NCBI GenBank assembly: GCA_006384855.1
Contig: VCJN01001842.1
Span: forward strand, 186,001-250,000
From: Tetraselmis striata
Lineage: Eukaryota; Chlorophyta; Chlorodendrophyceae; Chlorodendrales; Chlorodendraceae
Direction of reading: 5' to 3'
Length of the DNA stretch: 64,000 nt
A model generated the notes under the pieces. It was not told the DNA's origin. It searched no databases and saw only the letters and a program-made list of their open reading frames with translations. Below are positions 1-64,000 of the stretch, piece after piece (position 1 is the first letter of the stretch; each line of letters opens with the position of its first letter). A program made the position numbers and the translations under genes.

Positions 1-792
1 CGAGAGTGCGATACATGTGCAACAGAAAAGGAAATGTGAGGGAGGGCCCGACGCCATAGCTGGAAAAATTTCCCATTCCCAGTAAAATCCAGGGCGCCGT
101 GAAGGGAGGGGGGGGACCCCGCCCAAAATAAAGGCAGTTAAGTCCTCAGGTGTTGACACACTAACCTGACTACTAATAAAATCCCTGAACTCCGGAACTA
201 ACAACCCAAAAGTATGACGGTGATACCCCCACCGCGGGCACTCCACCAACATATGTTCGATAGTCTCAGATTCACCTCCGCCACATGCAGGGCAGTGTTC
301 CAGGAACCGCTCAGGCATGGCATGAATCCGGGCCAATCGGCGGGCATTGGGAGACACTCGGTTGCGTAATTGTATCATAATGTGCTACCCGGCCACAACC
401 CCCGCGGGGACACCCACACCGTACTGTGGCAACGGGTTTGACGCATAAGACGTCTGGACATATATACCCCATGTTTTATTGCGTGCTAACGATGCCGACG
501 ATTCGTAACGCGCCCACACCGATGCCTTTACTAATTTAGCTGCATCGCGCGCGGCTAGTGACCTCCACTCAAGTGGAAGGTACGCCCCCTCAGCTAGCCC
601 TACGTTCGCCCTAGCTAGTCGATCTAACCACCGCACAGTCCTTGACGTCCACGTGTTAGGGCGCGCCCGACTTGGCTGATATACTAAATGGATTATACAT
701 ATATTCAAGTCGGATGCTTTAAGGAACGCCCGAGCCCGTGTCGCAGCGGCTGTCGGTAGCCTCTATGCATGGGCGCAATATCCAATTCCCGC
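1..792 (-). mobile_element. LINE copy A, C-terminal part, cut by window edge
   Basis: This is the 3' part of a non-LTR retrotransposon read on the minus strand. Positions 1-505 are the reverse complement of about 3480-3995, where a second copy carries the typical LINE C-terminal zinc motif (CPAC...H...C). The minus frame 708-385 (107 residues, with TWTSRTVRWLDRL) is the segment between the reverse transcriptase and that zinc motif. The element continues on the other side of the inserted foldback element at 793-2077, where its reverse transcriptase lies. The 3' end is outside the window. Several frame breaks make it non-functional. Confidence 0.75.
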
Positions 793-2077
793 ATTGTTGA
801 CACCAGTGTTGCTGTCACTGATGTACTCCAGACAATGTAGCTAGGGTATGCGTATTAGTACTTTAGCACATATCTGAGTGGTCCGAGCACCGCGCTACGC
901 ACGCGCCAGCCATATAGGCGTTCGGCGCTCCGGGCATGCTCACTTCTCGGTAACCAGACACTCTCCCGGCTATGGGCTTCCGCCTCCCAACCCCGACGTG
1001 CGACATGGACCAGCACGTCGGTTGCGGGGAGGTTGCGCATGACAAGGAGAGTGTCTGGTTACAGAGAAGTGAGCATGCCCGGAGCGCCGAACGCCTATAT
1101 GGCTGGCGCGATGCGGTGCCCGCGGCGCGTGCGTAGCGCGGTGCTCGGACCACTCAGATATGTGCTAAAGTACTAATACGCATACCCTAGCTACATTGTC
1201 TGGAGTACAGCAGTGACAGCAACACTGGTGTCAACATCCCCTCCCAATGTCGCAAGGGGTTGCGTCAAGCAGGGGTTACGGCTGCTAGCACTAGTCGCTA
1301 GCCTAGAGGCTGCCCGCCATGCCCTGACCTCGGCGTGGATCGGGGCAGGTCCTCTAGGGAGTCTGACGGCGCCGGCGGTCGAGCGGATAAAAGTCGCGGG
1401 TGGCCACTTCTCCTTGGCGCTGGTGTGCCGAGCTTCGCATGCGACTTCATACAAGTCGACGAGCGTTGCCCGAATTTCCCAGTCGGCCGAGCCGAGAATC
1501 TCTTCGGGCGGGAACTGCGGTACGCGGCAGTCGCTGGCGTCGTGGTAGCTAGCGAGGGAGCCCGTACATGGCGGTCGCTGGCGTCATGGTAGCCAGCGTC
1601 CGGGTGTGCGCTTTAGCTGTAGGTGCGCAAACAACCTGTCGAGTGTCGAGGCCCCTTTCTGGCTGCGGTGGTCTCGGTTTTACGTCCGGGCTTCCCGCCC
1701 AGACGGACTTCCTGCGAGGTCTAGCGTCAGACCATTCTCACTAGTGTCCGACATAGGCTGTGGAGGGCCCATAACCTGTCATGCGCAACCTCTTGCGACA
1801 TTGGGAGGGGATGTTGACACCAGTGTTGCTGTCACTGCTGTACTCCAGACAATGTAGCTAGGGTATGCGTATTAGTACTTTAGCACATATCTGAGTGGTC
1901 CGAGCACCGCGCTACGCACGCGCCGCGGGCACCGCATCGCGCCAGCCATATAGGCGTTCGGCGCTCCGGGCATGCTCACTTCTCTGTAACCAGACACTCT
2001 CCATGTCATGCGCAACCTCCCCGCAACCGACGTGCGACATGGACCAGCACGTCGGTTGCGGGGAGGTTGCGCATGAT
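793..2077. mobile_element. Foldback/long-TIR DNA element inserted in LINE copy A
   Basis: Three near-identical arms of about 180-210 nt lie here: 795-975 (plus sense), 1046-1256 (inverted) and 1793-2003 (plus sense). The pair 1046-1256/1793-2003 forms terminal inverted repeats of a 958-bp unit whose ends read GAGAGTGTCTGG...CCAGACACTCTC. Outside it, 2007-2073 is a hairpin with 27-nt arms around a short loop, and part of that hairpin also lies at 986-1042. The first arm lacks 16 nt present in the other two. The central part (1257-1792) has no recognisable protein. The reverse-transcriptase reading stops at about 2077 and LINE-like reading resumes left of 793, so the element sits inside the LINE. 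Confidence 0.75.
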
Positions 2078-3205
2078 CAGTGCATCATCGTCATCCAGCA
2101 TCATCGGTGCAGTGGCCACCCCAGGGGAGCTTTTACCCACCCCAATGAGGCACCGCAAGCACTGATTGAGTACGGTTTGTAATTTCTTTGCGCCGCTAGT
2201 TCTATCCATGCCCCTACTTCACACCCATGTGTTAAAACCGGCAGTACACAGGTTTTGAAGACCGACACACGCACATCAATAGGAATTATGTCCCGTCCAC
2301 CGACTAATACCGAATTGAGCGCCTCAATGGCGCGTTTACCCTTCTTAACCCGGTCGTCTACTATGTGTTGCATACCTAAATCCGACTTAATGACCGTACC
2401 CAAGTACCTATATTTATTTACAACAGGTACCCGTTCGTCCCCCCGAAGCTGCCATCGGGCAGCTTGTTCGCGTAACGCGGTCTCGTCGGAATATCGGCCT
2501 AATGCCATCACCCCACACTTAAGTACCCCAAACCCCATAAAATGGTCCTCCGCCCACTGCGAGAAGAGGGCGAACATGGCATGCAGGTTATCGAACGAGC
2601 CTGTGATACCAAAAGCGTCGTCCGCGTGTAACTGACTTGGCACCCTTAGTGGTTGCCTTGCCGCAAATGTGTCGGTGCACCTTGGTACATAACACCCTAG
2701 ATGTTCTAGCCCATCGAATATATCGTTAATAAATATTTTAAATAGGATGGGGGAAGCGGGGCATCCCTGTCGGAGGCCACGCTCTATGGGTATGGGGTCT
2801 GATAGTGTTCCCGGGGCCACCCCTGTCTTGACCCGTACCATACTATCCCTGCATAAAGTTTGAATGAAGGTAAGCATATGACCCGTAACTCCTATGGCTT
2901 GTAGTTTTAGGAATAACAGCTCATGAGGTACGGTGTCATATGCCTTCCTAAAGTCAATAAAACCCGCGTACGTGGGTAGACGTGCCGCTTGGCGACGAGC
3001 CGCGACATCGAACAAGCTGGCAACTTGCATGGGGCCCTCCTCATTCCGCATAAAACCCGCGTGCCAACGGCGGATTATCCCTTTAGCTTGGCAGACGTCT
3101 TGCAAGCGTTGGGTAATGACGGTCATAAGGAGTTTCATTGCGGCACCCATAATCGAAATACCCCTATAATTGTCCATAACGGTCGCTTCGCCTTTGTATA
3201 GCTAC
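2078..3205 (-). mobile_element. LINE copy A, reverse transcriptase domain
   Basis: The minus-strand frame 3177-2101 is a non-LTR reverse transcriptase. Visible blocks in order are NYRGISIM, FIDFRKAYDTVPHELL, RGLRQGCPASPILF, the catalytic box LHADDA, KYRYLGTVIK and CVLPVLTHGCEVGAW. The catalytic box has His where LINEs usually have Tyr or Phe, but both Asp residues are kept. Reading continues upstream as LYKGEATVM, then stops resembling a LINE at about 3205, so the copy is 5'-truncated: no endonuclease domain is present. Near 2209 the frame shifts; the expected continuation (KKLQTVLNQCLRCLIGVGK) is in the neighbouring frame. The foldback element interrupts it at about 2077. Confidence 0.9.
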
Positions 3206-3295
3206 AGTCGTTGTAGAGGACCTTTCTGATTGCCCTTATTCCGAACGATATAACGTGAACTATCACGTTCGTTCGCCACATCCGCGAAAGATTTC

Positions 3296-3357
3296 TGATT
3301 GCCCTTTTATTTTGGTGATTTCCGATATCGCCTTCTGCTGCTAGCTCATGTAAATAT
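3296..3357 (+). repeat. Dispersed short repeat ending TCATGTAA (copy 1)
   Basis: A stretch of about 60 nt ending GCTAGCTCATGTAA resembles 9664-9719 (minus) and 19086-19147 (plus), and more weakly 62890-62967. Each copy is followed by AT-rich DNA. It may be the end of an unidentified element family. It lies between the two LINE copies; nothing else is recognisable at 3206-3460. Confidence 0.45.
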
Positions 3358-3459
3358 ATAGCTACAGGTAGCTATTATGGCGGACTACGCCAGCAGGACC
3401 GGGGCGGGGCGCGCGGCAGCAGCAGTGCGAGTGCAGGATTAGTACCGGTACCCGTAGTG

Positions 3460-4325
3460 CCAGGTGTGGGCGCATCGGTGTAGGCGCGTTACGAATCGTC
3501 GGTATCGTTAGCACGCAATAACACCTGGGGTATATATGTCCAGGCGTCCTATGCGTCAAACCCGTTGCCACAGTACGGTGTGGGTGTCCCCGCGGGGGTT
3601 GTGGCCGGGTTGCACATTATGATACAATTACGCACCCGAGTATTTCCCACTGCCCGCCGATTGGCCCGGATTCATGCCATGCCTGAGCGGTTCCTTGAAC
3701 ACTGCCCTGCATGTGGCGGAGGTGAATCTGAGACTATCGAACATATGTTGGTGGAGTGCCCGCGGTGGGGGTATCACCGTCACAATTTTAGGTTGTTAGT
3801 TCCGGAGTTCAGGGATTTTATTAGTAGTCAGGTTAGTGCGTCAACGCCTGAGGACTTAACTGCCTTTATTTTGGGCGGGGTCCCCCCCTCCCTTCACGGC
3901 GCCCTGGATTTTACTGGGAATGGGAAATTTTTCCAGCTATGGCGTCGGGCCCTCCCTCACATTGCCTTTTTTGTTGCACATGTATCGCACTCCCGAAATG
4001 CTTTGCTCCGCGGGTTGGGGCTTGCCCCAACTCGCATTACTCGAATTGGCCGACGCCCAAACGGGTAGGGCGGACCTTTCGTGGTCAGTGCCGGGTATTT
4101 TGATGGCAGTGTTTTAGACGGTGATCCAACAGTGTTGGAAATTCCGTCACTGGCCTCCAATTGGTCTTGCGAAATGCTTCGGCAATTTGCTTGATGACTA
4201 TAACGGAGCGTCGCCTACCCAGGGCTTTCCGTAACTGGATTGCTGCCTAAACGGCCGTCGTAGAGACGCTGCAAGGGTTTCACTGGTGCCAGTCCTGTCC
4301 CGGGGGCGAAAAAACAAAACCCCGT
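3460..4325 (+). mobile_element. LINE copy B, 5'-truncated, with zinc-motif C-terminus and 3' UTR
   Basis: This is the 3' end of the same LINE family as copy A, in opposite orientation. The open frame 3565-4068 encodes the C-terminal domain: RRLARIHAMPERFLEHCPAC, then ETIEHMLVECPRW, the CCHC-like cluster that follows the reverse transcriptase in many LINEs. After the stop at 4068 comes a 3' UTR of about 250 nt ending GGGGGCGAAAAAACAAAAC. The same tail, cut at different 5' points, recurs at 9861-9911, 40815-41071 and 42245-42352, which identifies the true 3' end. The copy starts at about 3460 without any polymerase region, so it is dead. Confidence 0.8.
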
Positions 4326-4631
4326 AGTGCCGGGCGGTGGGGAGGATGGCGCGCGAATCGCTCAGCTCCATGCTGCGGGAATGCACCCTCGCGCTCGTTT
4401 GCTCTGTATGGAACGAAATAGTCCATCCCTGCTGCATGTATTTCATCGAGCACGCAGGGGAGGCAACTATCTCCGTTCTCCGCGTCGTGGGAACTTGCAA
4501 GACAGGCGAGCACCACCTCACCTCACCGCCGTCGGGTTTGCCAACTCCTGGGCGGAAGCAGTCGCCTGACGGCAAGTATTGGCATGCGCAAGCACTCGAG
4601 CAGACCCCGGCAGCTTATTAGGGCCCGGCAA

Positions 4632-4660
<29 letters not shown>
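4632..4660. repeat. Poly-G run, 29 nt
   Basis: An unbroken G run upstream of the ankyrin gene. It is the longest of 27 such G or C runs in the window. Confidence 0.97.
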
Positions 4661-4663
<3 letters not shown>

Positions 4664-4994
4664 CCGTAACCGCGCCCCGCGTCTTTTTTTTTCGCGAGAC
4701 CGCATCGTACAGGGCGGCCCCTTATGTCGAGCACAAACTGGGGTTAACCACTCATGGGGCCGCGGCACTTGCCGGGAAAGGGCGCCTGCCTGCGTGCAGG
4801 TATTTACAATATTGCGCCGTTTTTCTGCCGGGCGGAGTCACTTATCCTGCGCGGCCGCATGCCGACCTGAAGGAACCTTTCGATTCTCGCACCGCAGACG
4901 GAGACGTGAGGCGACCCGGATCCGGAAGGCGGGATCAGGCCGGGGGCGGCTGATCGTGGTTAGGTGGCGGTTTGCGGAGGGAGTGCGAGCCGCC

Positions 4995-5621
4995 ATGCCG
5001 TCCAAAGCGGTGACGTTGGATGAGAAGCTGTCGGTGGCGATCAACGACGCGGACGAAGCGGAGGTGGAGGCTCTGCTGGCCAAGGGCGCAGACCCCAACT
5101 ATGAAAATCCACTGGGGTTCACGCAGCTGATGGTCGCGTGTGAGAACTGCGACCCCTCGCTCATACGGGTGCTTCTGAAAGCGGGCGGCGACCTGAGCAA
5201 GGTGTCATTCTATCAGCGAACGCCGCTGAGCTTCGCCATTGTGAACAACAACGTGGACGTTGTCAAGATGCTGCTGGAGATGGACATGAATCTGGAGCAG
5301 CGTATCATGGAGGTGGGTGACCCGCCGTACCCATCCCTGCTATGCCCTGCAGGTAGATGCTGCTTGAAGAGCTGCCAGAATGCCCTGACCCTCCACCCCC
5401 GTCCCCTGCAGGAGAACTACACCTACCTCATCTACGCCGCAAAATGGGGCTTCAAGGAGATCTGCGAGCGGTTAGTAGGGAAGGGCTTAGACGTGGACCT
5501 CACTGACAGGGATGGCCTGACCGCGATCGACCACGCCCGGAGAGGGCGATACAATATCACCGCCGCCTTCCTAGAAGAGGCGGCCAGGAAAAAGCGGAAC
5601 AGGAGTGTGTCTGCTGCCTGA
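4995..5621 (+). CDS. Small ankyrin-repeat protein
   Basis: The gene has two exons, 4995-5312 and 5412-5621, giving 175 residues. Ankyrin repeats are clear: VEALLAKGADPNYENPLGFT, LIRVLLKAGGDL, TPLSFAIVNNNVDVVKMLLE, YLIYAAKWGFKEICERLVGK and DLTDRDGLTAIDHARRGRY. There are four to five repeats and no other domain, so it is probably a protein-binding scaffold; the partner is unknown. The start at 4995 has a good context (GCCGCCATGCCG) and is followed directly by the first repeat. A longer upstream reading exists only because the poly-G run encodes glycine. The 99-nt intron (GTGGGT...CTGCAG) is a multiple of three with no stop, so unspliced mRNA would add 33 residues. The C-terminus is basic (ARKKRNR). 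Confidence 0.85.
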   Translation: MPSKAVTLDEKLSVAINDADEAEVEALLAKGADPNYENPLGFTQLMVACENCDPSLIRVLLKAGGDLSKVSFYQRTPLSFAIVNNNVDVVKMLLEMDMNLEQRIMEVGDPPYPSLLCPAGRCCLKSCQNALTLHPRPLQENYTYLIYAAKWGFKEICERLVGKGLDVDLTDRDGLTAIDHARRGRYNITAAFLEEAARKKRNRSVSAA

Positions 5622-5738
5622 TGCCCTTTCGACCTGTTCAGTCGCTTGGTGCACTGTGCCTCAGCCCACATGCATGCTGTCCCGCAGAAATATGCTCGGC
5701 AAGCTGGCTTGTGGTGCCAGAGGTAAATCCGCCAAATG

Positions 5739-5743
5739 TGTAA
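5739..5743 (+). terminator. TGTAA polyadenylation signal of the ankyrin gene
   Basis: TGTAA lies 118 nt after the stop codon, the normal distance for chlorophyte genes. Confidence 0.6.
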
Positions 5744-5820
5744 TTTGTTGTTAAAATGATAGCTTCACTACAAGCACCCATTTTGAAACCACCGGCATGC
5801 CCTGGCAATTCGTGGTGCCC

Positions 5821-5842
5821 GGGGGGGGGGGGGGGGGGGGGG
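5821..5842. repeat. Poly-G run, 22 nt
   Basis: An unbroken G run just beyond the ankyrin gene's predicted poly(A) site. Confidence 0.97.
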
Positions 5843-6797
5843 AGGCTCATGCATTGCATGGCATCCAGGGCTACAGCCCGGCACCCAGTTGGGACCGGGT
5901 GATGGCCTTTAGCCACCCTTGGGCCACAGCGCCGGGCGCGTTTAACCATACCATGCCATATACATGGCATGCAATCATGGTCCGACATGACCATGCCAGT
6001 CTATGACACACATTGCAGTACATGAAATGTTTCCGCGGGCATCTCGACAAACATGTGAATTGTGATGCAAGTGTGTATTCTCGTTCTCATAGCATAAGCT
6101 CAATTAAAATAGTGACAGAGTTCGCTCCTGCTGTGCGAGACTGCCCGATGATGATGTGTAGCAAACAAGTCGGGAATGAGAGTTGAAATTGAAGTTGAAT
6201 GAAAGTATGTTGACTTGCCACTCTTCGGAGCTCAACATGGCTCTAGTTGCTCAATGCATGTGGCTGGCCGCGGCATATGAGTCCCTATCTTCTGGACGAC
6301 CTGTGCTTGTAGACCACCAGCCACTACCCGCCGCTCTCTCGAGCCGTTCTCCCTACGGAACGGCTGCAACAATCAACACTGTTTAAATTAAAATCCAGCC
6401 TCCTAGCTGCCCTGCAATTCTGACCCCTTTAAAGCACCCACCCACTCTGTCCTCACATTGCGTTGATGTAGGCCAAGCATACTGGCTGCGAAGCGTGGTG
6501 GCTGCATGTCCTCTGGAACAAGTCTGCTCTGCCACAAGAGGATCATGGATGAGAGAAAAAAGTTGCCTTACAGTCCAGGGCACAGCTGTCAGACCCCCCC
6601 CCCTCCTTTCCTCCCCCTCTCTCGATCCCATCCTGGAACCTTTCAATCGGAGCTGCAGCAGCTACATTAGCACACAGATCTTTTCGGTTTGTTGCGAGAT
6701 CCTTTGTTTCTGCGTTTCCAAATGATCTGATGGTGCTACCTGCGCCGAGTCAACCTACCCCGACCTCATTCCACAGCGCTAGCTCTTGCTGTTTGTG
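5843..6797. other. Intergenic stretch, no gene recognised
   Basis: Only short open frames without domain-like sequence are seen on either strand. I find no repeat shared with the rest of the window. Confidence 0.5.
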
Positions 6798-6840
6798 CCC
6801 CCCCCCCCCCCCCCCCCCTTCTGCCCCCCCCCCCCCCCCC
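6798..6840. repeat. Two poly-C runs (21 and 17 nt)
   Basis: C runs at 6798-6818 and 6824-6840 are separated by TTCTG. Together they form an almost continuous 43-nt pyrimidine tract. Confidence 0.97.
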
Positions 6841-7066
6841 TTCCCATTCATATGGGGGTGCAACATAAGTTCACGGCAAACCCCGGCAGAAACGTTTTGG
6901 CGTGTAACCCGCTGTGACATCAGCCCAATCTGAAATAGCAGCGCAGCCTTTGCTGCAATTCAATTATGCAGAGTGGCGCGCGCACCAGCAAACTTCATAG
7001 GCGTACAATATATCTGAGTTCAATATCACTGCTCGCAATGTACACGCCTACCGACACGCGGAATAA

Positions 7067-7068
<2 letters not shown>

Positions 7069-7105
<37 letters not shown>

Positions 7106-7131
7106 TATATGAAATATTATATATATATGTA

Positions 7132-7177
<46 letters not shown>
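7069..7177. repeat. Facing (AC)n and (TG)n microsatellites
   Basis: (AC)n at 7069-7101 and (TG)n at 7133-7177 are reverse complements separated by 31 AT-rich nucleotides containing ATATATATAT. Together they form an inverted repeat with arms of more than 30 nt. Confidence 0.95.
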
Positions 7178-7178
<1 letters not shown>

Positions 7179-9185
7179 GTGCGTGCATGGGGCACCTGGC
7201 TGCCTAGCATGTGGACACAGAAGTGCAACATGGGTTGGAAATCAATGCAGGCTGTTGTTGGTTTGAGCGCATGGTCCAATTTTTTTTGACTGCGAGGAGG
7301 CCTTTCCCCCGACGGCAAAGTATCTGATGCCGCGGCTTGTATGCGCATCGTGCCATTGTACCTATTTCTACGAAGAGGAGCCGTAAGGGTAGGTTCTGGT
7401 GAGCGAAGGAAGTGTTGGACGGGCGATGGGCCTCGACGCCGAGATGAGAGCTCCGATGTCGGCGGGATATTTAGCACGAAATAGTGATGCTTGTATTTTG
7501 CTAGCGACGATCGGAATAACCACCGTCATATGCATTATTTCCAGTGCTCGTGGGCCAGCCCTGCTACTCACTACAACCTCATCCCATATGATTTGGCTAA
7601 TCATCTGAGTTTACGGTTGTTCGAGTTATTGCACTGCAACCCGTTTTCGTCCTATACAACAGGCTGTTGTACAGTACATACTGAAGCCCACCGAACCCTG
7701 GCTGCGCGGTGCGGGCGTAGCGCACAATATACTATGCGACGACGATGACTGTGACTACTACGCCCCTCCACATAAATATGAGTTCGCGGGTTCAACACAT
7801 GCGCCTATGCCCATTATTAGCCCATACGTTGTTACGCTGAGTCCGTGCGCGCGTGCATGCATCATTCCAAGGGTCACAGAATTGGGGCCAATGCCGTGAT
7901 AGCGCGTTAGACCAGATCATTTTGCGTTGCCATCAATGCTTTAATTTATGTTAAAAGCATTGCGTGTGGCGATGGCGCTACAAAACCAAAAATCGCGACA
8001 CCCATGCCCATACATACCCATGGGCCAAACTAACCGCCGCCGTACTCATATCACGTCGCCATTGATCTGCCAACTATCCACCGTGAGTGTAGGGCACTGA
8101 GAAAATGACATTCAGGGTATGGGACAAGCCCTATGTACCAATTCCACTAGTTTTGGAGCAAAATCATGGCAAATTCGTGTAGGTTGCAATCGTTACATGT
8201 GCAAGCATGATAGGCTTCTCGCGGCCTCCTTGCCGTGGCGCAAAGCTTATGTATAGTAGTGCATGGCTGCCGGTCCATAGCACGTTATCGTGGCCCAAGT
8301 GGCCCAAGGTGGCGTCGCTAAAAGACCGTCGCTAAAATGTCGTCGCTAAAAGACTTACGGTGTGTGAAACCATCTTGTTAACTGACGCGTCAATCGTGGC
8401 GCGCTTGCGTGCGCATTGCTAACGGGGGCATACACCATGTATGAGTGGCTCATGTGCAAGCAAACCGCCTAGCATAATATCCCACCACCTCGGGTGCCAT
8501 GCTTTAGAATACTTCACGAGGCGTAAAGTCACACGCCCCCGATTGTGACCACATGTTGTCATCACCGAAGTCCAATTTCGACCTCTTTATTTGTATGTCA
8601 TTTTAGAGTGCCTGAATAATGTGCTCGGATGGTCTTGAAACACAGAAAGGCACCTCACGGTATGGACCCATACAATGTGTTGAGAATGATTTCAGATTTT
8701 TTCGAGCAAAGTCTTAAGCAGCTGTGAATATCCGTGTGCATTTATGTAGCGATAACTGCTCAACGAGGCGATGCCACCAAATTTATTGAAACTGCATTGG
8801 CGATGACGGTATCAATCCTGCTCACCCTGCAGTGGCTCTCGCTTACTTGGCCCCACCCCACCCAACAGTCCAACACCACCAAAGACCCAGTGCTAATATG
8901 TTTCCGCACCCGTCCATGGCAATGCCACCAATGCTCCATGCAGGCGTTGCGGCACGTCTTATCGGACAACAACCGCTGTGTTATAAGGGGATAGTACTTG
9001 AAATCAAGGCCCAATGTAGCCCCAAGACCACTTGTGTAGGTAAGTTGTTAGGATAAAAGGTTTGATAAACCCTATAACGATACAGTTTGATCATAAACGT
9101 GCAATATTCCGGGGGTTCAGGTCATGCACCCTGTAGATTAAGCTGCCCTAACCTGTACCATCACCCTGTAAACTACTCGTCGAAA
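7178..9185. other. Non-coding stretch containing one mariner-like terminal end
   Basis: No convincing gene. At 7757-7780 the sequence CGCCCCTCCACATAAATATG, preceded by TA, closely matches the terminal repeat of the complete DNA transposon at 59969-61334 (CACCCCTCCACATAAGTTTG). The following bases (TTCAACACATGCGCC) also resemble that element's subterminal region (TTCGACATGCGCAT). I could not find the opposite end, so this is a single end or a decayed copy. Near 8310-8350, GTCGCTAAAA is repeated three times. Confidence 0.45.
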
Positions 9186-9306
9186 TGAAAGGGCCTGGGA
9201 CTTATGTGAAAAAGTATACGCATACAGCATGCGGATATACATACTACTGAATTAATTGCACATGTATACACATACTTTTCCACATGAGTCCCAGCAGGCC
9301 CTTTTT
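9186..9306. repeat. Imperfect inverted repeat with 35-40 nt arms
   Basis: The arm starting GAAAGGGCCTGGGACTTATG (about 9186-9222) pairs with the arm ending CAGGCCCTTTTTC (about 9268-9309). The inner part (AGCATGCGGATATA...TTAATTGCACATGTAT) is then repeated directly at about 9328-9368. It is a hairpin-like element embedded in AT-rich DNA. Confidence 0.65.
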
Positions 9307-9309
9307 CGA

Positions 9310-9662
9310 TGTACCCAAATGTACGCAGCATGCGGATATATTTATATAATTAATTGCACATGTATTCATATATATATTTATTTATTATTTATATCTATAT
9401 ATATATATTTTTAATCTATAATCATTATAATATTTATGTACAAATTAATTTACCTATGCACATATTTTAATAATAGCAGTGTGATGTCAATCGTACATAT
9501 AAGAATATGCTGTATGTGTAGATAGCTATCGATAAGAATAGAATGTGCTGTCTATTTATAACAATAACAATACTAAATAAAATTTAAAATAATACTAGCA
9601 GAATAATAGCAATCCTTACGCATCTTCAGCATAAGAATAGCAGCATAGATACATATAGAGTT
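9310..9662. other. AT-rich non-coding stretch
   Basis: Strongly AT-rich, with runs such as TATATATATATT, in a window that is otherwise GC-rich. No open frame of note. It could be a decayed element or a matrix-attachment type sequence; nothing decides this. Confidence 0.6.
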
Positions 9663-9663
9663 T

Positions 9664-9719
9664 TACATGAGCGAGCTGCAAAAGGCGATCAGGAGGAAAT
9701 CACCCGAAAAGGCAATATA
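9664..9719 (-). repeat. Dispersed short repeat ending TCATGTAA (copy 2)
   Basis: On the minus strand this reads CCTTTTCGGGTGATTTCC, then CTGATCGCCTTTTGCAGC, then CTCATGTAA. It matches 19086-19147 almost base for base over its second half. Confidence 0.55.
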
Positions 9720-9860
9720 GCGCTATAGGAAACGTCGTACAGGCAATTGCAAGGTGGAAACAGCATCAGAAGAGGGCGCGGAATGACCACGGGCAGACGC
9801 ACGAGACAAATAAGAATAGCAGCATCAACATATAGTCGCTATCATAGAGACGTAGATAAA

Positions 9861-9911
9861 CTGCAAGGGTTTCACTGGTGCCAGTCCTCTCCCGGGGGCG
9901 AAAAACAAATC
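9861..9911 (+). mobile_element. LINE 3' tail, strongly 5'-truncated
   Basis: CTGCAAGGGTTTCACTGG... ending GGGGGCGAAAAACAAA matches the last 50 nt of the LINE copy ending at 4325. It keeps the 3' end and has lost everything upstream, as expected of a target-primed insertion. Confidence 0.75.
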
Positions 9912-10138
9912 ATACTATACTGGCGCCGCCCGCCCCCGCGCGTTTCGCCGCGACGACGACGACGACGACGATGCCGCGAAAAGCAGCGTAGTGGAGTCGC
10001 ACATCAGGCGGGAGGACATACAGTCGGTCGAAGATGCACGCCAGCGTGCTCACCTGCGCCCTCACCGCTGGAGCATAAAGGCAGGCGCGTTTCTTTTGCC
10101 GAGGGCTCTGTGCTCGATTCTCGACCACTCGTGTCGTT

Positions 10139-11192
10139 ATGTATGCATTGATGGCAGCCACGGCGCAGGCGCCGGTGATGGCGCGGAGCTCGGCCGGCCA
10201 GCCGCCGCGCCGCAGTGTCGCCGCTGCTCCCTCTGCCCTCTCGCACGCCGCCGCCTGGGCTCGCCCGCTCATGCTGCGTCAGCGCCCTTCGCTTCATCTG
10301 TGCCGAGCGGCACCTGACGCCGGGGCCGCTGAGGGAAGCGAGAGCAACAAGCCCGCCGACCGGAAGGAGGAGGAAGGGCAGGCGGTGGAGGAAGAGGTGC
10401 GCACCCCTGCACTGTTGTCGACACTTTCGGCGTGGCTCCAGCACACCCGCTGCCCTTTCCGACTGTCTTGTTACTTTGTGGAAAGCGCCGCCGGGGAGTC
10501 TATGTGCACGCAGCTTGATGTGGTGTGATGCGGGCATGACTGCAACCCCCCCCTCCCCCGGCCCCATCCAACTCCCTTTCCCCTACCGCTTTGGTCACCC
10601 GTCTGCCCCTGCCAGGATTGGGACGGCCTTACCGAGGAGGAAGACTGGGTGGTGCGCCGGCGCAACCAGCCTCTGCATGCTGCCTTCCCCCGTGGATCTC
10701 TGTGCAGGCATAGCGCACAGCCTCCTCTTACGCTCTGATGCGCCTGTAAGGGCCGCCAGCATTGACCCCCCCCCCCCCCCCCCCCACCCTTTCCTCCCCC
10801 TTTTGGATGTACGGCGGCACCCCAGGTTCCCGGCGGCGCGAACGACTCCCTGAGCTCCAACACGCCTCTGGGGCGTGCGATCCGCTCCGCATGCGACGAG
10901 CTGGACGAGCTGGGACAGATGGTCTCCCCCCTCCGTTGCGGCAGCTCCACACGCCTGCATGCATCCCGCACTTCACAGAGCTGCAGCCACCTCACTGAAA
11001 GTGCCATCCCGCCATGATGCCCGGGGCGAAACATTCACTGCGCCGCGGGTGATGGCGCCTCTGCAGGAGAGGGATGTTCAGGCGCAGGCGGAGGCGCTGC
11101 TGCGCCAGCTGGGCTACAAGGGGGACTCCCTCACGCGCAAGGCGCCGAGCGAGGAGGGCGAGGCAGCGGGCGAGGAGGGCAAGTCCGCGTGA
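10139..11192 (+). CDS. Probable plastid-targeted protein of unknown function
   Basis: Proposed exons are 10139-10396, 10616-10651, 10826-10921 and 11067-11192 (all phase 0), giving 171 residues. The first 60 or so residues are rich in Ala, Ser, Arg and Pro with almost no acids (ATAQAPVMARSSAGQPPRRS), which suggests a transit peptide. An acidic linker follows, then DWDGLTEEEDWV, SSNTPLGRAIRSACDELDEL and DVQAQAEALLRQLGYKG. I do not recognise the family. The second ATG (10151, GATGGCAGCC) has a better context than the first. Intron 2 carries a 20-nt poly-C run on the sense strand (10766-10785). The end of exon 2 is the weakest point: several donors are possible, and the one used was chosen because it keeps phase. 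Confidence 0.6.
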
Positions 11193-13202
11193 GCCCTTCG
11201 TGCCACTTTCTGCACCTGCATGCCCCTTTCCGCGGGGGGGGGGCGGGCTTCTTCGGTGGCACAATGGCGGGCACTGGGTTGGCGCGTGGGGGATATAATG
11301 AGCATCACGCCATAAGCAACTGAAGCGCTGGAGGGGGAGAGTGACATGTGTCTGGTGTATATTTGATGTGATGTTCCGTCCCGCCGTGGCGCGATGACCC
11401 ACCAGCTCCCATACGCACGTATGCAATGGCTTGCGGTGGCGGATTACACAAGCGACAATGCTTGCAGTCTTCTGGTTGATATCAGTGCGGAATCATCTTA
11501 CAAAAAATCCTGCTGCGCAGTGCATGGCTGGGGGGGGGGGGGGGGGGGCGGGGGCTCTACCGCACGGCATCGCACCCTCCGGTCACTGCCAGCTCACCAA
11601 TCAGGGTGTTAAATAGTTCGCCAATCCCGCTTCAGTGTCCGAACATAGCCACGCTTTGCGTTTGCTAGACATGATTGTCTTTGTCCCTGGTGTTAAAATG
11701 AAAAACTGTATTTCTGTCGGAACTGATCAGGAAACGTCACGAACCCTGCACGGAAACGCCAACTCGAATGATGCCAAGCAGTTTATTATTTTTAGGGACC
11801 AGGGAACCCAATTACACAGTGCAGTACCGCTGCCATGGGCAATCTGCCGATGGGCGCCTCCTGTGGCATGGATGGTTTGAGGATAAACTTGGGCGATGCT
11901 GGTTGATGGTGATGGGCGGGAGTCGATGTCGCTGATGATAGATGAAATGCACATGTTGCACACAGTCCGAGTGACTCCACGAGATGATCCCGCCCGCCCG
12001 CCTTCAAAGCCCCTCCCTTTTCTGGTTGCTTTGCGGCCGACTCGGCGTCACACCTGGGGTCTTTCACGGCCCAAGAGAGTTGCGCCGAGCGATTGCATAT
12101 GGATGCCCGCCTTGGGGCGGCAGTGTGGACGGCAGGCCCCCTCCCCGGCCTCTTGACCTCTTTCGTTGTCAGGCTCACACACCCAAGTCCATGCGTGAGT
12201 GCATGCCGGCCCCTCCCCCCTTCTGCCACCCGCGAGGCTGAATATACCAGCATTTTATAGAGGTATGTGCGGGGTTGATGCAATACGCTAGTAGACAGGC
12301 ATTGCTAGAGTTCAGCACGGAGTGCAACTTGGTGCACAGTAGGAAACCGATGTCAGGAAACACATTCTGTAGGCGATTCTTCATCACGTGACAGGTGACA
12401 GCTCCAGTTGCTGCTGAAGCTGAACTGTAGAACCCGCAGTATATATTCCAAAGTGAGTGCGGGCAGGTCTGTCATGAACATTACGGCAGCATCCTCACGG
12501 CTTGCAATGGCTGAGTGCGGCAGCTCATTGGCCAGGCGCGGCCTGTGGGCATAGCGCGCCATGCCGTAGTCCGCGCTGGCGCTGCACCTGTCCCCACCAG
12601 CCCGTGGTCATCAAGCCCCCCCCCCACCGCGCCCTCCTTCGCGTCACTTTCTGCGTTCCCTGCGCATGCATACGGTGATGTGCTTTGGTGCTGCTGGGAC
12701 ATGTGTACCTCGCGGTGTTGTTTTCAGTCCTTTTGGAGTTGTCAATCGCAGCAATGCATGACTCCACATTCGAATCAAATGGCAAGGAAATCGGCACTGG
12801 ATCTCTGGTACGAAATTCAAGATTGACAACAACAAGTTGTTACTGCACTTCCTGCGATGCCAACATGCCGGTTGCTGGCAAATCAAACACTGGCAGCGGC
12901 TGGCGCCTAAGGAGGGGTTGCCTGTTGCCAGCATCGCGATGGAGGCCAGCAGGGTGCAGCTTAACCTGGAGGCCAGTGTTTTCCACTGCAGCTGCATGAG
13001 GTGTGCGGCGCCGCACGAGCTGCGTGCCCTTCCGCGATATGAGAGCCTTTCGCCGCCATCCGTTGTGGGGATGCGGCCTGCCCAGGCTGCGCGGACGGCA
13101 GCGGACGCGGGCGCTTGGGAATTGACAGCGGCGGCTATTGGAAGCACGGGGTGCAGCAAGGTTGAGGCGGCCAGTTCGAATGTCCCAACCTGAACGACGC
13201 TG
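11193..13202. other. Intergenic stretch, no supported gene
   Basis: Contains a 19-nt poly-G run at 11530-11548. Frames of 100-200 codons exist on the minus strand (12283-11792 and 13267-12644), but they have mixed composition, no domain-like motif and overlapping opposite-strand frames, so they are not called. Confidence 0.4.
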
Positions 13203-13520
13203 TCATGCCGCCTGCGCTGCCCGTGTCTGCAACCACACAGCATAAAGGTCCGCGCCGCTTGCAGCATCGTCGTCCTCCTCTTTCTCCGAGGCTGCGCTCC
13301 TGGGAACTTTCCTCGGCCCGCGTGCCCCCCAGCTCTGGGTCAGCGCGTGGCCTGAATCGCTGTTGCTTGTGCGCAGCTGGGCTTGCGCCCTGCAGGACTG
13401 CGTGCCAGTCGGAGCGTGACCGCCGCAAGTCGCGGCCATCAGCTTCCCCGCTCTGTGCCGGCACCGTGGTAACCTTGAAGCTGGAAGAAATGCCGGGGAC
13501 ATGCGCTGTAAAAGTGGCAA
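13203..13520 (-). CDS. Possible terminal exon of an unrecognised gene
   Basis: The minus frame ends RSAASEKEEDDDAASGADLY then AVWLQTRAAQAA before a stop at 13203-13205. An acceptor-like CTGCAG lies just upstream on the same strand. The acidic run and ordered composition look more protein-like than the surrounding frames. No family is recognised and no other exon is identified with confidence, so this may be spurious. Confidence 0.22.
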   Translation of the reverse strand: MPLLQRMSPAFLPASRLPRCRHRAGKLMAATCGGHAPTGTQSCRAQAQLRTSNSDSGHALTQSWGARGPRKVPRSAASEKEEDDDAASGADLYAVWLQTRAAQAA

Positions 13521-13599
13521 TCTGCAATCAATTCACATCCTGCAATAGCGATCATAGAGGAGGTGCTGAGTTGGTAATGTGTTACATTGTGCGCTGATG

Positions 13600-13935
13600 A
13601 TACATATGCGGAGTGTAATTTCTACGGAGCTCGGGTAGTCTATACAATGGTCAAATATATTTTTGTCTAATATTATTCTAATATCAGAATAGATTAAATA
13701 AAAATTACAATAAAAGTAAAATAATGCAACTATATCATATTTGATCCTTAGATTATTTGAATTACAACAATTCGATAACTACTAGGCTATGTTTGATTAT
13801 AATATGTTAGATTAGTAGAATCGTAACTAGATGTTATAGTAGAATGTGATACTCAAATGTTATCTATTGTATTATTTGATCATATTCTAATATTCAGCAT
13901 ATATATCCAATATATTACAGAGCAGGGAGAGAGGA
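13600..13935. other. AT-rich non-coding stretch
   Basis: A block of very high AT content (AATAAAAATTACAATAAAAG and similar) between GC-rich neighbours, about 200 nt beyond the end of the armadillo/IQ gene. No open frame or shared repeat is seen. Confidence 0.6.
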
Positions 13936-14094
13936 TTGGTATGCCGTAATGGTACATAAAATGGCTGCCCTCAGCGAGGTATGTGCAAGGCGGAAAACAC
14001 TGACACTATGTCCCAGGTGCGCTTTCTGAAAACAGGGGGGTCCATCCGTATGTTGTTGCCACCACGCACATGACACCGTGGACATTGAATTACG

Positions 14095-14099
14095 TTACA
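14095..14099 (-). terminator. TGTAA polyadenylation signal of the armadillo/IQ gene
   Basis: TTACA on the plus strand is TGTAA on the minus strand. It lies 154 nt beyond the stop codon at 14253-14255. Confidence 0.55.
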
Positions 14100-14252
14100 C
14101 ATGGCCAGCCGGTGGCATGGGTGGGCACCCGGCACGCTTTCCAGCGCCTGGTAGCACCGAGCCGCCACAGGAGGCTTGGCCTCGTCCGCACCACGCAGCG
14201 GCGGTCTTCAAATGCAGATACACACGGTCAGACTATCTCATCGCCCGCGTGT

Positions 14253-17200
14253 TTACTCGCCCTCGCCGCCTGCATGACCACCCCGCTTGACGGACTCGTC
14301 TCTTTTCAACTGCTTGCGCGCTGCACGCCCTCTCTGCATCGCTTGAATCTTCACCGCCGCCTCCTGGGACAGATGTTCGCACACACTACGTCAGCACCAT
14401 GTTGGACCATTTGTATACACAAGGGTGGCAGGTATATAGCGGCACTTGCCGCACTGGATCCACGTAGTTGTGGGCAGGTTCACACTTTGCAGTGACTTGC
14501 CGTGACTACGGCCAAGTTACTCAGTTCACTTTCACATATCGTAGCTACGTGTAACGCCCTCGGTGCGAAAACATCCACCAGCAAGAAACTAGTTGGCTGC
14601 ATTGGATCGGTTTTGAGTGTTTTAATCACGGATGTATGGCAAAATCAGTTGTCACAAATTACCCGTAACAACAAAGCCTCTTGCGTTCAAACTCGTCGCA
14701 GTGGCTACGCGGATGGTTTAGGAGCAGCGGCTATACTTCTCCTGCTCTGCAATCACGACGACTCTGCGTACGGCATATCTGTGCCCCTTTGATGGGTTCA
14801 GGAGTTAACACAAACACCGAATTGTTATTCAACGCCAAGTCGGGATATTTGTGCAGCAAGTGTTCTTTATTTACGTACTATGATACATTTCAAATACATA
14901 GAGTTGTTATCCTGTCTCTCACGCACGGGCCAACGGGGGCCCGGGGGGGGGTACGCAGTACTGTATAGCGGACCCAAAGCGTGCGTACTGTGAGTGCTAA
15001 CAGCATGGAGTTTGCTGGGCCTCCTTTCATTAGGGAGAAAGGGGTGCAAGGGGCGCACCTCCTGCTCCCTTGTCTCCTTGATCTGCTCCACCTCCTTCCG
15101 CGCCTGCCTGCCCCGCTGCAGCGCTTGGATTTTCAGCGCGGCCTCCGCTTCATCGCCTCCTGCCGCTGCCGACGCCGCTGCAACCGCGACCTGGCTTGGC
15201 GTGATGGTCCCGTGGGTGTCTCGTATCTGCCGCACCTCCCGCCGCGCCTGCCGGCCCCGCTGAATCGCCTGTATCTTCATCGCCGCCGTCTGCTCCTCCT
15301 CGCTGTCGCCGATAGGGACATCAGCTTCCGCGGCTTCGGGTAACGGGGGCAAATGGCCGGCAGGCACTGCATCCATGGCTGGCAAGCCTTTCTTCTTGGT
15401 GGCGGGCGGCAGCCCCAGCAGCTCGGCGTTCAGGTCATGAGACGCCTTCTCCCCCTTCATCTCCTCGACGTACTTCCGCGACTTGCGGCCACGGGCCATT
15501 GCCTGCAGCTTCACAGCAGCCTTCTCCATCTCCGGATCCAGGGCAAACTGCAGCGAAAACGGCAACAGAGTCAATGCCAGATCGTAGTGAATACCAGAGC
15601 GGGCAGGCGCCTCCAGCTGCCACAAGGTACCTCAGTCCCACCCGATGGGGCCAGAGCCACATGGGGGTTTAGTGTCTGCGCAGAGGATACGCCAGTGACA
15701 AAGCTGATCACGAAGGGGTGACTTACCTCATCGGGGTTTTCCTCCTTGTAGCTGATCCAGTCATCGATGAAGGTGTCCTGGATCTCGGCTACCGCCACAG
15801 AGTGCTCCACATCCAGGGCCAGGGACTGGACGCTGTTGAAGACGCCCAGCGCATCCATCAGCTTGCTGTACGGGTTGTACCCGATCTCATCCGCGTCGGT
15901 CTCGCCCGCAAGGATTATGGAGCGAATGGCCTCTAGCCCAATCGCCTGCATCTTCTTGTCCATCTCCAGCATGTCCTTCACAGCGCGAAGCACGTCATTG
16001 GCCACCAACAGCGCAATCTGCTCGTCCTCGCCATGCGTCGCGTTGCAGAGCGCATAAGCGCACTCCTTCTTGGTCGCCACCGCGTGCTCAGCGCTGCGCA
16101 GGATGGCCACCAGCTGCCTGATGAGCCCCGGTTTCTCCAGCATCGCCTGCAGCTGCTGCTCCGTGCCAGCCGCAATGTTGGACAGCGCCCACGCTGCCTC
16201 CTTCGCCAGGCTGTCGTCCCCACCGCCGCGCAGGATGGCCAGCAGCGTGTCGAGCACGCCCGCTGCCATCACTGTGTCAGCGTCGCCATCACAGCCACTC
16301 AACCCGTTCCCGATCACCTTCAAGCTGGGGATAGCCACATCCACATTGGGATTCCTGCGCACGCGGGGGTCCCTCTTAGCGCCCTAGCTAGCTGGCCAAA
16401 TGCATAAGTAAGCAGTGCACACTTCCCACAATGCAACAGGTGGTCAGCAGACATGAGTGCGCTTGCCACCGGAGTCTGGCTCTGCAGCCAACGGGCCCTC
16501 CGTACCTTGCTGCATCCAGCACGACCGGCAGGATGTCCGAGGAGATGACCATGGATACTGTGTCGGGGTCCGAGTCGTCGCTGAGGTCTGTGATTGTTGC
16601 GAGTGCCCAGCAGGCTCCAGAGCTGGCATCCGGGTCCCTGATGGCCAGTATCTCGCGCAGGATGCGCACCAGCTGCGACATCTGCTCCGGCATGGACAGC
16701 AAAATACACAACCACACGCAGGTCAGCGCCTGAATGTGATCTTCCAGCAGCAACAGCGCCATGCAAACACGGGATATGGACGCAAGTGTCTTTGCAAGGG
16801 TGCCGGCCATGCGCATGCACGGAGAAGAGCGCTTTGGGGGGGGGGGGGGGGGGGGGTGGCGACCGTCTCCAGCCTTGGCAGCGGCTTGATCTTGACAAGG
16901 TTGCTGATGAACCACACACCATTTTGGGCGGTGGACATGGTGCGTCCTGACAGGGACAGGGAGCTTGTCAGCACTGGGGAGGGGTCTAGCCGAAGTCGTG
17001 TGTCGTGGCGGGGGTGACAGTTGCGAAGGCCGTACCTGGCATGATCTCCACCAGCGTGTCGATGGTACCGCTGTCGAGCACCTTGTCCCGCAGAGCAGTG
17101 GAGTCGCCCACAATATTGCTCAGCGCCAGCAGTGCCTGCCACACGTTAAAACACACATTAATCGCAGGGTCATAAACTTCTCCAGAGAAGCTAGCGCAGA

Positions 17201-18157
17201 CAGTCGGCAATACTGCATTGCCCGGTCCATTAATCAGTTTGTTGTCAAGTGGGGTACCACCGTGTGGCTAGAGGCATACAGGGAGAGCATGCAAGGCATG
17301 TGGCATTGTAGAGTACCTGATCAACGACCTCATCAGAGTCGGACTTCATCAGTCCAACCAAGGGCTCTATGACCCCGTGTTCGACTGTCGCGTCAATAAA
17401 GTCCGAGATTGGCATGGTGAGGGCTGTGGCAATGTAGGCAGCGTCCAGTTGCTCGTACTCATCGCCCCCTAGACATTCCACAACTTTGGCAAGCATGCCG
17501 GCCTCCACCAGCTTCCGGATTTCCTCCGGGTCCTCATTCTCCACCACTTCGCGGCATTCAGCCATCGACTTTTTCAAATGCAACGTCATTTTGTGGATGT
17601 CTCTTGGAAACGGTACCGATCGATTTCGTTGGATGGTACGTGATTGATTGTGTCTGACCACGGGCGCTCATGGTAGTAGACAACTGCTTCGTGAGCGAAG
17701 CGTTCCGAGTGGAGAGAGAGGCTGACAAGCTTGTTGCCGGCAGCTCGTGAGAAGCTGCTGCCGCTTCCCTCTCCGCCAGTGCCCGCTCTTTGTCCTGCAG
17801 CTCCTGCTCCCATCGCGCTAGCTTGGCTGCCTTCTCCTCTAGCTCCTTCTCAATGGCTGTGCCAGAGGTGGGTTTAGGGGACCCGTTGCGCGATCCAACC
17901 CGGACTCCGCTTGAGATCTAATGCATAGCAAGGCGGCTTCAGACTTGTTATGCTGCGTGCTCCAGATTTGCGATGTTCCTGAGCACGCAAGGTGACGTAG
18001 AAACAGGGGACCCCCCGTTCCAAAAAAGAAGCACACCCCCGTCCTCGCTTGCTCAGGCTCGTACCACGTGCTTGGCGCTTATACCAGCTAGAAGTCCTGG
18101 AGCCGTCTGAGCTGTCGGTGGCGCCGCACCGACCTGTGAGCTGCTGCCGCACCCCAT
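14253..18157 (-). CDS. Importin-alpha-like armadillo protein with N-myristoylation start and four IQ motifs
   Basis: Minus-strand exons: 18157-18085, 17856-17727, 17602-17317, 17135-17036, 16946-16864, 16681-16506, 16354-15727, 15547-15059 and 14363-14253. All junctions keep phase; the product is 691 residues. It starts MGCGSSSQ: Gly2 and Ser6 fit N-myristoylation and Cys3 palmitoylation. Residues 27-59 are a predicted coiled coil (IEKELEEKAAKLARWEQEL). Residues 85-490 are armadillo repeats of importin-alpha type. NLS-groove Trp/Asn pairs survive at GVWFISN (208/212) and AAWALSN (338/342), but others are changed (CWALAT, CAYALCN). No Arg-rich importin-beta-binding region is visible. IQ motifs lie near 505, 583, 631 and 660 (KIQAIQRGRQARR type), probably binding calmodulin or a similar light chain. 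Intron 5 holds a 21-nt poly-C run (sense). The exon 2 donor (GTCAGC) is weak. Confidence 0.82.
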
Positions 18158-21100
18158 GGCTCCAAGGCGCTGTGCACAGACGGCGGGGGTTCGATGCGTC
18201 ACTTCTTCCGCTGCCGCAGGTGGTTCCCCAGTCGACATAAAGATGGGCCCTGACCAAGCCCGCAGAAGCCCCGCTCGCTGCGCTCTACGTGTCAGACTTG
18301 CTCGCGTATGCCTATAATGCGCTATATGTCGTGTGCGCTATACTGCCCTGAGCGCCTGGGCCCGCACCGAGGCGCACCGCGACAGATGGTGTCGGCATGC
18401 CGCATGCGCACTACTCACTATCCAGTACTGTGGTAACTACTGTGCCCGGATGGGGAGCTATATACGCTGTGAAGCCCTTACAAGGTGCGGGAGGTCGTGC
18501 AGGAAGGGGGTGCGCCGGAAACCCGGGGAGTTCGCGCCCGTTTTCGGAAAGAAAAACTTGAAAACTTACCCCCAGGAGCCCCAGGTAGCCGGCCGTCTGT
18601 GCCGGCGCTAGTTGCGAGCTTCGTTCGCAGGTGAGTGTCGGGAGTAGCGCGATCCTGCTCCCCGCGACCCCGCGCGTCGGTTATAAGACTCCGAGGCGCG
18701 CCGGTCTAACACATACAGTCTTGAACCCGATCCTCGTCGGCGCAAATAAAGCGAACGAGTATGGGATATAGGTCTCCCTGATGTAACCAAAAAGACTAGT
18801 ATGGGATATAGTGCCCTAGCGATATCTACTCGTCATGATTGCTGCCGCTCAGCTGCTGAGAATACTGTATGAGGCTTGAATGCACCTCATCTGCTGCATT
18901 CATCTGCACGGGTTATTGACTGCACCTCAAGTAGGACAGTAGTAGTATGTTTCAGTACCTGTACATCCCTCCTCGAGATGCGGGATGCGGGCCGCGTTGA
19001 TTGCGGGATTGCGGATTGTGCTGATCTTTTAGAACTGATTTCGCGGAAGTTTTTAATACTGACCTTTTGCTGTAGTGGACGTTTCCTATTTCCTTTTCGG
19101 GTGGTGTCCTGATCGCCTTTTGCAGCTAGGTCATGTAACTATATTTTTTTACTGGCGATTCTCGAATTCACACAAGTGCTTGTATATGGTGCTCGCTGAG
19201 AGGCTGTCGTGTTTGCTACTCGGCTTCGGAATGAGAGTTCCCTCCCAACGTTCAACGTCGTGAACGGGAGCTATGATCCCCAGAGCTTGAAGCCCACAAT
19301 GCTCGAGTTCAAGACAACTGCGAGGGCAAGGAGGGCTGGACGCCCGCCAAGGGATTCAGGAAGAGGTGATCAAGAGAATGTGCAGCCGCGCGCGTGTGGC
19401 GCCTCTGTCTCGAAGACTCACTTCTACGACAAGCACAGATTGACGAAAGCGTGCGTCAAGCCGCCTCCGGACACCGCCGCGCTTGTCGCAGCCGGTGGTG
19501 ATGGCACCACTGCGGTAGCTGTTGCATAGTGCGTCCTCTGCTCCGTCCGGACCCGGTCATACCGAAACGCGGGGCGAGCCAAATGATGCATCGATACCGT
19601 CGCCGCCGCCATCTCCCCCGCCGCCCTCTCCGCCGCTCTCGTCTCCCCGAAACGAATCAGCGAGCCCCGCACTATCCAGCGGCGGGAAGGGGCGTTCGGT
19701 GTTGTCTGATGGTGACAGCGCAAGGGAAGAATGCCGAGCTTCACGTGGGCGTTATCATACGCAAGACGTTCGGGACGCGGGGAGCTTTCTCGGCATGGTA
19801 GTCCCCCCCTATGTTGCCCTCCCTAACGTCCCGTTACATCGGTCATAGGCCCACCGCCACCATGTGATGGCTATACCCGTGTGTATCACCCAATATCCAG
19901 GTCGTCAATAGGAGATGGGATAACGAGGACGCAGACCCGGCGGATAGGGAGCTGGTGATGAAGGTGATTTGCGACGACGGCGACAACAGTGGTTCAAAAT
20001 AAATGCTATGTTCGTCAAAAGAAGCATGAATGCGGTGTTAAGCAATGTTGGCCTCAAAACCCTTGTTTTCAGGAGACAAGACACGCGCCACAAAATAAAC
20101 TCGGTGCCGACATCTTGCTCCATGGCTTTTGCGGATGTGTCAACATAATGATCACGGATAGAACTTGGTACTGTATTACCAAGTAACGTATTGGGCGATG
20201 TGATCTATGGCTAACTAAGTATGTAATAGAAATATTCTATCATTCTTTGAAACAATAACATTGCCATTGCTATTTTCATGTATGATCAAAGCTACCATGC
20301 AGCAAAACATGGGTGATAATAAGCAATGCAAGAGTAAAGTCTCTTAGACAAGCTCCGAAACCATCATGTTTTGTCATGCAGCCGAAAACATGAAGTGAGG
20401 ACATGAATAATATGCTGATACTCTGAAACCAATTGTGGTGACACATTGTTACACATTTATTCATGGCCAGCTCTCAATTGGAAGATAGGCGCGGCCGACC
20501 AAGTGTCTACACGCACACACGGTTGAGGCCGCTTAGTCACCCAGCGCAAATCATCATCACCATCACTGGAAGTATCATCACCCTCCTCCAAATCCGCCTC
20601 CTCGGAGGAGGAGTGCCCCCCCTCGTCCTCGTCCTCGTCCTCGTCATCATACTTACCCCCATCTTCATCTTCAACTTCATCCTCTTCGCCACTGGTAGAT
20701 AACGGCATCATGATCATCACCGTGATAGCCACCAGCATTGATGGTATCGGCATCGACACCTAGGTCGTTGGTTGGCGCTGCCTCCCACTCACGACAACCA
20801 TTTTGGCACAGACCGAGGTATCTCCCCCTACCTTGATCCGATCTGGCAACATCGGCTTTGTAACGCTAGCAAGTATGTGCTCCTTGGCGATACGGGAGGC
20901 TACAATAATAAAGCGAAATGATTGCCGAAGTTATTGTTAAGTCGGACTCGGAAGAGCTAGCTGACTCGGCGATACAACTGCTATATACTTGACGACAGAG
21001 CCGCTAAGCGATTTCAATCGCAGGTTGCCTCAAGGCGCCATTGACGACCTACCGGCGGTGTGCCCCTTGCGCACCCACCGACGGTGCCTTTGGGGGGGGG

Positions 21101-21213
21101 GGCTTGCCCGTGTTGTTGCCCCATAGTTTAGGTATGGGTAGGAATATCGCACATGCAAGGTGCAAACGATGAGTTGTCGAAGATGACAATTACACGCGCG
21201 TTCGTTTAGATGC
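18158..21213. other. Accessory stretch, no supported gene
   Basis: Holds short open frames only. The plus frame 19209-19529 (106 residues) has no recognisable domain. The minus frame 20759-20457 is acidic because of a (TCCTCG)n tract near 20615-20645. GTATGGGATATA occurs twice, near 18760 and 18800. Upstream sequences for the armadillo/IQ gene must lie at the left edge, but no promoter element is recognisable. Confidence 0.4.
19086..19147 (+). repeat. Dispersed short repeat ending TCATGTAA (copy 3)
   Basis: CCTTTTCGGGTGGTGTCCTG, then ATCGCCTTTTGCAGCTAGG, then TCATGTAA; matches the minus-strand copy at 9664-9719. Confidence 0.55.
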
Positions 21214-24200
21214 TTGCGCGCATCTGCGCCTAACAGGAGCTACGCGAACTTGTGGACGCCGACAGCGACGCTGATATCGACGCCGAAGGCATTGTCGCGG
21301 GGGTTGTGGAAGGCAACCCCCCCTACTAGCGACAGCCGCAGCGACAACGACGGTGAAGGAGACACAGGCGCGAGGTATGACTTCAGTACAGGGACCAGCA
21401 ACGCTCGAGGGAAGTACGACGACGGGAAGAGGTGAGCATGTTTCGTGTCGACTCCCCCTCCCCCCCTGTGTGGCGCCTACTAGTCCGTTGCAAACACATG
21501 CTCCTCCGCCACCCCCTTGCTTCGCAACTGCAAACGCCGTCAATGGTACACCATTGCCGACGCCACCCGGATGGAGGCCGCGCTCAATCTCTGCGAGTGG
21601 AAGCTGAAGCACAACGTAGAGACGGCGGCGTTCGATAGGCTGTCAAAGTTGCTAAAGAAATACATGCTACCGAAGGACGGGTCAGAGCTCACCGAGACGT
21701 GGTACCATGTGGAGCAGTGCCTGAACATCCCGGACATAAAGAAGTATATCGTTCACTGGTGCCCGTGCGACGAGCATTGGTACGGCCACTCCATGGATGG
21801 TGACTGGAGCTACGACGACCGCTGCCCTCGCTGCAATCTGACGCGTTGGACACCCAAGTCACTGCTCCACCCGCGCGCCCCGCCACGCCTCAACCGCGCA
21901 AGCTTATTACGACTATGAGGTAATGTGCCCCGCCCCACTCATCGGAAGCATTGTCAGCGCAAAAGCTTAGTTGAGTTATTGTTGCGGTTGCACGAAAGAC
22001 GATGCAGGTGGTGAAGCAATTCTTTTGGGATGAGGAATGGGCTCTGTGTTGAGGCACATGCAGAGGCCAATCTATCAATGGGTTTTGGAACTCTGAAGCA
22101 TGCAAGGCCATGGATGTTGCCACCAGGGGGCAGTTTTCTCACTAAGACAACGGGGTGTATTCTTTATGTGGAGATGGGGTGGAGCTGCACTACAACAAAG
22201 CATATTCTTGCTGGATATCTGGCATTAGGTTCGTACCCCAGTGCTATTATATATGCTGCGAGATATATATGTATAATTTTAGTTGGGTGGTGTTGACCTG
22301 TTGGTAGTGCGGTGTGGCCTATTACTGCAAGTGTCAAAACATACCATAATCAAGTCGGGGGGAGAAGCGCAAACGCAAAGATGAAGGTGTTGATCATCAA
22401 CCCATGCCCCTTCGCACCAAAGCACATTGACATATGTGGAGGAGACACTCAAGGCAATTGCCAGAATGCAGAGCGCGGAGGTCGCACTACTGGTTGTTCA
22501 TGATGTGTATGAGGTGACTGACAGCGATGGCAACAAGCCCAGAGCGCGCCGTGACTTGCGGCATCAGGTGTGCACCCATTCTCAACTTGAAGTGGGCATG
22601 CTGGCATGTGAGTAGGTGCTGCCGGCATATAACACTGACATGCACAATGTGAGATCATGGACCACAGATATATATTGGTGCCTTCTTTGCTGGCATGCTT
22701 GGACGCTTCAAGGCTATGAAGCGTGGTGGGGTTACATCGTGGCACGGCTGCTCCTACTGTCTGCTATAGTGTACATAGGGCAGGGACAAGAAAAGAGGTA
22801 TGGCTGTGCATGCGTCATGTGTCTGCATGCAGATATCGCATTACTTCTCTGAATGATCCTGACCATACATGGCGGCTTCGGGTGCAGGTAAGTACTACTG
22901 TACTTCGGAGTCTGCCGTGCAGACGCCCCTTACAGACGGCGTGCGCATGGTGGACGCAGCGCAGAGAAGGACTGCCGACGATGACTACGAACCCAGCCTT
23001 GCCTACTGCGGGGATGCCCACCTGCAGCTGTCCAGCGCAGAGATGCGGTTTCGGGGAGTGGAGGCCGGCGAAGGGCGCATCGTGCAAACGATAGCCGGCA
23101 CTTCGGGCCTGTCTCCATTTGTGCGTTGGCTGCTCTATATAAGCTATGTTGACTTTCGCGGCCGCTGCCGATAGCGCGTGCACTCATGCTAGGGGTAGTC
23201 AAGGACTGTTGGGAGTATGTCGGCACCTGGAAGGTTAGTGATCTTTTACATCGCTGTTGCTGCCCGCTCGTGATTCCTTCCGCAAGGGGCGTTGCTGAAA
23301 TGTATGTTCCCCTGCTCACAGGATATGCGGCCCGAGATGAAGAAGATGGACATGCGGATGGCGCTGGTCGCCCTGACCAGTGACTTTGGCAAGCCAAACC
23401 GGCCGATGTTGCCGTCAGCCGGCACTAGCGGTGTGGTGTGTGCCAACTGGACATGCGAGGACTTCTTGCACTTCGCGGAGACTGTCGCAGTGCTGGTCAT
23501 TGGGTGAGGGCCCCTCGCTGCAATTGCTAGGAGTAACACAGCCCAGCTCAGCTGTAGTGGGGTGTTGTGTATTGAGTACGTGACGTGCGCGGCAATTTCT
23601 GCATGGATATGTGGCATATGTTGCATCAACGCTTGGCACTCATGTGGCATATGCTGCAAGGAGCGGTCATCCACTACCTGAGGGACTGCGAGGAGTGTGA
23701 CGCTCATATTGACGGTGAGGAGTGCCAGCGTGTGAACGAGTACGTGAAAAAGCAAGGGGAGGAGGGCTTCACCTGCTTGCTGACCTATATGCGCAAATGT
23801 GCAGCAAGTATTTGCCTGATGAGATGATTAAACTGAACCTGCACAACCTCGTCTGCCGAGTCAGAGTCTGGGAGGCGGCCAGGGGCAGCACTACCCGCGA
23901 CTGGGAGCTCTGAATGGAGCGTGCCGTGCCCCCCCCCCCCCCCCCCCGCCTTTTGCCCTCATACGCAATGTGTCTAGGCTGTTGTCATATGAACACGTGC
24001 CCCATGTCGTATGCAGATGCGGGACGTGAAGTGCGTGGCCAGAGGCAGTGGCACCACTGACACGGAGCGACCACATGGGCGGCAGTTCTTACTTGAGTCA
24101 CGCATCAAGTTCATGCGTGCATGCCTGGACCAAGACTTCCCTAGCATGTCTCTGTGGCGGCCAAGCTTTTGTGGGACAATGGGAGGCCGTTGGCACAGAC

Positions 24201-24215
24201 GATGCGGTGGATAGA
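21214..24215 (+). mobile_element. TNP2/CACTA-like transposase remnant with introns
   Basis: Pieces in order resemble the TNP2 transposase of CACTA-type DNA transposons. At 21517-21880, ALNLCEWKLKHNVETAAFDR and YIVHWCPCDEHWYG...CPRC match the N-terminal zinc-like region. At 23320-23503, RPMLPSAGTSGVVCANWTCE is followed by DFLHFAETVAVLVI. At 23772-23913, KYLPDEMIKLNLHNLVCRV and ARGSTTRDWEL resemble the C-terminal helical part. At 24014-24214 a last piece reads RDVKCVARGSGTTDTERPHG. GT-AG introns separate the pieces, one with a 19-nt sense poly-C run (23929-23947). A TGA stands where Trp is expected after DWEL, so this copy is probably inactive. No terminal inverted repeats were found. Confidence 0.5.
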
Positions 24216-25100
24216 TGTGAGGGCACGGGCCGGGCTGCAGGGGCGCCGTTGTGCAGCCATGCACCTCGGGCGCCCCCGCCACCTAGACGGACTGCGAGGT
24301 GGCGCTGGATAAGTACTGTCAAGGAACTGGCACACTGGAGCTTGAGCCTTCTTGGAAGGACGAATATGAAACAAGGGGGCTCAACTCCCATGAAATCAAG
24401 TGAACCCCCCGCCCCTTGTCCCATGCCGTCCTCTACCCCCCAATTAGTTGGAATCGTAACGCAGCTCATAGGTCATAATATTAACGCAGCATTTTCCGGA
24501 TATATACTCAACTTCCTACTACCATGTGAACCGCATATGTACTGCATACCTGCTTCGCGTTGCTACTCTGCTGCGCGATGGTGCCCCGCTGCCCCGGCCG
24601 CGCTAGCAAAGGAAATGCGGTTGTGCACGTGGTGTGCCGCTGTATGTAGGCGTGGTGGGGTGCGTGTGGGTAGGAGGGCTCAAAGGCCCTCTACGTCTCC
24701 GTCCATGCCGTCTTCATCTTCCCCCATGGCACTATACGAGACGCCGGGGATGTGGGCGTCGTCGGCAATGTGCTCATCGTCGGGGGGAGTAGGCGTGGGG
24801 GAGCGAGTGAGGGACTGGAGCGGGCTGCCCGTGCTGAGGGAGCAATTATGCTGACGATGTGGGTGTGTATGTGGGGAGGAGCTGTGGTCCATGTGGTCGA
24901 CAACGTCCCGAGTGAGTTGCTAGCGGCGAGCGGCCTCCGGGAAGGTGTCGCTGGGGGCGAAATCTGCCAGAAGGCAGGGTATGCCCCCCGCGGCGAGCTT
25001 CCGGAGCGAGGGGGAGGCGGGGGCGGGGTCGACCGGGTTGAGAAAAGGGTGAGGTTGCGCGCCACGCACTTCTCCCGGGAACGTGGGCCGTGACCGTGGG
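24216..25100. other. Stretch without recognised gene
   Basis: Short proline-rich frames on the minus strand (25128-24691) reflect pyrimidine-rich sequence. No domain or shared repeat is seen. Confidence 0.4.
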
Positions 25101-28100
25101 CGGGTTGTTTACCTAATCCGGTGGCCATGCTCGTCCCGATGACCGGGCGGGTCGGTTGTGTGCGAATGGGGATGGAGGCTGTCGCTTGTGGTTCTTCGTC
25201 TCGGGCGGCCTGTGTTGTTTCACATGCGATGGATTCGGATTCAGGGGCGATGGACTACGTGGGCTGACCTCGGCCGCGGCCGGGGCAGCGGCCCTGTCCT
25301 CGGCCGGGGGTGCGGCTGGAGCCGCCGAGCGGGCCGCGGCCGGAGCGGGCTGCAGTGGCTGTGGGAAGGCGGCCACATCACTGCCGGCGGTAACCCGTGC
25401 GACATTGCGAAAACTGCCCGAATGTGTTATACCGGTATGCGTTCGCGCCGCTAGTACAGTGTACACATACATGCGGCATCGCGACGCGCACTACGTCGCG
25501 CGTCCCATTGCCCATGCTCCAGCCCCTAGCCAGCCCACGACTCTCAGCCGCCAACACGGCAAACACTCGTACTGCGAGCAATACCCCATTATTCGGCGAT
25601 GGTGGGCGGGTCGCGACCGCCACGGCCGCGCATGCGGCGTGCTGCGGCGGGATCTCTATGGCGACCCCGCAGCATGCGATATGCGTGCAGCCTCTATCCA
25701 CCAATTTCGCCCCAATACGGCTGGCACGGTCGGACGAGTTAGGAAACAACGTCGACAGCCTAGACCCTCTATTTCGACGCCATCTTCCTACTGTCCGAGC
25801 GGTTTTGGCCCTAGTGGCATGAGGTGTCAGCAAAACGCGAACCCGTGATGAGGGGATTGTCGATCGGGCGGCAGTCGCGAGGGTGGCGGATCTAGCGGCC
25901 GCCGTCCCGGGACATCCACGCGCTCTCAGCCAGCCATAATCGCCCTATGTCCTCGAAGGGGGCAGGAGACAGGCCTACGGATTGGGCGGGAGCTGTTGGG
26001 CTCGCCGAGGGGATGCTAGCGGATGCGTGATGCACCGCCAACAATGTTGGGCGGGTATGTATAGTGCGGGCGGCGACGCGGACCTCGTGGTACATGGGCG
26101 CGACGCGTGCGGGTCGATTATTCATACAGTAATCGGATCGCGAATGTCGTACGGGTTACCGGGGGAAGTGCCCGCGGTGGGAGGGTCTGGGTCCGTCAGT
26201 AGACTTGTGTTTCTTTGTTTGACGGGTATATTTACCGGCGATCCAGCCCGCGAGCTCGGACATCACCGCTTCTTGAATTCGACGATTTCGGCTAAAGTGT
26301 GGGTAGACTTAGTGTATGTCTAGACTGAGTTGCCTATGTAAGCGGCCAAGGTGACATCCGAAAATAAATATTGCTGGTTGAGGTGGCGTTGAACATCCAC
26401 GCTCAACTGCGAGAGTGCTTGCCCCTAATTGCTTTGGGAGAGTTGGTGGGGGGGAGGGGGCACACCCTTTCGCGGGCTGTTGTTATTGCAGACTCGTTTT
26501 GTATTGATGGCCATGGGGGACTGGAGAGACACCGCGAAGCGTGATGCTCCGGGATCTGTGAAGACATGGCGGCGGGGTATGGCGGTGACACCGGACCGAC
26601 AAGTGTACATGTTCAGGGTCGCTCGGTAAATGTTGGGGTCAACGCCGGCCTCTTGGAGTTCTTTGGACAAGAGGGCCATCTCGTATGGGCTCCCCCGCAG
26701 GAAGCGCCGCGTGTTTACGGCGGAGTGCATCGATGGCCGCCTTGGCTAGCTGTTCGGGGCCGGGCAGCATGGGTTTCGTGGAGGGGAGGGGGAGGGTCGA
26801 CAGGCGAGGCATGGCAGTCGACGACATAAATAGTTGAAGAAGTTGTCGTTGGCATTTGGGGCCGTCTCCCGGCCGGGTAGTTGTGCGATGTCGGGCAAGG
26901 GGGTTTTGCTGACTTGGAGGTGGAGCTCAGGCCGGTGGTCCGTCGTTGGTAGGCATATGACGGCCCCATGCGCGGCCATGTCAGCATGTCGGCCGCCGCA
27001 GTATTGGCCAGCTCCAGTCGGGCCGCTACGCCAGAGGCGGGTTTTGTGGATGGGGATGATTTCGAAGAGCTCATATGTGGTTGGGTCCGGGAGAAGATCC
27101 TCTATTGTCGGGGTGATCGATGTGCCATCGGGGTTATTGGTGTTGGCGGGGGGGGGGAAGGGGGGGGGGGGGGGGTCGGACTCGTCTCAAGCTTGGGCCG
27201 TGCACGTCTCCACCACTTTGAAGAGGTTTTTCGGGAGGCGGGTGGTGCCCTTGGCTCTGGCATCCCGCTCCATGCCGTGCATGGGTGTGAGGACGTAGGA
27301 CATCCTGGCCCAGAGTTCCGGGCCGAAGATGTCTTCGAGCATGAAGCTAGAGACGAATATGGTGCGTTGCGCGGGGAGGTCTTCAGAGATGACCGGGTTA
27401 TTGATGCGTGAGAGCACCAACATGCCGGCGTTGGTGTAGATTTTGTTGGTTGTTGCTATGCGGCGTTTGGTTTGCAGACGGATGGCCTCAGCGGCTTCCA
27501 CCTCTGGGAGGGCGAGTTTAACCGTGCCCGTTGTGAGGTCGCGTTTGCCCTTTTGGCTTGGCATTGGTAGGCGTTTGGTACAAACACGGATCACGTTGGG
27601 TGTAGCCGTTCAGGAGTAGCCGTGTGTCCGGCGATTTTTTGGGTATACCCCGCAAGATGGCAAGGTTGACGTTGAGGCGCTCTTTCTCATTGGCGATGTC
27701 GACGTGGGGGATTGGAGTGGTCATTAAGGACTAGCCGCACTCTCAACTTCCTTCACATATTGGTACCGGTACGTACCGACGCTCACAAGTAGCATCGGAC
27801 GACGAAATCACCATTACCGTTCAACCCCCCCCCCCCCCCCCCCCCCCCCTTCGTCACAAACCCTACAAAGGGCTTAAGTACACAGTGGGCGAAATTACAA
27901 CCCCGCCACACGCCGGCCACCGCCGCATGCCGCCACCTGATTTATCCCGCCGACCGCCTCACCCCAGTCCTCCCGCGACAGCCGAAAGGAGAGACCCACC
28001 GGTCAGTCCTCAGACGAGGGCATGGGGGGGGGGGGGGGGGGGGGGGGGGGGAGACGAAGAGGCCCTGGGAATCCGGAGCAGCCAAAAGCGGACCCGGCAG

Positions 28101-30020
28101 CGGACGATCCGCCACCGCCGGCCAGCGGCCCCGCCGCCCCACCTACGCTCATACCCCACCAACACGTCCCACGGGACGCATCGGCCGACCCGGGCGGACA
28201 CCGCCGACCTACATATCCTACCCCCGGGTGATGCGATAGATGGAGGCAGAAGATGAGGGAGAGCTCTCGGCCGGTCAGCCCCCCCCCCCCCCCCCCCCCC
28301 CCGCCGGGCTGTGCGGACCCGACCGCGCCGGCGGATCATACCCTCCAACCCCATCGCAAATCCTTACTTATTCAAAAGCTGTATGCACCATGCCCCCCGC
28401 TTAGTGACGCCCCGGCCGCCGCTCCACCTTGCGGCAGCGGCAAAACCAATACCAAAACACAACGCTCCCTCAAGCGCGGCCTCAGCAAGGGCCGCCATAC
28501 CGCTGCGACCGTATGTAGCTACCTCTGATCCGGGCCATTCGCCGGGTCGGCCGCCCACGCGGCCGGCGAAGCCGTAGACCTCTCCTCACCCCGTCCCCCG
28601 CCCGCGAAACGGCCACATACGCCGACAAACTCAAGCATCAGAAGCCACGTCCCGGGAACCCCTCGGGATCCCCGAGACGCCTGGCCGACACCACTCGCCC
28701 CGGCCAGTCGGCGACCCCGGCCGGTACAAAGGCGCCAAGGAAGGGTCGCGGGCCACCGCTGATCGCGGCCGATGCCCCGCCGCCATATGCGCGGTGCGCG
28801 CGCCCTGCTCGCGCCCCACCCCAGAAATACCGCACCCCCTCTCCCCACCCCCGGGGACGGGTGCGGGACGCTTGACGCCAGCCAACGGCAGCTCGATGCC
28901 TTCCATACGGGAAGCGACCCCTCGCATCATTTCCATTGATGCGGATAATGCCGCTCGCTCCCGCTCCACGATATTGACACCACGGGACGGTTCTCCCGCT
29001 GAGGTTGCTTGTTGATATTGCTGTTGCTATATGATGTCCATAGACGTCGACGGTTCTCTCGGGGCTTGCGGCGCATATGTTGCCGGTCACAGAAGAATGA
29101 CTTGTGCACTAGCAGCCACAACACGGACTGCGTTCCCAACGGCTCGTTCAGCTCTCGACCGAGTAAGAGGCCCCACTGCTCCATACTCGTGTGTCGTAGC
29201 ACTCCGAGCACACATTCTTAAAAGCCTATCCGTGAGAATGAAATCATCGAGCATCTGACTGCACGACTTCACAACACCCGTGGCACAGTTCTCGCAACGC
29301 ACCACCTCCTCCGGAAAATCAATCTCCATGTGCTCGTCCGGTGTCTTGCCATAGATGCCGCAAATCGTGATAACCGGTCGGTGAGGAGCATGGTCATCCA
29401 TGTCCTTGGCCAGAGTCTAAAGAGTGTGGGCATTGTGGTTACCACATTATGGAGCGTTGCCCGACAATATGTGGGGGCAACGCTTGCCTTCCTTATGCGG
29501 TGTGCCGCACCGAGCTAGCGGCAGGCCGTAGCCCGAAATGCGCGTCAATAGGCCGATGTACAACGCTGCATAGCGAGTCTGGTCGGCTGCTGGGTTCCGC
29601 GCCCTCGGCTGCTCTCGGCCCGAAAGATGACGTGCGAACATAGTCAGCTCCTTGCCGCCGCCGTCCTCGTTGTCCACGAACATGTCCTTGTGTACTGCGG
29701 CAACGCTTGGCAGACGACGCAATCAATCAATTGCAAAAATGATGTTCCTTTCCGTCCTTTCCGACGCGACGCAGCTCGGCCATCGGCGCTGCATGGGTTC
29801 CGAGGTGAGCGTCCCCCTCGGCCTCCGTCGGGCGACTCGGACTGGGTGCCATGATGCGGTCGAGCAGGGATGCAAGGTGCAATAGCGTGCAGAGACGCGA
29901 CAATACTCTTGTCGATAGTTGAGCGATTAAAAACCCGGAACTGAGCCGGATCTTGCATGCCCCAGCCATAACTATTTGTAGTGGGATAGCGGAGGTTCCT
30001 ACAATCCCCGCGGCCCACTA
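25101..30020 (-). other. Cluster of unrecognised open frames, mainly minus strand
   Basis: This accessory block holds several frames that look like once-coding sequence but match no family I know. On the minus strand: 29401-29087 (MDDHAPHRPVITICGIYGK, a CENC...KSC pair), 29722-29447 (AAVHKDMFVDNEDGGGKEL), about 28980-28830 (ERERAALSASMEMMRGVASR), 27724-27187 (ERLNVNLAILRGIPKKSPDT; then KLALPEVEAAEAIRLQTKRR, perhaps an RNA-binding fold) and 26730-26425 (AVNTRRFLRGSPYEMALLSK). One plus frame at 25397-25822 also looks ordered. Poly-C/G runs lie at 27825-27849, 28024-28051 and 28279-28302. The block is probably one or more decayed mobile elements; the family is unknown. Confidence 0.35.
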
Positions 30021-30865
30021 CACCATGACCTAGTGTCGCTTGATCTTCCTCTTCCGTGGCTCCTGCGGTTGTTTCCCGTTGGAGGGCAACGCTTCCTCAG
30101 CTTCCTCAGCTGACGCAGCAGCTGTCGATTGGCGTGGAAGAATTCGTTGAATTATTCAAAATGCCGCCTGCTAATCGGAAAGCGCGCGATGCGCGCGGCC
30201 GTGCCTCCCCTTCCAAAAACACAATTTCGCCGCCACTGTCACCACAGCTCCAAAGTCATCGTCGAAATAGACCTTGATTTATACAGTTAAGGTTCGAATC
30301 TCCATCGTACTGATGGGGTAAACAGTCGCTACAGGTACTCGCACCTGCCCTGGTATTTATCCTTAGTACGTACGCGCAGCGCCTCTGAGGATTCAAGGAT
30401 TACGGGTACTCCGCGCGTGCCGTTCATGTTGTTGCACTGACGTTTTCGACGCGGTCCTGCAGCCCGCTGGTATTGCGACCTGCTCTCCCGCTTGCTGGCA
30501 GTCAGGTTGACCCATCCCACATACAGGTCGGAAACGGCACCTGTACGGCCAGCGCGCTGCCCACGGGCTCCCGCGAAAGTCGGGCCACCACCGCTGCGTT
30601 CCTTGACGGCCCATCCCGCGGACCTCCACTGGCGGGGCGGCTCGCGCGTCAGAGGCGTATTGACCCGTGAACGCCGCCGGTGGTACGCGCCCTTGGCGAG
30701 TGAGCGCGCGCGCTCCGCGCCGCCGCGTCCGCCCCTCCCTGTCCCGCGACCATCCCCCCCCCCCCCCCCCCCTAAACCAACCGCCCCCCCAGCCTCTGAA
30801 TCGCCAGCGGTGTTCCGCAGGTGGCGCTCCCACGCGAAGCTGCCAGCGCGCCGGAGCAGCCTTCA
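30021..30865. other. 5' flank of the large membrane-protein gene
   Basis: No convincing upstream exon. A 19-nt poly-C run lies at 30754-30772. A short plus frame at 30056-30277 is Pro/Arg-rich with no domain. No promoter element is recognisable. Confidence 0.4.
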
Positions 30866-33800
30866 ATGGGGCTGTGCTCCGCTGAGGGGTCCAAGGCCAG
30901 AGGTACTGCAGCGCCACCGCACATCTTGTACCCCCACCCTTGTCGCGCACCGGTACTGTTTTTTTATTCTCGAGTTTTATTTTTCCCATCCGAGAATCCC
31001 CCCCCCCCCCCCCCCCCCCCCCCTCGTGCGCTCTGCGCAGTTCTGGTCTTTGGATTCCTCTCCCTTTTGGTGATTCTGGCGGCGGAGGAATGTGGCATCA
31101 GGCTGGGCCAGGTCGAGCCTCAGGTGGGTGCGCGGGGCAGCTCGGACTGTGACGCTGCGCAGGGTTGCCGATCGAGGGAAAAAAGCCCCTCGGTGTGATG
31201 GGTGTGGGAAACGTGTGTGTGTGTGGGGGGGGGGGGGGGGGGGTCACTGGCTGTCGGCCCGCCGTCATACCCCGCGCAACCCCGTCCCGCAGGACCTTGA
31301 GACCGAGCTGCGCATGGAGACAATGGCGCATATCGCGGCTCTGGTGGCGCAAGGAAACCACTGCCTGGTGAGCTGCGTCGCTGTGTCACCGCTTTGCCGC
31401 CTCTGCAGCGAGCACCGCTTTGGGGGACCGGACCACACTGACCCCAACACCTCTCCCCGATCTTTCCTGCAGAAGGCTGGCCAGCCGTGCCAGGTTCTGA
31501 AGGAAGCCGGTATGGCTGAAAAGCTGGTGCTGCTGGAGGACTGGGTGAACAGTGACCCTGGGTGGTGGGATCCCCCTTCCCCCTTCTTCACCCCTACCTC
31601 TGCCCCTGCCCCAACCTGAACTTGAATACATCAGGAGAATCAGACGGAATGACAGGACCCTTGTCATGGAGAACACAGGCACCGGGCCTGGACTCCCCCC
31701 CCCCTTCCATCGTGCCCTATTTTTCGCACCTCAACATGCCGCTCACAACCCCCACTGGCTGCAGGACCAAAATCCACGGCTCCTTCTCGAACTTTCACCT
31801 CGCGTCCTCCTACCTAGAGAGCGGGGACTTCCAGGACGCCGTGGTCTGGCTGCAGCACACCATACATTACAAGCTGTTCCCATACAAGTGAGCCCCCCCC
31901 CCCCCCCCCCCCTTCCTGTGCGCATGTACGACTACCTCCACTCAAGGAGGTGAAGACCATTGAGCATTTTCACAACGCTGTGCAAACTCCCCTTGCCCCC
32001 TTCTTGATATTCCTGACCGCTTGAGCGACAAGATGAACGTATCCGCCCTGCGCGCCCCTGCAGGGATGCGGCCCTCGCGGAGCACTGGCACCGCGCGCTC
32101 GCTGTCCCGGGCGACCTCTTCCGCAAGCAGCGCCTGGATCTTGCGGACGCTCTCATGATGCTGGCGGACAGCACTCTGGAGATGGCGCAGGTGTGCCACC
32201 CCCCCGAGGCTTCCTCTTTCCCCCTTCCTCCAACTCGGGGGGCGCCACAGCCACACAGGAATGAACCACAAACTTTTTGCCAGAAAAAATCCGAGATTGT
32301 GCCGCGGCTGCTCAAGCTACAAGGCTGTGGCACGAATAGCGGGTAGTGTGTGCTGACCCTGCGCTCCACGCCCCCCTCCCCCCTCCCCCGCCCTCCATCC
32401 CAGTCGACCTCACAGGTGGAGCTGGAGACACTGGAGGCGGTGCTGCGGATGCTGGAGCAGTCGATGGCACTCCGGGAGGCCGATGGCGATGTGGTGATGC
32501 CCCCTCTCCCCCCATTTTACGCCATGATATGTTGTGATTTGGAATTGTTACCACTAAGCCCCAGGGGGGCAGCCCTCTGCAGTCCTGCCGGCGGGTTTTA
32601 GAGTGCCAAATAGAAGTAATCCTTAACCTAGTAGGCCGCATATTTTGGGTGGAAGGGGGGGGGGGGTACAGTGCGGCTGTGTGATCACTGTGCAAAGGAG
32701 AATGGAGGTTTATGGTATACATGCTCTTACTCACAAGCACTTGCAAGAGGAGGGGGTCCTCATTTCTCGACGCTTCCACCCCCTGGCAGCGCTGTCATGG
32801 AGCTGATCGGCTGACGCCACCCTTTGTCCCAACAGGACGCTGCACAGAGCTCCATGAGGTATGAGCACAGCCTGCGGCAGGAGATCACACACGCGCTGTC
32901 AGATGCCCTCCCGAAGCTGCGCGTCAAGGAGCTCCAGCGGCAGCTGGGTGCGCGCCCCCCCAACAGTAGATATGACCGAGAAAAGGAAGGTAGGGTTGTT
33001 TGTGGCGGCCATGGGCGATGCGGCAGTTAAGGGTTCACGGACATGACAGCACCGCCAGACGAATGGTAAAGAGCGCCAGGGCAGGCCAGGCCAGGCCAGG
33101 CCAGACCAGTCCACCGAGGCTGCTCCGGCTGTATCTGGCCATGTGTCGGGGCTCAGGGCAGGCCAAGGGTGACGTGGCGGTGGGCTGTTTCCGCTGAGTA
33201 TAGGTCCTGGAAGCTGGAGAACATTATGGGCTGTGTAGGGTTTATGTGTAGGGTGTTCGCTTGACACCTCAAACTCTAACGCCTGAACCACTGGCGCGTG
33301 ATTGGCATTGGAGTGCTGACCCACCCCCCCCCCCCCCCCCCCCCAAACCACCACCACCCACCCCGTGCTTTTTCACAGCGGAGCGCGATCTATCGTGCTC
33401 GGACTGCATCGAGAAGGGCGACCTCCTGCGGGAGCTTGTGCCAGCCCTGCATCTGCCCGTGTCCATGGCCGGCGGGCAGGTGGTGGTGCACAACACCAGC
33501 GACGCGCGCTACTTTCTGAGCCGGCACGAGAACGAGACCGGCACCGCGTATCTGCACCGCGTGCTCACCGCCGTGGTGGCCGACATCGACGTGGAGACGC
33601 TGAGGGATCACGGGGTGCCGTGCCCCGACACGGCTGTGTCAGCACTGGACCTGGACGCAGAGGCGGACGAGGAGGAAGACGAGGAGCGCTGCACCTCGTA
33701 TGTGCCGCGCTGGGACGCCATCACCGCGCCGCTGCTGCAGGTGCCGCGCCCTAATTTTTCCTGCTTCTGAATCCCCCCAAGGCCAACCGGCTATGCTTTG

Positions 33801-36458
33801 CTCCGCTGTGCTTCTGCCTGTGCTGCTGCCCTCGCGCTCCGGCCGCCTCTTCGAGGGCTTGCTGTTGAGAGTCAAGGCTGCCAGTGCCGCCTATGTGCTC
33901 TTAGTACTACCCGCACTTGTAGTATTAAGGGTTTATGGCTTTAGGCCGCCCTTATTAAACCGTGTACGTTTCCGCCTTTATTACTACGGGTTCAGCGTTT
34001 ATGAAGGGTGATTGGATCAAAGCAGGGCTTCAATGGTTTCAGGGTTGAAAGTTTAGGGTTCAAGGCACCTGATGACAGACGCGCTCCTCAGCTGCCCGGC
34101 TTGCTTCAGGCACTTTCCCCCAGCGCAGCCCTGACCTGGGCCCAGAAGCGCGCATGGGCTCACCTGCCCGGGTGCCTGCTCCCCTCCCAGAATGCCTCGA
34201 GCTGCGCGTCGCCCGGAGACGGACTTGCCGGAGCAGAGGCCCCCGAGGCTGACGATGCCGCACTTACCGACACCGCCAGCCGCTCGTGGAAGCTGCTGCA
34301 CAACCTTCGCATCCCGGAGATCGGTTCGTCCGAGAAGCGCAAGAAGGGCGCCAAGGAGTCGAGCACGCAGGAGCAGCTGCGCCGCGAGCTGGCGGAGCTG
34401 CTGGCGCCCAGCACCGGCAACGGCGGCGCTGCCGGCGCAGACGCGGGCGGCCGCCCCGTCAGCGTCTGCCGCAACCTGGCCTCGGCGCAGCTGCTGCCGC
34501 ACTGCCAGGGCCCCGCCTGCCTCAACGTCTGCGACCTGCTCGACGGGCTGCTCGGCCTGCGCCACTCGGAGCTGCAGGTGCGCCGGCAAGCAGAGAGGCC
34601 TAAGAGAAAATCGGGTGTAGTGGTGTCGGTGCGGCTGCGTTAGGGTTTCTTGTGTTTTGTGTATTTTCCAGGGTTTATGGTGAGCATATTATGTTTATGC
34701 TAACTACCCAGGTACAGGTACAGATATTACAGGTAAGGAGAGATTTTGGTTAGCCGTGAGACCTAGTTCTAAACCTAATGTTACAAATCAAACCCTTATC
34801 TTATCTTATTTTACTAGGGTTTGTAGTTTTATGCTGCGGCCCAATCGAAGTATCCCCCTCTATGACCTAGAAGTAAACACATCCGCCCAAACAATATCAG
34901 GCTTTACCTGAGCCTAATAAAACCCTAGGATCACCGACTGCGTTCCCCTACACGCGCCGCTGAGCTCCCCCACTGTGCCGCTCGACGCTGTTGCAGCGCG
35001 TGCTGGGCGGGATGCAGCCCGGCCGGCAGACGCTGACGCAGGTGCACACTGCGCTGGGCTCGATGACTCGCTCCGCCGTGGAGGAGGATGCCGGCGCCGC
35101 GCCCGCCCCGGCCTCCGCGCAGCCGCAGCCCCCCTTCAACCTCGGCGGCCTCGGCATGGGTAGCCTCAGCGAGGACGCGGCGCGCTCGGAGCGCGACCGC
35201 CAGCTCCAGGAGCAGCTGGTGCGCGGGCCCGCCGCGCTTGTGCTGCCGCCGCGCCCCCGACTGTTGGGCATCCAGCCATAACAATAGGGTGGTATAACCT
35301 CTGATGTGGAAATCAGGGTCTCATTCATGGCTACTTGAGGATGCCTCCTGATGGCCTCGCGAGGTCTAGGGTATCTCAAACACACCGTTGCCTGTTATAG
35401 GGTTTAACTCTTGAATAGGGTATATGAAACCCCAGGTCAACTTGTTTCCGAACTCTGACTAGTACCAACATATGCATGTACCTTATCTGTCTCTTCAAAT
35501 CTTTGGGTCTTCTGAGTCTGACTGTCCGATTCTGGCGCTCAAACTGCCATGAAACCCCGTCTTTGTTATCTTGGCGTGGTCGGCTCGCAGTGATGCCCGT
35601 TCCAGGGTAACCTCGATGCTCAGCCCTAAGTGGTTTTAGGGTTTGTGTAGCCGGTTGTGGTGTTCCCTCTGGCGATTTCGAGTTCTGACGGGAGAACTCG
35701 CCGCCTGTGGCCCTCCAGAACCGGCGCGCCAAGGAGGGCACCGGGCAGTACCAGGACGACCCCCTCGTGCCGCTCACGCTGGGCGCCTGCATCCTGGCAT
35801 CCTTCGCCATCTACCTCGGCCGCCGCCACCGCCGCAGCCTCGGCCGCGCCGTCGCCGGCTGGCGCCTGCCCGGCATCGCCGCGCTGGCTGCCCCCAGCTC
35901 GCGCAAGCCCGCCACCCTGGGGACCAGCATCAGCAAGGAGCGCCAGGCCGCGGCCGCCGCGCTGCGCGCCGCGTTGTCGCGCGCCGACGTGCCGATGCCC
36001 GAGCTCGAGGCCGCGCTGGAGGCGGCGGAAGCGACGGACGTGGAGGGACCGCTCGTGCGGCGCGGCCGGCAGCAGCTGTCGCTGCGCCGCCGCCGGGAGC
36101 GGGACGCCGCCGAGGCGGTGCGTGGCCCGCCCCAGCCCCTGCTCAAGCCCGCCATGCGATCGCTATCTTGCTTCCAGTGCTTCTCCACGCGCCCGCCGCA
36201 AAGGATCGGCGCCATGTTGGGCACGACAAGTTTTTTATCATTTCATCCCACCCTTGTTTGAAGTGTATAACAGTGAACATTTATAAAGAATCATACATTG
36301 GATTCGTCCTTACTGGCATCTGTTCAAGTAATACGCCTACTGCGTGGATCTATACGCAATCGCGCAATACACAAGCGGCGGCCCAGCACACATACGCCAT
36401 CAACTCCGAAGCGAATCTTTTCGCGCAGCATACTACGGTATCACTACCCCTCTAACCC

Positions 36459-36489
<31 letters not shown>

Positions 36490-38967
36490 AAAAACAAAAC
36501 TATGCAAACGCCGGACTGATTGTGGGGGTCAGTTGGCACTATTCACCGCCGCTTCCCCCCGTCTGATGCCGCTGATGGCCCACATCTTGCTCTGATCTTC
36601 ACACCGGGGAGCGCGCCGTGCTTTTGCGATGCTTTGATATGTCTTCCAATGTGTCGCTGATGGGGGTGGCTGTGTTTGTTTGTGCAGGTCCGCGCCAAGG
36701 CACGCGCCGCTCGCGAGAAGGAGGCCAAGGCAGAGAAGGCGCGCCTGAAGGAGGAGAAGGCCCGGGCGCGCGAGGAGGCCAAGGCCGCGCGCGCGCGAGA
36801 GGAGGAAGCGCGCAGCTGGGCGCAGCAGCAGACACTGGCTCAGCAGATCCAGGAGACCCAGCAGACAGCAGACAAGGCGGTCGCCGCAGAGGCTCCGGCA
36901 GCACAGCCCTGCGCCCCGGTGGAGGAGCCGTTGGCCACCGTTGACAAGCCGGAGGCGGAGCAGGCCGCCATCAGCCTGGTGGCCAGCTCCCGGAGCAGCG
37001 CCGACAACGTCAGAGACCACGCCACCTCCACCTCGCGCGCGGCCCCGCGCCTCAGCCGCTCGCCCTCCGCCTCCTCCACCGCCTCCTCCTCCGCCGCCTC
37101 TTCCGCCAGCGGCAAGGCCAGCGAAGCCAGCGCGGACACCTCCTCCGAGCGCCGCCGCGTGCGGCACCTCTCCGACTCCGCCTCGTCCCGCGCCGGTGAT
37201 CTCGCCGCCGACCTGCTGGCCGCCAAAAAGGCGGCATCAGCAGCGACCGAGCCCTCGCGCGCCGCGCCGGCCGCCTCAAAGCCCGTGCCCATCCCAGTGC
37301 ACGACACCCCCGAAACTCCGGAAGCCGCACAGCTGCCCGTCAAGTCGTCCTCATGGAAGGCTGGTAAGGCATCCGCCGCAGCCGCCGACCCGGTGCTCAA
37401 GTCGGCCTCCTCCAAGGCAATGCCCACTGGAAAGCCAGTTGTCGCCGCCGATAAGGCTGACCGCGGGAGCGCTAGGTCTGATACTGCCCACGACAGCCCC
37501 CCCCCCCCCCCCCCTCTCTCTTCAAAATCCCTTCTTCTAGTTGTACTTTCAATGCCTTAAAATTCAATGCCTCCATCACTTCAGCCAGGTTAATGTTTGT
37601 ATAGGGCCATTTACATTCACCTGCCGTCCTTGCCTGACAGCCAATACGAGTAGGCTCAGATGCAGAGGTTCTACACTGCTTCATCCTCCCCGTCCCCTCT
37701 CCTGCGACGGTCCTTTCTCTGCCCGTACGGCGTTTCCTTGTGTGATAATAACCGTGCCTGCATCGACATTGGATCCTCTGCACCCTTACACTTCTAGCAG
37801 TGCCATAGCATGGCCACAGTGCCGCACGGGACTGAACCCGCCCTCCTCCACCCGCTGCCCTGGCCCAGGTCCATGCCGGTGCTCACTCCGTCGGACATTG
37901 CCGCCGCGACTGCCGCTGCCGCCGCAGCAACCAGCCGCCCCGCCGTCATTACCGTGCCACGCCATCAGCCTATGGGCCCGAGCCGCAAGACCGCCCCATC
38001 CGTGGGCTCCGCCACCGCTGCCGCCGTAGCCTCGTCTGAGCCGCCGGCAACCGCGCGCAGCGGTGCCAAGACGGCCATCTGCAATCTGACGCCAAGCCCA
38101 CACCCCGCCGCGCGCATCGTGCAGTCAACTGTGCGGCCGCGGCCCGTCCCGTCGAGCAGTCCACCATCTGAAGCGCTGTTGACCCACACCTCTTCTGCTC
38201 CGGCTGCCGCTCCTGCTCCTGCTGCTCCTGCTAATGTTCCTGCTTCCGCCACCACGGCGCCGGCCACTGTGCCGGCGCCTCCACCTGCCCCGCGACCAAT
38301 GCCGCCGCTGTCTGCCTGGGGACGCCCTGCACTGTCTGTCCAGACCCAGGCTGCCGCTCCTGCGGCCTCCATGGCTCAGCTGTCGGCGGACCTGTCAGCC
38401 GACCAGGGCCCTATGCTGCCGCCGACCGCGTCGTCCGCCGGCTACATGGGCGGGCTGAACCTCCCCGCGGGCGACAGCCTGCTTGACGCGGACCTGCCGA
38501 GCGACTACCTGAGCGAGCTGAGCCAACAGGGCCTGGCCCCGCCGGCCGGGCTGCCCGAGAGCCCCCGTTTGGAGAACAGCAGCGGCAGCGGCAGCCTCTT
38601 TCCCGACCTGGCTGCCATCTGGGGCGACTCGTCCTCCAGCCTCGGCCTCGGCCTCGGCCTCGGCACCGGCGGCATGTTTGGCGCGCCGCCCCCCGCAGCG
38701 CAGCAGCTGGCTCCCACCGGCGGGTTCCCGCCCGTGCCCACCAGCCTACCGATGGACAGCTACCAGCCGTTTGGCTCCTCCTCCATCTGGGGCTCCTCGC
38801 ACCTCGGCTCCTCCGTTGGCGGCGGCAACGGCGGCGGCAACACCCTCGCAGACCTCGCGCACCTGCTGCCAGACAGCCTGGACGGCCTGCTGCTGCCCGA
38901 CGGCCTCCACTGGCAGCCCCTGAGCACCTCGCACACCTCGCTGGGCGACAGCCGCCGCTCCCCATGA
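30866..38967 (+). CDS. Predicted ER type I membrane protein with MANF-type CxxC/SAP-like motif
   Basis: Fourteen phase-consistent exons: 30866-30902, 31041-31123, 31293-31367, 31473-31561, 31765-31887, 32064-32190, 32416-32493, 32836-32947, 33379-33740, 34110-34577, 34997-35218, 35719-36117, 36688-37475 and 37869-38967; 1353 residues. The start MGLCSAEGSKAR runs into a hydrophobic core (VLVFGFLSLLVILAA), a signal peptide. The luminal part has TPR-like helices (FHLASSYLESGDFQDAVVWL), then LRVKELQRQL and LSCSDCIEKGDLLREL (about 232-261), like the MANF/ARMET C-terminal SAP fold with its CxxC (248-251). Three N-glycosylation sequons (NTS, NET, NAS) agree with a luminal position. A membrane helix follows near 607-626 (PLTLGACILASFAIYLG), then basic residues, a charged coiled coil (726-785) and a long Ser/Ala/Pro-rich tail. 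Five introns carry sense poly-C, one poly-G. Role in ER protein quality control is inference; the exact start is uncertain. Confidence 0.75.
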
Positions 38968-39026
38968 CCGCTTAAAGGAAGGCAGGGCAGCAGCGCTCGA
39001 TACACCAAGAGTTGTTTTTACTCCCA

Positions 39027-39031
39027 TGTAA
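39027..39031 (+). terminator. TGTAA polyadenylation signal of the large membrane-protein gene
   Basis: TGTAA lies 60 nt after the stop codon at 38967. Confidence 0.6.
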
Positions 39032-40500
39032 CTGACCCATGTGATGGATGAGACTGTGAACCTAGGTGTGAAGTGCCGCTGTGAATTGAACTGCGTGTTT
39101 GTCCATGATGACAAACAATGTGCAGCGATTCTTCAAGCGCCTTGCAGAAAGCGCATCCGCACATGCTGACACCCACCTCATTCCGTGGGAGTGGGACCCA
39201 CACCGAGATGGCAATGTTGGGTGGCATGATATTTCATGGCACTGTTTGAGCCCTTGACAGCGTTCCAGTCAATGATGATGTGTCTGCTAGACCACGACCG
39301 TACACAGGCCGGCATGTCTTGGACTTTGGGTATCATGATGCACTTTCTGTACGCTGTAACACTGTCTTGGGAAGGTGCGCTTCAAGCAGTGACGCGGTGA
39401 TATGTTGTAGAATATCAACAACATATTGATATTCTGAAACAATTCCGGGGGACGAGGCATGCAACTGTGCAGAATCACCAGCTTCACTCCGCATATCTCC
39501 GCGTCGTATGATCTTCATGTGAATAGAATGCTGATGCAATCATCATCGCGCACAGATATTCGGGCGACGTCGCTACGTCGCTTGTTTTGTCCATCCTGAG
39601 TTGTGGACGACGGTTTCAGAACTGCTCAAATTGGGCAAAACTTGACCTCGCGCCATAACATGATGCGGAAATAATACAACGACAAGTCACGAGCATACCT
39701 AGCTGGCGTAAGTGCCCTGAAAGTGTCGTGTCCAAAGCTCAAAAAACACGCGTTTTAATCTTCCGACGCGATCCAAACACAGCTCATAGAAAGTCTCTGG
39801 CGGGACATACACATTGTCAATTGGTACATACCGTGTCACACAAAAGTTCTGATGTTTTGCAGGTACGTAATTAACTGGCCGTATTGCCACATCAGCATAT
39901 GCGGCGTCCGTGATGCGCGGGCCGGTGCGCTGACGTGATTTTGCTGTGTGATAAATCGCTTGGAATATCGTCAGGGCGCGGCTTGGCTGTGACGCGCAAG
40001 GTTACTGGCTGCTGCTGGGTGTATGTGGGGAGCCTGAAAGGGGGAGTGGGGGGGGGGGGGGGGGGGGGGGCTTTTCACATGAGAGACAGCGTCGTAGTCG
40101 TCTACTAGATAGTGGATGTAATATGGAGTCGTGGAGAGCCGACCGAGAGCGCCTTATCTGTGAATAATGACTTTTGATTGTGTGTAACATAATGACTAAA
40201 ACAAGAATAGGACAATAACGTGAACGAGGATATAGGTTTAGAGTTTAGAACCCGTAATGCAGCACGTAGTCATATATCGCTTTCATGTGCCCACAATAAT
40301 AGATTAACTCCCTTAGTATGTATTACACTGGCTTGGCGAATTTATGACGGTTGTCTGCTACTGAATAATTACATAGCGACGACGAAACTACGTTACTACG
40401 TACGCTCACCGATGGCTCTTGTAGCAAGCGCACAACCGCCAACGCCACTAGGGGCTCCCCGCACACTACAGGAATCATGTCTACGCATCGCAGATGGAAT
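39032..40500. other. Intergenic stretch, no supported gene
   Basis: Short frames only. A 23-nt poly-G run lies at 40048-40070. Confidence 0.45.
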
Positions 40501-40502
40501 CA

Positions 40503-40548
40503 TGGGAGGGCGCGGCCGGAATTGAAGGCGAGGGTAGATAACCGGCTG
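40503..40548 (+). repeat. Dispersed repeat shared with 62695-62742
   Basis: GGGAGGGCGCGGCCGGAA, then GAAGGCGAGGG and GATAA recur at 62695-62742 with few differences. The family is not identified. Confidence 0.5.
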
Positions 40549-40814
40549 ATGATATAGAATGATCTCTTCTGCAGACTTTTGTGGAATGCTGTACTTTCCT
40601 CATCGTAGGCGCTGCTTCTGAGCGCATATCAGGCGCGATATATTATTCCGCCATACTGTATAAGATTATAAGTACATGATGACGGCGCGCGCTGTGCCGC
40701 GGAAATTTCTCGTCAACAGGTGAAGTAAAATATACTAGCGCGTAGCTGGCAAAAGCTGAAAATGACGGGCCTGCCTAGCCGTGTTTTGAGACCCTTCTAG
40801 CGTCATTTTCGGGG

Positions 40815-41071
40815 TCAGTGCCGGGTGTTCTGATTGCAGTGTTTTTGACGGTGAACGAACAGTGTTGAAAAGTGGCCTCGAATTAGTTTTGCATAATGCT
40901 TCGGCAATTTGCCTGATGCCATAGCACAAACTGACCTTCGCCCACCCAGCAGGGCTTTGTGTAATAATTTGATCGCTGCCAAACCAAACGGCCGTCGTAG
41001 ACTACTCGTAGAGACGCTACAGGGGTTTCACTATTGCCAGTTTTGACCCCGGGGCGAAAAACAACCGTATC
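40815..41071 (+). mobile_element. LINE 3' UTR copy, 5'-truncated
   Basis: Matches 4085-4325, the 3' UTR of the plus-strand LINE copy, from GGGGTCAGTGCCGGGTG through GGGGCGAAAAACAA. It is about 255 nt long with scattered substitutions and a short insertion (CTACTCGTAGA region). No coding part is present. Confidence 0.8.
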
Positions 41072-42221
41072 ACTGGTGTTAATTACAAAAAGGCGAAAAC
41101 ACATCGAAAAACAGCCTACTACTGGTACTACCGGCCTGTCCGACCCCCGCAATATTCAGTGAAAATAATGCTGAATATAAGCGGTAGGCAATATAAATAC
41201 CTGCGTACGCGCATGATATACGCGCCGGCACGAGACAGCTGATACGATGGACGATAATCGTTGATATCAATTGTTATCGTCGAGCGCATAATAATAATAA
41301 TTGCAAGTTTATATCGATGTGCATCGATACGCATTCCGGTAATTTTATCTACTTTATGCTGCAAATATTTTTCCATTTGTTTTTGGGCAGTACACAATAA
41401 AAATGTCCTCAGTGTTATCCGAAATCGATTCGCAATACGACTAATATGTATCTGTCCCCTTTCTTTCAAAGATTGGAAAATTAACAAGACATTTTCTATT
41501 CGAGTCTGTTCCCATTCAAGAATCTAATTGCCCCATATTCACCCTAATAGACCTCGACCGGTGAGTCTCCTCCGCGGCTTAGATAGTTAATTTGGCCAAT
41601 ATTGTGGTTTGGCAACCCTGCCATTGTTGAGGCCGCGGTGCACCGTCACCGATTGACGACGCAATATTTCCGCACGGCCGTCACCGACGGCTCCCTCAAG
41701 AGCAACTCCCGTGAGCAGGCAAGGCAGCCACCTTTTGCCTTTGCGCTCGCCCGTAGGCTCGCGGAACCCGCCCACGCAGCAGGCAAGCCCTTTCTTGCGC
41801 TGACCCATCGTGCGCCGGGAGTGTTGAGCCCTTTCGCTAAATATGTAAGCAAGCGTTCATCTTTCGCACGCTCTAACATTCCCGTCAGTAAATATAATAT
41901 CACGTGCAGCTTTAGGGTTTTTAAACCTCATGCATAGATAAACTAGAGATTTTTGGAACGGTGAATGGCCGCCATCGATTATTCAAGCATGAAGGCGACA
42001 TAAGATAAAGTTCGCCCCGGGTCATCGGCCGAAGCCGCTTCAGCACTTGACCTACCTTATGCGCCAACTGCAAGCGCAAGTCTAGCATACATGTAGCCAT
42101 CAGCGCTAGACCGTTGCTTCATTCGAACCCCGAAGGGCTAATATATAAATAACCGGGTAAACCCGGGACACGGACTTACCCGGGTTCACGGGGGCTTACA
42201 CGGGCTTCCCCCCCGGGACAC
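41072..42221. other. Stretch with one unrecognised open frame
   Basis: 41130-41530 is AT-rich and non-coding. The plus frame 41602-41937 (111 residues, EAAVHRHRLTTQYFRTAVTD) has an ordered composition but no recognised domain; it may be a decayed element fragment. Confidence 0.3.
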
Positions 42222-42243
42222 GGGGGGGGGGGGGGGGGGGGGG
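42222..42243. repeat. Poly-G run, 22 nt
   Basis: An unbroken G run just 5' of a LINE tail. It is preceded by several short CCCGGG(T/A) motifs. Confidence 0.97.
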
Positions 42244-42244
42244 A

Positions 42245-42352
42245 CTTTCCCAGGGCTTTTTTTTAGCTGGATCGCTGCCTAAACGGCCGACCGTCTTAGA
42301 GACGCGCCGCAAGGGTTTCACTGTTGCCCGTCTTGTCCCGGGAGCGAAAATA
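42245..42352 (+). mobile_element. LINE 3' tail, 5'-truncated
   Basis: Matches the last 110 nt or so of the LINE 3' UTR (AGCTGGATCGCTGCCTAAAC, then GCAAGGGTTTCACTGTTGCC, ending GGAGCGAAAATAGAAA). Truncation is at a different point from the other copies. Confidence 0.75.
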
Positions 42353-42371
42353 GAAACGGGCCATGACGATA

Positions 42372-44660
42372 TGATCTAAACTAGTTCATGGGGTTTCCTC
42401 AGGCTTTCCTCAGGCTTTCCTAAGCGCCTCTATCTCCGGCTACCGCAGCTGCTATGCAGTGGTACGGGTTGCTATAGTTCACATGTTGTTGCGCCCGTTG
42501 GGTGCATCATGAGTAGAGATAAAAGCAACCGTAATAGCCGAGTCTTCCATCTTCCAGTTTTGTTGTGTTAAACACAATGCGTAAATGTATGGTAACCGGT
42601 TGCGAGCAAGGTTTAGGGTGTCACGGGTTTTAAGCTTGTTTCAAGACCACACCCGGCTCACCACCTGCGTGTGTAATTCTCATTTCCTACGTCCGTGCGT
42701 CACCATGCCAGATGGAGAAAAACCCGTTGCCTAGCTGACGCTCGAATCGTTGCAGGCGGGAATGCATGCCCAGGCTACATCCCTGCTCGGGCTCACATCG
42801 TCGTTGGCCCAATTGACGCCCCGCCAACGTGTTGCTGATGAAGACGAAGCACATGGCTCAGGCTCGTCGGGGCAGCGCGTCGCCGGACAACCGACAGCCG
42901 GCGGGGAAGCCGCAATGCGCCCCGACTTGCTAGAGTTAGGCCAGAGCGGCCGCGTCGGAGCAAAATCCGCGAGTGACGAGGACGACCGCCTCGCTATGCC
43001 AGAGCTAATTAATGCAACGAGTAGAGTCTTGTTATGAGGCCGTTCGACCGGTCAGCCAGGTGCCCGGGCTTTTCCGTTTGAGTACCGACTTGGCGAACGA
43101 CTACCTCAAGCAGAATGACCGGCGTCTGCCGGCCCACAAGGAGTACGTACTACCTTTGGATGACGTGCTTTGGGGCCCACATGGCTGCTCTTTTCGCGGC
43201 TCTCGAAGAGCTGCTACCTTACGTCCTTGCAACTAATCATGACTTTACTCCCTACCTCGCGCGCGCCCGGAATCACGCGGGGGGCCATCGACAAGGCGTT
43301 TCGCTTTCGTCTAGCTTTCTTGCGGAAGCCTAACGAGATCAAGCGTGTACACGGTGACCAAGGTGTTCTGCACGTACTGCGGGCTCATCACTTTCAGCCT
43401 GCAACCGAGAATTTGGGCTTAGCGATTTTCTGGGACCTGATGAAGGACCACGAGCCTCGTCTCCTCGACGCGACAATCGCCAGAAGCGCGACTGAAGGCT
43501 ACCGCTATTGTTCGAGTGGCGGCGACGCTCGCAGGACGCGGGCGCGGACATGACCGTATTGGCGGCGGTCGCGGGCGTGGCCGCGAAGGTGAGAACGACT
43601 GACGGCGTGCTGGGGGGCTTTTCGCCGGGGCTGCTGGCGCTTTGCGAGGTTACCTTTCGGTGACCGCCGGACAACGAACCCTAGCAGCGCCCAACGGCGG
43701 GATGAGCGCCTCTTGTCCGGACCGGACCCCTCTACCCTACAGACGTCATTTAGACCTTCTTCGTTGCGGCGTTTCTTACAGCCACAGCCGAGTGCGGCTC
43801 AACCATCTGCACACCTGCACATGGCGGCTCAACAATCCCCCTCCCGTACCATCTCATCAGCACTACGTCCGTCGGTTGATACACTACGTGTTAGAATTAG
43901 TTCGCAACGACCTTCTTTCGCGCGTGTACGTAAGGCGCGGGATATGCGCTAGGATCGCGACGGGCGCGCGGGGTGGCCTTCCTACCCAACATCGCGCCGC
44001 AAACCCGTACTAGTGCCCCAACTATAACCCGTCTAGCAGTTATCGGCCAACCGCAAGCACCCTAACCGGCGCGGCTGATTACTTTGCGGCAATGAACCGG
44101 CCCCATGGCTCTCCGTCGGTCAAGCGTGGTACTTGCGTAATTGACGAAGCCCAAAGATGTCGCCCCATGGGCTGCTTCGCCCCGGTCATGTATGCGAGAA
44201 GCGTTCGGCTCGGACGAGTTGGTCCAACGGGCCCTCGACCTACTCTCCAGCTCCTTCATCGCCCATATGCTCAAGAGCTACGCCGGCAACCTTTCTCAGT
44301 TCGCGGAGTTTTTCCACGACTCCGAGAACACCATTCCGATGGAGGCGACCACTACTGCTATTTCGTCCGGTACGTCGCTTGGATTGGTGTGCGGGGTCCC
44401 CTTCTTCGTCAATCTGCCACTTTTTCCGTTCGCTCTTCATCACTGGCAAAACCAGACTCAACTTGAAATGATCTAAACTAGTTTATGGGGTTTCCTCCTT
44501 TCCTAACCGCTTTTCCGGCTACCGTACGTGGCTGCTAGTGGTACGGGTTACTAGTTCACCCGTTGTTGCGCCCGTTGGGCGCAGCATGAGTAGACAGAAA
44601 AGCAGCCGTCGCAGCTGAGCCTGCCATCTTATTCCAGTTTTTCTGTGTTACACGCAGCGC
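42372..44660 (+). mobile_element. Retroelement fossil with direct terminal repeats, possibly tyrosine-recombinase type
   Basis: Direct repeats of about 200 nt flank this unit: 42372-42580 and 44469-44660, both starting TGATCTAAACTAGTT. The interior (42750-44470) has a gag-like region (LSTDLANDYLKQNDRRLP, PYLARARNH) and, near the 3' end, a segment like the N-terminal SAM-like domain of tyrosine recombinases (SYAGNLSQFAEFFHDSEN, then YVAWIGVRG). No reverse transcriptase was found. It is a fossil with several breaks; repeat divergence suggests it is not very recent. A third copy of the terminal repeat lies at 59828-61346 on the minus strand. Confidence 0.5.
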
Positions 44661-44799
44661 TCCCCTGACTCCGTTTCTCCCTCCACGCTTTCAATAACCT
44701 ACTAAACCTTCATGCCAATTTCGGCTCTTGTCCGTGTTATGTTGCCTCCGCGACCTTTTTGGCAAAACTAGACTCAAATTGAAATTTCCCTGAAATGAC

Positions 44800-44865
44800 A
44801 CAGCCGGGAATCGATCCGGGGACCTCCTGACCTGGACAGACACCGATGAGGCCTGGAAGGCGACA
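44800..44865 (-). other. tRNA-derived fragment (B-box/T-arm like)
   Basis: On the minus strand GGAGGTCCCCGGATCGATTC then CCGGCTGTGTCA has a T-arm with a 4-5 bp CCGG/CCGG stem around ATCGATT and fits the B-box pattern. The matching 5' acceptor strand and a clear anticodon arm are not visible, so this is a remnant or a SINE-like piece, not a full tRNA gene. Confidence 0.3.
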
Positions 44866-45151
44866 TATCATCCCGATGGCCCGCGCCGTGCGCTGCGTCT
44901 CCTCGTCATCCGGGAATCCTCGTCATCAGCCTCTAAGGATTCCTACTAGTCTCAACAACAGCATACGAGTGCACGCGCGGGCTCGCGGGTGAGGTCTCGT
45001 CGTAGTCCTCACCTCCTCACCAACACCGACTTCACAGCCACACACCCGTATCGCCAGCGGCGAGCAGCAGCTTCTACCAGCATAGAACAACCGCCTTTCA
45101 CACCCACTCGCCCGCACACGCATATAGGTACGGAGTGGACGACGAGCCAGC

Positions 45152-46721
45152 ATGCCGGCAGCAGCTTCGGAGGGCGGAGTGCTCGCGGGCTCCGCCTGCA
45201 GCGGCGAGCTCCACAACTGCGCTCGGTGCCATAGGTGAGCGCTACGAGAAATCGACTTCTGGGTCGTGATGGGGAGGCAGGCTCACAGGCAGGCCAAGCC
45301 TGACGCGTCTTGGTTTCCCGATCGCACTGCCGACACCGTATGCGTCTTTTTAAAATATGTACGTCGACCTGCTCCGCAATGGTAGACTGGCTGTTGACGG
45401 GGAAGGTCCCGAGTCACGTGGCTGCACGCAACTCCCGCAGGTACTACTCATTTTCGGAAGCCCAGGAGGCGGCCCATGCTCCATGTCGCTACCATCCGGG
45501 AGCATACGGAACGGGCGCGTCCGGTGGAGACGGGGCTGGGTGAGTTCTCGGCAATTAACAAAAGCTGTAGGGCGCTGAGCTCGGAGGCGGTGCGTGCTGC
45601 GCCATCCACTTCTTCCTACTGAACCTCCTCCCCCCCCCCCCCCCCCCGAAACACCGCCTTATAGTCTGCTAGCTTTTGCCAGCAGCCTGTCACCATATTG
45701 GAAATGTTGTGGCGCATCGGAGCAGGACGCCGCTGGCTGCCAGTAACCCCCCCCCCCCCCCCCCCCCCAACCCCAACCCCAACCCCGCGACACCCACTTT
45801 TCATCATACTTTTTGTGTCTGTCATTGCGCAGTCTCCGCATGCCCTCCCCCCATGTTAATTAAAGCAGGCGCGATCGGGCCCCATTTTTTAATTTCACTA
45901 CCACCGCCATCGCAGAGTCTCCAACGAGCACGTACAAGACGGCAGTTTTGAGAAGGCAGCGGCCCTGCTTGGTCAGTACAACAGGGCGGAGGCCGCAAAA
46001 CAGTGGCCGCCGCCGCCGTGCGTGCCCCCTGAGGCTGCCACCGCTGCTCCTGCTGGCTCCGCTGCCCCTATGCCTTCGAAGGACAAGCAGACTCTGCTGG
46101 AAAATGGATGGAAGGAAGTCACTGTCGGCAGGTGAGAATATTATCGACTGAGTAAGGTCGGAGTATTGCTGTCTGTCATTGCTGAGTTCCTAGAGATGCG
46201 GATGGGGGCGTATTTCAAGTTCCCTGCAGTTCCACCTGAAGTCCCACATTCGCTATCTCCTGGCTGTGTATCGTTGGCTGACTGCTAAGCGCACGCACTT
46301 ACGATTATCTGGCATCCTTCTTGCTGAGTTGAGATGTCTACTCATCCCTCTCGCTCGCCTGCACAGGAACGACACCCTGATGGGCCTGGCCCTCAAGCAT
46401 GGCGTGCAGCCCGCCCTCCTGCGCCTCGCCAACCGACTCAGCGACGACAGCCTGCTGATGTCCCACACCTCCCTCCTGGTACCCCCGCGTGGGTGGGACC
46501 CCGCCGCCGGTGGCGGTGGCCTGGCGCCCCAATCAGAGGAGCAGTCCCGAGCCGCAGCGGTGCACTACGTGCAGAAGGCCGCCGGGCTGGCGAGCCCAGA
46601 GGAGGCGCGCTTCTACCTGGACATGGCCGGCGGCGATGTGCACTCGGCGGTGGAAGATTGCCGCGCTGACAAGGAGTGGGAGAACCACTCCTCGGCGGCA
46701 GTTGTTGGCGGCGCTTCCTGA
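45152..46721 (+). CDS. LysM-domain protein with N-terminal CxxC/CxxH zinc motif
   Basis: Exons are 45152-45234, 45441-45539, 45916-46131 and 46367-46721; all phases agree, giving 250 residues. The N-terminus has CARC (23-26) and CRYHPG (43-48) flanking YYSFSEAQEAAHAP, a small CHORD-like zinc-binding motif. The LysM domain is at about 129-172: WKEVTVGRNDTLMGLALKHG, then LLRLANRLSDDSLLMSHTSL. The C-terminus (about 196-238: EEARFYLDMAGGDVHSAVED) resembles the helical UBA-like end of plant intracellular LysM proteins. There is no signal peptide, so it is probably cytosolic; its ligand is unknown. Intron 2 has two sense poly-C runs (45630-45647 and 45747-45768), and a third lies just 3' of the gene (46782-46798). 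Confidence 0.85.
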
Positions 46722-47550
46722 GGATGTCATCCATTATCATGGCTGCCACGTGCCGCCTTGCAAATAATACTTCCCCCCCCTCCCCCCCCCCCCCCCCCTC
46801 CCCTCCCCACCTCCCCCGAGCTCCCCCTCCTACTAGACGACCCGGGTCTCATGGTTGCGTTGTTGGCACGCGCAGCCAAAAGCGTACGTTTTCGCGCGCT
46901 TTCCGTGAGGGACACTTGGGAGGCCTGCCAAGCCATCTGGTATTTATGGTATTCGCAGTGCAGAGCTACTGCAATCTGTGCCCAGTGTGACGGGGCTACC
47001 CTCCCTTCCAAACAGGTGGGGACCTGACAATGATTGGGATAAATAGAGAGGTGGCAGATTCATGCACATGTATGAAGAATGTAATACTTAATATGTTGGA
47101 GTTTTCATGGAGAGCTGTATCGCATGCTGATGCCTGCAGGCGGGTGCCATTCCACGATGCGCCAATTCCTGATGGAGATACCGCGGAACTGGAACCCACA
47201 GGAGAGTGCTCATTCGTATCTGCACCAAATGCCCGTTACTAAGAATAATAAGACCGCAAGTGACTGGATCTCAGCGAATGCAGCACCCTGCTATCTCCTG
47301 AGCTGTCCCTACCGCGCTCCATGCGCAATTAGATCAACTTCGCTGCTGCCTCCCTCCCTTCTGTCGAAGCCCTTGCAAGCATGGACATCAACGACACCAT
47401 GGCTGCTTACCTGTGGCACTAGGAAGTCTTCTCTAAGGTCCACACGCTCATGGCTCCCAAAGTTTAGGCGGGAAACGGATCGGATGATGACGCCATCGAG
47501 GGCGAGGAGGGCGGAGGACCGGACGCATCACTGCAAAGTACATCTGGTCT
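46722..47550. other. 3' flank of the LysM gene
   Basis: A poly-C tract lies at 46773-46798. TGTAA at 47080-47084, 359 nt past the stop, is the only candidate polyadenylation signal seen. No gene is recognised. Confidence 0.4.
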
Positions 47551-48012
47551 GTGCCACGCAGCGCGACATTGGAGGAAACGATGGCCATTGTGCGGGCCAA
47601 GGACGACGAGAAGAAGCGCAAGGCAAGCGATAAGCCTGACCGAGAGGCGGCGCGGGAGGACAACAGGCGCAAGACGCAGTGCGAGGCGCAAACCAAGGAG
47701 AAGATTTCCGCCGGAGACCTCTGTGTCATCGACTCCACAGTGGTCGACGCCCTGCTGAAGGCTCTGCTGCTCTCCAAGGCCCGGTCCGAAGCCCTTGAAC
47801 CCAAGGGCAACAAAGCATACCTCTATGCCCGCATGCTAGACCTCCGCAGGGTGAAGGCGGCGGTGGCAGAGCATGGCCGCCGAGCTGCTACGGAGCGTGC
47901 GAGCGGCGCACCTGCACTAGCGAGTACTGCACCCCAGCATGCCCTGGTGCCGCCCGCTGACGGCGTCATCGCTGGCAAGGCGGCCGCCATCATCACCCTT
48001 GAGGCCGCCTAG
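47551..48012 (+). CDS. Unrecognised open frame, charged N-terminal half
   Basis: A frame of 153 residues opening RSATLEETMAIVRAKDDEKK, with a run of Lys/Arg/Glu/Asp (residues 15-50) and an ordered C-terminal half (VVDALLKALLLSKARSEALE; NKAYLYARMLDLRRVKAAVA). The composition looks protein-like, but there is no known domain and no supporting exon structure. A similar charged segment occurs in the element beginning downstream (about 49345-49510), so it may be part of a mobile element. Confidence 0.3.
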   Translation: MPRSATLEETMAIVRAKDDEKKRKASDKPDREAAREDNRRKTQCEAQTKEKISAGDLCVIDSTVVDALLKALLLSKARSEALEPKGNKAYLYARMLDLRRVKAAVAEHGRRAATERASGAPALASTAPQHALVPPADGVIAGKAAAIITLEAA

Positions 48013-48479
48013 AAACTCTACATGGCTATGTTGGAATGCGCTGGTGCCGTTGGTGTGGCCAAGTCCCAACCAACCCTATTACTACTCACTTAGCTATGAA
48101 CTGAATTGTCTGCTTGCCGCGGCGCAACGTAGTCGATAGCGCGGTACCTGTACATGTACATTTACCGGCCGGACGGAGACGGGTGGAGTTGCTTTTGATC
48201 ATATTGGTATTTTAGAGGTGTGATTGTACCGAGCTATTCTGTCACCGGTACTGGTACCGTTAAGACTCTAGTTTGAATGATAGCTACATGTACTAGTACG
48301 CGTACCGCTTGGACTTCCAGGTGCAATGGTGCTAGCAACAACATGCGACAGCCCTGTTACATGACACACCCGCACCACGAGCAGAGTCCACCGTCTGCCT
48401 TTGCGCCCGCTGACCAACTAGCGCGAAGGCATCAGACCTTTCGTAGGTGTGCAAGGTGTGAACATCTCTACAAGCTAGT

Positions 48480-50585
48480 GGACGGTCTCAACAATCTTAC
48501 AAATAATCCAACACAACACTTGCACGCTACGATGGTAGGCGGCAAGGAGGCGGCGGACCCTACGACGGCAACGCCAGCCGACAGTGCGTACGAAACGCCC
48601 GCGGGGCCGACACACGTGACATGGGACACGACAACGCTCGCGTTACCGCAAGATGGACACTCTATCAACCCACTTGGACGAACATGACGAATACAAGAGC
48701 AGAGAGCAGCGCGACATTCCTTCGGACGACGGCGAGGGTGGCAAGGAGCCGGAGCACGACACCCGGACAACCGCTGCTACGAGGGGCGCGGTGCGGCGTT
48801 ACGGCCGTGTACATCGACCCGTGGGATTATTGAGAAGGCCTCTTGCCCCGGGCGTACCAAGACTGCCCCCCCCCCCCCCCCCCCCCTCTCTCCCGCTTCT
48901 GGCGCCACACATCCGGTTTTCTGGCGGCCGCGTAACGACGAGGCCGGCCGCTACCTCACTCAGGCGAACAAGACCGCGTCGCGCGACGAGTACCGCCACC
49001 TGGTGATGTGGCGTCTGCCGCACCGACGTTAACGCAACGGCTAAGACCGCTCTGCCTATGCTACGCTCGCCCGATACCCCTACGCAAGACCGTGCCGACG
49101 ACCTCAACTTATTTGACACCGCGCATCGAACACTTGAAGCAATGGGCGACGGGGATGAGGGCAGCATGACCTACTTTTTGACGCTTCAAGGCCAAAAATG
49201 CCCTCACCCCCGAGGAGCAGGTCACCGAGCGACTCATCTAATCCCGAATCCTTCGACACAGCCGACCATGAGCGCTCCGCCAACGTCGTCAACGACCTCC
49301 TGGCAGCGCTCGAGGACTAGCGCCTCGAGGTCGACCTCGCGGCTGTGGCCAAGGCACATGCGTCAGCGACCTTCAAGAGGCAGGCAACGGAGCGCGACAC
49401 CGAACGCGACAAGGCGCAGAAGGAAAAGGACAAGGCGGCGCACGAGAGGCGCCGGGAGCAGCAACGCTGCGAGGCAGAAACCAAGAACCGCGACAAGAAC
49501 GGCGGCAAGATGACAAGCGACAAGACCCGCGACTGGCAGTGTGGCGCGTCGCGGCCGACACTTTTGCCCCGATTCCAACTATATGCGCCACCGCTGAAGG
49601 CGGAATTGGCAGGCACTAGCAAGACATCGGCGCGAGCGCGCAAGTGGCAAGCTATCTAGACACGGGATGGCGTACACGTGCCTTTCCGCTGCTGACAACC
49701 GGCCACCCCTAAGGTTCAACGAAGGCGGCTCGTTCAACGGCGCGACCCCCTGGCCGACTCAAGTTCCTCACCGCCGAACTAAGACGCTTCACGGCGGCTG
49801 GTGCGTCGGAGAAGTCGTCGTGCGCAAGGTGATTGTCCCCGGCGTTCGTCATCCCGAAGCCCGGCGCCAATCAATGGCGTTTTATCGTCGACCTGCTTCG
49901 CGTACTCAACACTTTCTGCGCATGCAAGCGACAAAGAACGGAAACACTCATGGGCGTCCGACACCTGACCGTAAAAGGGTACAACGTGTTTTCGTTCGAC
50001 CTGCAAGACGGCTTTTATGCCCTGGGTATTGCGTCCTCCGACCGCAACTACTTCACCGGTCAACATCCGCAGGACCCTGTACCGGCTTTGCAGCCTCCCT
50101 ATGAGGTGGTTGCCCATCCTTTACTACTTCATGACCTTCACGATGGCGTTCGTCAAGCACCTACGCTCTCCGACTACTCCCGCTGCGCCGGGCAACGTCC
50201 CTCCGTCGCGCCGCTGGCTGCGCCACGTGCGATGGAGGGGGCCGCGCATCTTACCTTACATCGACGACTTCTTGTTGTTCGCCTCGTCGGAGCCGGAGGC
50301 GCTAGAACTCCGCCAGCGCATCGCCAACTGGCTAGCCAACCTGGGCATCACATGCAGCGCAACCCCGCCAAAGCGCTATGGAGCCGGTTCAATACGGCCA
50401 GGACATGGGGGTGGACATTGACACGGCCGCTGGTTATTTTTATGCCCCAGAAATCAAACTGCAGCGGCTCGAGCGCCAAGCCAAGCAACTGCTGCAACTA
50501 CGCGCCGCCTGCGACGGCCGTTGGCTGCCCGTGAGGGAGTTGTAGTCGCTCGCGTGGCAGGCTCAACAAATATATTTGGCGATCC
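48480..50585 (+). mobile_element. DIRS-like retroelement fossil (gag-like region and reverse transcriptase)
   Basis: The 3' half is a reverse transcriptase of the DIRS/PAT type. Blocks visible between 49830 and 50585 include FVIPKPGANQWRFIVDL, the LQDGFYALGI block, ILPYIDDFLLFASSEPEALE (the catalytic box as YIDD) and RLERQAKQLLQLRAACDGRW. Upstream (about 48520-49660) is a charged gag-like region. No tyrosine recombinase was found here and no terminal repeats could be defined. It is clearly broken in several places and looks old. Its 3' side runs directly into the 68-bp tandem array at 50590. A 21-nt poly-C run lies at 48866-48886. Confidence 0.65.
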
Positions 50586-50589
50586 CGGT

Positions 50590-52060
50590 GCGCTTCCACC
50601 TGCGGGAGCTCCACAACGTTGTGGGCACGCACTTGATCGGCGTCACCATGCCGCCAATGAAGCATGTGCCCTGGTCGCTTTCGCGACCCGGGCCCGCAGC
50701 CGGTCGGCGCCAACTACTCGCCGCCTCTGCACCATGCGCCATGGTCGCCTCCGCGGCCCATGCACGCAGCTCCTCGGCGCCGTAAGGCCGCCCCTGCGCC
50801 ATCTGCCACTGGTCGCCTCCGCGACCTGCGCATTCATCTGATCGGCGCAAACGGGCCGTCACTGCACCCTTAGCCATGATCGCCTCCGCGACTCAGGCAC
50901 CCTGACACAGCATGTCAGCACAGTCTGGCCGTCCCTACACCATGTGCCCCGGTCGTTTCCGCGACATGCGTAAGCAGCCGGTCGGCATCAACGGGCCGCC
51001 ATTTCACCCAGCGCCTCGATCACTTTACAACCCGCGCACGTATCTGGTCGGCGCAAACGGACCGTCAATGCACCATGTACCATGCATGTTCGCCTCCGCG
51101 GCCCATACACGCAGCTAGTCGGCGCCGGCAGGCGGTCCCAGCGCCACATGCCCCGTTCGCCTCCGCAACGGCATGCGCACGCAGCTGGTCGGCGCCAATG
51201 GGCCGCCATTGCACCCTGCCCCTCGGTCGCTTTCGCGGCCCGCGCACGCAGCTGTTCGGCGCCAACTCGCCGCCTCCGCACCATGTGCCTTGGTTGCTTT
51301 CGCAGCCCCATACACGCAGCTGGGCGGCGTAAACGGACCGCCACAGCATCATGCGTCCCGGTCGCCTCCGCGGCCCGGGAACGCAACTGTTCGGCGCCAA
51401 CGGGCTCACTGCCGCTACACGCTGGGCCTAAGTACTCGGCACGAAGCTGTTCGGCGCCCCCATGCCGCCACTACACCCTGTGCTTTCGCTGCCCGGGCAT
51501 GCAGCGGGTCGACACCATGAGGCTGCCCCCTGCGCCCTGTACCTGCCAGCGGCCTCCGCGGCCTACGCACGCAGCGGGTCGACGCCAACGGGCCATCATT
51601 GCACCCTGCGCCTCGGTCGCTTCCGCGGCATGCGCACGCAGTTGGAGCCGGCGCCAACGGGCTGTCACTGCACACTGTGCCATGGTCGCTTCCGCGACCC
51701 GATAAGCACGCACCAAATTGGCGCCGTTAAGGCCGTCCTGCACCATGTGCCCCTGTCGCTTCCGTGGCCCGGGCACCCAGCTGATCGGCGCCGTCCGCCG
51801 TCCCTGCGCCGTTCGCCTCCGCAGACCGGCGATGCGGGTTGCCGGCCCCACCGTGCCGCCATTGCATCGTCATTGCATGCGCCCGGCGGCTTTCACATCA
51901 TGGGTACGCAATAGGCCGGCGCCAATGGCCGCCCCTACACCGTGTTCCCCGGTCGCTTTCGCAGCCCGGACACGCAGCTAATCGGCGCCGCCGAGCCGCC
52001 GCCGCACCTTGTGCCCATGTTGCTTTCCCAGCTCTCGGGCAGCCCGCTTATCGACGCCAT
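50590..52060. repeat. Degenerate tandem array, unit about 68 bp, about 20 copies
   Basis: The block (C)GCAGCTGGTCGGCGCCAAC, GGGCCGCCATTGCACCATG, then CCCCGGTCGCTTCCGCGGCC recurs without a break. The landmark (C/T)CGCGGC/CCGCGAC occurs at 50681, 50751, 50819, 50886, 50959, 51096, 51162, 51232, 51300 and 51368, so spacing is 66-73 nt (one unit near 51028 has lost it). Units differ at many positions. Because 68 is not a multiple of three, all frames stay fairly open and long Pro/Arg/Ala-rich frames appear on both strands; these are not genes. Confidence 0.9.
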
Positions 52061-53200
52061 CGAGTTGTGAGTCGCTGCGTGGAGCTGGCTCCGGACTACT
52101 TCGTCCGCTTCACCCCCGCGCGCCCGCCTTCGCACACCCCGCCGTGCGACGGTAGCCAGCCATTTTTCTCTTGGGCGGTCGCTGCTCTCCCGCCCGGCCG
52201 CCGCCCTGCGCGGCCGGCGACCACGGCATGTTGGCAATGTAGTGCATGCGCCCCCACCCTTCCTTGGAAATAATGTTTACTACTAGTATGGTAGTTGTGG
52301 GGTTTCCTTCCCCTCTCGTCGTCTACTTATTAGCCGGCACGGTACGGCACACATACGTTGCTATTCTGTCCGGTGCTAGTATGCCGTACCGCCCGAGGGG
52401 CTGCATCGGCCCCGCAGCGCCCCGAGGAGCTTCATCGACATCATCGTACTCCCTTACGCACCATCCGCGTGCGGTTCCCGACGCAACCATCCCGGGCGGC
52501 GTTGCTCCATGATGCTTCGTCGTGTGCTTTAAAGCAACACGGGGCTTGTCTGTCCTCACCTTTCTTTGTCGCAGCGCACCCACCATGCATGGGATCGCAC
52601 CGCGACAGCCACGCGAGCCCTCCCCTCACTTCGTTCAATTTCACGGTCTGCCTCTAAGGGCCTCTCACCCTTCTAAAAGACTTGTAATTATGCCAAAGCA
52701 CTTTTTAGGTTTTGCCCTCGTTTGGGCTTCAGACCTGGACAGATATATGCCCAACTTTATACACAGGTACCAGGTACCGGTACGGGGTTCGAAGCATTTT
52801 GCCTGATGCCCTAGCGATAGTAATTATCAGGGCAGTAACCTGCTATGATGGCGCGGCCGGATATGGGCAGTGGACGATGCTGCTGACGGTGATCGCGCGC
52901 GTGCGCCGCGCGATGCTGACGATGTTTCGAAGGATGACAAGCCTGCCGCCTCTGCTGATGCTGCTGCTGATTCGCGCTAATGATGGCTCGTATTTCGCGC
53001 GCTGCTCGTGTAGTGCGCCGCGGCCGCGCGCTGGCCGCAACGTCGCCCATCAGCGCCAGCAACATGCGAGAGTACAGGCAGGGGGAATGGTGCAGGTACC
53101 GCCTGGGTATGAGATAGAGCGTTGCGACCCGTGCTATAGGCAATCGTACCCGGGGTACCAGGACTTTTAGTAGTAGGTGGATTTGTTATTCCCCTTTTTG
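52061..53200. other. Stretch without recognised gene
   Basis: Nothing beyond short frames. GGTACCAGGTACCGGTAC near 52767 is a small palindromic cluster of KpnI-like motifs. Confidence 0.4.
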
Positions 53201-54200
53201 TAATTCACACCAGTACAGGTGTATGGTCAAATGGCCAAACCGCGCTTTGGTGAGAGCACTGACACACATCGAACAGGAGATGAGCTACTGGTACTTCGGG
53301 AGATACCTACCAAACTACCCTGCGAGTCACTCTGTCACTCATACCTTTCATCTAAGCCCTCGGCTGACACCACCTCCAGCGATCAAACTCACCGACGGCG
53401 CCCTGAACGCAGCGACCGATATCGTTCCACAGCAACTGTAAGAGCCAGAGGCATATATCGAGTAATTTCCCTAGCAAGCCCACCGAACGAGTTCGGCATC
53501 TCCCGCGCTACCTCGAAATAAGATAAACCGCGGCCAGTGCTGACCTCATCCGTAATCCGCCCACCCGCACGCGCTCCCGTTTGTCGACCCTGCGGCATCG
53601 TCGCGACTTCGGGTGGAAATCCAAGCAGCCATGTGAACGTGCTCGGGGCCGAACCCAAACCTCTCAGCGTGCTACTGTGCCCGTCTACACGCGCCGCTGG
53701 CCTCTAGCGACTGCAGCGGTATGGACGACGCTCGGCAACCTCGACAACCGCTCGGATCGTGTCGGCGACTCGGAAGCTTGATAGTTTAATATTAATTACC
53801 CCCCCCCCCCCCCCCCCCGGCGGATATATCTGCAAACTCAGCAGCTTCGCACGGCCCGCTCGCTTGTTCGCCCTATCACAGGAGGCACGCACCCAAACAC
53901 TTGGGAGCGTCTGGTACACTGCGAAGTTACGCGCGTCGCCGTCGACCCACCGCGGCCCGGCAATGCCACAGCTCTCGGAAAAGAGCAAAATACTCGGAAC
54001 AAAATACCAATCGGCGCAACGAACGGCGCCATCACGACCCCACCATTGACTGGCCCCGCCCGGGGGGAAATATATGTATCGTCCGTCTTCGGCAACCCTG
54101 ACTTGGGAATGAAAAGCCTCGACGGCTCTGACACCATAATGTATTGAGCAGCGACAAATCGGCACAGTCGTCGTGTCGGGTCTCTCGGCACGATGGTCGT
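53201..54200 (-). other. Unrecognised minus-strand open frames
   Basis: The minus frame 54165-53704 reads AVEAFHSQVRVAEDGRYIYF, then QWWGRDGAVRCADWYFVPSI and ARNFAVYQTLPSVWVRASCD; it looks like real protein rich in aromatic residues. The minus frame 53658-53389 (DEVSTGRGLSYFEVAREMPN) may belong with it. A 20-nt run of C on the plus strand (53799-53818) interrupts the reading. The family is unknown; it may be a decayed mobile element. 54201-54480 shows nothing. Confidence 0.35.
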
Positions 54201-54506
54201 TATTGCGCTTTGATGTACCGAGGGCGCTGCGTCGACGAGGGCGGCGCGATATGTGCGTCAGAAGAGGACTATGCTCTGGGCACCATCGACATCACATAGC
54301 GACAATTACTCATCCTGGTAGCTTTTGCTCGGCCGCGATATAGCAATCCGCGTGTGCTTGGCGTCGGCCGATTCGTTGGATCGGCAGATTAGTGTTCTCA
54401 TGGGCCGCGCCCTGAAACTCGACAGGCACCGAGGGCAAGACCAGCACGCGAGCCCGCGCACGACAATTAAATCATATCAGGCTTCCATCACTTTTGATCT
54501 CTGAGG

Positions 54507-55474
54507 ATGGTCCGCTCAGCAGTGGCAATGAGCAGCACCAGCGGCGTCGTGCTGCAGGTGATCTCCTGGCAAACCCAGAAAAGTGCTGCCAGCATTTTCT
54601 TTCTGTTTTTGGAGCCGTTCCACACCCGCCTTGCAGCAGATGCTGACCGTTGCCGCCTGTCCATTTGTCACTGCTGGCGCAGGGTAAGAAAACCGCCTCC
54701 GTCTCCCCGGCGAAAGCCATGAAGACTCGGCAGGTGCCAATCATCCCAGTGTCTCACATCCCCCGGGCCATCCGCCTCGTCGCCACCCCCACCACTGGGC
54801 AGAAGTCCCGTCAGGTGCGCCTCCTGCAGTGCCACCCAATGCCCCCCCCCTCCCCCTTCTGTTCCACTCTCATCAAAAGCAGTGTCCCTGTGTATACCTT
54901 GCAACTGCCTGTGCCCGATCTTCCCGGCCAATCATTCCCTGTGGTCCCCTGTGGTGCGTGGCTATTCTCATAGAAGCCGCCACTGACCCCGCTACCTCCG
55001 CTGGACGGTCCGAGCACGAGCACCGCCATCTCCCCCTTTGTTCCTCACCCACTAGCGCTGTGGGAAGAGCCTGCCCCGGCCACCTTTTACATGGATTTTG
55101 GCGGCCACTGCCACAAGAAGCTGGATGACGGGGGGTTCCTATTCATGGACCAGTTCGGTCACTGCCACACCAAGCTTGACGATGGTGGCTTTCTGTACAT
55201 GGACCGCCAGGGAAGCGGCCACAAGAGCCTTGACGACGGCGAGGTGGGGCAGCACCATCCGCCGCCGCGCCCTGGCCGCACTCTCACGGTCTCCGCCATG
55301 CTGGGGACCCCAGAGACCGCAAAGGCCACCAGGCAAAGCCTGGCGTCCCATGATGGGGAGGTGCGGCAGATGCAGGCCAAGGCCACCATGTTCAAGGGTA
55401 AAGCTCACACCCAGAAACCCAATGCATCCACCCGCAAGCTCCACCACATCGGGCAGCCGCGCAGGCACAACTGA
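54507..55474 (+). CDS. Small protein with three 18-residue GHCHxKLDDGG repeats
   Basis: Exons 54507-54557, 54683-54814 and 54974-55474, all phase 0, give 227 residues. The N-terminal half is basic and Pro/Ser/Thr-rich (GKKTASVSPAKAMKTRQVP). Residues 101-118, 119-136 and 137-151 are three tandem units: MDFGGHCHKKLDDGGFLF, MDQFGHCHTKLDDGGFLY and MDRQGSGHKSLDDGE (the last degenerate). His-Cys-His and the Asp pair suggest metal binding, but this is only inference. The C-terminal 76 residues are polar and basic. No signal peptide or membrane segment. The third exon's acceptor (CTCATAG) was chosen because it keeps phase and leads into ordered sequence. The family is not recognised. Confidence 0.65.
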
Positions 55475-55604
55475 AGTGTTTTCAGCCCCGCCAGCCGTAC
55501 CAGTCCATCTTGGTCCGTAGCCACGACTAGGGGGGCGCATGAGCCCCTGTGCTCACTCTAGGCTTGTTTGCAAACTGTACATTGCTTTGCCGGCTGAGAA
55601 AAAG

Positions 55605-55609
55605 TGTAA
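55605..55609 (+). terminator. TGTAA polyadenylation signal of the repeat-protein gene
   Basis: TGTAA lies 131 nt after the stop codon at 55474. Confidence 0.6.
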
Positions 55610-56901
55610 TACTATCCGCTGTGTGATATCTTCTGTGTCCATCGCGCACTGTCCATCCCTAGCACCATTTTGTTTCGCATGTCAATGTACACACTTGCTG
55701 CTTTAAAACATCTGTCACGAATGGGCGCTGCCGATGTGCCTATCGGGTTGAACAGTATTCAAATAACAGGAAGAAATGGCATGTTTTCTGGGCGCGCTGC
55801 TCAAGCAGGTGCATCCCGAAGACTCAGGATGGTTCGTTGATCAACCGTTGCTGTTCTGACAAGTGTATATGGAGATTCATGTCAAATGAGCAACAGCAAT
55901 AACCGGTCCATCGCCGCCGCCAAATATATTGTATTACACGCGGTTACAACACGCGCTGCGTTGGATTTGATTGGGGACGCGCCTGACCTGCATCCACCTG
56001 ATGCACCTATGCGCTAGTCGTCTGTTGCCACGAAGGAGCATCTTGGTTTCCGATGTCGTTGGCTGGCTGTACCTCTCTTGTTGCTCATGCAGGCCGGCAC
56101 AACGTTACTACACAACAGCCTGCATTGTACCTGCACCTGCATGGATCAAAAGCACTGCCAGCATTTGACCTGTTTCTGTCTGACAGAACGACTACCGCTG
56201 TTATAGTTCGTCCATAGCTCGATATGTGGAACGGCTATGACTGTCCTACTGGTCAATCAATGGCCCTGTATGTAATCTCCCCTGTAATTTCATGAGCATG
56301 TCTGTGGGTGGTAACCAAGCTGCCGCGGAAGCACTACTGGCAGGCATACCTAGCTCAAGCAATCATGTCTAGCTAATTCATACAATCGTGCTGTGACTGG
56401 AAAACAGGCATGCCGTCGATTTTGTTATTACAGCAGTAATATGTTGGCCCGGACAACTGTCCATCGAGCTTCGAAGAGTCAGCCAGGCAGCTTGGGTGGC
56501 ATCCCCCGCCCCCCCCCCCCCCCCCCCCATGACGGGCGGTCTTGCGTGCACAAGCTTTCTGGGTTGACGTTAATTCAGCTTTGCCGCGCTTTACATGCCC
56601 ATTTGAAACAATATCGAACACTAGACAAAGCGGAGTTCATCCCACAGCCCCAGATTCGACCTGCAGTGTCGTTCATCATCCATGTTGATTTGTCTTGAGT
56701 GCATATATGGGGCGCGTGCATAGCAACTGATTGATCGAGTGATAATGCGATGGCGTTTGCTGCGGCTGGGCGTTAACAGTGCAGGCATACGGGGGAAGGC
56801 ATAAGGCAGTGCAGGGAGGGGGGAGGGAGGAGGGGGTCTAAAAGGGGTGCAGACTGGGGTACATGGGGACCTGTTGCCGTGCGACCTTGTCGGCGTTGCC
56901 A
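55610..56901. other. Intergenic stretch, no gene recognised
   Basis: Short frames only; a 20-nt poly-C run lies at 56509-56528. The region lies between convergent genes. Confidence 0.5.
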
Positions 56902-56906
56902 TTACA
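56902..56906 (-). terminator. TGTAA polyadenylation signal of the S9 gene
   Basis: TTACA on the plus strand; TGTAA on the minus strand, 79 nt beyond the stop codon of the S9 gene. Confidence 0.6.
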
Positions 56907-56984
56907 CGGTCCGCGCTATACAGGGTACCGGTAGCTGTAGCTGTAAACCGTTAAACCTTGCCGGCGACATCACGCGGCACCCGC

Positions 56985-59290
56985 CTAGCGCTTGACCCAC
57001 TGGAACGACTTGCGCGCCTTGGCCTTGCCCGGCTTCTTGCGCTCCACCACGCGCGTGTCGCGCGTCAGCAGGCCCGCCGGGCGCAGCGCGCCGCGGAATT
57101 CGGGGTTGTAGTTCTGCAGCGCGCGCGCCAGGCCGTGGCGCACTGCCTGCGACTGCGCGGAGAGGCCGCCGCCGTGTACGGTGACGCCGAAGTTGAACAT
57201 GCCTGCCGAGGGTGACACCGTCAGGTGGGGGTGAGGTATCCATGAGTTGTACGCTCAGGGTTTATGGACTATGGCTAAACCCCAAGTTTCGATATCAGCT
57301 TTCTTGGCAGTGGTTGCTCCGAGCTGTTTCTGGAGCAAATCCGATCCGATCCTGAAAATCAATTCAGGGTATTAAATCCTTAACAGAGGCTTCTGACCCG
57401 TAAACTAGTCGCCCTAGCTTTTTTTAATTGGCTACTTTATTAGCATCACTTTTATTAGGGTGTGAGACACAAGGGGATCGTCAAATTTAGGGCTGGCAAC
57501 CTGTCAAAACCCTAACATGTATGGCATAAGTATGGGTACGATGCTCCAACCCAGATAACCTATAACAACAGGCGTAGGGTTTATCCTAACCAGGAGGCTG
57601 CCTACTGGATCGGCTGGCAGCATTTATGCTGGTTGGACGGGCAGTGCACCGCCACCGTTGTGCCCCGCCCTTTTGATGCATATTACGGGTCGGGCAGCGT
57701 GGGGTGGTCTATGGGGGAGAAGGGGGGGGGGGGGGGGGGGGTTAAAGGGCGGAACCCGTGGCGCCTGACACGGTGAAGGGCGCGAGCACGTTTTGGCGGT
57801 GCGTGAGGTTGCGGAAGTAGGTGGAGAAGGGGCGGCCGTTAATGGCCTGCTCGGGGGGCGCGCCGCCGGCGGGCCGCTCCCACAGCCGCACGTGCGCCAC
57901 GGCCCGCTTGCGCTTGCCCAGACCGCGGGCCACCCCATGCACGTCCACCTGCCGCACGCGGGCCGCCTGGACCGCCTCCTGCTGCGCCTCCTCCTTGGCG
58001 CGCCGCACCCGGCGCTTCCCCTCCTCCTCCTCCTCCTCCCCGTCGCCGTACACGATCGGCAGGCGCGGCAGGTGCCGGTACTCCGCCTCCAGGCGCTCGA
58101 AGAGTTCAAAGATGTTGGGCACTGCCAAAGAGGAGAGGAGAGGAGAGAGCAGGGCGGTCAAAGGGGGGGAGGGGAGTTGAGGGGGTCAGCACCAGGGTCG
58201 TCACGGCATAGCCCAACCCTCCCCCGTTCCGGACCACAGGGGCCGGAAGCAAACATGTGCATGGCAGTACCAATCGCATACCATGATCACAGAGCTATGA
58301 TCACAGTGCACATCAAACTGGAAAAGACGTAGGGAAATCTGCCATGATTGCCGGTGTGGCAAACTATGCCTAACTCGGACGGATAATCCCACCGCCATCC
58401 TGACGGGTGGCCCCGTCTGCGGGTGGACCGGTGGTGGTATCAGTGGCCATTAGCGCTAAGCTCGGATGCCGAGCTGCCGCCCAGCCATCCCGCCACCGAC
58501 CCGTGGGGGCACATGCGCGCCCAGCCCTCACGAATGCAGGTTCCGCCACATGTGAACAAGCATACATACAAGTGTGAACACTACGCCCGGATTTCTCGGC
58601 ATGGCCTCTGCTGTCCGCGTGAGCTTCGAGACAAAAATGACACAGCAAGATTGCGGATTCCCCCCCCCCTCCCCCTCCCGTCGGTGCGTCCACTACAAGC
58701 CCCCATGGTCCATGGTCCAAGCGACCCCTACACAGCCTTGGCTGCTGGACTGATATGAGGCCCTCCACCGTACCGATTGCACTTTGGGGAGTTGACTGAG
58801 ATCGGGAGGAAACATAGCCCGTGCGATTCCGCGGATGGGAGATCGAGCGTGGCCCATTAGCCTGGCGATATGCCGGGTGAAACACTGACGGACGGACTGG
58901 GAATGCGCAAACCTCGTCAGCAGGATGGTAGGACGAGGGCAGCTAGGGGGGGGCTGATCGCCTGCCCTGTTCATTGAGTGAGTACTACGCTTATGATCGA
59001 AGAAACCCAGCCCCTCCTAAGCTGGGCGGGCGCTCACTGTCAGGTGGGTTGGCGGGCGTCTTGTCGCCTCCCGCGGCGGCCGCGAAGCCCCGGCTGCCGC
59101 CCGTGCCCACCACCGCGCGCCAGCAGCTGGGCACCATGCCGCCCGGGCCAAAAGCGATAGCACCGGCCTGCCCCTCCGCGCCTGCCGCCGGCTGAGCGCA
59201 CGCTGGCAGGTCGCCCGCCAGCGCAGCGGCCAGGCGACGGCAGCTCGGTAGCAGCCGCCCCGCGGGGTTGCGCGCCAGGGAGAGCGCCAT
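56985..59290 (-). CDS. MRPS9: Mitochondrial small-subunit ribosomal protein uS9m
   Basis: Minus-strand exons 59290-59038, 58121-57756 and 57202-56985 keep phase and give 278 residues. The protein belongs to the mitochondrial 30S-type subunit, where uS9 contacts 16S-type rRNA and the P-site tRNA. The N-terminus ([20 protein letters not shown]) is a mitochondrial presequence with a likely cleavage region at RGFA (67-70). An acidic then basic insert follows ([20 protein letters not shown]). The S9 domain starts near 151: [45 protein letters not shown], and it ends in the diagnostic RKSFQWVKR. Intron 2 contains a 20-nt sense poly-C run and many telomere-like TAGGG/CCCTA motifs. Its donor (GTTCCG) is unusual but the only one in phase. 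Confidence 0.9.
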
Positions 59291-59827
59291 CGCCGCGCCG
59301 GACGGCGCAGAGGCAGGTGGAGCCCGTTAGGAGAGAGGTTCGCTCACGATCCCGCTGAAAGTCGCCCCCTGGATGCCACTGCTTGGCTTTCCTGCTGAGG
59401 TAGAGAGGGCCTGAGGGCGGGCGGGACGGTGCCCAGCCTGGGACGGCGAGCAAAGGGGGGCCGGCGGCGGGAGGGGGCGGGTATGAAGGCGGGCGTGGTG
59501 ATGCTCGCGTCTCGCTCGCTCATCAGTTTTCACCTGCTCTGCTGTGCCCGCGCCTTTCAGGAAGGCATATATCGGCGGCACTACTGTGGCACCACTGCCA
59601 CACAGTAAGGAATACACTACAACTGTAATGTACGGGGATGTACCTGTATAAATGTACGTTTCAAAATTGAGTCTGGTTCTGCCCAAAAGGTCGCGCCGGC
59701 TCTTTTCCACGGACAGGAGCCGAAATTGGCAAGAAAGCCAAGAAGGCTAGCCTTGACGAAAACGTGGATGATGAGGGAAAACGGAGTCAGGGGGGCGCTG
59801 CGTGTAACGCAGCGAAACTGGAAGATG
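59291..59827. other. 5' flank of the S9 gene
   Basis: No gene recognised. A promoter for the minus-strand S9 gene should lie here; no core element is identifiable. Confidence 0.4.
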
Positions 59828-61560
59828 ACAGGCTACTCACCTGTTACGGCTGCTTTTATGTGCTGCACCCAAAATAAGGGGCAACGAAGGGTGATCTAGT
59901 AACCCGTACCACTTAGCAGCAACGGTCGCCGGAAAAGCGGCTAGGAAAGGAGGAAACCCCATAAACTACACCCCTCCACATAAGTTTGGGGTCCTTTTTT
60001 GGCTGAATATGAAATGAAAAATACTAGGGTATCTAAACGTAGGGCTTTAGGGCTGGAACCCGGGAATGTTTTAGGTTGTTATAAAACCTTTTGCTTGATA
60101 GGGTCTGAATTATAACCTAGTACCCTAAGAATAGGGTATTGCGATCTGGCGCGGGGCTCAAAGGGCATGACGCAGTGATGCAGCACAACAATACAGTCAT
60201 GTTATTGGCACATATATGATGGCCCACATGCATAGAGCATTGTATGGTGCAATGCCCGTAGATGTGTGAGGAAACATAGTAGCTCGCGGGTTGGGTGGGT
60301 TTGGGTGGGCATAGTCACGTAAGGCAGAGTGCGCACACGTGCGTGTGACGATGCTAGATAGGACCAGTGCAGTTCTGCCCACTGCAAGCGACACCCCCTT
60401 GACTTCAAACGCTTATAGCGGCTCAGGGAGTGCTCCAAAAATTCTAAAAAATGCGCAAAAAAAATCCTTGCGTCAAACGCGAGAGGTGAATTTCGATTTT
60501 TGAGCACCTAATTTGCACGTTTTGACCACTTTCTAGCGATGAACATAAAATACATCAATCACGGCATCATTTCGCAACACTCAGCCTCAACATGGGGGCG
60601 TAGCTTTGCGCTATGTGTGTCCCCTTACTCCATACGCATTTGTGTGACAGTGTTATGAATGTAGATGCACACGGGCGGCGCAAACTTGCCACATGCTCCC
60701 TCTCTAGCCATGTCCTCGATGGCCAACAACATTGTGCTGTTTTCAACATATTATTTTTGCTGATATTCAAGCATTTAATAGCGCGCTGCTATGTGGCATT
60801 CTACTTGTGATTCGGCGCAATTGCCATGCGTGCACGTGACCCCCATTGATGCATGCGCTCTCGCCTAAGCCAAGGAGGGCTCAATAAGCCTTTCATGCGT
60901 GAGTAGGCAACAATAACAGCACCATTTTTGGCCGAAAATCACGCCATGTAGTGGTGAAACTGTAATCAAGGGCTTGTGCAATACCCTTAGTGACCTAATC
61001 TTGGTGCCCCACACATGTTGTAGGTGTAACTTACACTAAAGATGGCAGCATGTCAGTACGGCGTGGATTTGCGCGTTGGATGTATGCGTACGAAGGGATG
61101 GCGCAACTTGTTATTTTCCAGTGCAAGTTTTACACGCATTGATTTGCCATTTCTCGAGGGGCGCAGAACGACGCATGCATGCCCTGTCGCACGGTTAGGC
61201 CTAGAGCGCGCCCCCATTTTTTCCCAAGTCGACCTCGCCCTTAGTCACTTGCATGCAATTGCCCACGCCGTATTTTCTACATGACATGCGCATGTCGAAC
61301 AAAACTGCAAAACCCAAACTTATGTGGAGGGGTGTAGTTTAGATCATTTCAAGTTGAGTATGGTTTTGCCAGTGATGAGCGGACGGAGAGAGCGGTAGAT
61401 TGACAAAGAAGGAGTAGCGTCAGGTCACGAAGAGAAAGACACCGGGAAGGCCACCGCGGCGGAGTCTTGTTGAACTTGGAAGGAGCGATGTGACTGAAGA
61501 AGAAACCATGCGCGCCAGGTGAAAGGAGGACGTTAGGGTCGATGTAGTCCAGAACGACGT
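59828..61560 (-). mobile_element. Retroelement terminal-repeat remnant split by a DNA transposon
   Basis: On the minus strand, 61430-61337 and 59966-59828 together correspond to about 44390-44600: the end of the interior and the terminal repeat of the retroelement fossil at 42372-44660. A 1366-bp DNA transposon (59969-61334) sits inside. 61431-61560 is further interior sequence not shared with the first copy. It is a broken fossil fragment; no complete gene remains. Confidence 0.7.
59969..61334. mobile_element. Non-autonomous TA-target DNA transposon, 1366 bp, 22-bp TIRs
   Basis: The ends are perfect 22-nt inverted repeats, CACCCCTCCACATAAGTTTGGG at the left and its complement at the right. 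They are flanked by TA on both sides (59967-59968 and 61335-61336). The same host sequence without the insert is present twice: AAACTAGTTTATGGGG at 44476 and AAACTAGTTCATGGGG at 42379, each with a single TA. That fixes the ends and a TA target duplication, as in Tc1/mariner elements. No transposase frame is present inside, so it must be moved in trans. 59990-60140 is rich in TAGGG/CCCTA motifs; the remainder shows nothing. Intact ends suggest a fairly recent insertion. Confidence 0.9.
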
Positions 61561-62694
61561 CGGAGTTTGCGGCACAGCCGCCTTGGTCACTTTACTTGAC
61601 CCGAACCTACTGCCTCCCCGCCGTACTACAAGTATTGTGCATATGCCATATATTGTATGTACATTCCCCCCATTTAGTTGTCTTGCCGTGTGAGTATCTG
61701 TTTGTATATATAGCCACGTCAGCACCGGCGGCGCCAACCGCCGAGTGGTACAGTGGCGCATTTCTATGATATAAGTAACTTAGAATATTCATCAACGGCT
61801 TGCGATATGATAGGTGGCGGAGGGGGGGGGGGGGGGGGGCATGCTTTTGCTACGCTTGTGATTCCGCTCTGCGCTGGTTCGAATCTTGCCGCCCCCCTCG
61901 GTGGAAATATAACCGAGGGGGAGGGGGAGGGGGCGATGCAAATATTGATAGGCTCTTCTAAAAACCCTAGTACAGCGGCTTTTCGCGTGACCCGATAAAA
62001 AGGCGATGTGCTCGCCCCATGCTTGCGGATTTTCCTTGCGTCGGGGCCCGCTAGGCGCAGCTCAATAGCAGAATATGGGAGCGTATTCATGGCCAGCCCT
62101 ACTACATACCCTGGACGATACCCTAGCAGGTGACCATATGGACCCAACCGCTGACTCGGTGGCTGCACCCCTGCTCAGTACGGGCTCAAGTCCCACAATA
62201 CCAAAGGCGCAATGAATGCGGACAAGTATTGTAGCAGGTGGGGTGGTTTTAGAGCGCAAGCCTTGATCGCCGTATTATTGGCCATTTTGCGGAAACTGCT
62301 CACTTGCTTGCTTGCATGCCGAGTGACGGCAAGGAGAGCGGGCCTTTGTTAATGTGTTCCACGATGGTAGAGCCAACTCTTGGCGTGCAGTTGTACAATC
62401 ACAAAGAACGCATCCATATTATACGTGCTTGTATAAAAACTCGCGTCCTCGTGACATTGGCGGGTTAGCAAGTTCCTGCTATATAAAATTCATGCCCTTG
62501 TGAAATTGGGCTAACTAACTAGTAAATAACCGTCACTAAACAATGACACGCACACGTATCATGGCTTTTACAACGAACTAATGACCATCACTGAACAACG
62601 ACACGCACACGTATGGCTTTTACAACGAGAGCACAACAAACGCCACATACCAGGTAGCGCTGCCGCGCATGATGTTGTGTTCACGTATGGCACA
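61561..62694. other. Intergenic stretch, no gene recognised
   Basis: An 18-nt poly-G run lies at 61822-61839. Two near-identical segments, ATGACACGCACACGTAT and ACGACACGCACACGTATGG, occur near 62543 and 62597, each followed by GGCTTTTACAACGA, marking a local duplication of about 55 nt. Confidence 0.45.
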
Positions 62695-62742
62695 TAGAAG
62701 GGCGCGGCCGGAAACGAAGGCGAGGGCTGATAATGGGCCAAG
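62695..62742 (+). repeat. Dispersed repeat shared with 40503-40548
   Basis: AGGGCGCGGCCGGAAACGAA then GGCGAGGGCTGATAA matches the other copy with a few changes. Confidence 0.5.
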
Positions 62743-62889
62743 CTACAATTGATGCTTGACAAAGGGGCAAGACTTTCGTGCTCAGGTGTATCTGGAGCGA
62801 CCAATAAAGGTAGCATCAAGGTAGCAGCAGGAGGTATATATCTTAATAATATTATATGATTTATATCTATTAATATATGCCTCTGTTGG

Positions 62890-62967
62890 CCCGTAGCTGG
62901 ATTTCCTTCTGGATTTCCTTCTGGATTTCTGTGTGGATTTCTTGAATGTTGCGTCTAGCTCATGTAA
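62890..62967 (+). repeat. Dispersed short repeat ending TCATGTAA (weak copy) with a 12-bp tandem
   Basis: CTGGATTTCCTT is tandemly repeated, then the sequence ends GTCTAGCTCATGTAA, like the repeat at 3296-3357. Confidence 0.35.
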
Positions 62968-63245
62968 TCACCCAATATATGACGACCAAACGCTAGACCG
63001 CGCGCCGCCGTCAATATGGTTTTCGTCGTACTTCGTACCCTGCTGGCGGCAGTCACGCGCGTCGTCACTTCGGATATCGGCGCCGTATACAACGACCGTG
63101 CTCCAACACCAGACGACAGCAGAGGCCCCCCAGGCTCCAGATGTATACCTGGTTATGCTTCCTATTGGCATACGCTCACTCGTGATTGGAAAGGTGGGCA
63201 AGTACAGCTCAGTAGCCTGCCGCCGAACGGCGAGGGGTCGCCGGC

Positions 63246-64000
63246 ATGCCGCTACCTTGCAGCGGCAGTAACGAGGGGGACTCCGCGGAGATCCTCATCG
63301 TTGGAGCGCCGGGTGTGGGAAGGCATACGCTAGCCCAGCGACTGGTGAATCACGACGCCCCTAGCGAGGCGCATGCGGGCAATCCTGATCGCTGGATCAT
63401 CGACACCAAGTACTACACGGCAGAGGCGCGCCTGTCGCTGGCCTCCTGCGCAGACGAGGCCAGCCTGGCGGATGCGCGCGTCGCGGAAGCGCTCCTCCTG
63501 GTGCTGGATGCCTGCGACCCGGACTCTTGGACTGCCGCGCGCGCGTGGGGCGAGGCAGCGGACCTTGATGCGTGCAGCATCCGGCTGTGCATTCTGAACA
63601 AGGCGGACCTGCTGCCGGTGGGTACAGAGCTGCCACAGCTGCAGGAGTGGTGCCTCGACAACCAGTTTGAGGCCATCCAGGCGAGTCGCCCAGTCATCCG
63701 TGGGAGGCCCCATCGCTGCGCTTGCTGTAATGGTGAACAAGTGCACACCTGCTTCAATTCGGTTTACGTGCAAGCCAATTCGGTTTGCTCGGGTAAACTG
63801 GCAGCCAGGAAGGCTTGCCATCCTTGCCATGCTACATGATCCCCATCGACCATGGGACTTCATACCACGACCGATGCATGGAGGTGACTCGCCTAGTTCT
63901 ACGTCAATTACACCCGGCAGCCAGCCCATGCGCCAGATGTGCTGGATGTATCTCCAGGGGGCTACATCGCTACTGATGGCTAACAGGGGTGCCATGTGGC
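63246..64000 (+). CDS. AAGAB: AAGAB/p34-like adaptin-binding protein, 5' part, cut by window edge
   Basis: The first exon is 63246-63680 (145 residues); the gene runs off the right edge. In animals and plants this family binds alpha- and gamma-adaptin and helps assemble AP1/AP2 clathrin adaptors in the cytosol. A GTPase-like fold is evident: AEILIVGAPGVGRHTL (P-loop, with Arg in place of the Walker Lys), then the family signature DRWIIDTKYYTAEARL, EALLLVLDACDPDSW, LCILNKADLL and QEWCLDNQFEAIQ. After FEAIQ the reading loses resemblance. The following bases, CAG/GCGAGT, suggest a rare GC-AG intron start at 63681. The start at 63246 is the nearest ATG to the P-loop; an upstream exon cannot be excluded. 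Confidence 0.75.

Follow-up and report, generated by a model that had tools for sequence, protein, structure and literature searches.

Importin-alpha is known in a membrane-bound form from animals, where the palmitoylated protein places its NLS partners NuMA and PKC-epsilon, as described in the sections cited here of PMC12238373 and PMC13252003. The latter reports four palmitoylation sites in KPNA2, two of them serines and two cysteines. Vac8 and TgARO are acylated ARM scaffolds (PMC3567180), and the cited part of that paper does not mention IQ motifs for either. In Myosin 1c/nuclear myosin I the IQ region can act as an NLS, and excess calmodulin blocks import; according to the cited section of PMC3266300 the IQ region is the cargo in that system and the receptors are importin 5, 7 and beta1, not importin-alpha.

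The locus analyzed here appears to bring these elements together in one chain. Within the window, the 64,000-nt stretch of DNA that was analyzed, a predicted minus-strand gene encodes a protein that opens with MGCGSSSQ, continues with a charged helical segment and an armadillo (ARM) solenoid of the importin-alpha type, and ends with four complete IQ motifs. We propose that this single gene encodes an importin-alpha-derived, membrane-anchored, calmodulin-regulated peptide binder that is not a nuclear import adaptor, a reading to which we assign a probability of about 40%. Like importin-alpha, the protein has a related solenoid over about 390 residues with a largely kept minor NLS site; unlike it, no IBB or Arm_3 was detected, the major site is degraded, the start is of the acylation type and four IQ motifs are present. 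With palmitoylated KPNA2 it would share the principle of an importin-alpha attached to the plasma membrane, where it binds partners that carry an NLS (PMC12238373, PMC13252003, PMC10260010, in the parts cited). There, however, a fraction of an ordinary adaptor is modified, whereas here a dedicated protein carries an N-terminal motif and IQ motifs and lacks the IBB. In contrast to Vac8 and TgARO the solenoid matches importin-alpha, and in contrast to Myosin 1c the IQ region and the solenoid belong to one polypeptide. Among the papers listed in searches of the open-access PMC literature, no title or beginning of an abstract describes importin-alpha-type ARM repeats combined with acylation and IQ motifs, nor do the cited parts of PMC9958989, PMC4415241 and PMC7999657 describe an acylated ARM-IQ architecture. 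The earlier note's statement that no such family is described agrees with these listings as regards the combination, but acylated ARM scaffolds and palmitoylated importin-alpha are described. The separate ideas are known and just the hard-wired combination appears to be new.

Nine exons spanning 3905 nt (18157..14253, minus strand) join in phase to give an open frame of 717 residues and a stop. Every intron is bounded by GT/AG and no internal stop occurs. This reproduces the nine exons with agreeing phases that had been proposed, but not the accompanying length of 691 residues, for which the splice choices are not stated. The features of the model are as follows.

18236..18238, minus strand: upstream ATG (MSTGEPPAAAEE...), in frame with MGCGSSSQ, which it would bury if used
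18134..18157, minus strand: exon 1, MGCGSSSQ, acylation-type N-terminus
17659..17917, minus strand: exon 2, low-complexity linker with a charged helix (EKELEEKAAKLARWEQELQDKERALAERE) that probably forms a coiled coil
17601..17658, minus strand: intron 2, only 58 nt long and the least secure junction in the model, with other in-phase choices available
17317..17600, minus strand: exon 3, in which the ARM solenoid begins; canonical major-site W142/N146 region, both changed
17036..17135, minus strand: exon 4, ARM repeat that keeps N188 and D192 but has L in place of W184
16864..16946, minus strand: exon 5, ARM repeat; N228, W231 and N235 kept
16506..16681, minus strand: exon 6, ARM repeat that keeps W273 but has G in place of D270 and T in place of Y277
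15727..16354, minus strand: exon 7, ARM repeats that include the minor NLS site, and C-terminal solenoid
15059..15547, minus strand: exon 8, IQ motifs 1-3
14253..14363, minus strand: exon 9, fourth IQ motif, tail containing KR, and stop codon
14095..14099, minus strand: TGTAA, candidate green-algal-type polyadenylation signal, 154 nt beyond the stop

Splice donors were scored over seven positions against a consensus (maximum 7). The donors of introns 2 and 5 reach 4/7, a score that 148 of the 242 GTs in the region equal or exceed, and the weak intron 5 donor (gtcgcc) adjoins a C-run. The acceptors of introns 1, 2 and 5 are middling, with ranks of 91/306 for exon 2, 91/306 for intron 2 and 121/306 for exon 6. 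At the junction of exons 7 and 8 the donor gtaagt scores 6/7 and the acceptor gctgcag ranks 13/306, and the exon 9 acceptor ranks 6/306. Assignment of the IQ exons to a separate gene was rejected, given this good donor and acceptor pair and the fourth IQ motif in exon 9, which continues the series in phase. Using a codon table trained on this gene, exon 7 has the top coding score (88.9) among the segments listed in the window, exon 8 the third highest, and exon 2 scores 22.4 over 17663-17869. TGTAA, which we take to be a green-algal polyadenylation signal, is absent from within the 3905-nt gene and first appears past the stop. Such placement would be expected for one transcription unit, but in a GC-rich gene the absence of TGTAA says little, and the candidate itself sits in AT-rich sequence below the gene.

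A pseudogene, or an assembly artefact joining unrelated exons, would be compatible with the two weak donors and with the homopolymer C-run beside the exon 5 donor. Nor were relatives confirmed in viral contigs (12 and 86 pattern matches in the protein and alignment scans) or in prokaryotic genome contigs (50 and 191), collections that have little bearing on eukaryotes. A reading frame that runs uninterrupted through all nine exons, a third-position GC of 0.763 and the selective retention of minor-site residues (below) make this explanation very improbable. Among the neighboring ORFs, 10 of 38 coding segments were included in a Pfam scan (E<=0.01); matches were found only at 4908-5600 (ankyrin) and 46368-46685 (UBA_4, LysM), and these suggest no functional link to the gene. 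Scans of the window for tRNAs, and for Rfam families at the gathering score, were negative.

The N-terminus MGCGSSSQ fits GXXXSX, with Ser at position 6, and carries a cysteine in addition. GXXXSX is given as the myristoylation consensus in the cited part of PMC4415241. Among the 2305 ATGs of the window MGCxx[S/C] occurs once, at this start, and the context at 18157 (gccATGg) is strong. The acylation-type start put forward earlier is thereby borne out as a putative signal. A rare motif of the Vac8/ARO-type N-terminal dual acylation kind is present; the signal is predicted, and other start codons are possible. The 1600 nt before exon 2 contain 12 ATGs, four of which (18903, 18398, 18238 and 18157) have a phase-compatible GT, and the ATG at 18238 has a weak context (ctttATGt). 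Starting at 18903, 18398 or 18238 would abolish N-myristoylation. An alternative in-phase donor at 18064 would place 23 more residues after MGCGSSSQ.

The ARM-IQ gene might be real and its acylated start foreign, with translation beginning at another upstream ATG or at an in-frame Met in exon 3 (HKM-TLHLKKS) just ahead of the first ARM helix. The product would then be a soluble, IBB-less, importin-alpha-like calmodulin-binding protein. The weak donor between exons 2 and 3, the intron of just 58 nt, the position of the exon 3 Met and the three further ATGs with a phase-compatible GT, one of them in frame with MGCGSSSQ, all agree with this. With two weak donors and three middling acceptors, the joining of exons 1-2 to the ARM exons as drawn is provisional. 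Nevertheless, we regard a foreign start as rather unlikely, considering that the MGCxx[SC] start is unique in the window, strong in context and in phase, that exon 2 has a coding-like composition (by the table trained on this gene) and that no TGTAA lies between exons 1-2 and exon 3.

Downstream of these exons lies the importin-alpha-type solenoid that the earlier note had recognized. Pfam assigns Arm to the whole protein with E=3.6e-24 and to the exon 3 ORF by itself with 6.5e-06. Against PDB sequences, residues 97-488 match importin-alpha with E=3.5e-52, and importin/karyopherin alpha, SRP1 and importin fusions account for each of the best 60 of 115 matches, so the solenoid is not closest to Vac8/ARO. 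Identity to two importin-alpha members is 31-32%, and the homology extends through the C-terminal solenoid. Importin-alpha ancestry of the solenoid is supported by these comparisons. The solenoid is acidic (pI 4.4). AlphaFold2 prediction of exon 7 alone, from a single sequence, gave a mean pLDDT of 40.4. Arm_3 (PF16186) was not detected in the 110-residue C-terminal solenoid stretch (0 families, not even Arm), while the yeast C-terminus gave 6.1e-23 in the same search. By eye, an NPY motif similar to that of Arm_3 is visible in this stretch.

The two NLS-binding sites differ in their degree of conservation. The major site, for which we used 14 positions that we presume to be the relevant ones, is identical to the importin-alpha references at 7/14, no better than the 36% background (P=0.20); W142, N146, G150, T155, W184, D270 and Y277 are changed. 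The minor site is identical at 12/16 (binomial P=0.0017 vs 36% background), and the residues kept in exon 7 are N319, G323, D325, E354, W357, S360, N361, E396 and N403. The Trp and Asn positions of ARM repeats are also conserved for structural reasons. A ladder of Trp and Asn that is only partly kept, as had been claimed, is what these counts describe. Minor-site affinity may be reduced, since Tyr replaces W399 and the residues R315, T328 and I351 are not kept either. The minor-site list comprises 15 residues from the cited part of PMC3946659 and, in addition, N319.

In the N-terminus of the protein no importin-beta-binding domain (IBB, PF01749) was detected at E<=10 by Pfam profile search, while the N-terminus of a yeast importin-alpha, as positive control, gave 9.5e-30 in the same search. 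A conventional IBB exon near the 5' exons was likewise sought. Of the eleven ORFs of at least 40 aa listed for the minus strand within 17245-18832, ten were scanned and none gave an IBB match. Both results agree with the absence of the basic region reported earlier. The coiled coil of the earlier note is retained as a charged helix in exon 2 that only probably forms a coiled coil, with one heptad register in which 64% of a/d positions are hydrophobic or Ala. Sub-cutoff Pfam matches of the N-terminus were Med9 (0.006), RNase_Y_N (0.0071 and 0.0013) and BST2 (0.55), and RNase_Y_N also matches the yeast control at 0.029. Its best match among solved structures (E 0.0011, the designed protein 4D2) is read as generic helix likeness.

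A continued role in nuclear transport, as an inhibitor or trap of NLS cargo or via an exporter on the C-terminal ARM repeats, would suit a homology that reaches through the C-terminal solenoid. Membrane partitioning of importin-alpha in Xenopus alters which cargo is free, according to the cited part of PMC10260010. We consider such a role quite improbable in view of the undetected IBB and of an Arm_3 that escaped a search in which the yeast control scored clearly.

C-terminal to the solenoid, the four IQ motifs claimed earlier are all complete. Pfam reports IQ with E=1.4e-12 over four stretches, and the pattern [ILVF]Qxxx[RK]Gxxx[RK] matches four times, at the cores starting at residues 532, 610, 658 and 687. 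The ligands of IQ motifs may include proteins besides calmodulin. KR dipeptides are confined to the tail (residues 701 and 707), which is charge-balanced (35 K+R, 35 D+E, pI 7.2) and contains no K[KR]x[KR] motif. Against solved structures the IQ tail gave only non-significant matches, the best being sperm protein Sp17 (E 0.062), read as generic IQ likeness, followed by radial spoke protein 23 (E=0.11).

These matches, weak as they are, would fit a structural scaffold whose solenoid has moved past NLS-peptide binding, for example a cytoskeletal or axonemal platform with calmodulin or centrin-like light chains on its IQ motifs. The major site at background points the same way, and the central apparatus holds the ARM proteins PF16/SPAG6 and FAP69 and, separately, the IQ protein SPATA17 (PMC7999657, in the part cited). 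Minor-site residues kept above background, import adaptors as the closest solved relatives and the lack of anything that places the protein in the axoneme make a scaffold unlikely. The ciliary tethering entertained in the earlier note fares no better, as nothing in the analysis points to a cilium.

For the membrane-anchored peptide binder that we prefer, membrane tethering, calcium regulation and cargo binding are each plausible proposals. N-myristoylation of Gly2 and palmitoylation of Cys3 would hold the protein on a membrane, and the helical segment would space or dimerize it. Because it has no IBB, the protein would stay out of the importin-beta import cycle and lack the usual auto-inhibition. 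The kept minor site could bind KR-type peptides from one or a few partners, and an EF-hand protein bound to the IQ array, either calmodulin or a relative of it, could render binding or release calcium-dependent. Overall, the protein would act like palmitoylated importin-alpha or Vac8, tethering proteins that carry short basic motifs to a membrane.

A more specific version, which we regard as a long shot, has the regulatory basic arm of importin-alpha moved from the N- to the C-terminus to give a calcium-gated cargo clamp at the membrane. The membrane anchor would have replaced the N-terminal IBB, and the IQ/KR tail, with its basic IQ helices and two KR dipeptides, would fold back on the acidic solenoid as a pseudo-NLS; the minor site would open or close as calmodulin binds to, or leaves, the IQ array. 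This version is favored by the kept minor site, by KR occurring only in the tail, by the preference of the minor site for KR as the P1'-P2' pair (PMC3946659, in the part cited) and by the precedent of a calmodulin-sensitive NLS in an IQ region. It is disfavored because the tail is charge-balanced and without K[KR]x[KR], and because KR by itself is considered to be just a modest ligand of the minor site (same section of PMC3946659).

If the membrane-tether reading is true, an import adaptor has become a dedicated membrane tether, losing the import handle while keeping half of the peptide groove and gaining, in evolution, an anchor and a calcium-sensor platform. The protein would show, separated by nature, the function that animal cells obtain by palmitoylating a fraction of their importin-alpha, and would offer a direct test of whether the importin-alpha minor site works alone outside nuclear import.

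Nine minus-strand exons join in phase into a predicted gene model encoding 717 residues plus a stop, with introns that are all GT...AG and 58-695 nt long. Coordinates and exon count coincide with those of the earlier note, although it gave a length of 691 residues.

Exons of the in-phase gene model
18157-18134, minus strand, exon 1
17917-17659, minus strand, exon 2
17600-17317, minus strand, exon 3
17135-17036, minus strand, exon 4
16946-16864, minus strand, exon 5
16681-16506, minus strand, exon 6
16354-15727, minus strand, exon 7
15547-15059, minus strand, exon 8
14363-14253, minus strand, exon 9

Against a simple donor consensus (maximum 7), six of eight donors reach 6 or 7; those of introns 2 and 5 score 4, a value equalled or bettered by 148 of 242 regional GTs. 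Acceptor quality is middling for introns 1, 2 and 5 (ranks 91, 91 and 121 of 306), and the remaining five rank between 1 and 36. Intron 2 is the critical join because the putatively acylated and helical part meets the armadillo (ARM) solenoid there.

Third-position GC of the gene is 0.763. Of 38 segments of the window listed as coding-like, those of exons 7 and 8 score first (88.9) and third (66.8), separated by an unrelated ORF at 36682-37461 (75.7), though the scores are biased toward the gene, as the codon table was trained on it. TGTAA, the green-algal polyadenylation signal, is absent from all 3905 nt of the gene, against an expectation of about 2.9 derived from its 48 occurrences on the same strand of the window, and first appears 154 nt after the stop. 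This favours one transcription unit only weakly, given a GC-rich gene followed by AT-rich sequence. Downstream of the gene, 13650-13920 is AT-rich within a window that is otherwise GC-rich. Elsewhere in the window, plus-strand ORF segments carry strong ankyrin repeats (4908-5600; Ank_2 E=9.1e-22) and an odd pair of weak matches, UBA-like (5.8e-05) and LysM (0.00044, just below cutoff), at 46368-46685. Several tandem-repeat arrays (unit 67-70 bases, copies matching 64-81%) occupy 50663-51696, and a 54-base repeat (18 codons) at 55102-55205 yields KLDDGGF-type peptide repeats within an ORF segment.

Three of the 2305 ATGs on the two strands of the window open MGC, and the gene's ATG alone fits MGCxx[SC]. 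Its context, gccATGg, is strong by the Kozak rule, and Cys3 would be the palmitoylation site, as in MGC-type starts. Ser at position 6 matches the myristoylation consensus GXXXSX given in PMC4415241. Other ATGs count against this start: within 1600 nt upstream of exon 2, 4 of 12 ATGs have a phase-compatible GT (18903, 18398, 18238 and the model's own, 18157). The one at 18238, whose context (ctttATGt) is weak, shares the reading frame of MGCGSSSQ, which its use would bury.

Pfam detects Arm (3.6e-24) and IQ (1.4e-12, in four stretches), with IQ cores at residues 532, 610, 658 and 687, each matching [ILVF]Qxxx[RK]Gxxx[RK]. The best solved-structure match is importin-alpha (E=3.5e-52 over residues 97-488), and every one of the best 60 of 115 such matches is an importin/karyopherin alpha, an SRP1 or an importin fusion. 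The importin-beta-binding domain (IBB), already reported missing, was undetected at E<=10 in residues 1-123 and in a longer exon 1 variant (yeast control 9.5e-30). The hidden IBB exon named beforehand as counter-evidence is largely answered for 17245-18832: none was detected in 10 of the 11 minus-strand ORFs of at least 40 aa there (all but 18681-18815, 44 aa). Arm_3, the atypical repeat typical of importin-alpha C-termini, was likewise undetected (0 families in a 110-residue stretch; yeast control 6.1e-23), despite NPY and neighbouring residues that look Arm_3-like by eye. Because both domains were tested and neither was found, the predicted protein should not be classed as importin-alpha; it is an ARM protein related to importin-alpha, and its set of attachments is new. 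The combination appears in no title or opening abstract found in the open-access literature, and viral and prokaryotic sequence collections yielded no relatives.

The ARM region was aligned with two importin-alpha sequences (identity 31-32%), mouse numbers being set by sequence motifs. At the major site for nuclear localisation signals (NLS), 7 of the 14 residues are identical to the references, and W142, N146, G150, T155, W184, D270 and Y277 are changed. The minor site, with N319 counted in, keeps 12 of 16: 311 (Ile), L314, N319, G323, D325, 350 (Ser), E354, W357, S360, N361, E396 and N403. R315, T328, I351 and W399 (to Tyr) are changed. Apart from N319, the 15 minor-site positions follow PMC3946659. 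Against a background identity of 36% (295 columns where both references agree), P is 0.20 for the major site and 0.0017 for the minor, the latter generous because Trp/Asn positions are also conserved structurally. Overall identity is alike in the two solenoid halves (56/185 and 63/186), so a general half-to-half difference does not account for the contrast. The ladder described earlier is kept in part, the minor site largely and the major site no better than background.

The solenoid is acidic (pI 4.4, residues 97-490), and the protein's only two KR dipeptides lie in the C-terminal tail; the minor site prefers K then R (PMC3946659). Nuclear myosin I/myosin 1c carries an NLS within its IQ region, and excess calmodulin blocks its import (PMC3266300). 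A bolder possibility is a tail that bends back onto the minor site, to be bound or released by calmodulin; it would replace the lost IBB autoinhibition. Against this, the tail is charge-balanced (35 K+R vs 35 D+E) and lacks K[KR]x[KR], KR alone is expected to bind the minor site modestly (PMC3946659), and the receptors found for the myosin (PMC3266300) are importin 5, 7 and beta1, not importin-alpha.

Animals are known to have membrane-bound importin-alpha: in its palmitoylated form it positions NuMA at the mitotic cortex (PMC12238373) and PKC-epsilon at the plasma membrane (preprint PMC13252003), and in Xenopus its partitioning to membrane frees scaling factors (PMC10260010). By this analogy, the Tetraselmis protein may act as a permanent, calmodulin-tuned membrane tether, its partners being proteins with KR-type motifs.
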